41,337 bases of DNA from an uncultured Clostridia bacterium (GTDB taxonomy: Bacteria > Bacillota > Clostridia > Oscillospirales > Ruminococcaceae), in assembly GCA_947631265.1 (NCBI GenBank), contig CANRKQ010000004.1, positions 1 through 41,337 of the forward strand. The letters run 5' to 3'. Both the position numbers and the translations under genes were made by a program. The notes below the pieces were generated by a model. It was given only the letters and a program-made list of their open reading frames with translations. It made no database searches and had not been told where the DNA came from. Each line of letters begins with the position of its first letter. Position 1 is the stretch's first letter. Below are positions 1 through 41,337 of this stretch, piece after piece.

Positions 1-37
1 CCAAGAAAGTAATTAGTATTAATCTCTATACAATAAG

Positions 38-66
38 AGCGTTCGGAGTATTCCGAACGCTTTTGT
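38..66 (+). terminator. Rho-independent terminator of an upstream gene outside the window
   Basis: Perfect inverted repeat AGCGTTCGGA-GTAT-TCCGAACGCT followed by TTTTGTGTTT. Confidence 0.75.
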
Positions 67-204
67 GTTTATATAGAAGTTAGATAAATTCAACAAATTT
101 TACTAACATAATTATAAAGTCAGTATAGCCTTAGCGCTTATTGGTTGCTTTACTGCTTATATTGTGGTATAATATCTCTGATATTTAAAATATGGAGTGA
201 ATTT

Positions 205-1341
205 ATGATAATATATAATGCAAAAATATATACAATGAACGATAACGATGAAATTATAGAAAACGGTTATGTTGAGTTAAAGAATGATAAGATAATCAGG
301 GTTGGCGAAGGATTTCCCGAACATAATAACGGAGAAATGATTGATGCAGAGGGAAAAACGATTTATCCGGGATTTATTGACGCACATACACATCTTGGTC
401 TTTTCACAAGCGGCGTTGGTGTAGAAGGAGAGGATTTTAACGAGGATTCTGATCCGATAACCCCGCAGCTAAATGCAATAGACGGCATAAATCCAATGGA
501 TTCAGCATTTGATGATGCAAGAAATGCAGGAATTACAACTGCTGTGGTTTCACCGGGAAGTTCTAATGCTATCTGCGGAAGTATTTTTGCAGTAAAAACT
601 ACAGGAAAACGAATTGACAAAATGTCGCTTGGCAAGGTGGGTATGAAAATAAGCTTGGGTGAAAATCCAAAAATGACATATCTTGATAAGGATTCCTCTC
701 CAGTAACGAGAATGGCTATTGCAGCTCTCATACGCGAGGCACTTAGAAAAGCTCAAAGGTATATGGAGGATAAGAAATCAGGAGATGAGACTCCTGAATA
801 TGACGCAAAATGCGAGGCACTGATACCTTTGCTCAAAAGGGAAGTCAAGGCGCATTTTCACTGTCATCGAGCCGATGATATATTTACGGCGGTTAGAATT
901 GCAAAGGAGTTCGATTTAGATTATATTTTAATACACTGCACAGAGGGTCACCTTATTGCTGATGAGCTTAAAGAGGAAAACGCAACGGCGGTCATCGGAC
1001 CTATTATATGTGATAAATCAAAGCCAGAGCTTGCAAATCTTACTCCGGAGAACTGTTTTATTCTAAGCTCGGCAGGCGTTGAAATTTCAATTTGTACTGA
1101 CCATAGTGAAGTTCCTATTCAGTATCTACCCATATCCGTAGGGATTGCGGTAAAAAACGGTCTGGATTTTTATGAGGCTGTGAAAGCAGTCACGAAAACT
1201 CCGGCAAAACAAATGGGATTGTTTGACAGAATTGGTTCGATTGAAAAGGATAAGGACGCGGATTTAGTTATGTTCGGTACTAATCCTTTTGAGGTTATGA
1301 GCAGTCCTGATATGGTAATAATAAACGGAGATGAGATATAA
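205..1341 (+). CDS. Amidohydrolase (imidazolonepropionase-like metal-dependent hydrolase)
   Basis: Metal-binding motif GFIDAHTHLG, then FHCHRADD, LIHCTEGH and ICTDHSEVP; C-terminal GSIEKDKDADLVMF typical of amidohydrolases. The start at 205 (MIIYNAKIYT) follows a GGAG RBS; the ORF-track start at 145 is probably too early. Confidence 0.85.
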   Translation: MIIYNAKIYTMNDNDEIIENGYVELKNDKIIRVGEGFPEHNNGEMIDAEGKTIYPGFIDAHTHLGLFTSGVGVEGEDFNEDSDPITPQLNAIDGINPMDSAFDDARNAGITTAVVSPGSSNAICGSIFAVKTTGKRIDKMSLGKVGMKISLGENPKMTYLDKDSSPVTRMAIAALIREALRKAQRYMEDKKSGDETPEYDAKCEALIPLLKREVKAHFHCHRADDIFTAVRIAKEFDLDYILIHCTEGHLIADELKEENATAVIGPIICDKSKPELANLTPENCFILSSAGVEISICTDHSEVPIQYLPISVGIAVKNGLDFYEAVKAVTKTPAKQMGLFDRIGSIEKDKDADLVMFGTNPFEVMSSPDMVIINGDEI

Positions 1342-2184
1342 ATGAGGAATATAAGCGTTAAAGATATAGAGAAAAAGGTTGCAGAGCTTTGCATTAAAGC
1401 AAATCTGAGTCTTCCTGAGGATTTGGAGAGTTGTATAAAATGCAAAGCGAGTGATGAGAGGTCAGAGGTCGGAAGAAATGTTTTTTCTGATATAATTGAC
1501 AATATAAATGTAGCAAGAGATGAAACTATTCCTATTTGTCAAGACACCGGAATGGCGGTTATATTTTTAGAAATAGGTCAGGATGTTCATTTTGTTGACG
1601 GGGTTTTATACGAGGCGATCAACAGGGGTGTAGCAAAGGGGTATACAGACGGTTATCTCAGAAAGTCGATAGTATCAGATCCAATAGAAAGGATCAACAC
1701 TAACGACAACACACCTGCGGTCATACATACGAAAATAGTTGAAGGAGACAAGGTTAAAATTGTTGTTGCTCCTAAGGGCTTTGGCAGCGAAAATATGTCG
1801 GCATTAAAAATGATGACTCCATCGGCAACACTTGAAGAAATAATAGATTTTGTTGTTGACACCGTACAAAATGCAGGATCTAATCCATGTCCTCCGATTG
1901 TTGTGGGAGTAGGCATAGGCGGTGATTTTGAGAGCTGTGCTTACAATGCAAAAAAAGCATTATGCAGACCTGTTTCTATAAGGAATCCTAAAGCCATTTA
2001 TTCAGATTTAGAAAACAAAATGCTAGACAAAATAAACAAACTAGGTATAGGTCCTCAGGGTTTTGGAGGATCGGTAACAGCACTAGCTGTGAACATTGAG
2101 CAGTCACCCACACATATAGCTGGGTTGCCTGTGGCAGTAAACATCGGTTGTCACGTTACGAGGCACGCTGAGGATGTAATTTAG
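1342..2184 (+). CDS. Class I fumarate hydratase alpha subunit (Fe-S hydro-lyase, tartrate dehydratase alpha-type)
   Basis: PICQDTGMAVIF, KGFGSENMSALKMM, GVGIGGDFESCAYNAKKAL and NIGCHVTRHAEDV motifs, with three cysteines positioned as 4Fe-4S ligands. Confidence 0.9.
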   Translation: MRNISVKDIEKKVAELCIKANLSLPEDLESCIKCKASDERSEVGRNVFSDIIDNINVARDETIPICQDTGMAVIFLEIGQDVHFVDGVLYEAINRGVAKGYTDGYLRKSIVSDPIERINTNDNTPAVIHTKIVEGDKVKIVVAPKGFGSENMSALKMMTPSATLEEIIDFVVDTVQNAGSNPCPPIVVGVGIGGDFESCAYNAKKALCRPVSIRNPKAIYSDLENKMLDKINKLGIGPQGFGGSVTALAVNIEQSPTHIAGLPVAVNIGCHVTRHAEDVI

Positions 2185-2227
2185 AATAAAATAAAGTTTG
2201 GTATTTAAAATCAATTTAGGTACAAGT

Positions 2228-2261
2228 CGGGCAAGTGTTGAAATATTTGTCCGATATTTTT
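2228..2261 (+). terminator. Terminator after the fumarase alpha gene
   Basis: CGGGCAA ... TTGTCCG stem followed by ATATTTTTATAAA. Confidence 0.6.
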
Positions 2262-2271
2262 ATAAAAAATG

Positions 2272-2300
2272 TTGACAAGGCTAAACATATGTGATAAAAT
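2272..2300 (+). promoter_or_regulatory. Sigma-A-type promoter for tRNA-Leu
   Basis: TTGACA - 17 nt - TAAAAT just upstream of the tRNA. Confidence 0.75.
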
Positions 2301-2316
2301 ACTTTAGTAACATTTT

Positions 2317-2403
2317 GCCGGTGTGATGGAATTGGCAGACGTGCTGGACTCAAAATCCAGTGGTGGAGACACCGTACCGGTTCGACCCCGGTCACCGGCA
2401 CCA
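2317..2403 (+). tRNA. tRNA-Leu (anticodon CAA), CCA encoded
   Basis: Acceptor GCCGGTG/CACCGGC, anticodon stem CTGGA-ctCAAaa-TCCAG, long variable arm, T-loop GGTTCGACCCC, 3' ACCA. Confidence 0.95.
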
Positions 2404-2424
2404 GCAACGGTTAAGTGCAACTGG

Positions 2425-2458
2425 TTCACGTTTTGCATTAGTAAAACGTGAATTTTTT
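2425..2458 (+). terminator. Terminator after tRNA-Leu
   Basis: TTCACGTTTT-GCATTAGT-AAAACGTGAA followed by TTTTTTAT. Confidence 0.9.
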
Positions 2459-2490
2459 ATCTCGCGTTTTATTATGAGATAAAATTTTGC

Positions 2491-2519
2491 TTGACAAAGG
2501 AAATATTTTGTGCTATATT
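2491..2519 (+). promoter_or_regulatory. Sigma-A-type promoter for the T-box/pheST unit
   Basis: TTGACA - 17 nt - TATATT. Confidence 0.8.
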
Positions 2520-2529
2520 TATTTTAAAC

Positions 2530-2770
2530 ATTATGACTGAGAGAGTAGGTTTGCAGTATAGCTTTCAGAGAGGGGAATGTCTGCTGAAAATTCCCTAAGC
2601 AAAATCAGACTGAAGTTCACTCACGAGTGGTTCTGCCGAATTTTTAGTAAGCGGGAACGGATTTTGAAACCGTTAAAATTCAAGGGAGTGTTGGCTCTTT
2701 TAACCATTAGGTGGTATAGCAAGATACGGTCTTGTCCTGATAGGGATAGGGCTTTTTTATTTTATTAAGG
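2530..2770 (+). promoter_or_regulatory. T-box leader of pheST (putative Phe TTC specifier)
   Basis: GAGAGAGTAGGTT start, ...CTGAAGTTCACTCACGAGTGG..., T-box-like ATTAGGTGGTATAGCAAGATA, then a terminator stem CTTGTCCT-GATA-GGGATAGG and a T-run, directly upstream of pheS. Specifier assignment is tentative. Confidence 0.85.
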
Positions 2771-2780
2771 AGGATTATAA

Positions 2781-3800
2781 ATGAAAGATGCACTTTTAAA
2801 AATCAAAGAGCTTGCGGCTGATGAGCTTTTAAAGGTAAACGACACTAAGGCTCTTGAGGAATTAAGGGTAAAATTTCTGGGAAAAAAGGGAGAGCTTACA
2901 TCTATTTTAAAGCAAATGGGTAAGCTTTCGGCTGAAGAGCGTCCTGTTATCGGACAGCTTGCAAATCAGGTAAGAGCAGAGATTGAGGAGTCTATAACAA
3001 ACCGAGTTAAGGAAATAAAGGCTATGACGCTTGAGAAAAAGCTAAAAGATGAGGAGCTTGACGTAACCTTGCCGGGTACTAAGGCGACTATTGGAAAGTT
3101 GCATCCTCTTAATATCGTTTTGAACGAGATCGAAGAGATATTTATGGGTATGGGCTTTGATGTTGTTGATGGTCCTGAGGTTGAATATGATTATTACAAC
3201 TTTGAGGCTCTAAATCTTCCGGCTGATCACCCTGCAAGGGATACTCAGGATACATTTTATATTACCGATAATATCCTGCTCAGAACTCAGACGTCTTCCG
3301 TTCAGGTGCATGTTATGGAGGAGAAAAAACCTCCTCTCAGAATAATTTCTCCGGGCAGAGTGTACCGCTCTGACGCAGTTGACGCAACACACTCACCGCT
3401 GTTCCACCAGATTGAGGGGCTTGTTGTAGACAAGGGCATTACAATGTCTGACTTGGTTGGAACACTAGAACTGCTTATGAAGCGTCTTTACGGCGACGAC
3501 TGCAAGATAAGACTTCGTCCGCATCATTTTCCGTTTACAGAACCCAGCGCCGAGGTGGATGTAATGTGCTTTAACTGCGGCGGAAAGGGCTGTTCTATGT
3601 GCAAGGACGAGGGATATATCGAGCTTTTAGGCGCAGGAATGGTTCACCCTAAGGTTTTGGCAAACTGCGGAATAGACCCTGAGGTTTACTCAGGCTTTGC
3701 ATTCGGGCTTGGTCTTGAGAGAATAGTTATGAGAAGATACGGAATAAACGATATGAGACTGTTATTTGAAAACGATTTGCGTTTCTTAAATCAGTTTTAA
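2781..3800 (+). CDS. pheS: Phenylalanine--tRNA ligase alpha subunit
   Basis: Class II motifs [30 protein letters not shown] and [16 protein letters not shown]. Confidence 0.98.
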
Positions 3801-3821
3801 TGCGTAAGGGAGGTTTATTTA

Positions 3822-6236
3822 ATGGATTTATCAATGAAATGGCTGAGCGACTTTGTTGACGTCAGCGATAAAAGTATAAAGGATTTTTGCTATGATATGA
3901 CAATGTCAGGTTCAAAGGTAGAGGGTTATACCCCTGAGGGCAAGGACATTACAAACGTAGTAGTAGGACAGGTTTTGTCGGTTGTTCCGCATGATAATTC
4001 CGACCACCTTGTAGTATGTCAGGTAGACGTGGGAACGGAGCGGCTTCAGATAGTTACAGGAGCTCAAAATGTAAATTCTGGGAACTATGTGCCTGTAGCT
4101 TTGAACAATTCAACGGTTTTGCACGACGGCAAGCCTGTTAAGATAAAAAACGGAAAGCTCAGGGGAGTTGAGAGCAACGGTATGCTGTGCTCTCTTGAAG
4201 AACTTGGACTGACAGTACACGATTTTCCTTATGCTATTGAAGACGGAATTTTCATTCTGGGAGATGACTGCGATAAAACTCTTGGTAAAGAAATAAAAGA
4301 GGCTATTGGATTTAACGATACAACAGTTGAGTTTGAAATAACCTCTAACAGACCCGATTGCCTGTCGGTTTTAGGTTTGGCAAGAGAGGCTGCCGCTACC
4401 TATGGAATAAAAAGAACGCTTAAAGAGCCTTCATACAAGGGTATTGACGGCAACATTGAAGATGAGCTTTCAGTTGAGATAAAAAATCCTAAGCTGTGTT
4501 CGAGGTATATTGCAGGAATTGTCAAGAATGTTAAAATAGAGCCGTCACCGAGATGGATGAGAGAAAGACTTCGCGCAAGCGGAGTACGTCCAATCAATAA
4601 TTTTGTAGACATTACAAACTATGTAATGCTAGAGTATGGTCAGCCTATGCACGCGTTTGATTTAAGGTATGTAAACGGAAACAGCATTATAATCCGCAAT
4701 GCAAAGCAGGGTGAGAAGATAGTTACGCTCGACGGCGAGGAGAGAACGCTCAGCGAGGAGATGCTTGTTATTGCCGATAAGGATAAACCTGTTGCTGTTG
4801 CAGGAATTATGGGCGGAGAATATAGCGGTATTATGAGTGATACGACTACTGTTGTATTTGAGGCAGCCTGCTTTGACGGGGCAAGCGTAAGAAGAACTGC
4901 AAAAAAGCTTGGTATGAGAAGTGATGCGTCAGCACGATTTGAAAAGGGACTCAGTCCAAAGAATTGCTATCCAGCGATAATGAGAGCCTTTGAGCTGGTT
5001 GAAGAGCTTGGGGCAGGAGAGGTATACAACACGATTATAGACAGAGACTGCTCACAGGTGAGTGAAAACCCCGTTGAGTTTGATTCTGAATGGATAAACA
5101 GCTTTTTGGGAACAGATATTCCTGAGAGCGATATGATAGAATATCTTAAAAGACTTGATTTTGAGGTTCGGGACGGAAAATGCTATGCGCCGTATGTAAG
5201 AATAGACATTGCTTGCAAAGCCGATATTGCGGAAGAGGTTGCAAGGATTTACGGATATAACAACATACCGTCCACATTGTTAAAGGGCGTTGCCGAGGCG
5301 AGAAGAACGCCTGAGCAGAGATTTATAAAAAGCGTTCAGTCGTCAATGGTATCTATGGGTCTGAACGAAATAGAAACTTATTCATTTATTTCGCCGAAAT
5401 ATTTTGACAGAATATCTCTTGACGGGGATAGCAGACTTCGTGACGCGGTTACTATAACAAACCCTCTAGGTGAAGATACGTCAGTTATGAGGACAACTAT
5501 AATCCCTTCTATGTGTGAAACTCTTGCAAGAAACTATAATTACAGAAATATGAAAGCGTCATTGTTTGAGCTTGGAAATGAGTATATCAAAACGCAAGAC
5601 GGAAAGCTCCCGAATGAGCCGGTGCGTCTTTGCATTGGTATGTATGATTCAAACGGGGAAACGGATTTTTATTCTTTAAAGGGAATTATCGAGGAACTTC
5701 TGAATGTTATTTCAATAACCGAATATGACGTTGAGCTTGCAGGCACCAGTTGTGCTTTTGATGAGTATAGAGCCTTCCATCCGGGAAGAGTGGCGGTATT
5801 AAAGAAAAATGATGTTGAGTTTGGTATTTTCGGAGAGCTGCACCCTTCGGTTCTGGAAAACTATGATATAGGTACAAGAACTTATATTGCAAAACTGAAT
5901 GTTCCGGAGATGATGGCTCTGGCTGATGCTGAAAAGACCTATAAGCCCTTGCCCAAATATCCCGCAGCAACAAGGGATCTGTCACTTGTATGCGATGATA
6001 AAATGCCTGTTGCCTCATTGGAGAAAGCTATAAAGTCAGCGGTGGGCAAAACGCTTGAAAAGGTTACCTTGTTTGACGTTTATAAGGGTGAGCAGATAGA
6101 AAGAGGAAAGAAGTCGGTATCATATTCTATTACAATGCGTTCTCACGAAGGCACTCTTACGGACGAACAGGCAGACGCTGCAATGAAGAGGATTTTAAAG
6201 TCTCTTAAAGAGCTTGGCGCTGAACTAAGAGCATAA
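3822..6236 (+). CDS. pheT: Phenylalanine--tRNA ligase beta subunit
   Basis: EMAP-like N-terminus, B3/B4 and B5 domains (EITSNRPDCLSVLGLAREAAA), anticodon-binding C-terminus; directly follows pheS. Confidence 0.98.
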   Translation: MDLSMKWLSDFVDVSDKSIKDFCYDMTMSGSKVEGYTPEGKDITNVVVGQVLSVVPHDNSDHLVVCQVDVGTERLQIVTGAQNVNSGNYVPVALNNSTVLHDGKPVKIKNGKLRGVESNGMLCSLEELGLTVHDFPYAIEDGIFILGDDCDKTLGKEIKEAIGFNDTTVEFEITSNRPDCLSVLGLAREAAATYGIKRTLKEPSYKGIDGNIEDELSVEIKNPKLCSRYIAGIVKNVKIEPSPRWMRERLRASGVRPINNFVDITNYVMLEYGQPMHAFDLRYVNGNSIIIRNAKQGEKIVTLDGEERTLSEEMLVIADKDKPVAVAGIMGGEYSGIMSDTTTVVFEAACFDGASVRRTAKKLGMRSDASARFEKGLSPKNCYPAIMRAFELVEELGAGEVYNTIIDRDCSQVSENPVEFDSEWINSFLGTDIPESDMIEYLKRLDFEVRDGKCYAPYVRIDIACKADIAEEVARIYGYNNIPSTLLKGVAEARRTPEQRFIKSVQSSMVSMGLNEIETYSFISPKYFDRISLDGDSRLRDAVTITNPLGEDTSVMRTTIIPSMCETLARNYNYRNMKASLFELGNEYIKTQDGKLPNEPVRLCIGMYDSNGETDFYSLKGIIEELLNVISITEYDVELAGTSCAFDEYRAFHPGRVAVLKKNDVEFGIFGELHPSVLENYDIGTRTYIAKLNVPEMMALADAEKTYKPLPKYPAATRDLSLVCDDKMPVASLEKAIKSAVGKTLEKVTLFDVYKGEQIERGKKSVSYSITMRSHEGTLTDEQADAAMKRILKSLKELGAELRA

Positions 6237-6356
6237 GAAAGTAAAAAAATAAATTCATTTTATCCTATATTAAAATATAATCTACTATATTTCGACTATT
6301 TTTTATAAAGCGTCATCATAATAAACTATTAATTTTGCTATTTTTTTCAAAAGTAC

Positions 6357-6385
6357 TTGTTATTTTAAAAAATTTAGATTATAAT
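6357..6385 (+). promoter_or_regulatory. Sigma-A-type promoter upstream of ireB
   Basis: TTGTTA - 17 nt - TATAAT. Confidence 0.6.
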
Positions 6386-6496
6386 AATATTAGTAAAGTT
6401 ATTTTTATACCAAAGGTTTACTGCATTGATAAATTGGTTATAATGCAAATGTAAATTGGTATTCCGTGTAAGAATTTTTTAAGGAGGATAAAGCTT

Positions 6497-6742
6497 ATGT
6501 ACGATCAAACAATGACCTTTTCCGTTAAAGAAGACAAGGAAATGGAACTTAAAAAGAATCTGACAATAATTTATCAGGCTCTTAAGGAAAAGGGCTATAA
6601 TCCAATCAACCAGATAGTAGGTTATATTCTTTCTGAGGATCCGACCTACATAACAACTTACAACAATGCACGAAGTTTGATCCGTCATATTGATAGAGAT
6701 GAATTACTTCAGGCATTAGTTAAGTCTTATTTAGGTGAATAG
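6497..6742 (+). CDS. ireB: IreB family regulatory phosphoprotein (DUF965)
   Basis: [45 protein letters not shown]-type sequence; RBS AAGGAGG. Confidence 0.92.
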
Positions 6743-6757
6743 GAATTATAGATGTAT

Positions 6758-6790
6758 AAGAGACGGCTTTTCAGCTGTCTCTTTTATTTT
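6758..6790 (+). terminator. Terminator after ireB
   Basis: AAGAGACGGCT ... AGCTGTCTCTT followed by TTATTTT. Confidence 0.9.
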
Positions 6791-6876
6791 GAAAAATTGA
6801 TCTGTCATATTACAATTAATTAACAGCATTGTATTTTTAGAATTTGGTTATCCTAACTTTAGAAAGGATGATTGAA

Positions 6877-7845
6877 ATGAAATATATTATTTTAAGTCTT
6901 GTCATTTCTTTGGGAGTTGTTTTATCAGGCTGCGCTAATAATATAGAACCAAACACTAAAGATTTTGATGAAAGCATTACAGATTCATCTACAACAAGCG
7001 AAAACAAAGAAAATAAAAGTGATGACTATTCTCAAAATAATACTGCTACAAACAACACTACAACACAAACGCCGTCAGTAAGCTCTGCAAAATCGAGCTC
7101 AGCCAGTGCTGAACCGCTTATGGCAGGAAAGTCTGTTGATTTATCAACTCTTGACAATACACTTATAGGTTACGGACAGGGTGTAATAGTTGACAGCAAG
7201 AACAGACCTCAGGGTGCAATTGACTTCAATGAAAAATATTCAAAATACAATGCGATTGCAATGGCAAAAACCGATAACAGCAAAAAGAGTAAGGAAAAGA
7301 CTATATATCTTACCTTTGACCAGGGTTATGAAAACGGATACACCGAAAAAATTCTCGACACTCTCAAGAAAAAGAAGGTAAAAGCTACGTTCTTTATATT
7401 GAAGGACTACGCAGAGAGAAATCCCGAGCTTGTAAAAAGAATGATAAAAGAAGGTCATACGGTAGGAAACCATTCAGTATCTCATTTGTCTATGCCGAAT
7501 ATATCGATTGACGAGGCAAAGCAGGAGATAATGGGACTGCACTATTATGTTAAGGAAAAGTTCGGATACGAAATGACAGAGTTCAGACCGCCAAAGGGAG
7601 AGTTTTCAGAAAGAGTTTTACAGCTTGTCAACGAGTGCGGATACAAGACAGTTATGTGGAGCTTTGCTTATGAAGACTGGGATGTTGACAATCAGCCAAA
7701 CGAGGCAGAGGCTTTGAAAAAGGTAACAGGAGCAAAACATAACGGAGCCATTTATTTGCTCCATTCTGTATCAAAGACAAATGCAAAAATACTCGGCGAC
7801 GTAATTGATAACTTGAAAAAGGACGGTTATACTTTTAAGTCATAG
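6877..7845 (+). CDS. Polysaccharide deacetylase family lipoprotein (PdaA-like)
   Basis: Lipobox VLSGC, Ser/Thr/Asn-rich linker, NodB motifs YLTFDQGYENG, GNHSVSHLSM and FRPPKGEFSE. Start at 6877 placed after AGAAAGGATG; the track start at 6844 lacks this. Confidence 0.9.
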   Translation: MKYIILSLVISLGVVLSGCANNIEPNTKDFDESITDSSTTSENKENKSDDYSQNNTATNNTTTQTPSVSSAKSSSASAEPLMAGKSVDLSTLDNTLIGYGQGVIVDSKNRPQGAIDFNEKYSKYNAIAMAKTDNSKKSKEKTIYLTFDQGYENGYTEKILDTLKKKKVKATFFILKDYAERNPELVKRMIKEGHTVGNHSVSHLSMPNISIDEAKQEIMGLHYYVKEKFGYEMTEFRPPKGEFSERVLQLVNECGYKTVMWSFAYEDWDVDNQPNEAEALKKVTGAKHNGAIYLLHSVSKTNAKILGDVIDNLKKDGYTFKS

Positions 7846-7861
7846 TATAATTAGGGACATC

Positions 7862-7906
7862 AAAACCGCTTTAGGGAAAAGAATTCTTAAAGCGGTTTTG
7901 CTTTTA
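7862..7906 (+). terminator. Terminator after the deacetylase gene
   Basis: AAAACCGCTTTA ... TTAAAGCGGTTTTGCTTTT. Confidence 0.85.
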
Positions 7907-8034
7907 AATGTTTAAAATAGGTTTTCATATACATTTTTATAGAAAATAAAGTATATAATTTTTTATATTTCCATTGACATTTTGTTAATATACAAGTATA
8001 ATTAAATTTAATTAATATAGTTGGAGGTCATATA

Positions 8035-9699
8035 ATGAAAATAAAATGTATGTTGAAAAAAACGTTGTCAGTTTTATTAGCAGGCGCAATGTCTTTGACT
8101 GTTTTTACCGCCTGTGACGATAAAAAAGATAATGATAAAGACACATCTTCTGTAAAAGAGATGCTTTTAGATGTATTTGAAACGGCTACAAATTCAACAT
8201 CTTTATCGGGTGTGTTCTCAGGAAATGCCAATGCCGCATCAAAAACAGATATGTCTATTGAGTTCGGCAAGGGCATTACTGACGCTTTGGGTACTGAAGT
8301 TAAGCCCTTATCGCTTACTTCTGAAACAAAGCTGAAAGACAGTAAGGCAGGCACTGATATCTCTGTTTCCTATGGCGGAAATAGTCTTATTTCTTTGAAT
8401 GGAATATACGACAATGATTCAAAGGAGATGTACATAAAGGTTCCTGAGCTTTCTGATGCATATTTAAGTATATCTTCAAAGGATTTAGATGGACTTAAAG
8501 ATAATATTATATCAAGCGGAAAAGCTATCAGCGGTATAAAGAATCCGGCAGTATTTGATATAAAAAAACTTGCAGAGCTCAAGGTAACCGATTACGAGAA
8601 CCTTCTGAAAGATTATATCAAGACAGTTGCCGATTCTCTTCCCAAGGCAGGTAAGGAAGAGGATTACAGCGGTTCACTTAGCGATGTAGAATATAATTAC
8701 AAGTTAAAGACATACACTATCACTTATAATGATGCTAAAAATATCATTGAAAAGGTATTTGAAAAGCTCAAAAACGATGAAAAGATAAAAGAGCTTGCTG
8801 TGGGTATTTTAGGAAGTATCCTTGAAATTACAGATGACAGCTATGCTGCAAAGCTTGACGAGTTAAAGGAAAATTGTGTTAAAGAGTTATCTTCTGACTT
8901 AAATGAAGAGATAAGCCTAATATTTGATGGTGATAATCTTGTAGGAATTAAAGACAATGCAACATTGATGTGTATCGACAGAAAGGACGCGTATGTTTTA
9001 AGTTTAGAAAGCGAAACAGCTAATTATCTTTTCAAAGCTACAGAAACAGACGGTAAAATTAATTTGATATGCAATGCTGAAATTCCGGCAGTTAACGAAG
9101 ATACTCAGGACTTTTCACTTGAATTAAAGGCTGAGGGCTTAGAGGTTACCGACAAGGATAACGGATTTATAAGCGGCGATGCAGACATTGCTATTCAGGC
9201 TGATAACAATAATATAAAAATAGAAATGGGTAGCAAAGCTGAAGAAAAGAACTTAAGTTCTGAATTAAAGTTAAATGTCAACGATGTTGAATATATAAAA
9301 TTAACGTCAACAAGCGAAATTACAAGCTCTTCTGATATTTCAGATCCAAGCGGAACAATATATACATTAAGCCAGATAGAAGACTATCAGACATCTATGA
9401 AGCTTGATGAGTTGACGGCTAATTTCAAGAAAGTACTGGGAGATGATTTAACGTCTGCATTATCGTCAATTTTTTCATCAAAAGGCGGTGATGATGATTC
9501 TGATATATCATCTGACGATGTTTCTGTTAACGAGGACGATGAGAAAGGCGCAATAATGCTTGAAGATTACTATAATGAAGACGGTTCTTTCAATTATGAC
9601 AAGCTGAAAGAGGATTTAGGCGAAGAGGATTATAAGGCGTTTATGTCGCAGATCGATTTAGATGATTTTAAAGTAGACGCTGATGATATTGAGTTTTAA
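8035..9699 (+). CDS. Hypothetical lipoprotein with a highly acidic C-terminal tail
   Basis: Signal peptide plus lipobox FTACDD, RBS TTGGAGG, single long ORF; no recognised domain. Confidence 0.75.
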   Translation: MKIKCMLKKTLSVLLAGAMSLTVFTACDDKKDNDKDTSSVKEMLLDVFETATNSTSLSGVFSGNANAASKTDMSIEFGKGITDALGTEVKPLSLTSETKLKDSKAGTDISVSYGGNSLISLNGIYDNDSKEMYIKVPELSDAYLSISSKDLDGLKDNIISSGKAISGIKNPAVFDIKKLAELKVTDYENLLKDYIKTVADSLPKAGKEEDYSGSLSDVEYNYKLKTYTITYNDAKNIIEKVFEKLKNDEKIKELAVGILGSILEITDDSYAAKLDELKENCVKELSSDLNEEISLIFDGDNLVGIKDNATLMCIDRKDAYVLSLESETANYLFKATETDGKINLICNAEIPAVNEDTQDFSLELKAEGLEVTDKDNGFISGDADIAIQADNNNIKIEMGSKAEEKNLSSELKLNVNDVEYIKLTSTSEITSSSDISDPSGTIYTLSQIEDYQTSMKLDELTANFKKVLGDDLTSALSSIFSSKGGDDDSDISSDDVSVNEDDEKGAIMLEDYYNEDGSFNYDKLKEDLGEEDYKAFMSQIDLDDFKVDADDIEF

Positions 9700-9721
9700 A
9701 ATTAATAGCATATCTGAAAAC

Positions 9722-9762
9722 AAAAGCCTGACAGGATACCAGTTACTGTCAGGCTTTTTATA
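9722..9762. terminator. Bidirectional terminator between convergent genes
   Basis: AAAAGCCTGACAG ... CTGTCAGGCTTTTTATA. Confidence 0.85.
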
Positions 9763-9781
9763 TTATATAGTAATCCAAATG

Positions 9782-10024
9782 TTATTCAATTACTTTATAA
9801 TAATCAGAAACATCTTCTTTTTTTACAAAATCGCTTATGCTCGTGACTTTTACCTTTAAAGGCTTTTGTCCTATGTTTATTTCTATTATATCACCGACTT
9901 TAACATCATACGATGCGCGTGCAATTTTATTGTTAACGGATACCTTACCTGCGTCGCAGGCGTCATTGGCAACTGTGCGTCTTTTTATGATTCTGGTTAT
10001 TTTAAGGTATTTATCCAATCTCAT
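9782..10024 (-). CDS. rqcP: RNA-binding S4 domain protein (RqcP/YabO-like)
   Basis: MRLDKYLKITRIIKRRTVANDACDAGKVSVNNKIARASYDVKVGDIIEI; neighbourhood with hup/mazG/spoVB-like. Confidence 0.9.
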   Translation of the reverse strand: MRLDKYLKITRIIKRRTVANDACDAGKVSVNNKIARASYDVKVGDIIEINIGQKPLKVKVTSISDFVKKEDVSDYYKVIE

Positions 10025-10209
10025 AGCTAATCACCATTCCTTTTTGTATTTGTCAGGATTTTGTTTCTAAAGAGTTTATTTGTCACCGGTTTTTGTAAGT
10101 GGCGCGTAAATTGTTCTTGAATTTTATTTTGTCGGAATATTTTCGTTACGTTGTTTAAACATATATTATATACATATTCCCGGAAAAGAACAGGCTTATT
10201 CAAAATCAA

Positions 10210-10240
10210 AATTAAAAAGCCTGCCAGTTATCTGACAGGC
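10210..10240 (-). terminator. Terminator after hup (minus strand)
   Basis: Minus-strand reading GCCTGTCAG-ATAA-CTGGCAGGC followed by TTTTTAATTTT. Confidence 0.8.
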
Positions 10241-10253
10241 ATTTGTTTAATAA

Positions 10254-10529
10254 TTACTTAGCAACTGCATCTTTAAGAGCCTTGCCGGCTTTGAAAGCAG
10301 GAACCTTCTTTGCAGGAACATTGATTTTTTCCTTTGTCATAGGATTAATTGCAGTCTTAGCAGCTCTGTCACGAACCTCAAATGTACCAAATCCTACAAG
10401 AGAAATTTTTTCACCTTTCTTAAGCGATGTGGTAATAGCGTCAATAACTGTTGCCAATGCCTTTTCAGCATCTTTTTTTGAGTAGTCTCCCTTATCTGCG
10501 ATAAGGCTTACAAGCTCAGTCTTTGTCAT
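10254..10529 (-). CDS. hup: HU family DNA-binding protein
   Basis: MTKTELVSLIADKGDYSKKDAEKAL... GEKISLVGFGTFEVRDRAAKTAINPMTKEKI. Confidence 0.97.
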   Translation of the reverse strand: MTKTELVSLIADKGDYSKKDAEKALATVIDAITTSLKKGEKISLVGFGTFEVRDRAAKTAINPMTKEKINVPAKKVPAFKAGKALKDAVAK

Positions 10530-10647
10530 TTTGAATTTCCTCCTAATATCATTTGGCTAAAGCAGCCGTAAATTTATTTTGCTTAACGAACTTTTTTCGG
10601 TTAAGCTTTTTGCAAAGAAATTTAATTTAAATTTCTTATAGCTTTAT

Positions 10648-11445
10648 TTATTTGTCTGCCTTTGCTTTGTTCCAATAATAATCTAGCTTTTCCGGTGATA
10701 GATCCTGCATTTTCTCTTTATTTGCAGAAACCATCTTCTCTACCTTTTCAAAGCGTAATATAAATTTTTCGTTTGCCTGCGTTAAAAGCTCTTCAGCATT
10801 CAGATCAAGCTTTCTAGCAACATTGACAGCAGAGAAAATGACATCACCGAGTTCCTCAGAAATAAGCGCTGTGTCGTCAGATTTAATAGCTTTGGATAAC
10901 TCATCAACCTCATCTTCAAGCGATTTAAACGCGCTGTTAGCGTCCTTAAAATCCAAATTTGCTCTTGACGCACGTTTACCTAACTTTCCTGCTCTTAATA
11001 GCGCAGGGAAGACCCTAGGTACGCTTTTTAATGTATCGGCAAATGTTTTTTGTCCCTTTGTGTCTTTTTTAATGCTGTCCCAGTTTTTCAAAACTTCATC
11101 TGAGCTTTCAACAGTAACCTCACCAAAAACGTGAGGATGGCGAATTATAAGTTTCTTACAGATGTCATCAGCTACGTCTGAAAAATCAAACGAATTTTTC
11201 TCCGTTTCAATCTGAGAGTGAAATACAACCTGCAAAAGAACATCGCCTAGCTCTTCTCTGAGCATATCTTCGCTGTCAAAGTCTATAGCCTCTATCACTT
11301 CATAGACCTCTTCAAGAAAATCCATACGAATAGATTTATGAGTTTGCTCCTTATCCCAAGGACAGCCGTTTTCACTTCTGAGAAGTCTCACGATTTCAAT
11401 TAGGTCGTCAATGTTATATCTTTCTTTAAAATTGAAATTGACCAT
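10648..11445 (-). CDS. mazG: Nucleoside triphosphate pyrophosphohydrolase MazG
   Basis: RSENGCPWDKEQTHKSIRMDFLEEVYEVIEAID and EELGDVLLQVVFHS, duplicated MazG fold. Confidence 0.97.
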   Translation of the reverse strand: MVNFNFKERYNIDDLIEIVRLLRSENGCPWDKEQTHKSIRMDFLEEVYEVIEAIDFDSEDMLREELGDVLLQVVFHSQIETEKNSFDFSDVADDICKKLIIRHPHVFGEVTVESSDEVLKNWDSIKKDTKGQKTFADTLKSVPRVFPALLRAGKLGKRASRANLDFKDANSAFKSLEDEVDELSKAIKSDDTALISEELGDVIFSAVNVARKLDLNAEELLTQANEKFILRFEKVEKMVSANKEKMQDLSPEKLDYYWNKAKADK

Positions 11446-11675
11446 GCGTAAAACAACTCCGAAATTTGTTTAAAAATTTGCAAAACATTATATATTGCTT
11501 TTGTCATAATTAATTATTTTGCAGATACAACATTAATTATAAAATTAAATAAATTAAATCGCCCATTGCTGATAAAAAATGCAATAAACCTCATCAAACC
11601 TATTGAAACTGGGATTTGCATAATTTACATTACTTAATAATAATACCCTAATTTGTCTTTAATTTCAAGAGCTTT

Positions 11676-13370
11676 TTAAATATTTGTATTAGAAAATAGG
11701 CTTTTTATAGTATTTTTGTTGAAAACCGACAATAAACACATAAATAAAATGTACATAATGCTACCAAAAACTATGGAAATTAATAGAGAAATGATCTGAT
11801 TTTGATGTTCGTTGACAATAATAAAGCTTAACAATATAACAATTGTTGATAAAATTCCTGCAAACAGCGGTTTAATTACTGTAGTAATAAAATCAATTTT
11901 AACTTCTGTGTACTTTACAAAAGAACGAACTGCACATATACCAATAAACATATAGCTGACGCTTGTTGATATTGCAGCGCCGTTTATATTAAGTCTTTCA
12001 ACGCTTATTAGGATTATATTCAGTATTAGCTTTATTACCAGACCTCCCGTTAGAATTTTAAGTGGTGCTTTTACGTTACCTACGGCCTGTAGCAGCGAGA
12101 ACATTGTAACCGTTATTGATATAAAAATCATACCTACGCAAAGGTACATCAGAGGCTGAACAGTTATAGAAACCTCCAGAGGTCTTGTGCTGAAAAATAG
12201 AGATAATACAGGCTTACTAAGAATTATAAGCCCTAGCGAACAGGGCATTGCAATAAAGTTGGTAGAGAAAAGAGCTGCATTTACGCTTTTAGTAAGCGCT
12301 GTCATATTTTTTTTAGAATAGCAGGTAGCTACGTTAGCAAAAGAGCTTTTTCCGAAAATGCTTGTCAATGACGGAATTAAACCGAATATTGTCAAAGCAA
12401 GTCCAACAAAAGAACCGTAAACAAAGCTTGGAATGTCATTTTTGTCAATCTGGCTGCCAATAATTTTAAATAAGCCTATATTGCTGTTTTTATCTAAAAG
12501 CCTTTTAATAAGAGTCGGTATTGTTGCGAGGTCAATCATTGAGATTATTGTTGTTATTACCGAGCTTATTGCAATCGGAAATGCCAGAGATAATACTGAC
12601 TTGAATATGGTTCTCATTCTGTCTGTTACAACGTCGCTTGCTATCATTTTTTTTGTAATTCCGTCACCGTATATTCTTGAGCGCAGTGCGCAGTATATTG
12701 CCGCAATAAGAGTTGATAGGGTAACTCCGAACAGCGAAAATGCAGATATGTATGGGGTAGCGGCGCTTAGAATATCTTCAGGATTTTTTACAGCCTGCCC
12801 GAATACCGTGCCGTTTTTCAAAAAACTACGATTGGCTATAAAAATTGCAAGATATGCTCCGCCCAGACCAAGCACAACTCTTAGTATGGATTCTATTATT
12901 TCTGAAACCGCAGTAGGAATCATATTCCTCAGACCCTCGTAATAGCCTCTGTATACTGACATAATGCTGCCCACGAGAATACTGGGAGCAATCGCTATGA
13001 CGCACAAATAAGCCTTGCTGTCGCCTGAAATGTATTTAGAAATAGGATATGAGAGAAAAATCATCAGAAGAGACGCTAATAACGAAATAAAAGAAAATCC
13101 TATCAGTGATACGTGCTTTATTCGTCTTATGTTTTTATATCGTTCAAAAGCGTAGCTTTCGGCTACAACCATCGACATTGCTGACGGTATACCGCTTGCT
13201 GCAATGGCATACAGGGGCATAAAAACTGTATAGGCTGATGAGTAATATCCCATACCGGTTCCGCCTAATATGTTGGTAAGGGGAATCCTGTAAATCATTC
13301 CCAAAGCCTTTGTAATTAACATAGTTATTCCGAGAATAAACGAACCCATTAAAAAACCTTGTTTTTTCAA
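11676..13370 (-). CDS. Polysaccharide flippase family protein (SpoVB/YabM-like, MOP superfamily)
   Basis: Polytopic membrane protein, MKKQGFLMGSFILGITMLITKALGMIYRIPLTNILGGTGMGYYSSAY; next to mazG. Confidence 0.88.
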   Translation of the reverse strand: MKKQGFLMGSFILGITMLITKALGMIYRIPLTNILGGTGMGYYSSAYTVFMPLYAIAASGIPSAMSMVVAESYAFERYKNIRRIKHVSLIGFSFISLLASLLMIFLSYPISKYISGDSKAYLCVIAIAPSILVGSIMSVYRGYYEGLRNMIPTAVSEIIESILRVVLGLGGAYLAIFIANRSFLKNGTVFGQAVKNPEDILSAATPYISAFSLFGVTLSTLIAAIYCALRSRIYGDGITKKMIASDVVTDRMRTIFKSVLSLAFPIAISSVITTIISMIDLATIPTLIKRLLDKNSNIGLFKIIGSQIDKNDIPSFVYGSFVGLALTIFGLIPSLTSIFGKSSFANVATCYSKKNMTALTKSVNAALFSTNFIAMPCSLGLIILSKPVLSLFFSTRPLEVSITVQPLMYLCVGMIFISITVTMFSLLQAVGNVKAPLKILTGGLVIKLILNIILISVERLNINGAAISTSVSYMFIGICAVRSFVKYTEVKIDFITTVIKPLFAGILSTIVILLSFIIVNEHQNQIISLLISIVFGSIMYILFMCLLSVFNKNTIKSLFSNTNI

Positions 13371-13456
13371 TTAAATTCTCCTTTGACAATTAGCATAAAT
13401 GTTAAGCAATTATTAAAAACCGTAGTAATTGACTTTAAATTCTTGTATTTTTTTGA

Positions 13457-13996
13457 CTAATGGTATATAATACTAACAGTAAGAGAACTCATAATGAAAC
13501 CTACTAAATCTGCAAACAGACAATAAAATACTATTTTCTTCGTAGGCTTAATTTTGCAGGCGGCATAATATACTGACAGCGTGTAAAAGGTAGTTTCTGT
13601 CGAGCCCATTAAAACGCTTGCCACACGTCCGGCAAACCCGTCGGGGGAGTTTTCTGATAGTATTGAATCAAACATACTCAATGCGCCGCTTCCCGAAAGA
13701 GGACGTAATATAGCAAGCGGAATACATTCATCTGGAAAACCGAGAAATGAAGTGATTGGCGATATTAGCTTTGTTAACAGGTCAATTCCGCCTGATGAAC
13801 TGAACATTCCGATGGAGACCATCAGCAATAAAACCGATGGAAAGATTTCTACAGATGTTTTAAGATTGCTTATTGCACCCTTTATAAAGGAATCTATAAC
13901 GTTTACTTTTTTAATGTATCCGTAGACTAATATAAAGACTATAATTAACGGAAGTATTATATCAGAGAATTTTAATCCCGAAATAAAATCACTCAT
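13457..13996 (-). CDS. spmB: Spore maturation protein B (nucleoside recognition domain)
   Basis: IFPSVLLLMVSIGMFSSSGGIDLL, LRPLSGSGALSMFDSIL, MGSTETTFYTLSVYYAA. Confidence 0.9.
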   Translation of the reverse strand: MSDFISGLKFSDIILPLIIVFILVYGYIKKVNVIDSFIKGAISNLKTSVEIFPSVLLLMVSIGMFSSSGGIDLLTKLISPITSFLGFPDECIPLAILRPLSGSGALSMFDSILSENSPDGFAGRVASVLMGSTETTFYTLSVYYAACKIKPTKKIVFYCLFADLVGFIMSSLTVSIIYH

Positions 13997-14579
13997 TTGT
14001 TTTTCTCTTTCTGTTTTTCCACGTTATTTTTATGAGAACAACAGCACAGAAAAGCGATACAAAGGAAGAGATCAGTACAGCGGGAAGAATATCCATAGGA
14101 TTTTTTGAACCGTGTGAAAACCTTAGTGCGGCGATCGTAGACGGTATAAGCTGTATTGACGCCGTATTAAGAAGAGTAAATAAGGCTATATTTTCAGACG
14201 GATAAGCTTTAACATTGTCCTCAATTTTTAATTCTTTCATAGCCTCAATACCAAGGGGAGTGGCGGCGTTTCCCAAACCCAGCAGGTTTGCTGTTACGTT
14301 CATTGTGATTGCTCTGTATGCTTTTGAGTTGAGATTTAATTTTGAAAATATTAATTTCAACACAGGTTTTAGAACAGAGGATATTTTTTCATCAAGCTTT
14401 GATTCCCTTACAATATTCATAAGTCCGCCCCAAAGCGCCATAGTACCTGCAATTGATAGAAGAAACTGTATAGATTTATCACAGTTATCCATAACAGAAT
14501 ATGTAATATTGTTTAAACTATTATTATATAATCCCATAATTATGGATATTATAGTAATGATTACTATAATTGTAGACAT
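13989..14579 (-). CDS. spmA: Spore maturation protein A (nucleoside recognition domain)
   Basis: GTMALWGGLMNIVRESKLDEKISSVLKPVLKLIF, MNVTANLLGLGNAATPLGIEAM; overlaps spmB. Confidence 0.9.
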   Translation of the reverse strand: MSTIIVIITIISIIMGLYNNSLNNITYSVMDNCDKSIQFLLSIAGTMALWGGLMNIVRESKLDEKISSVLKPVLKLIFSKLNLNSKAYRAITMNVTANLLGLGNAATPLGIEAMKELKIEDNVKAYPSENIALFTLLNTASIQLIPSTIAALRFSHGSKNPMDILPAVLISSFVSLFCAVVLIKITWKNRKRKTNE

Positions 14580-14625
14580 AAAATGTACCCCTCGTTAATA
14601 GTTATAATCATTTTTATAATCTTGC

Positions 14626-14653
14626 TTGACAAAAATTTGTATTATGGTAAAAT
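14626..14653 (+). promoter_or_regulatory. Promoter for the abrB-family gene and its leader
   Basis: TTGACA - 16 nt - TAAAAT in the spmA/abrB divergent intergenic region. Confidence 0.65.
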
Positions 14654-14659
14654 TAAATA

Positions 14660-14845
14660 TAGGTTAAATAAAATATAAAAGACATATGTTACTGCCTCTG
14701 GGCTGGCTCTGATTAGTCTTTCAGCGGGGGAGAGATCCTTAACTGAAATCTTTGAACTGGGTCGTTGTTAGTTTGTTAAATAACGGGGCGACGCCCCTTA
14801 TTATAGATAGTTTGGATGTTATTATTTTGAATTTAGGAGGAAAGA
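14660..14845 (+). ncRNA. Candidate structured leader RNA / ncRNA upstream of the AbrB-family gene (class unknown)
   Basis: ~190 nt between promoter and ATG; GC-rich island in AT-rich DNA; hairpin AATAA-C-GGGGC-GAC-GCCCC-TTATT (14779-14802) and complementary TTTCAG (14719-14724)/CTGAAA (14743-14748). Confidence 0.45.
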
Positions 14846-14849
14846 ACAA

Positions 14850-15089
14850 ATGAAATCAACCGGAATTGTAAGGCCACTTGATGAGCTTGGAAGGATTGTA
14901 ATTCCAATTGAACTGAGAAGGACATATGACATTGGTCCTAAGGATGCACTGGAGATTTATGTTGACGGTGATAAGATCATTCTTAAGAAGTTCCAGCGTT
15001 CATGTACTTTTTGCGGTAACAAGGATGGAGTTGCAGAATTCAAAGGCAAATTTGTTTGTGCCGACTGCGTCAAAGAGCTGACAAAATAA
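14850..15089 (+). CDS. AbrB/SpoVT-family transition-state regulator with C-terminal CxxC...CxxC segment
   Basis: MKSTGIVRPLDELGRIVIPIELRRTYDIGPKDALEIYVDGDKIILKKF then CTFCGN...CADC; RBS TAGGAGG. Confidence 0.93.
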   Translation: MKSTGIVRPLDELGRIVIPIELRRTYDIGPKDALEIYVDGDKIILKKFQRSCTFCGNKDGVAEFKGKFVCADCVKELTK

Positions 15090-15108
15090 TAAAGACATAA
15101 TTTTAAGA

Positions 15109-15158
15109 AGAGATAGCTTTTACTAGGGATTACCTTTCAGTATAAGCTGTCTCTTTTT
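15109..15158 (+). terminator. Terminator after the abrB-family gene
   Basis: AGAGATAGCTTTTACT ... AGTATAAGCTGTCTCTTTTT. Confidence 0.8.
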
Positions 15159-15261
15159 ATTTTATTACCTGTTTTTATTCTTTAGAACATAATAAACATA
15201 TTAGTTGAATTAGCGTAAAGTCTCTTAGAATTTTAATTAAAAGTATTAGGTCTGGCTTTTT

Positions 15262-15300
15262 TTTAATTCAAAAAGCCCCTCAGAAATTTCTGAGGGGCTT
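15262..15300 (-). terminator. Terminator after the GH25-like gene (minus strand)
   Basis: Perfect palindrome AAGCCCCTCAGAAATTTCTGAGGGGCTT; minus strand continues into TTT. Confidence 0.85.
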
Positions 15301-15303
15301 GCT

Positions 15304-16167
15304 TTATCTGTACTGAAGTTTTATAAAATCCTGTTTAGAGCCGTTAAATGCGCTCAAATTAATATAGTTGCTTGAGTTTGAAATACCATTAAGCTTTCCT
15401 CTTGGACTATAGCACCAAAGGCTCCAGCTAATTGAATCCGGCTTTGAGAACAGGTCTACAATCCAAAGCTTAAAGCCTGAAAAGTCATCTTGCAGATAAT
15501 CCTTATAGAATTTATCTCCCGTTATTATGATTGGATTAACGCCGTATTCACCTTTGACGGCTTTGCAGAATTTTTTTAGCTCTCTTACAACGGTATCTTT
15601 ATCGGGCGAGTATGCCAAAGACAATCCGTTTTTTGTTACCTCAACTGCGGGATACAGTCTGTATCCGCTGTTTGCAATTTTTCCTACTGTTTTTATAAAG
15701 TTTTCAGCCTGAGTTTTACCGTCATCGTAAAATGAAAACTTGTGATAGGCGCCGGTTTTGACTGTGCTGTCTTTTGAATTATCCCACGATGCTTTGAACT
15801 GCTCATCTACAAGACTTTCTCCCTCGCTTGCCCTAAGGTATGCAAAGGAGATGTTCTCCATCTCAAGCGCATTGAAGTTAATTACTCCCTGAAGTGCCGA
15901 AACTGTTATGCCCTGAACAGGATACTCCTTTCGGGTAGGGGAGTTGAACCAAATTTTTCCTGTATAGAGAAGTACTGATAAATCGATTACAATAGCGGCA
16001 ATTCCTAATGTAATAAGCCATAATACTAATCTTTTTCGCTTTTTGCGTTTGTTTCTTTTTTTATATGACCTCTTATCGGAATCATAGTCAAAGTCTGAAT
16101 CGTCATAATAATCAGGCTCATAATTATCATCGTAATAATTTTCTGAATAATTCAAAGTGTTTTTCAT
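15304..16167 (-). CDS. GH25 lysozyme-fold membrane-anchored protein, probably catalytically degenerate
   Basis: Acidic/basic cytoplasmic N-tail, one TM helix, then GH25-like GITVSALQGVINF, FAYLRASEG, GAYHKFSFYDDGKTQAENFI, LYPAVEV, WCYSPRGKLNGI, YINLSAFNG. Confidence 0.8.
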   Translation of the reverse strand: MKNTLNYSENYYDDNYEPDYYDDSDFDYDSDKRSYKKRNKRKKRKRLVLWLITLGIAAIVIDLSVLLYTGKIWFNSPTRKEYPVQGITVSALQGVINFNALEMENISFAYLRASEGESLVDEQFKASWDNSKDSTVKTGAYHKFSFYDDGKTQAENFIKTVGKIANSGYRLYPAVEVTKNGLSLAYSPDKDTVVRELKKFCKAVKGEYGVNPIIITGDKFYKDYLQDDFSGFKLWIVDLFSKPDSISWSLWCYSPRGKLNGISNSSNYINLSAFNGSKQDFIKLQYR

Positions 16168-16230
16168 AAGTCTGAGCCTTTCTTTTTGTTAAAGTGCAAG
16201 GGTTATGTAGATAAAAAGCTCATAAACCAA

Positions 16231-17334
16231 TTATTCTAGATAATCCTTAACCTTATTACTTCTGTTTGGGTGACGCAGCTTTCTAAGAGCCTTTGCCTCA
16301 ATTTGTCTTATACGTTCACGTGTAACATTAAATCTCTGACCTACTTCTTCTAAAGTCCTTGAACGGCCGTCCTCAAGACCAAACCTCAGTCTAAGCACCT
16401 TTTCTTCACGGTCGGTAAGGGTTGAAAGCACCTGATTAAGCTGTTCCTTTAAGAGCGTTCTTGAGGCTGCCTCTGCAGGAGCAGGCGCGTCGTCGTCAGG
16501 TATAAAATCGCCTAGATGAGAATCCTCTTCTTCTCCTATAGGCGTTTCTAGAGATACAGGATCCTGAGCAATTCTCATAATATCTCTTACACGTTCAACA
16601 GGCATATTAAGCTCCTCGGCTATTTCCTCCGAGCTTGGATCATGTCCGTTTCTGTGAAGCAGCTGAGATGATACTTTTTTTACCTTTGTAATTGTTTCAA
16701 CCATATGCACAGGAATTCTTATTGTTCTTGCTTGGTCTGCTATAGCTCTTGTTATTGCCTGTCTGATCCACCATGTTGCATAAGTTGAGAATTTGAATCC
16801 CTTTGTATAGTCAAACTTTTCAACAGCCTTAATTAGACCTAAGTTACCCTCCTGAATCAAATCAAGAAAACTCATACCGCGTCCGACATATCTTTTGGCT
16901 ATAGATACAACAAGACGCAAATTAGCTTCTGCAAGCTTTTTTCTTGCCTCTGTGGCCTTTTCCTCATCAGAACTGCCCATTTGCTCAGCTAGCTGAATTT
17001 CGTCCTCTGCGGTAAGCAGGGGAACTCTACCAATTTCCTTAAGATAAATTTTAACAGGATCATCTATGGAAATTCCCTCTGTTGAGATTGATATATCAAC
17101 TGAATCCTCAGAACTTTCTTCATCGCTTGCAGTAATATCCAATGTTTCATCAGGAGATATGTCGTCGATTATTTCGATATTTAGAGCGGCACAGTTGTCA
17201 TAAAACGCGTCCATTTGCTCAACGTCGTAATCCAGCTTTTCCAAAGCGTCCGTTATATCTTTGGTTGAAAGCATTCCTGTGGACTTTCCTTTATCCATAA
17301 GGTTCTCTAAAATTAATTTTTTATCTACTGTCAT
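16231..17334 (-). CDS. rpoD: RNA polymerase primary sigma factor (sigma-70/sigma-A)
   Basis: Region 2 [46 protein letters not shown]; region 4 [30 protein letters not shown]. Start MTVDKK at 17334 fits the GGAG RBS better than 17349. Confidence 0.97.
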
Positions 17335-17377
17335 ACTAAAAATCTCCAATCAAAATAAATATTTATATAAAAATCCT

Positions 17378-19147
17378 TTATGATTTTTCATTCCTCATTC
17401 GCTCTGTAAACCTGAGCAGCAGTTCGTCAGATACATCTTCATTAGATTGCTGATTAATATTATTATGCGAATTTAGTACGTTTATATAATCCGTTAATAC
17501 TTGTTTGTCAACAGGAATTTCTCGACGTCTGCCGATAATATTTGCTACATTTCCCATTTCATCGGGGGAAAATTCGCTGTTGAATGACGAAAGAGAAAAA
17601 TCAAGGTCGTTTTTTATCTTAAAAAGAAGGCTTAAATAAATGCGTTTATTGACGTTTGTTACAAAGCTTTCAGAAGGTAATATTTCGCTTATAAAGTCTG
17701 CCTTATCCGGATTATTATAGAGATAATACAAAATTCCTTCCTCGCATTTTACTTCTTTATTGAACGCTGATGTCGCACGAGCAGCATCACTTGCAGGGGA
17801 AACCGTATTCCGGTAAAGCTGCTGCCATTGCTTTCGTCTGCCGGAGTTTTGACGTCTTTTGATCCTTGTTTCCACCTCGCGAAAGGCATTTTCTTCAGAA
17901 AGATTCATTCTTCTCACAAAGCTTTTTATAAACACCTCGCGGTCAATATCATTTTCAATTTCTGACAAGATGTCATAGCACTTTTTTATATATTCAATTC
18001 GGTCCACATCGCTGTTTTCAATATCAAGACCGACCTTCGCCTTGTTCAATTCAAATTCTACGGCGTTATCTGATTTATCAATAAGAAGTTTAAATCTTGT
18101 AGCTCCGAATTTCTTTATATACTCGTCGGGATCCTTAGCGCCCTCCATTTTTATTATCCTTGTCTGTAGTCCTACCTCGGACAAAAGATCTATCGCTTTT
18201 TTTGACGCTTTCTGACCTGCCTCATCGGAATCGTAGCATATTACTACCTCTTTACAGTATTGAGACATAAGCCTTGCGTGCTCTGGTGTTATAGCCGTTC
18301 CGCAGGTTGCAACCGTATTTTCAAAGCCTGACTGATTCATAGAAATAACATCCATATTTCCCTCACAGAGCAGCAGTTGCTTTTTCTTTACAGCAGATTC
18401 CTTTGCAAAGTTAAGCGAGAATAGCGTTTTGTTCTTTTTAAAAACAATGGTTTCTCTTGAGTTCAGGTATTTCCTTGTGTCCTCGGGATCAAGAGTTCTT
18501 CCGCCGAAAGCAATTACATTTCCCCTTAAATCGAAAAAAGGGAATATAACTCTGTTCTTAAAAAAGTCATATGTTCTGCCGCTCTGCGCACGTCCCAGAA
18601 GACTGGCGGCAATCAACTCGTTTTCATAAAAGCCTTTGGAGAGCATATAGTCCTTCAGGCTTGTCCATTTGTTTTCAGCAAAACCAAGACCGTATTTCTG
18701 AATTGTTTCAGGCTTAAGACCTCTGCCTATGAGATATTTAAGCCCTGTTCTTCCGGCAGGCGAGCGGAGGTTGTTGAAAAAAAATCTTGCAGCCTCCCGG
18801 TTTATTTCATAAAGTCTCTGCTTTTTTCTTACTGAATCATCGTTTCCTGATGCGTCCTCAGGCAGAGGTATTCCGCTGCGTTCTGCCAGCAGCTTAACAG
18901 CCTCTAAGTAATCGAGGTTTTCTATTTTCATTATAAAGGTTATTACATCGCCTCCTGCGCCGCAGCCAAAGCAATAAAAGCTCTGCGTATCGGTATAAAT
19001 AGTGCAGGACGCTGTTTTTTCAGAGTGAAAAGGGCATAAGCATTTTGAAACCGAACCTGCTCTTTTTATCTGAACATAGGCGGACATTACATCATCTATT
19101 CTGTTAGCGTCTTTAATTCTTTCCAAAAAGTCAGCAGGAAAAGGCAT
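17378..19147 (-). CDS. dnaG: DNA primase
   Basis: Zinc-binding CLCPFHSEKTASCTIYTDTQSFYCFGCGAGGDVITF, TOPRIM LLLCEGNMDVISMNQSG; upstream of rpoD. Confidence 0.98.
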   Translation of the reverse strand: MPFPADFLERIKDANRIDDVMSAYVQIKRAGSVSKCLCPFHSEKTASCTIYTDTQSFYCFGCGAGGDVITFIMKIENLDYLEAVKLLAERSGIPLPEDASGNDDSVRKKQRLYEINREAARFFFNNLRSPAGRTGLKYLIGRGLKPETIQKYGLGFAENKWTSLKDYMLSKGFYENELIAASLLGRAQSGRTYDFFKNRVIFPFFDLRGNVIAFGGRTLDPEDTRKYLNSRETIVFKKNKTLFSLNFAKESAVKKKQLLLCEGNMDVISMNQSGFENTVATCGTAITPEHARLMSQYCKEVVICYDSDEAGQKASKKAIDLLSEVGLQTRIIKMEGAKDPDEYIKKFGATRFKLLIDKSDNAVEFELNKAKVGLDIENSDVDRIEYIKKCYDILSEIENDIDREVFIKSFVRRMNLSEENAFREVETRIKRRQNSGRRKQWQQLYRNTVSPASDAARATSAFNKEVKCEEGILYYLYNNPDKADFISEILPSESFVTNVNKRIYLSLLFKIKNDLDFSLSSFNSEFSPDEMGNVANIIGRRREIPVDKQVLTDYINVLNSHNNINQQSNEDVSDELLLRFTERMRNEKS

Positions 19148-19288
19148 TTTTTCACATCCGTTCTGAAAATAGTAGATAAATTAACTGACGCTTATGTATA
19201 TTCATATTATCAGCTAATCTATACAGCTTTGTACAAAAGCTTATCTGTTAGCCTGCTAAAAGTGATTTGCATAGTAACTGCATTTAAC

Positions 19289-20284
19289 TTAACCGTTCCA
19301 TCCCTTAGGAATAAATAATTCTTCAAAAGTATTTATTGCATAGCTGTCTGTCATTCCTGCTACATAATCGCATACTGCCGTTTCTTTTGAAAAATTGCAT
19401 GCAAGCTCCTTATACTGATCGGTCATAACTCTGTCGAAATTTTCATAGAAATAACTAAATAAAGTTCCTAAAAGGTCTTTTACTTTTACTTCTTCGGACT
19501 TGCATTTCGGATTTGTATAAACGCTTTGGAACATAAATTTATGAAGTTTATCATGGGCATCTTTTATATCATCGTCCATACGAATGTCGATAGCACCGTT
19601 TTTTACAATAGAATTTACAAGCGTTGTAATTCTCTCAGATTTTGAATGACCAAGCACATTTGAAATATCAGACGGAATATCCGCCTCAGACAAAACGCCC
19701 GCTCTAATAGAATCATCAATATCGTGGTTTATATAAGCTATAACGTCTGCAAGTCTGACCACATATCCTTCTTTAGTTTCGGCGATTTGGTTTGTATGAG
19801 CTAGAATACCGTTTCTTACCTCATATGTAAGATTAAGCTTATCTATATGGTCAACTACTCTTAGACTTTGCTTATAATGCTTAAACCCGCAGGAAGAGAG
19901 CTCATTCAAAACACGCTCACCTTCGTGTCCGAACGGAGTGTGTCCTAAATCATGACCGAGAGCAATAGCCTCTATCAAATCCTCATTAAGTCTTAAGGCT
20001 CTGCCTATTGTTCGTGCGATCTGAGAAACCTCAAGAGTATGGGTAAGTCTTGTTCTGTAATGATCACCGGTAGGGAACAGGAATACCTGTGCCTTGTGCT
20101 TGAGGCGTCTGAATGAGTTTGAGTGAAGGATCCTGTCTCTGTCCCTTTGAAAATCAGTTCTTAAATCGCACTTTTTTATATCATTAACTCTGCCTTTAGT
20201 ATTCTTTGAAAGACAGGCAGTTTCGCAGAGGGTTTGTTCTTCAATTAATTCAGTTTGTTCTCTAGGTAGAATATATACCACCAC
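19289..20284 (-). CDS. dgt: Deoxyguanosinetriphosphate triphosphohydrolase-like HD protein
   Basis: FRRLKHKAQVFLFPTGDHYRTRLTHTLEVSQIAR, ALGHDLGHTPFGHEGE; in the dgt-dnaG-rpoD arrangement. Confidence 0.93.
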   Translation of the reverse strand: MVVYILPREQTELIEEQTLCETACLSKNTKGRVNDIKKCDLRTDFQRDRDRILHSNSFRRLKHKAQVFLFPTGDHYRTRLTHTLEVSQIARTIGRALRLNEDLIEAIALGHDLGHTPFGHEGERVLNELSSCGFKHYKQSLRVVDHIDKLNLTYEVRNGILAHTNQIAETKEGYVVRLADVIAYINHDIDDSIRAGVLSEADIPSDISNVLGHSKSERITTLVNSIVKNGAIDIRMDDDIKDAHDKLHKFMFQSVYTNPKCKSEEVKVKDLLGTLFSYFYENFDRVMTDQYKELACNFSKETAVCDYVAGMTDSYAINTFEELFIPKGWNG

Positions 20285-20398
20285 CTGACATTATGTTAAT
20301 ATTATATACTAAAAAAATCCGTCAAAACCTTTTCACTTAATTTTAATTAACAAATTATTTACAATATGTCCTTATAAATCAACACCAACAGCTTATTA

Positions 20399-21019
20399 TC
20401 AAGCAAAATTCCCATATTTCATCTCAGATTTAGAAATTTTTATTTTTCCGTTAGTAATATCATTGAGTTTTTCCACAAGCTTATCATACATTTCCGCTTT
20501 AACAAGAAGTTCAAGTGTGACATCGTTTAAAAACTCATCAGAGAGCATTTTTATATCAAATTCGGGTAGGGAATACTCTATCTTTCCATAAAGTGAATAG
20601 TCAAATTTCAGAGTTACCTCAAAGCATTGATACATTTCCATTTTATCGGCTGCGTCAACAGCAAGCTTGCAGGCGTGCGAATAGGCTCGTACAAGTCCGC
20701 CACCGCCGAGCAAAATACCTCCGAAGTACCTTGTAATAACTACACATACGTCTGTTAGACCTTCCTTTTTAAGCACATCAAGCGCGGGAATACCGGCAGT
20801 ACCCTGAGGTTCTCCGTCATCGCTGTAACGGGTAATATTATTATCTCTTAGTATATACGCATAGACGTTATGCTTTGCTTTTCTGTTCTGAGATTTTATT
20901 TTGTTAATGAAGTCAATAGCGTCTTGATTAGTTTTTACAGGAGAGATATATCCTATAAATTCTGATTTTTTTTCAATAAAGCTATCCGTTGCAAAGCTTT
21001 TTACTGTTGTATAATTCAT
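20399..21019 (-). CDS. YigZ/IMPACT family protein (UPF0029)
   Basis: KKSEFIGYISPV, KHNVYAYIL, RYSDDGEPQGTAGIPALDVL, YFGGILLGGGGLVRAY. Confidence 0.95.
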   Translation of the reverse strand: MNYTTVKSFATDSFIEKKSEFIGYISPVKTNQDAIDFINKIKSQNRKAKHNVYAYILRDNNITRYSDDGEPQGTAGIPALDVLKKEGLTDVCVVITRYFGGILLGGGGLVRAYSHACKLAVDAADKMEMYQCFEVTLKFDYSLYGKIEYSLPEFDIKMLSDEFLNDVTLELLVKAEMYDKLVEKLNDITNGKIKISKSEMKYGNFA

Positions 21020-21042
21020 AAATAATCAGTCCTTAATTCATC

Positions 21043-21074
21043 TAAAATAAAAAGAGTGGATTTGACCAATCCAC
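21043..21074 (-). terminator. Terminator after rpmE (minus strand)
   Basis: GTGGATT-TGACC-AATCCAC; minus strand continues CTCTTTTTATTTTA. Confidence 0.8.
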
Positions 21075-21092
21075 CCTAAATTTCTTTGATTA

Positions 21093-21293
21093 CTAATCAA
21101 GGTTGAAACGCTTTTTGAATCTGTCAACACGTCCACCTGTATCAGTAAGTTTTTGCTTACCTGTGTAGAAAGGGTGACATTTTGAACAAATTTCGACCTT
21201 AATATCCTTCTTTGTAGAACGAGTATTGATTACGTTACCGCAAGCACAGGTAATAGTAGTTTCTTCATACTCAGGATGAATACCATCTCTCAT
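21093..21293 (-). CDS. rpmE: 50S ribosomal protein L31 (Zn-binding C+ form)
   Basis: [63 protein letters not shown]; start at 21293 has GAGGAGG RBS; the track start is too early. Confidence 0.97.
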
Positions 21294-21392
21294 TACAAAT
21301 CCTCCTCTCAAAACATCAAATATATGACCCACATAGAAGCCCATCATTTCAGTTTAGACAGTAGTTCTATGGAATAATCATCAGTAATTGAT

Positions 21393-21421
21393 AGTATAGC
21401 ACACTAAATAAGAAAATGCAA
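21393..21421 (-). promoter_or_regulatory. Promoter for rpmE
   Basis: Minus strand TTGCAT - 17 nt - TATACT. Confidence 0.65.
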
Positions 21422-21430
21422 GTACTTTTT

Positions 21431-22078
21431 CTACTTTTTTATTACATTGACGTTTATTTTCTGCATTGCTTTTGCATTGCAGTCGATATCTTTAACATTG
21501 ACAGCAAACATTTTCTGACATTTCTTTTTATCAGGCTTTTTAGCTTTAGTTTCATTAATATTGATATATATTTCGTTTTCGCTGTATTTTACTGAGCTTA
21601 AAGATATTTTTGAATTACTGTTTTCAAAATTAACTATTGTGAGGAAAATAGTGTTTTTAGAAAAGGTATTTTTGTTGTTTATATCATTAAAATATTTATT
21701 AATTTTATCGCTGAGCGTAAATTTTGTTTTTAAATCATCGAAGAAGTATTCAACAACTCTTTTAGCGGTTATAACAGCAGTAACAGGGTAGTTGATATTT
21801 TTACCTTTTTGCTCAATATCAAAAACTTTTTTAGTATATTTTATTTTAGTACCTTTTAATTCGGAATCAGAGCCGCTGCTTTTGGTAGGAACAAGAGTAG
21901 TATCCTCAGTATTTATCGTAGTCATTGCCTGCTGTGAGGCTATATTTGAGCTTTCTTCTAGCCTTTCAGTTTCCTGATCGTTCGCTCTTACTACAAAGAA
22001 TAGTCCTACTGCCAAAAAAACAACGAATATAATAGGGAATACCTGTTTTACATTTTTCATTGTGACCTCCAGCTGCAT
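21431..22078 (-). CDS. Hypothetical membrane-anchored/secreted protein
   Basis: N-terminal TM/signal (FPIIFVVFLAVGLFFVVRA) then a Ser/Thr linker; no recognised domain. Internal start MKNVKQVF possible. Confidence 0.6.
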   Translation of the reverse strand: MQLEVTMKNVKQVFPIIFVVFLAVGLFFVVRANDQETERLEESSNIASQQAMTTINTEDTTLVPTKSSGSDSELKGTKIKYTKKVFDIEQKGKNINYPVTAVITAKRVVEYFFDDLKTKFTLSDKINKYFNDINNKNTFSKNTIFLTIVNFENSNSKISLSSVKYSENEIYININETKAKKPDKKKCQKMFAVNVKDIDCNAKAMQKINVNVIKK

Positions 22079-22257
22079 AAAATTTTCCTATTATTTATTA
22101 AATAATGATTTTTACATAACTAACAAGTAAATTATATCATTATTCAGAGCAATAGTCAACCGGAGGCGTTACCATATATCAGGTTGTCAGTATCTTTTGA
22201 AATAGCTGAAGCTTGTATCATTAATTTTTTATTTTAACAACTGTGTAACATAAAGTA

Positions 22258-22286
22258 ACCGCCTTTGAGAAATTCTCAAAGGCGGT
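22258..22286 (-). terminator. Hairpin downstream of GH5 gene, likely terminator
   Basis: Perfect palindrome ACCGCCTTTGAGAA-A-TTCTCAAAGGCGGT; the minus-strand T-tract (TTACTTTATG) is weak. Confidence 0.55.
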
Positions 22287-22309
22287 AAATAATTCAACAT
22301 TTTCGTTGA

Positions 22310-25138
22310 TTATTTAACTTTTACTTTGCTGAGTTTTTTGTTCCATGCGCTATATACCTTCTGTACTACGTTGTTCTTGTCCTTGTATGTAGCGTATGCT
22401 CTTACTCTTACATAGTAAGTCTTCTTGCTCTTTATCTTCTTGTTCTTGATTGTAAGTTTCTTATTTGTTGTTAACTTATTGAAGATTATCTTACTCTTCT
22501 TGAACTTCTTGTTTGTTGATACCTGTACCTCGTAGCCCTTTGCTTTCTTGACTTTGTTCCAGGTTGCATTTATCGTCTTCTTAGACTTGCTCTTGACTGT
22601 CAGCTTGGTTATCTTAGCTTGTTTCATTGCCTTCTTTGCTGCTGACTTGTCCTTCTTAACAGCTTTTGCACTTCTTGTTGCCTTTGTTGTAGTTACAGAA
22701 GCGGCAGGTTTCTTTGAGGTAGTTGGTTTTACAACAAGCTTTGCAATTGCGTTCTCAATTGCAGTTGCATATCCATCAACTACGCTCTGCTCTGATTTGT
22801 TCTTATTACGATCTACAGCGGCAACAGCATCTCTAACTGCCTTTGCAGATTCATCTGTGTATTTGCTTAAATCAGATGGAACCTTTGCAACTGCTGCGTC
22901 AACTTTTGCATAATCTGCCGGTTTGTATTCCAGAGCCTCGATTGCTGCATTAAGTGCACTTGTAGCTTGATCTGCCTCATATTGAGTTGCTTCTTCACCC
23001 TTTGCTAAAACTGATTTAGCTTTAGCAAGTGCATCTGTTAAAGCAGGAATAGTTTCATCTGTGCACCAGCTTGGGTCAATAGCGTCAGCTTTAGTGATTG
23101 CTGCCTGAAGTGCTGTGAAATCTGTAGGTTTACCTTTTCCGCAGATCTCGCAGACATCGTCTACATAACTGTGATCTCCATACTTTAAAAGTTCGGTGTA
23201 TGTTTCATTACATACGACACATTTAAATTCATATTTTTCTCTTTGTACGCAATTTCCCTTAACTTTTTTAAGTTGGTAACTATGAATATGTGCAGTTTTC
23301 ATAGATATAATTAGTGAATATCCTGTCAGGGTTATTGAAGGACTTTTTGTGCCGTAGTATATGTTTAGTCCGTTTGGTCTATCAGCTACACCTGAGTATG
23401 TTGCAAATACAGCCTGAGCGTCAATATAACCGGTATATACTCCATTTTCATCCTTTTTACAATCACTGAAATAAATATAGTTATCATTCCATCCATCCCA
23501 GTTAGTATTTGTATATGGAGCTAAACGGAATGCAATTGCAGTTTCATCATTAGGTATTTCGCCATTTACTGTGAATTGAACTTTTATTTCTTTTGCATGA
23601 TCAAAGTCAAACTGAGGACTGGTAATTGACATAATATAATTATCAGCTTCTGTATTTACATCTGAAGGAGTCTGAGGCTTATTAGATATGACCTTTTCAT
23701 ACGTTACGCTTGAATTATACTCCAGATTATTAATAGCTTCCGTAAGTGTAGATATTGCTTTGGTATAATCTTCATCATTTGAAGAGCTATTGTTATATAT
23801 TGCTTTAACATCTTCTAATATACGGGAAAATTCAGTCCATGAATCTTCAACAATCCAGTCTTTATTTACATCTTCTGCACGAATTATAGTTAAACCAAGC
23901 TTTTCCTTTTTGGTCACATAGACATCTATCATTGCGTCTAAAACCTCTTGACAAACAATCTCATATGTATTTCTGTCAAAGAGACCATAGCTGTTTGTAG
24001 CTACTCCGTTGTCCCAATAAACAGGCACACATCCGTACTTTTTGCAATCTTCACAGAATGTCTTGACATAATATGATCTAAACTGAGTGTTTAATGGGTC
24101 ATAGTTTGATTTATCAATACATCCATATTCACCGATAATTACAGGATAGCCTTTATCTACAAAATTTTCTTTCATCTTTTTGAGCTGTCCATCCATATAA
24201 TCTTCATCAGCCCAAACACCATTCTTTTTACTTGGAACTCCATCTTTTCCCCATTGTGTGATACCATTACTTGCTTTACCATCACCTACGAAATCCCATG
24301 GGGCATAGTAGTGAACTGACATCATAATTCTATTTTCTGTAATAGAGGAGTTTCTATATTCATCAGTAGGAAGTTTAAATATTTCCTTCTGCAAGTATTC
24401 TACTGAATTATCAATATCAGTATTACGACCGCATACAAGTAGCCATCTCTTATCATTGTTTCCGCCTGTCTGACGAACGGTATCAACAAAAATTTGGTTA
24501 TATGCATTAATATTTGGATAGTCTGTTTCAGAATTAGATTGAAATTCTTCATTCATAGACTCAAAAATAAGGTGCTCATCGTAATCCTTGAATACATTTG
24601 CAATCTGCTGCCAACACGCCTTATATTTAGCTCGGATTTCTACCTGTTCCTCTTCTTTTTTTCCACACAGCAGCCATCCGCCTGCTACTGTAGTATATCC
24701 GTCGCCGTGCATATTGATAATTGTATAAAGCTCATCATCAATTGCATAATCAACGACTTCCTTAACTCTAGCAAGCCATTCAGGGTCTATAGTATAATCA
24801 GGACCCTCGCCAATTGACGCCAAATAAGAAACGGGTATTCTAATTGATTTATAGCCTGCCAGCTTAACTGCGTGAATAAGCTCCCTTTGTACAGTAGGGT
24901 TGCCCCAGTATGTTTCATCAGGATATTGATCAGCGCCTCCAACCTCAAGCTGATTTCCTAAGTTCCAACCGGCACCCATTGCTTCTGTAATTGTGTTTTG
25001 ATCCAAATCGATGAAATCGTCGTTCGCATTAGCAGCGCTAGTTGTAACAGAAAATGTACTTACTACAGCTGATATCGCCATAACAGCTCCCATCAGCCCT
25101 GAAATAATTTTCTTAATCTTCATGTTTTTATTCCTCAT
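22310..25138 (-). CDS. Secreted multimodular GH5 endoglucanase-like protein with FIVAR-like and C-terminal FN3-like modules
   Basis: Signal peptide; GAGWNLGNQLE, SIRIPVSY, IFESMNEEF (acid/base), VIIGEYGC (nucleophile); repeated LTEAINNLEY/LNAAIEALEYKP FIVAR-like segments; KAKGYEVQVSTNKKF...YYVRVRAY FN3-like C-terminus. Confidence 0.93.
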   Translation of the reverse strand: MRNKNMKIKKIISGLMGAVMAISAVVSTFSVTTSAANANDDFIDLDQNTITEAMGAGWNLGNQLEVGGADQYPDETYWGNPTVQRELIHAVKLAGYKSIRIPVSYLASIGEGPDYTIDPEWLARVKEVVDYAIDDELYTIINMHGDGYTTVAGGWLLCGKKEEEQVEIRAKYKACWQQIANVFKDYDEHLIFESMNEEFQSNSETDYPNINAYNQIFVDTVRQTGGNNDKRWLLVCGRNTDIDNSVEYLQKEIFKLPTDEYRNSSITENRIMMSVHYYAPWDFVGDGKASNGITQWGKDGVPSKKNGVWADEDYMDGQLKKMKENFVDKGYPVIIGEYGCIDKSNYDPLNTQFRSYYVKTFCEDCKKYGCVPVYWDNGVATNSYGLFDRNTYEIVCQEVLDAMIDVYVTKKEKLGLTIIRAEDVNKDWIVEDSWTEFSRILEDVKAIYNNSSSNDEDYTKAISTLTEAINNLEYNSSVTYEKVISNKPQTPSDVNTEADNYIMSITSPQFDFDHAKEIKVQFTVNGEIPNDETAIAFRLAPYTNTNWDGWNDNYIYFSDCKKDENGVYTGYIDAQAVFATYSGVADRPNGLNIYYGTKSPSITLTGYSLIISMKTAHIHSYQLKKVKGNCVQREKYEFKCVVCNETYTELLKYGDHSYVDDVCEICGKGKPTDFTALQAAITKADAIDPSWCTDETIPALTDALAKAKSVLAKGEEATQYEADQATSALNAAIEALEYKPADYAKVDAAVAKVPSDLSKYTDESAKAVRDAVAAVDRNKNKSEQSVVDGYATAIENAIAKLVVKPTTSKKPAASVTTTKATRSAKAVKKDKSAAKKAMKQAKITKLTVKSKSKKTINATWNKVKKAKGYEVQVSTNKKFKKSKIIFNKLTTNKKLTIKNKKIKSKKTYYVRVRAYATYKDKNNVVQKVYSAWNKKLSKVKVK

Positions 25139-25443
25139 TTCCTAAATACATTAAATTAAATACATAATTTTTTGCAGAACTGTGTTCCACACATTGTTTA
25201 CCATTTTGGTAATGTCATCACTTTTCATCATATTGCCCCAAATCATAGGATCTTTCTGTATTAAAGCTATATTGTTTTAATACGTTCTAACCTGTTGGGT
25301 TGTGGGATATGCACCCCGGCAGGTTTAATAATCCTGTGGCTTGTTATTTTATATGGGTAGGGGTCATGTGAAAAATGAACTTTCACAATTGGCAGCATCA
25401 GATGCAGCCATAGTGTTTTTTACAATTAATTACAAGCCCCATT

Positions 25444-25596
25444 TCAGCGTCGAGCTGCTGTTCGGTCATATTTACTTACTATTCCGTTATCAGCATTTTG
25501 TGCTGAGCTTTTTACATTAGTAATTCTCTGTAAAGAAAGAGAACCTAATACTGTACAATTAGACGGAACAAAAGCGTATGACCTTTTAATATCCAT
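25444..25596 (-). CDS. Unannotated 50-aa ORF at the start of the GH5 transcript
   Basis: MDIKRSYAFVPSNCTVLGSLSLQRITNVKSSAQNADNGIVSKYDRTAARR*; RBS AAGGA 8 nt upstream and an extended -10 promoter ~50 nt upstream; below the 60-aa cut-off of the ORF track. Confidence 0.4.
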   Translation of the reverse strand: MDIKRSYAFVPSNCTVLGSLSLQRITNVKSSAQNADNGIVSKYDRTAARR

Positions 25597-25650
25597 ACAA
25601 TCATTCCTTTTCTTAAAATATTCCTAATATATATTCATGGCACCATACTA

Positions 25651-25679
25651 ATTATATCAAATAAAAATAGAAAAGAAAA
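25651..25679 (-). promoter_or_regulatory. Promoter (extended -10) upstream of the 50-aa ORF/GH5
   Basis: Minus strand TTTTCT - 17 nt - TATAAT with TGATATAAT extended -10. Confidence 0.5.
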
Positions 25680-25733
25680 TTGGTTATTTAACTAAAATAT
25701 ATGTCGAAATTTTATCTATTTTGACGTATATAG

Positions 25734-25764
25734 TAATAAAAAAAGACAGATATGATCTGTCTTT
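25734..25764 (-). terminator. Terminator after the phosphosugar mutase gene
   Basis: AAAGACAGAT-ATG-ATCTGTCTTT; minus strand continues TTTTTATTAC. Confidence 0.85.
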
Positions 25765-25796
25765 ATGTTATAATTATTTACTTTTTAAGTACATTT

Positions 25797-27515
25797 TCAA
25801 AAACCAATTATGCTTTTAAAGTCATCTGAAATTATTTTTTCAAGATTTATTGCATTTTGTCTGTCGCTATCGGTTGTTGTATAATATGCCTTAATTTTTG
25901 GTTCGGTGCCCGACGGACGGATTATCACCTTTGCATTTTTCTCAAGTGTAAATGACATTACATCAGATTCAGGAAGGTCGATGGTTTCTTCTTTTCCGTT
26001 TGTCAGATCCTTTTGAATTCCAGATTTATAATCTGCAATTGCCACAACCTTCAGTCCGCCTATTTCATAAGGAGGATTTTTTCTGAGTTCGGTCATTATT
26101 TCTGACATTCTTTCCATACCTGAAAGACCTTCGCAAATAAAACTCTTCTGAGTATGAACAAAATTGCCGTACTTAGCATATAGGTTTTCTCTTGCCTGAA
26201 TAAGAGATATGCCCTTTGTACGGTAAAATGCAGTCATTTCACATACAAGCATTGACGCAACAACAGCGTCTTTATCCCTTACATATGAGCCTGCAAGATA
26301 GCCGTAGCTTTCTTCAAAACCGAAGATGTATCTGTTTTCTTCATTCTTTTCTTCGAGAAGTCCTATCTGCTCGCCTATAAACTTAAAGCCTGTCAGCACC
26401 TCAAGCATTTGAACATTATATTCTTCCGCAATTTTTGCTATTATATCAGTTGAAACTATCGTCTTAATTGTGATAGGATCATCAGGCATTGTGCCTGTTG
26501 CAGTTCTTTCGTGACAAATGTATTCAAGTAGCATTGCCCCTACTTCGTTTCCTGAGAACAAAACAAAGTCACCGTTGCCGTCCGGAACGGCTATTCCCAT
26601 TCTGTCAGCGTCGGGGTCAGAGGCTAAAAGTAAATCGGGTCCGACCTCCTTTGACAGCTCAAGACCCTTTTGAAGAGCGTCTTTTATTTCAGGGTTAGGG
26701 AAAGGACAGGTGGGAAAGTTGCCGTCAGGCTTTTCCTGCTCGGGAACTACAATAATATCCTTAACGCCGATACTTTTAAGGATCTGTCTGATGGGTTTGT
26801 TTCCAGTGCCGTTTAGAGGAGTAAATACCACCTTTAATCCGCTTTCAGAAACAATTTCAGGATGTATGCTCTGCGCTCTGACATTTTCAAGATATTTGTT
26901 AATCACGTCTTGAGAAATATATTCTATTTTACCGTTTCTTAGTCCCTCATCAAAATCGATAACACGAGCGCCGTCAAGAACATCAACGTGCGAAATCTTT
27001 TCCAAAACAATATCGGCAGCCTGCGGTGGCATCTGACATCCGTCTGAGCCGTAAACCTTGTAGCCGTTGTATTTGGCAGGATTGTGAGATGCGGTAATAA
27101 CAATTCCAGAATCGCATTTAAGTTCTCTGACCGCGAACGAAAGCATAGGAGTAGGCATTAGCTCGGAATAAATGTAAACCTTGATTCCGTTTGCCGCAAG
27201 AACGCTTGCTGCCTCCTTTGCAAAAACATCAGATTTTATTCTGGAATCATAAGCAATAGCCACCGAGCCGTTTTCAAACTCCTGATTAACATAATCAGCC
27301 AAGCCCTGAGTCGCCTGACGTACAGTATAAATATTCATTCTGTTAGTTCCTGCACCTATTACGCCTCTAAGTCCGGCAGTACCGAATTTCAGAGAAATCG
27401 CAAATCTGTCTTCTATTTCAGAATCATTGTTCTCAATGCTTTTAAGCTCGGGAATCAAATCCGGATCGTCAACAGCCTTTTCACACCATAATGTATATAA
27501 TTCGTTAATTGTCAC
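25797..27515 (-). CDS. Phospho-sugar mutase (phosphoglucomutase/phosphomannomutase)
   Basis: KFGTAGLRGVIGAGTNRMN, GIVITASHNPAKYNGYKVYG, LLASDPDADRMGIAVPD, GFEESYGYLAGSYVRDKD, IRPSGTEPKIKAYY. Confidence 0.96.
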   Translation of the reverse strand: MTINELYTLWCEKAVDDPDLIPELKSIENNDSEIEDRFAISLKFGTAGLRGVIGAGTNRMNIYTVRQATQGLADYVNQEFENGSVAIAYDSRIKSDVFAKEAASVLAANGIKVYIYSELMPTPMLSFAVRELKCDSGIVITASHNPAKYNGYKVYGSDGCQMPPQAADIVLEKISHVDVLDGARVIDFDEGLRNGKIEYISQDVINKYLENVRAQSIHPEIVSESGLKVVFTPLNGTGNKPIRQILKSIGVKDIIVVPEQEKPDGNFPTCPFPNPEIKDALQKGLELSKEVGPDLLLASDPDADRMGIAVPDGNGDFVLFSGNEVGAMLLEYICHERTATGTMPDDPITIKTIVSTDIIAKIAEEYNVQMLEVLTGFKFIGEQIGLLEEKNEENRYIFGFEESYGYLAGSYVRDKDAVVASMLVCEMTAFYRTKGISLIQARENLYAKYGNFVHTQKSFICEGLSGMERMSEIMTELRKNPPYEIGGLKVVAIADYKSGIQKDLTNGKEETIDLPESDVMSFTLEKNAKVIIRPSGTEPKIKAYYTTTDSDRQNAINLEKIISDDFKSIIGF

Positions 27516-27761
27516 AAAATCACCTCATAAATAATTTACACCGCGCAGAAACGCCTGAAAATAATTATAACATATTTTTTTCACCTTTCAAGGTTTTTTG
27601 TCAAATATTCATTTATTCGTAAAAAGTTAATGTTTAAATGTTGAAAAAAATTGAGTAAAATTATACTATATTTAATATATTATAATTGAATAAAAATGTT
27701 CCGGCAAAATGTGTGATACAATATTAGTCAGGCTGTATATTTATTAGGAAATAAGGGTTTA

Positions 27762-28670
27762 GTGGTTATGAATCAAAATCTGAATCAATTGAAAATATTT
27801 TATACTGTTGCTGTTGAGGGCAATATTTCTTCTGCTGCTAAAAAGCTGTTTATCTCTCAGCCTGCAATAAGTATGGCATTGGCAAAGCTTGAGGAAAGCT
27901 TTGACGTTACGCTTCTCAAACGCTCGGCAAGGGGAGTTTCATTAACATATGAGGGGGAAATGCTCTTTGAGCAGCTTGAAACTGCATTCAGCGCCATTGA
28001 AACGGGCGAGCAGAAGTTAAAGGATATTAAAAATCTCGGTCTCGGGAAAATAAAGATAGGCGCATCGTCAAGTCTGTGCAAATATATTCTCATACCGCTT
28101 TTGAAAAAATATATTGAGGAAAATCCTCATATAAAAGTGGTGATCGAATGTCAGTCATCAGCAAAAAGCCTGCAGCTTTTGGAAAACGGCAGGCTTGATA
28201 TTGCGCTTGTTGTAAATCCTGAAAACAATATAAAAGCAGATTTTCTGCCAATAGGCGAATTCGAAGATGTTTTCATTGCAAATAAAACTTACATTGATAA
28301 TTTAAAGCTTAGAGAAAAAAGAGAGCTTTCGACCAATGAGACCCTAAAGGCAGGAAATCTTATGCTTTTAGATGAAGAAAATCTTTCAAGAGTATTTGTA
28401 GATAAGTATTTAAGGGAAAACAATATAGAGGCAAATGGAATCATAGAGGTAACAAGTATGGATTTGCTCATTGATTTTGCAAAAATAGGAATGGGTATTT
28501 CTTGTGTTATAAAGCAATTTGTTCAGGAGGATCTGAAAAACGGCAGTATAACTGAACTAAAGCTTGAAACCCCTATGAACAAGCGTACAATAGGTTTTGC
28601 ATATCCGGCTCTTAAATCAAGAGGAGATTCGGTAAATGCGTTTTTGGATTTTATCAAAAGAAATATTTAA
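27762..28670 (+). CDS. LysR family transcriptional regulator
   Basis: N-terminal wHTH MNQNLNQLKIFYTVAVEGNISSAAKKLFISQPAISMALAKLEESFDVTLLKRSARGVSLT plus substrate-binding domain. Confidence 0.95.
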   Translation: MVMNQNLNQLKIFYTVAVEGNISSAAKKLFISQPAISMALAKLEESFDVTLLKRSARGVSLTYEGEMLFEQLETAFSAIETGEQKLKDIKNLGLGKIKIGASSSLCKYILIPLLKKYIEENPHIKVVIECQSSAKSLQLLENGRLDIALVVNPENNIKADFLPIGEFEDVFIANKTYIDNLKLREKRELSTNETLKAGNLMLLDEENLSRVFVDKYLRENNIEANGIIEVTSMDLLIDFAKIGMGISCVIKQFVQEDLKNGSITELKLETPMNKRTIGFAYPALKSRGDSVNAFLDFIKRNI

Positions 28671-28673
28671 AAG

Positions 28674-29036
28674 TCAGCTTGCATTTTTTTGTGCGCTCTT
28701 GAAAATGAGCGCGGTTATAAATCCAAACAGCAGCGCAGCGCTTATTCCGGCGGCGGCAGCGGTAAGACCTCCTGTGAATATGCCTAAAATACCGTTTTTG
28801 TCTATATCCTCTCTCACACCCTTGCTTAGCAGGTATCCGAAACCGGTCAGAGGAACTGTAGCACCTCCGCCTGCAAAATCAATAAGACGCTTATACACAT
28901 TTATTCCGCCGAGAAGTACTCCTGCCACAACGTATGCTACAAGTATTCTTGCCGGTGTTAGCTTTGTGTAATCGATCAAGACCTGTCCTATGGCACAGAA
29001 CAATCCTCCTACTAAGAATGCTGTTAAATATTCCAT
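28674..29036 (-). CDS. spoVAE: Stage V sporulation protein AE (SpoVAE/SpoVAEB)
   Basis: Hydrophobic, FLVGGLFCAIGQVLIDYTKLTPARILV, GGGATVPLTGFGYLLSKGV. Confidence 0.92.
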   Translation of the reverse strand: MEYLTAFLVGGLFCAIGQVLIDYTKLTPARILVAYVVAGVLLGGINVYKRLIDFAGGGATVPLTGFGYLLSKGVREDIDKNGILGIFTGGLTAAAAGISAALLFGFITALIFKSAQKNAS

Positions 29037-29126
29037 AATATAATCACTTCGCCCTTGCTTTGCAAAGGTCTCCTTTCTTTGTTTTTAAAGTTTTTAAAAC
29101 TGTTTTTGCTGTGACCGAACTGCCTT

Positions 29127-29171
29127 AGCAATTTTTAGGAAAAGCTTGTAAGCTTTCTAAAAACTATTGCT
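29127..29171. repeat. Long near-perfect inverted repeat between spoVAD and spoVAE
   Basis: AGCAATTTTTAGGAAAAGCTTGTAAGCTTTCTAAAAACTATTGCT. Confidence 0.7.
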
Positions 29172-29186
29172 GATTTACTCTATAAC

Positions 29187-30203
29187 CTATTCTTTATCAT
29201 GAGAAAGCCATACTGCATGAGCTATGCTAGGTATGCTTTCTCCCTGCTGACTTAGTGTGGGTGACATAAGCGCTCCCGTTGCGAGAAATAAAATATTTCT
29301 CAGCTCGCCTGATTTAAGCTGCGGCAGAAAATAACCGCATAGCATACTTGCAGCGCAGCCGCAGCCGCTGCCGCCCGCGTGGACGTCCTGATCGTCGCAG
29401 TCGAATATCATAAGACCGCAGTCGTTATGCTGTTTTGATATGTCAATACCGTCGCCATCTAAAAGCTCGAGAAGTAATCTTGTTCCGACCTTTCCTAAGT
29501 CGCCTGTAATTATTTTATCAAAATCAGACGCTTTTTTTCCTGTGTCGGTCAGAAATTGTTTTATTGTTTCATAGGCGGCAGGAGCCATCGCGGCTCCCAT
29601 ATTGTTAGCGTCAGTGACCCCCATATCCTGAACCGTTCCAATGGTGACAGCTCGTACATACGGGGCGTCGTTCTCGTTGGAAACCACAACTGCGCCGCTT
29701 GCTGTCGCAGTCCACTGCGAGGTAGGAGTTCTTTGACCTCCGTATTCAATAGGAAATCGATACTGCCTTTCTGCTGTGCAGAAGTGTGAAGATGTTACTG
29801 CAAGAACATTACATCCCACATTGTTGTCAACCATAGCTGAGGAAAGCAACAGTCCCTCTGCCATTGTTGAGCAGGCGCCGTATATGCCCAAAAATGGGAT
29901 ATTGATATCTCTTATACCGTATGTTGTTCCTACACATTGGTTAAGCAAGTCTCCGCCGAACATAAAGTCGATATCATCGGGTTTCAGACCGCACTTTCTG
30001 AGAGCGATTAAAATTGACTGCTTTTGCATTTCGCTTTCAGCTTTTTCAAAGGTATCGGTTGTAAAATAAGGGTCGTTGTTTATCTTGTCGAAATACTTTC
30101 CCATAGGTCCTTCGCCCTCTTTTTTTCCGCCCACGCAGGCATAAGTTTTTACATTCGGGCAATTATTTAATATATAAGTGCATTTACTCATTCTTTGAGA
30201 CAT
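29187..30203 (-). CDS. spoVAD: Stage V sporulation protein AD (thiolase-fold)
   Basis: GPMGKYFDKINNDPYF, GDLLNQCVGTTYGIR, GIYGACSTMAEGLLLSSAMVD, VTSSHFCTAERQYRFPIEYGGQRTPTSQWTATASGAVV. Confidence 0.95.
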   Translation of the reverse strand: MSQRMSKCTYILNNCPNVKTYACVGGKKEGEGPMGKYFDKINNDPYFTTDTFEKAESEMQKQSILIALRKCGLKPDDIDFMFGGDLLNQCVGTTYGIRDINIPFLGIYGACSTMAEGLLLSSAMVDNNVGCNVLAVTSSHFCTAERQYRFPIEYGGQRTPTSQWTATASGAVVVSNENDAPYVRAVTIGTVQDMGVTDANNMGAAMAPAAYETIKQFLTDTGKKASDFDKIITGDLGKVGTRLLLELLDGDGIDISKQHNDCGLMIFDCDDQDVHAGGSGCGCAASMLCGYFLPQLKSGELRNILFLATGALMSPTLSQQGESIPSIAHAVWLSHDKE

Positions 30204-30261
30204 TTATATAATCAACTTCCTTTCTTTTATTTTAGCTGTTTGGTTTTATAAAACCGAAAGC

Positions 30262-30290
30262 TTGACATTCTTTTTATAATTTTATATAGA
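30262..30290 (+). promoter_or_regulatory. Sigma-A-type promoter upstream of the small membrane protein gene
   Basis: TTGACA - 17 nt - TATAGA. Confidence 0.7.
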
Positions 30291-30296
30291 TTATTT

Positions 30297-30455
30297 TAAA
30301 GCTAGTTTTTCCTAAAGCTTGTTAGTTTATTCAAAGAGCGAGCCAAGAGAAAAAATATTTTTTCAGCGCGTTTTCAGACCATTGCCGCAAATATAAATGC
30401 GGCAGCTCGGTTATCGAAACCGGCTTGAATTCAACATAAAGGTATGGTGATCTAA
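30297..30455 (+). promoter_or_regulatory. Candidate structured 5' leader
   Basis: CGAGC(30339)/GCTCG(30405) enclosing GAAAAAA-TA-TTTTTTC (30349-30364) and GCCGCA/TGCGGC (30384-30403); a downstream CGGTT/AACCG hairpin overlaps the first stem. Confidence 0.4.
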
Positions 30456-30857
30456 ATGAGTTCAAATCAAAGCAGACAGAATTATCGATCGGATATTCCA
30501 AAGGGAAGAAGTACCAGCAGGATAAAAAACGCCTCGAGAAGTCAGGGATTTGCAAATAAAGATCTATACGGACCGACAGCCCAGACCGGCTACTCTCACG
30601 CAAACAGACAGACCTTTAGAACGGAGTATGCAAATCAAAGAGCGTCTCAGAGGCGGGGATCAGATATAAGTAATAAAAGAAAAAATGAATATAAGAAATA
30701 TAATTACGATAAACAGCCTGAAAGAAATAAGCAAGGCAATAACAACGAAATGAGCGACTCAACTATAATGAAGGTGATAATCGGCTCAATACTGGCGGCG
30801 GTTATTCTGGCAATTATTATAATAATAGCGTTGTCGTTTATGGATTTTCAGCTTTAG
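30456..30857 (+). CDS. Hypothetical tail-anchored single-TM protein with a basic disordered N-terminus
   Basis: Arg/Asn/Gln-rich N-terminal ~95 aa, then MKVIIGSILAAVILAIIIIIALSFM; follows a strong promoter. RBS is weak. Confidence 0.65.
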   Translation: MSSNQSRQNYRSDIPKGRSTSRIKNASRSQGFANKDLYGPTAQTGYSHANRQTFRTEYANQRASQRRGSDISNKRKNEYKKYNYDKQPERNKQGNNNEMSDSTIMKVIIGSILAAVILAIIIIIALSFMDFQL

Positions 30858-31021
30858 CTGTCAGGGTCTATTGAGACTCTAAAAAATTTACACAGCCTTT
30901 TAATTGAAATTTGATAAAAACAAGTTTTTAAGATTTTATAAAGGCGGTCTTGACTTTAAAAGGTTATTATGTTTATATATTTATAGTATAATATTTCTTG
31001 TTCTGAATAGAGGTCCAAAAA

Positions 31022-33787
31022 ATGATAAAGAAGAGAATAGTTAAATCTTTGGATAAGGGTTGGTCGTTTCATTTGGGCGATATAAAGCCGAATACAGGCG
31101 TTGATCACGGAAGTATCTATAACACTTCTAAGGCAGGCTCGGCAAGGGGCGTGCCTCAGAGCGATTTTGACGCCAGAGATTGGGAGCTTGTTGACCTTCC
31201 TCACGACTGGTCTGTCAAGCGTGAATTTGACAAGTCAGGCTCTCCCTCGTGGGGGTATAAGCCTAAGGGCGTTGCTTGGTACAGAAAATCATTTCCGCTT
31301 GACGCCGATTATGAGGGTAAACAAATTACCATAGAATTTGAAGGCATAACTAAAAATGCTGTGGTTTATTTTAACGGATCTGTATTAAAGAGAAGTTTTA
31401 CAGGCTATGTGCCGTTCAGCGTGGATATTACCGACAGGGCTGTATTAGGAGGCGCGCCTAATACTCTTGCTGTTTTTGTAGACGCAAACGAGTGGGAGGG
31501 CTGGTGGTATGAGGGTGCAGGTATTTACCGTCATGTATGGCTTAAGGTAAAAAACAAGGTCAATGTAGATAAGTATGGAGTGTTCGTAAAGCCAAAAAAG
31601 CTATCCGATGTAAACTGGAATCTTGAAATAGAAACGGTTATAAATAACGGCTATTACAGAAATGAAGTAGTCTCTCTTGAAACAAAGATTTATGAGCTTG
31701 ACAGCGAGCTTAAAATATCAGGCGGTTCTATCGCCTGCGGAACAACCGATATGCTTGTATACGCGTATTCAAAGAGGGAATTTATGCAGAATATTTCTGT
31801 TAAAGAGCCAAAGCTGTGGGATATTGATTCTCCGAATTTATATAAGGCGGTATCTGTGCTTTACATAAACGGCGAGCAGGTTGATGAGTGTGAAACCCTA
31901 TTTGGATTCAGAACGATAAATTTCGATTCGGATAAGGGATTTTTCTTAAACGGCAGACCTGTCAAGCTTTTAGGAACATGCAATCATCAGGATCACGGAG
32001 GATTAGGGGTTGCAGTTCCCGACAGTATAAATGAATACCGTATAAAAAGGCTAAAAGAAATGGGTTCAAATGCGTACAGATGCGCTCACGGACTGCCTTC
32101 TTCCGAGCTTTTGGAGGTATGCGACAGGCTCGGTATGCTTGTTATGGACGAGAACCGTGCATTTGAAACAAGCGACGAGAATTTAGAGAATATAAGAACG
32201 ATGGTGCTGCGTGACCGAAATCATCCGTCGGTAATAATGTATTCTATTTTTAATGAAGAGCCTTTGCAGTCGGCGCCCGAGGGAAGAAAGATGGCTGAGC
32301 GCATCAGAACTGAGATAAGAATGCTTGATGATACAAAATTTGTAACAGGTGCAATGCATGGAGGTATTTTGGAAAAAAACGGAGTCGGAAGTATTTTAGA
32401 CGTATGCGGAGTAAACTATCAGCTTTGCAGTTATGACGCTTTTCACGAGAAGTATCCGCAAATACCGATAGTGGGAAGTGAAACTACATCTGCATTTTCT
32501 GTAAGGGGCTGCTATCAGACAGATAATGAGGCTCATATGATAGCAGGCTATGATGAGAACGCCTCCGATTGGGGAAATACCATTCGTGAAACGTGGGAAT
32601 ATGTTATGAACCGAGATTTTGTAAGCGGGGCATTTATGTGGACCGGTTTTGATTATATGGGTGAGCCTTCTCCGTATGAATGGCCGTCTGTTTCTAGCTT
32701 TTTCGGTTTGATGGATACCTGCGGTTTTCCAAAAGACGCTTATTATCTTGCAAAGGCTATATTTTCAAACGAACCTGTATGCTATGTTGCTCCTCATTGG
32801 AACTGGAAAGGCAAAGAGGGTACTGTTATAAAGGTTATGTCGATGACCAACTGTGAGGAGGCGGAGCTGTTTGTAAACGGCAAGTCAAAGGGAATAAAAC
32901 CTATTGACATATTTAAGCAGGCAGTGTGGAATGTTCCATTTGAAAGGGGAGAGTTGAAACTTGTAGGGTACAACCGAAAGACGGTTGCGGCAGTTGACAT
33001 TAAAAATACAACAGGGGATTCTTGCGGCTTGTTAATTAAGCCGTTCCGTGAATATATGTATAACGACGGCAGCGACGCTATTCCTGTGAATATATACGCA
33101 GTTGATGAGAATGGAGAGATTGTTCCAGACGCCGACTTTGAGATAGAATTTTCAGCAGACGGTGGGACTGTTCTCGGAATGGCAAACGGAAACCCCAATT
33201 GCCATGAGGAATTTACGTCAAAAAGGCGGTCGCTGTTCAACGGCTGTTGTCAGGCTGTCGTAAGACTTGACGAGGGTGCAAGCTCCTTGACATTGACTGC
33301 TTGTGCTGATATAATGAATGTTGTTTATGACGAAATAATGATTATTAAGCGTGAAAGTATTCCGTATGTAGAAAGCATTAAAGAACTGTATCTGACAGAT
33401 TGGAAAATGACGGCTGAGCTTTCGGATAAAAAGCCCGACCCTGATGTAGCTTTTTCATCGACCGATATGAACTCGCTCGAGCCTGTAAGCGTGATAAACG
33501 GCGCGCAGGAAAAGTTTTCGGGCAATGAGGGTAAATATGCTCTTTACAGGGCAAGGATCAATATTCCCTGTGAGATCAACGGAAAAAAGCCTGTTTTACA
33601 TTTTCACAGCATCTGGGGGATTTGCGAAGTCTATATAGACGGTATAAAGCTTGCAGAATGTAATTACGAGTGGCCTTCTGAACTAAACGCAGAACTGAAG
33701 GGTTTCATCGGTGAAAAGGAAATAACCGTTATTATAAAAAGCAGAAATTTCGGTGCGGGAATATGCTCGTCTGTTGTTATACGTTAG
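31022..33787 (+). CDS. Glycoside hydrolase family 2 protein (beta-galactosidase-like), no signal peptide
   Basis: DLPHDWSVKREFD, GVAWYRKSF, GTCNHQDHGGLGVAVP, IMYSIFNEEP, FVSGAFMWTGFDYMGEPSPY, C-terminal DUF4982-like region. Confidence 0.95.
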   Translation: MIKKRIVKSLDKGWSFHLGDIKPNTGVDHGSIYNTSKAGSARGVPQSDFDARDWELVDLPHDWSVKREFDKSGSPSWGYKPKGVAWYRKSFPLDADYEGKQITIEFEGITKNAVVYFNGSVLKRSFTGYVPFSVDITDRAVLGGAPNTLAVFVDANEWEGWWYEGAGIYRHVWLKVKNKVNVDKYGVFVKPKKLSDVNWNLEIETVINNGYYRNEVVSLETKIYELDSELKISGGSIACGTTDMLVYAYSKREFMQNISVKEPKLWDIDSPNLYKAVSVLYINGEQVDECETLFGFRTINFDSDKGFFLNGRPVKLLGTCNHQDHGGLGVAVPDSINEYRIKRLKEMGSNAYRCAHGLPSSELLEVCDRLGMLVMDENRAFETSDENLENIRTMVLRDRNHPSVIMYSIFNEEPLQSAPEGRKMAERIRTEIRMLDDTKFVTGAMHGGILEKNGVGSILDVCGVNYQLCSYDAFHEKYPQIPIVGSETTSAFSVRGCYQTDNEAHMIAGYDENASDWGNTIRETWEYVMNRDFVSGAFMWTGFDYMGEPSPYEWPSVSSFFGLMDTCGFPKDAYYLAKAIFSNEPVCYVAPHWNWKGKEGTVIKVMSMTNCEEAELFVNGKSKGIKPIDIFKQAVWNVPFERGELKLVGYNRKTVAAVDIKNTTGDSCGLLIKPFREYMYNDGSDAIPVNIYAVDENGEIVPDADFEIEFSADGGTVLGMANGNPNCHEEFTSKRRSLFNGCCQAVVRLDEGASSLTLTACADIMNVVYDEIMIIKRESIPYVESIKELYLTDWKMTAELSDKKPDPDVAFSSTDMNSLEPVSVINGAQEKFSGNEGKYALYRARINIPCEINGKKPVLHFHSIWGICEVYIDGIKLAECNYEWPSELNAELKGFIGEKEITVIIKSRNFGAGICSSVVIR

Positions 33788-33829
33788 CGGGATCATATAT
33801 TTATACATAAGAAGTGAGGAAAGGGTCAA

Positions 33830-34879
33830 ATGAAATTCCGGTTGCTGTGTTTTTTTCTTGTTTTAATAATGAGTATGGGATTGTTCGGATGTAATGAAAA
33901 AAAGAAGGGAAATGAGGATGATAATACTTCAATTTCCTCCGCAGCCGCGGCTGGTACTCAGACGGACAATAAGAAAACAGATGTAAAGGTTAAAAATTCA
34001 AAAAAGACCAGCAAGACAACTACTACCACGACCGGAACGAGAGAGTATAATCCGACAAAAATCAATACAAATAACCTTATCGGGTACAGCTTTTCGATGA
34101 AGGGATTTGACAAGGTCACAAGCATAAAGGATTTTTATAATTATATAGATGAACTTCAAAAGCTTATTACAAATTGCAGTTTCAATATGTCTTTCAGCTA
34201 TGAGAATATGGATACAGGCGCGTCTGTGAGCTATAACGATACAAACAGATTTGCGACCTGCAGTACTATAAAAACTCCTTTTGTAGCGTCGCTTTTAAAA
34301 TCGGGTATAGACTTAAATGAAAAGGTCAAAAAAACCACTAATTGGTCGGGAGACTATGGTGTTGTTGCACAGGCTGAGATGGGTACTGAATTTACTGCAA
34401 GACAGCTTATAAAATACACAATCCAGCGAAGTGATAATACTGCTTATTACAATCTTGTTAAGCATTTCGGTTATGCACGGTTCAACAGCGATTTATACTC
34501 CGTCGGAGCAAACTTTTCTCTTGGCAGCTCGTGGATTTTTACATATTGTACAAGCGCTGATATGCTAAAATGCTATAAGGAAATTTACAAATACGGAGAA
34601 AAAACCAAGAGAGGTAAATGGCTGACCGAACTTATGACCGATACTGATGTAAACAGGCAGATAGGAAAAGCTCTTGACAAAAAGTACAAGGTGTCTCAGA
34701 AGTACGGTTCTGACTGGAGCGAGCAGCAGTATCATGACTGCGCTATAGTTTATGCCGATTCGCCGTTTGTTCTTTGTATTTTTACAAACCAATATCCCGA
34801 AACCGATCAAAGCGATAAGGTGTTTAAAGAAATTGCTGACATTATTGACAGAATCAATAATGTTATATATATTAAATAA
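33830..34879 (+). CDS. Serine hydrolase lipoprotein, class A beta-lactamase-like fold
   Basis: Lipobox LFGC; SxxK as STIK, SDN in QRSDNTAYYN, KTG-equivalent KYG in VSQKYGSDW. Confidence 0.85.
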   Translation: MKFRLLCFFLVLIMSMGLFGCNEKKKGNEDDNTSISSAAAAGTQTDNKKTDVKVKNSKKTSKTTTTTTGTREYNPTKINTNNLIGYSFSMKGFDKVTSIKDFYNYIDELQKLITNCSFNMSFSYENMDTGASVSYNDTNRFATCSTIKTPFVASLLKSGIDLNEKVKKTTNWSGDYGVVAQAEMGTEFTARQLIKYTIQRSDNTAYYNLVKHFGYARFNSDLYSVGANFSLGSSWIFTYCTSADMLKCYKEIYKYGEKTKRGKWLTELMTDTDVNRQIGKALDKKYKVSQKYGSDWSEQQYHDCAIVYADSPFVLCIFTNQYPETDQSDKVFKEIADIIDRINNVIYIK

Positions 34880-34894
34880 TTCGGAGGTAATCTA

Positions 34895-36334
34895 ATGGAA
34901 GAAATTAAAATGTATTCATTGCATATGGGAAAGGCAAAATGTGCTGTTGATCTGGGCGACGGCTCTGAAAGAGGGGAATATGTAAATCAGGATTATATTC
35001 TGAACAGAATGGGCAGACCGCACAGAAGTATCAGTCTGATGTACTGCTACTATCCTCTTGATAAGGAGTGGCCGGGCAGAATTTCAGAGGTTATGAAGGA
35101 CGCTGATATCTCATTTCAATGGGACTACCCGTATGATGATTATTTTACATATAAGGGTGGACTCGGGGGAACGACCGACGATGAGCCGTTCACTTATATG
35201 AGAGATGTTCGCCGTCACGGACAAGACGTTACACTGACCTTAACGATAGACCCTAATATTACAGACGAGCATTTGATTGCGATAGCTGAGGATTTAAAGC
35301 CATTCGGAAGAATGTTTCTGAGAATAAATCACGAGGCGACGGGCAACTGGTTCAGCTTTAACAAGAGATGCTCATATCAGGAGGTTGCCGATTTCTATTG
35401 CAGATTTAACAGGATTTTGAAAGAACACGCCCCTAATGTTCAGACAATTCTATGCATAGGCGGAATAGAGGATACTAACAAAGAGGAAATAGAGAAAGAG
35501 GCTGAATTTACTCAGGCAGTTAAGGAAACCGACATATGGTCGGTAGATAAATATATGGCTCTCCATTGGGGCTGGCCTTATGATGTTGCCGAAAAGGGCG
35601 GTAACACTCACAAGAGATATAATGTAGACTCTATTTATGATCTTACAAAAATGTCGTTTGAGAGATTTAAATACTTAAACGGCGGCGTTGAAAAGCCTAT
35701 GGTTATGAGTGAGTTCAATGCTGACGGAGATGTTACAGGACCTTATGATCAGGCAAAAATGGTCAAGGAGTTCTGTGACAGACTAAAAAGAGAGAATGCA
35801 ACGTGGTTCAGCGGATTTACATTCTATCAGTTCCGTGACAGGGGACGTTTAGGACTGGAAATTCAAGACCCTAACAATGTAGATGTCGGTATTGAACAGC
35901 CTTGTATGAGTACATATAAGGAAATAATACACGATGATTATTTCTATCCGGAAATGACTGTTGGAGATGAGATTTCTCTTCCCTGTACTCTTCGCTGGGG
36001 AGGTTCTGAGGACTCAGACGGAATTGCAATACCTCTTCATTTTGAGAAGAATCCGCATTTCTGCGAGCTTGTCTTCGATGCCGATGATGAATCTAATCTT
36101 ATGTTTGAGCTCAATGGTAAATGGTTTTACAAATCCCCCGAGGCTAAGACTATTGATATGATGAGCGCTTTCTTTGAAAAGCCTCTGAACGGCGAGTGCG
36201 ATATGACGCTTAAGATCTTTGCGCCTCCGGCAAGCGGTGAAAACGATTTGTCGATAGAGGACGGTCTTTTCAATTCATATACTACAATTAAAAAGCTACC
36301 TAAAATAAGAATAAGATTTGAACCTATAGAATAA
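34895..36334 (+). CDS. GH26-like (clan GH-A) glycoside hydrolase, no signal peptide
   Basis: FLRINHEATGNWFSF (GH26 HEmnGxWF acid/base region), DIWSVDKY, KPMVMSEFNADGD (putative nucleophile Glu); C-terminal beta-rich extension. Confidence 0.75.
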   Translation: MEEIKMYSLHMGKAKCAVDLGDGSERGEYVNQDYILNRMGRPHRSISLMYCYYPLDKEWPGRISEVMKDADISFQWDYPYDDYFTYKGGLGGTTDDEPFTYMRDVRRHGQDVTLTLTIDPNITDEHLIAIAEDLKPFGRMFLRINHEATGNWFSFNKRCSYQEVADFYCRFNRILKEHAPNVQTILCIGGIEDTNKEEIEKEAEFTQAVKETDIWSVDKYMALHWGWPYDVAEKGGNTHKRYNVDSIYDLTKMSFERFKYLNGGVEKPMVMSEFNADGDVTGPYDQAKMVKEFCDRLKRENATWFSGFTFYQFRDRGRLGLEIQDPNNVDVGIEQPCMSTYKEIIHDDYFYPEMTVGDEISLPCTLRWGGSEDSDGIAIPLHFEKNPHFCELVFDADDESNLMFELNGKWFYKSPEAKTIDMMSAFFEKPLNGECDMTLKIFAPPASGENDLSIEDGLFNSYTTIKKLPKIRIRFEPIE

Positions 36335-36605
36335 ACCAGCGAACCGCTGGAGGCTCTGCCGCCTTTGAGAAGTAAGATAAATGTTAGAGATTGAGCAACG
36401 GCGGGTTTGCATTTGGTTTAAAGGAATAAATTCGACCAGCGAGCCGCTGGAGGCTCTTCCGCCTTTGAGAAGTAAGATAAATATTAGAGGCTGAGCAACG
36501 GCGGGTCAGTATTTTTAATAAAGGAAAAATTTGACCAGCGAACCGCTGGGGATTCTGCCGTATCCGTTACCGCCTTTAGGAAGATTTCCTAGGGCGGTTA
36601 TTTTT
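36335..36605 (+). repeat. Three-unit ~100-bp tandem repeat, each unit starting with CCAGCG-N3-CGCTGG
   Basis: Units begin at 36335, 36435 and 36534; units 1 and 2 are near-identical over ~75 bp; unit 3 diverges after the palindrome and ends in a terminator. Confidence 0.9.
36569..36605 (+). terminator. Terminator ending the GH operon/repeat array
   Basis: ACCGCCTTTAGGAA-GAT-TTCCTAGGGCGGT followed by TATTTTTG. Confidence 0.85.
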
Positions 36606-36682
36606 GTGTAATGTGTAATTTATTATATAATAAGACAAGCTTTGCTAAAGTTTTTGCAGAAATGTTCTCTGTTAGCCATTTG

Positions 36683-36711
36683 TTGCAAAGCAGGAAGAAT
36701 AGTGATATAAT
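36683..36711 (+). promoter_or_regulatory. Promoter for recJ
   Basis: TTGCAA - 17 nt - TATAAT. Confidence 0.65.
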
Positions 36712-36742
36712 ATATTATTAATAGCTGAGAAAGGAAAGTTAT

Positions 36743-38758
36743 ATGAAACGCTGGGAAATAAAAAAGCCTGATCCTCAAAAGGTTGATGAAATTTTAAAAA
36801 AAAGCGATTTAACATCATTGTGCGCTGAAGTTTTAGTGTCAAGAGGTTACGATACTATGGAAATGCTTGTCGATTTTTTCAAAAACGACGAGCTGTCAGA
36901 CCCTATGCTGTTAAAGGATATGCCGCAGGCAGTTGAGGTTATTTCCCGGGCAATGTATAACGGAGAGCTTATATGCGTGTATGGGGACTATGATTGTGAC
37001 GGTGTAACTTCTACCACAATTTTGTTGAATTACCTCGATTTCAACGGAGCTAAAACTATGTATTACATTCCCGACCGGGAAGAGGGATACGGTATCAACA
37101 AAGCCGCAGTCGATAAGCTCAAGGAGCAGGGAGTTTCTCTAATAATTACCGTAGATAACGGAATTTCAGCAATAGAGGAGTCAAAGTATATAAAAGAGCT
37201 TGGAATTAAGCTTGTTATAACCGACCATCACCAGCCGAATGATGAACTTCCCGTAGCTGACGCAGTAGTCAATCCCCATCGTGAGGATTGCCCGTCGCCG
37301 TTTAAGGATTTAGCGGGAGTAGGCGTGGTGTTCAAGCTATGCGCTGCGCTTGACGGAGATTACTCTATTGTTTCTGAGCAGTTTTCCGACCTTGTAGCTA
37401 TTGGAACTATTGCAGATATTGTTCCTCTAAGGGGAGAAAACAGAAGTCTTGTCAAGACGGGATTGAGTATGTTTGAAAACAGCGAGAATTACGGCTTACT
37501 ATATTTGCTTGAAAAGTGCGGAATAAATAAGAGCAGAGTTACATCAGACTCTGTGGCGTATGGAATTTCTCCTAGGATCAACGCAGCGGGTAGGTTCGGT
37601 TCTGCATCAACTGCGGTAGAGGCTCTGATTTCGGAGGATGAAAGCGCAAAATTTGATATTGATAAGCTTATTTTGCTCAATAACCAGAGAAAAGAAACTG
37701 AGAGAATTATACTTAAGAGTATTTTTGAATATATAGATTCAAATCCTGATATATTAAATGAAAAGGTGTTGGTAATAAGCGGAAAGGGCTGGCATCACGG
37801 GGTAATAGGAATAGTATCTGCGAAATTAACGGAGCTTTACGGAAAGCCCAACTTTATAATTACAGTAGACGATAATGGAATAGGCAGGGGTTCGGCAAGG
37901 AGCTTTGAAGGGTTTAATATTTACAAATGTCTTAAATTCTGTGAAGACGCCTTAATTAGATACGGCGGACATAACTGTGCAGGAGGTTTTACGATAAAGG
38001 CTGATAAAATACCTCAGTTTTCAAAAATGGTTTCGGCATTTGCTGGGAAATGCGATAGCTTAAGCGGTATGGTAATTACAGCCGATAAGCTGCTCGAGGC
38101 TAAGGACTTTGACATTAATATGGCGAATAGCTTAAGTATTCTTGAGCCGTTCGGCGAGGGAAACAAAATGCCGGTATTTGCAATAATAGGCGCTGTTGTC
38201 AGAAAGATCATTCCTCTGTCGCAGGGCAAACATACAAAAATAGAATTTTCATATGACGGAATTGTTCAGACTGCGCTTTTGTTTTCAAGACCTGCGTCAA
38301 TGCTTTCGTTTAATGCGGGAGATAAGATTGATATGCTTGTAAATATGGCGGTTACTGAGTATAACGGAAAAAATCAGTTATCTGTAAAGGTTGTTGATTA
38401 CAGAAATCACGGTGTTTCGGCAAATAAATATTTTGCGGCAAAATTCTGTTACGAGGCATATAAAAGGGGTGAACCTGTGCCTGTAAATGTCGTTCACCGA
38501 GTAAAGCCGTCAAGAGATGAGCTGGTAAGGATTTATAAATACATTAAGGCTATAAAACGCGTGTCTATTGATAAACTGTTTATGAAATTCAATACGCAGT
38601 CGATGAATTATTTTAAACTCCGCATATGCTTAGACGCATTTAACGAGCTGGGATTGATAAAGCTTATAGCGTCGAGACAGGAGGTACATATAGTTGAAGT
38701 GTCAAAAAAGGTTGATCTTTCTGAATCGACTGTATTGAATAAAATATATTCTTTATAA
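36743..38758 (+). CDS. recJ: Single-stranded-DNA-specific exonuclease RecJ
   Basis: VYGDYDCDGVTSTTILLNYL, TVDNGISAIEE, VITDHHQP, VVNPHREDCPSPFKDLAGVGVVFKL, GRGSARSFEGFNIYKCL, RYGGHNCAGGFTI. Confidence 0.97.
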   Translation: MKRWEIKKPDPQKVDEILKKSDLTSLCAEVLVSRGYDTMEMLVDFFKNDELSDPMLLKDMPQAVEVISRAMYNGELICVYGDYDCDGVTSTTILLNYLDFNGAKTMYYIPDREEGYGINKAAVDKLKEQGVSLIITVDNGISAIEESKYIKELGIKLVITDHHQPNDELPVADAVVNPHREDCPSPFKDLAGVGVVFKLCAALDGDYSIVSEQFSDLVAIGTIADIVPLRGENRSLVKTGLSMFENSENYGLLYLLEKCGINKSRVTSDSVAYGISPRINAAGRFGSASTAVEALISEDESAKFDIDKLILLNNQRKETERIILKSIFEYIDSNPDILNEKVLVISGKGWHHGVIGIVSAKLTELYGKPNFIITVDDNGIGRGSARSFEGFNIYKCLKFCEDALIRYGGHNCAGGFTIKADKIPQFSKMVSAFAGKCDSLSGMVITADKLLEAKDFDINMANSLSILEPFGEGNKMPVFAIIGAVVRKIIPLSQGKHTKIEFSYDGIVQTALLFSRPASMLSFNAGDKIDMLVNMAVTEYNGKNQLSVKVVDYRNHGVSANKYFAAKFCYEAYKRGEPVPVNVVHRVKPSRDELVRIYKYIKAIKRVSIDKLFMKFNTQSMNYFKLRICLDAFNELGLIKLIASRQEVHIVEVSKKVDLSESTVLNKIYSL

Positions 38759-38786
38759 TTTTAAAATACAAGTACTGAGGTGAACT

Positions 38787-40982
38787 ATGGCTAATTCAAA
38801 AAACTATTCAATTGATCTTCTGATAGAAAAAATAACCAGCGAGGATAAAAAGTATGATCTGGATAAAATCACGCGCGCATACGAGCTTGCTGAGAAAAGC
38901 CATGAGGGTCAGATGCGCGATTCGGGTGAGCCTTATATAACTCACCCTATTGCTGTTGCTCTGATAGCTATTGACCTCGGAATGGATACAGATTCTATTT
39001 CGGCAGCGCTTTTGCACGATGTTGTAGAGGATACGGATATCACTATCGAACAGGTTAGAAGCGAGCTTGGTCCTGACGTCGCTATGCTTGTAGACGGTCT
39101 GACAAAGCTGAGAAAGATTCCTCTTGCGACAAAAGAGGAGCAGCAGGCAGAGAATGTGCGAAAGATAATTCTTGCAACAAGCCAGGATATAAGAGTTATT
39201 ATTATAAAGCTGTGCGACAGACTTCATAATATGCGCACTCTGCAATACAGAACTGACGCTAAGAGAAGAACTACTGCTCTTGAAACTATGAACATATATG
39301 CGCCTATAGCTCACAGGCTGGGAATACAGTCAATAAAAGAGGAAATAGAGGATCTTTCATTTCAGTATCTGGATCCGTATGCCTATGAGGAAATAGACAA
39401 ACAGATGAATATGCGCAAGGAAAAGCGTGTGGAGCTCATTGAAAAGATAAAGGATAAAATAAGGGCAAGGCTTAGCGCTGAGTTTGACCCTGTTCCCGAA
39501 ATTGAGGGAAGAGTAAAAAGCAACTACGGCATTTACAAAAAGATATTCCGGGACGGAAAGGATATAGATCAGATTTACGATAAGTACGCGGTGAGGATTA
39601 TTGTAAATACAGTTACAGAGTGTTACGGCGTTCTGGGAATAATCCACGAGATGTTCAATCCTATCCCTAACAGATTCAAGGACTATATTTCTACGCCTAA
39701 ACCCAACATGTATCAGTCGCTGCACACAACGGTTATCGGACGGGAGGGCATACCATTTGAGGTTCAGATAAGAACATGGGATATGCATCATACCGCTGAA
39801 TACGGAATTGCCGCACATTGGAAATACAAAGAGGGAATTACTAAAAAGGATAAAAACGACGAGCGTCTTGCGTGGATAAGAAAAATTCTGGAGACTCAGA
39901 AGGAAGCCGACGACGTTGAGGAGATCGTGAGAACGATTAAAAACGATCTTGCTCCAGAAGACGTTTTTGCCTATACACCGAAGGGAGATATGATCTCTCT
40001 GCCTGTTGATTCTACAGTAATTGACTTTGCGTATGCTATTCACACGCAGGTAGGCCACAAAATGATAGGCGCTAAGGCTGACAATAAAATGGTTTCTATC
40101 GACCATAAAATTCAGACAGGCGAAATTATAGAGATATTGACCTCCAACAATGAGAATCACGGACCCAGCAGGTCGTGGCTCGATATAGCAAAGACGAACG
40201 ATGCAAAGTCAAAAATACGCTCTTGGTTTAAGAAAGAACGTCGTGAGGAGAATATCATTGAGGGTAAAGCAGAGCTTGAGCGTGAGTTCAAGAGAAATTT
40301 CATTCATGTGCCAGAGAACGATTTAGAGGAATTTCTTGCTGCCGATATGAAACGTCATAACTGCGACAGTCTGGACAGCTTTTATGCGGCAATCGGATAC
40401 GGCGGAGTTCAGTTGCACAAGGTTATAAGGAGATTAAAGGACGAATACACGAAGAAATATGCAAAGCCTTCTGATATTGACAAATCGTCTATTGATGTTC
40501 AAAACGACGCCGGCAAGAGCAACTCATCGGGTGTAATCGTTGACGGAATAAGCGATTGTCTGGTTAAGTTTGCTGCCTGCTGTTCGCCGCTGCCGGGAGA
40601 CGATATTGTGGGCTTTATAACCAAAGGACATGGGATTTCCGTTCACAAGAGAGATTGTGTGAATTTCATAAATCAGACCAAGGCGGAGGAAAACAAGCAT
40701 AGATGGGTTTCTGTGCATTGGGCAGAGGAGAGAAACACATCATACTTTAGAGCGACGCTTGATTTGGTCGCGTATAACAGAATGGGTCTGCTTGCGGATA
40801 TTTCAAACGTTCTGGCGGCTATAAAAATACCTATGCACGAGGCTGCGGCAAGGGAGCTTAAAAACGGCAATGCAAATGTAATTGTCACTATTAGTGTTGC
40901 AGGAAAAGAGCAGCTCGAAAATGTAATATCAAGGCTTATGAAAATCGATAGTATTATTTCTGTTGACAGAACGGGTAAATAA
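38787..40982 (+). CDS. RelA/SpoT family (p)ppGpp synthetase/hydrolase
   Basis: HD domain ALLHDVVEDTDITIEQV, synthetase DKYAVRIIVNTVTECYGVLGIIH, TGS and ACT domains. Confidence 0.97.
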   Translation: MANSKNYSIDLLIEKITSEDKKYDLDKITRAYELAEKSHEGQMRDSGEPYITHPIAVALIAIDLGMDTDSISAALLHDVVEDTDITIEQVRSELGPDVAMLVDGLTKLRKIPLATKEEQQAENVRKIILATSQDIRVIIIKLCDRLHNMRTLQYRTDAKRRTTALETMNIYAPIAHRLGIQSIKEEIEDLSFQYLDPYAYEEIDKQMNMRKEKRVELIEKIKDKIRARLSAEFDPVPEIEGRVKSNYGIYKKIFRDGKDIDQIYDKYAVRIIVNTVTECYGVLGIIHEMFNPIPNRFKDYISTPKPNMYQSLHTTVIGREGIPFEVQIRTWDMHHTAEYGIAAHWKYKEGITKKDKNDERLAWIRKILETQKEADDVEEIVRTIKNDLAPEDVFAYTPKGDMISLPVDSTVIDFAYAIHTQVGHKMIGAKADNKMVSIDHKIQTGEIIEILTSNNENHGPSRSWLDIAKTNDAKSKIRSWFKKERREENIIEGKAELEREFKRNFIHVPENDLEEFLAADMKRHNCDSLDSFYAAIGYGGVQLHKVIRRLKDEYTKKYAKPSDIDKSSIDVQNDAGKSNSSGVIVDGISDCLVKFAACCSPLPGDDIVGFITKGHGISVHKRDCVNFINQTKAEENKHRWVSVHWAEERNTSYFRATLDLVAYNRMGLLADISNVLAAIKIPMHEAAARELKNGNANVIVTISVAGKEQLENVISRLMKIDSIISVDRTGK

Positions 40983-41155
40983 CTAAATAACAAGAGCTGC
41001 GTTGTATCATCTGCTGTCAATATTAGCTTTTTTCAATGATAAATATTGCATAATGGCAGGCGTTATATTGCTTAGTCTTTCCAATATTTTCAGTATATCT
41101 GCAATATTTTTACCTAATAAATATCTAATTAATAAGCTGCAAAGGAGATAAAACA

Positions 41156-41337
41156 ATGAAAATAATAAAGCTAAAACCGCTGAGTGAAATTGGTACTAAT
41201 TCGTATATTGTTGAAACTGAAAGTAAAAATGCTGTTTTGATTGACGCACCTGCTGACGCGGATTATATAATTTCTCAGCTGAGGGAATACGGACTTAACC
41301 TGAAAAAGATATTGCTTACGCACGGGCATATTGACCA
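41156..41337 (+). CDS. MBL-fold metallo-hydrolase, truncated by window end
   Basis: RBS AAAGGAG; MKIIKLKPLSEIGTNSYIVETESKNAVLIDAPADADYIISQLREYGLNLKKILLTHGHID. Confidence 0.9.
   Translation, partial: MKIIKLKPLSEIGTNSYIVETESKNAVLIDAPADADYIISQLREYGLNLKKILLTHGHID

Follow-up and report, generated by a model that had tools for sequence, protein, structure and literature searches.

The systems closest to the repeat described here are the REP/REPIN elements with their RAYT (TnpA-REP) transposases, the BOX elements of Streptococcus pneumoniae and S. suis, the MITEs (RUP, NEMIS, ERIC, Bcr1) and the attC sites of integrons. Ribosome stalling has been reported, with reference to earlier work, for E. coli REPs lying no more than 15 nt from a stop codon (PMC12306157). 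REPs of the GTAG type frequently provide a TAG stop, and the survey of GTAG/CGTC palindromic repeats names several phyla, showing neither Firmicutes nor Clostridia (PMC3733652). In the pneumococcus, 36 genes take their stops from BOX elements, which have been judged to be parasites (PMC3049150).

The family reported here is REP/BOX-like in kind and different in build. Like REP/REPIN elements, it consists of short palindromic, high-copy dispersed repeats with variable stems, found in tandem and inverted arrays and near where the upstream open reading frame (ORF) ends. However, a REP is a 20–40-bp palindrome, whereas our unit has two hairpins in ~85 nt; by inspection, the listed copies lack a constant GTAG or CGTC tetranucleotide flanking hairpin 1, and no Y1 transposase tracks the presence of the family. 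On the terminal tag (by inspection) and on the transposase, the repeat does not qualify as a REP. With BOX it shares a modular, structured, dispersed Firmicute repeat that often supplies the stops of upstream genes, but sequence and hairpin order differ, and terminal inverted repeats and target duplications were not recognised in it. MITEs are likewise short, non-coding, folded, high in copy number and near genes; in aligned copies of our family, no long terminal inverted repeats were seen. Integron attC sites conserve structure over letters and lie directly behind stop codons in a single orientation. The family resembles them in structure kept over letters and in position, but it is scattered behind chromosomal genes rather than gathered in one cassette array, has two separate hairpins, and shows no R-box pattern recognisable by eye.

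The window, a 41,337-nt stretch of DNA from an uncultured Clostridia bacterium, carries the array directly behind an upstream gene; recJ and a RelA/SpoT gene lie downstream. Units were scored with a covariance model, R1, trained on 26 copies from several genomes. The parts are as follows.

34895–36334, plus strand: ORF of the upstream gene; its TAA stop (36332–36334) is the anchor of the array
36335–36434, plus strand: unit 1, hairpin 1 at 36336–36350 (CCAGCG-AAC-CGCTGG), 96.5 bits with R1
36359–36363 (CCGCC) and 36400–36404 (GGCGG), plus strand: hairpin 2 of unit 1
36435–36533, plus strand: unit 2, hairpin 1 at 36436–36450 (CCAGCG-AGC-CGCTGG), 87.7 bits with R1
36459–36463 (CCGCC) and 36500–36504 (GGCGG), plus strand: hairpin 2 of unit 2
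36534–36568, plus strand: unit 3, truncated, with hairpin 1 at 36535–36549 and unlike the family beyond it; 22.1 bits with R1 (covering 36533–36610)
36569–36605, plus strand: intrinsic terminator, ACCGCCTTTAGGAA-GAT-TTCCTAGGGCGGT (36569–36598), then a T-rich tail
40985–41072, plus strand: decayed copy just 3′ of the RelA/SpoT stop (40980–40982), 21.0 bits with R1, E 0.0013

The hairpin-1 copies (CCAGCGAACCGCTGG at 36336–36350, CCAGCGAGCCGCTGG at 36436–36450 and CCAGCGAACCGCTGG again at 36535–36549) are spaced 100 and 99 nt apart, starting at 36336, 36436 and 36535, and all three fit CCAGCG-RRC-CGCTGG (R = A or G). Over 100 nt, units 1 and 2 match at 82% of positions. The array, with R1 scores of 96.5, 87.7 and 22.1 bits, is far beyond chance. 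An earlier note on this DNA had described three units at 36335–36605 right behind the stop, a CCGCC/GGCGG second stem in units 1 and 2, and a third unit that passes from its first hairpin into a real terminator; all of these were located. Its naming of the upstream gene as GH26-like found no support, the gene at 34895–36334 having no match among Pfam families or PDB sequences.

Scanning the plus strand from 36200 to 36800 for terminators returned 36574–36594, the inner stem of the terminator at 36569–36605, as the sole qualifier; hairpins 1 and 2 of units 1 and 2 failed. That the unit is itself an intrinsic terminator was rejected, since hairpin 2 lacks a T-run and the terminator is a separate structure. 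The related genome G003 has a counterpart (GGGCGGTT...TTTGTGTAA) at the equivalent position, and the window array therefore sits between the stop codon and its terminator. Elsewhere in the window, a terminator-like stem (ACCGCCTTTGAGAA/TTCTCAAAGGCGGT; 22246–22311, minus strand) closely follows the stop of the 22310–25138 gene; its 5′ arm resembles CCGCCTTTGAGAA of the unit, so that there may be a link between hairpin 2 and terminators. The window also holds a tRNA and a T-box leader (2317–2400 and 2524–2742, plus strand), both ordinary.

Across the family, hairpin 1 mostly has a 6-bp stem and a 3–4-nt loop (AGC, AAC, TGA or GTGA). Hairpin 2 follows it, with CCGCC-T-TTG pairing with CAA-C-GGCGG around a loop that holds a conserved AAATGTT. 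The comparison across copies proposed in the earlier note revealed compensatory changes in both stems. Hairpin 1 occurs as CCGGCG/CGCCGG, CCAGCG/CGCTGG, CCGGAG/CTCCGG, CCGCCG/CGGCGG, GCAACG/CGTTGC, GAAACG/CGTTTC and GCAGGGC/GCCCTGC; hairpin 2 occurs as CCGCC/GGCGG, CTGCC/GGCAG and GTGCC/GGCAC. The 6-bp stem that the note had called invariant is so within the window, but not as a rule of the family. In our alignment A2, 96.1% of cells were paired, with double changes at six pairs, and shuffled and slid controls were far lower. RNAalifold recovered the two-hairpin fold in agreement with the covariation. When units 1 and 2 were folded alone, the minimum-energy fold was a competitor, and the best two-hairpin fold lay 3–4 kcal/mol higher; the predicted two-hairpin fold is based on covariation. 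Wobble cells on the array strand (86 G.T versus 41 A.C) mildly favour it as the transcribed strand, the asymmetry being modest and the copies non-independent.

BLASTN with units 1 and 2 as query, also proposed in the earlier note, found ~30 further places, some of them weak, in the same 1.59-Mb genome. Among 15 genomes of the genus, ten bear the element, with 47 to at least 145 R1 matches each and at least about 990 copies in total; because 150 candidates were scored per genome, the high counts may be lower bounds. The five sister species had 0–1 matches each. High copy number is seen in a subclade of the genus. Exact-pattern matches in public records were uncultured Clostridia MAGs labelled “Lapin,” a name that implies rabbits. 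A survey of the order, covering 394 genomes from 169 genera, gave convincing matches only in the window's genus and, patchily, in g16, another genus of its family; the two isolated near-threshold matches outside these genera resemble chance. There were no matches in phage records, plasmid records or viral contigs. In Rfam 15 the window unit fell below the gathering cut-off of every family, and permissive thresholds likewise gave nothing credible. A search of the accessible literature found no earlier description of the repeat. The array units are tandem copies of an undescribed family of short, non-coding dispersed repeats of uncultured gut Clostridia.

Weak R1 matches in one g16 genome, G170, led to that genome's own repeat family (39 BLAST matches), which has the length and two-hairpin layout seen in the window's genus, stems such as GCGGCT-GTG-AGCCGC, and CCGCCTTT...AACGGCGG in common with it. 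Its units often start directly after TAA or TAG. RNAalifold again gave two hairpins, with double changes limited to 2 pairs. A model built from the G170 copies alone (R2) and run on 398 genomes matched back mainly to element-bearing genomes of the window's genus. At the G170 orthologue of the window's upstream gene, a unit lies between stop and terminator. In the congeners G029 and G380 a terminator directly follows the stop, without a unit. In G746 a unit again lies behind a stop, with different stems (GCCGAG-TTC-CTCGGC).

We determined the genomic context of the units in ~1.1 Mb of stretches from G000, G004 and G012, with ORFs called mechanically without a gene finder. These stretches held 118 units in 81 clusters; contigs of the window's own genome had been picked for carrying matches, and the G004 and G012 stretches mostly otherwise. 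In 46 cases the first unit had an upstream ORF on its own strand; for 30 of these, hairpin 1 began between −10 and +5 nt relative to where the stop codon ends. The expectation was 4.4, and none of 100,000 random placements reached 30 (maximum 13). Hairpin 1 takes one of two positions: it comes immediately behind the stop, as in TAA|CCGGCG... and TAG|GCAACG..., or it encloses the stop, as in GCAGGGC-TGA-GCCCTGC and GCAACG-TAA-CGTTGC. One orthologous stop carries CAGGGC-TGA-GCCCTG in G012 and GCAACG-TAA-CGTTGC in G000. In the element-free sister species, none of 202 genes had a hairpin that overlaps the stop or comes immediately after it. Unit 3′ ends showed little anchoring to convergent stops (3/26), and about one third of clusters oppose the strand of the upstream gene or lie far from any stop. 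Two artefacts were considered and rejected. A stop carried by the unit does not explain the anchoring, because hairpin 1 with an AGC or AAC loop contains none and the gene's own TAA, TAG or TGA directly precedes it. Nor does a TAA/TAG insertion target, because units that are not behind genes lack such a flank. The genes themselves are unrelated and include a GroEL-like one with a GGMGGMY terminus. Solo hairpins with a stop in the loop (GCAGGG-ATAG-CCCTGC and GCAGGGG-TGA-CCCCTGC) were also seen at L037 271–1773 (minus strand) and 2060–4384 (plus strand), not called in full units.

Tandem arrays occur in the window and at C24, C32, C9, C36 and C103, some units form tail-to-tail inverted pairs with a gap of 27 nt, and G006 differs from G004 and G012 in the presence of units. 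The RelA/SpoT orthologue of G004 carries an intact unit at the position of the window's decayed copy. The arrays, inverted pairs, presence/absence differences and decayed copy show that units are copied, lost and decay. A transposase search of the genomes gave no copying enzyme that tracks element presence. A RAYT or IS200-IS605 transposase was rejected as the current mobiliser on its mismatched distribution: Y1_Tnp (PF01797) is absent from the element-bearing G000, G002, G008 and G011 and present in G007 and G013 (0–1 copies). Empty sites were too diverged to define a target duplication. Along G004:C1:1–400000 (L084–L103) units are uneven, with none in the first 175 kb and a peak at 200–240 kb; the unit-free region surrounds a GC-skew switch at ~60 kb, maybe the replication terminus. 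In the arrays of L036, L037 and G12C1, units are interleaved with other repeats (ACAAATCTTTTGTATCTCGCGTTTGT-type, GCAGGGGTCACCCCTGC-type, and simple repeats such as TTCTAATTTCTAGCTTCTA and ACAATTGACAATGGATAATTA).

We favour, with a probability of about 60%, the interpretation that these are new, short, non-autonomous dispersed repeats, copied in trans and kept at mRNA 3′ ends as 3′-UTR hairpins. A putative factor acting in trans would copy units around the genome, tandem duplication would multiply them locally, and units would persist where the transcribed hairpin sits at the point where a coding region ends. By analogy with E. coli REPs, such hairpins may hinder 3′-to-5′ decay, slow the terminating ribosome, or both. 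Of four options in the earlier note, the dispersed REP-like palindromic element and the 3′-UTR element survive jointly, and no result speaks for a protein-binding array or processed small RNAs. Neutral local duplication covers the tandem step alone. That note had tied neutral duplication to a sole locus without compensatory stem changes; we found many loci and clear compensation. The 82% identity of units 1 and 2 does indicate that the tandem step is local, but the ~30 further places and the copies in ten genomes (at least about 990), together with the compensatory changes, refute neutral tandem duplication of a 3′ UTR at this locus as the full explanation, and we give it hardly any credence. 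A dedicated cis-acting regulatory RNA or riboswitch-like class serving the upstream or downstream gene is very improbable: it would fit the two conserved hairpins and the conserved loop motif, but not the lack of an Rfam match, the unrelated genes (the GroEL-like one included), the tandem and inverted arrays or the absence from close sister species.

A purely selfish REP/MITE-like DNA parasite is a possible, if doubtful, explanation. The hairpins would then be single-stranded DNA recognition structures for a transposase-like enzyme, and the anchoring would combine an insertion preference with the removal of copies from coding and 5′ regions; the host would gain nothing. Patchy spread across two genera, presence/absence differences between close species, the inverted tail-to-tail pairs with their 27-nt gap, and the precedent of the stop-supplying pneumococcal BOX elements (PMC3049150) are consistent with a parasite. 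However, the −10 to +5 peak is sharper than tolerance of 3′ insertions would yield, no simple sequence target is visible, since units not behind genes lack a TAA/TAG flank, and no Y1 transposase tracks the repeat. Our preferred interpretation, of trans-copied repeats kept as 3′-UTR hairpins, also has a stronger form that we consider unlikely, in which the repeat is coupled to translation termination: hairpin 1 would be placed or held exactly on stops or just behind them and, at many genes, would act on the ribosome as it terminates or on the mRNA's 3′ end; the copying process may itself favour stops. If this were true, the different stems at the orthologous stop (CAGGGC-TGA-GCCCTG versus GCAACG-TAA-CGTTGC) would do one job, and the family would be a self-spreading termination-hairpin system.

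The family combines unusually sharp stop anchoring, stem replacement at orthologous sites, close relatives free of copies, and a related repeat in another genus. Whether stop-adjacent repeats are tolerated debris or are held for their action on mRNA ends or terminating ribosomes can now be tested by comparison.
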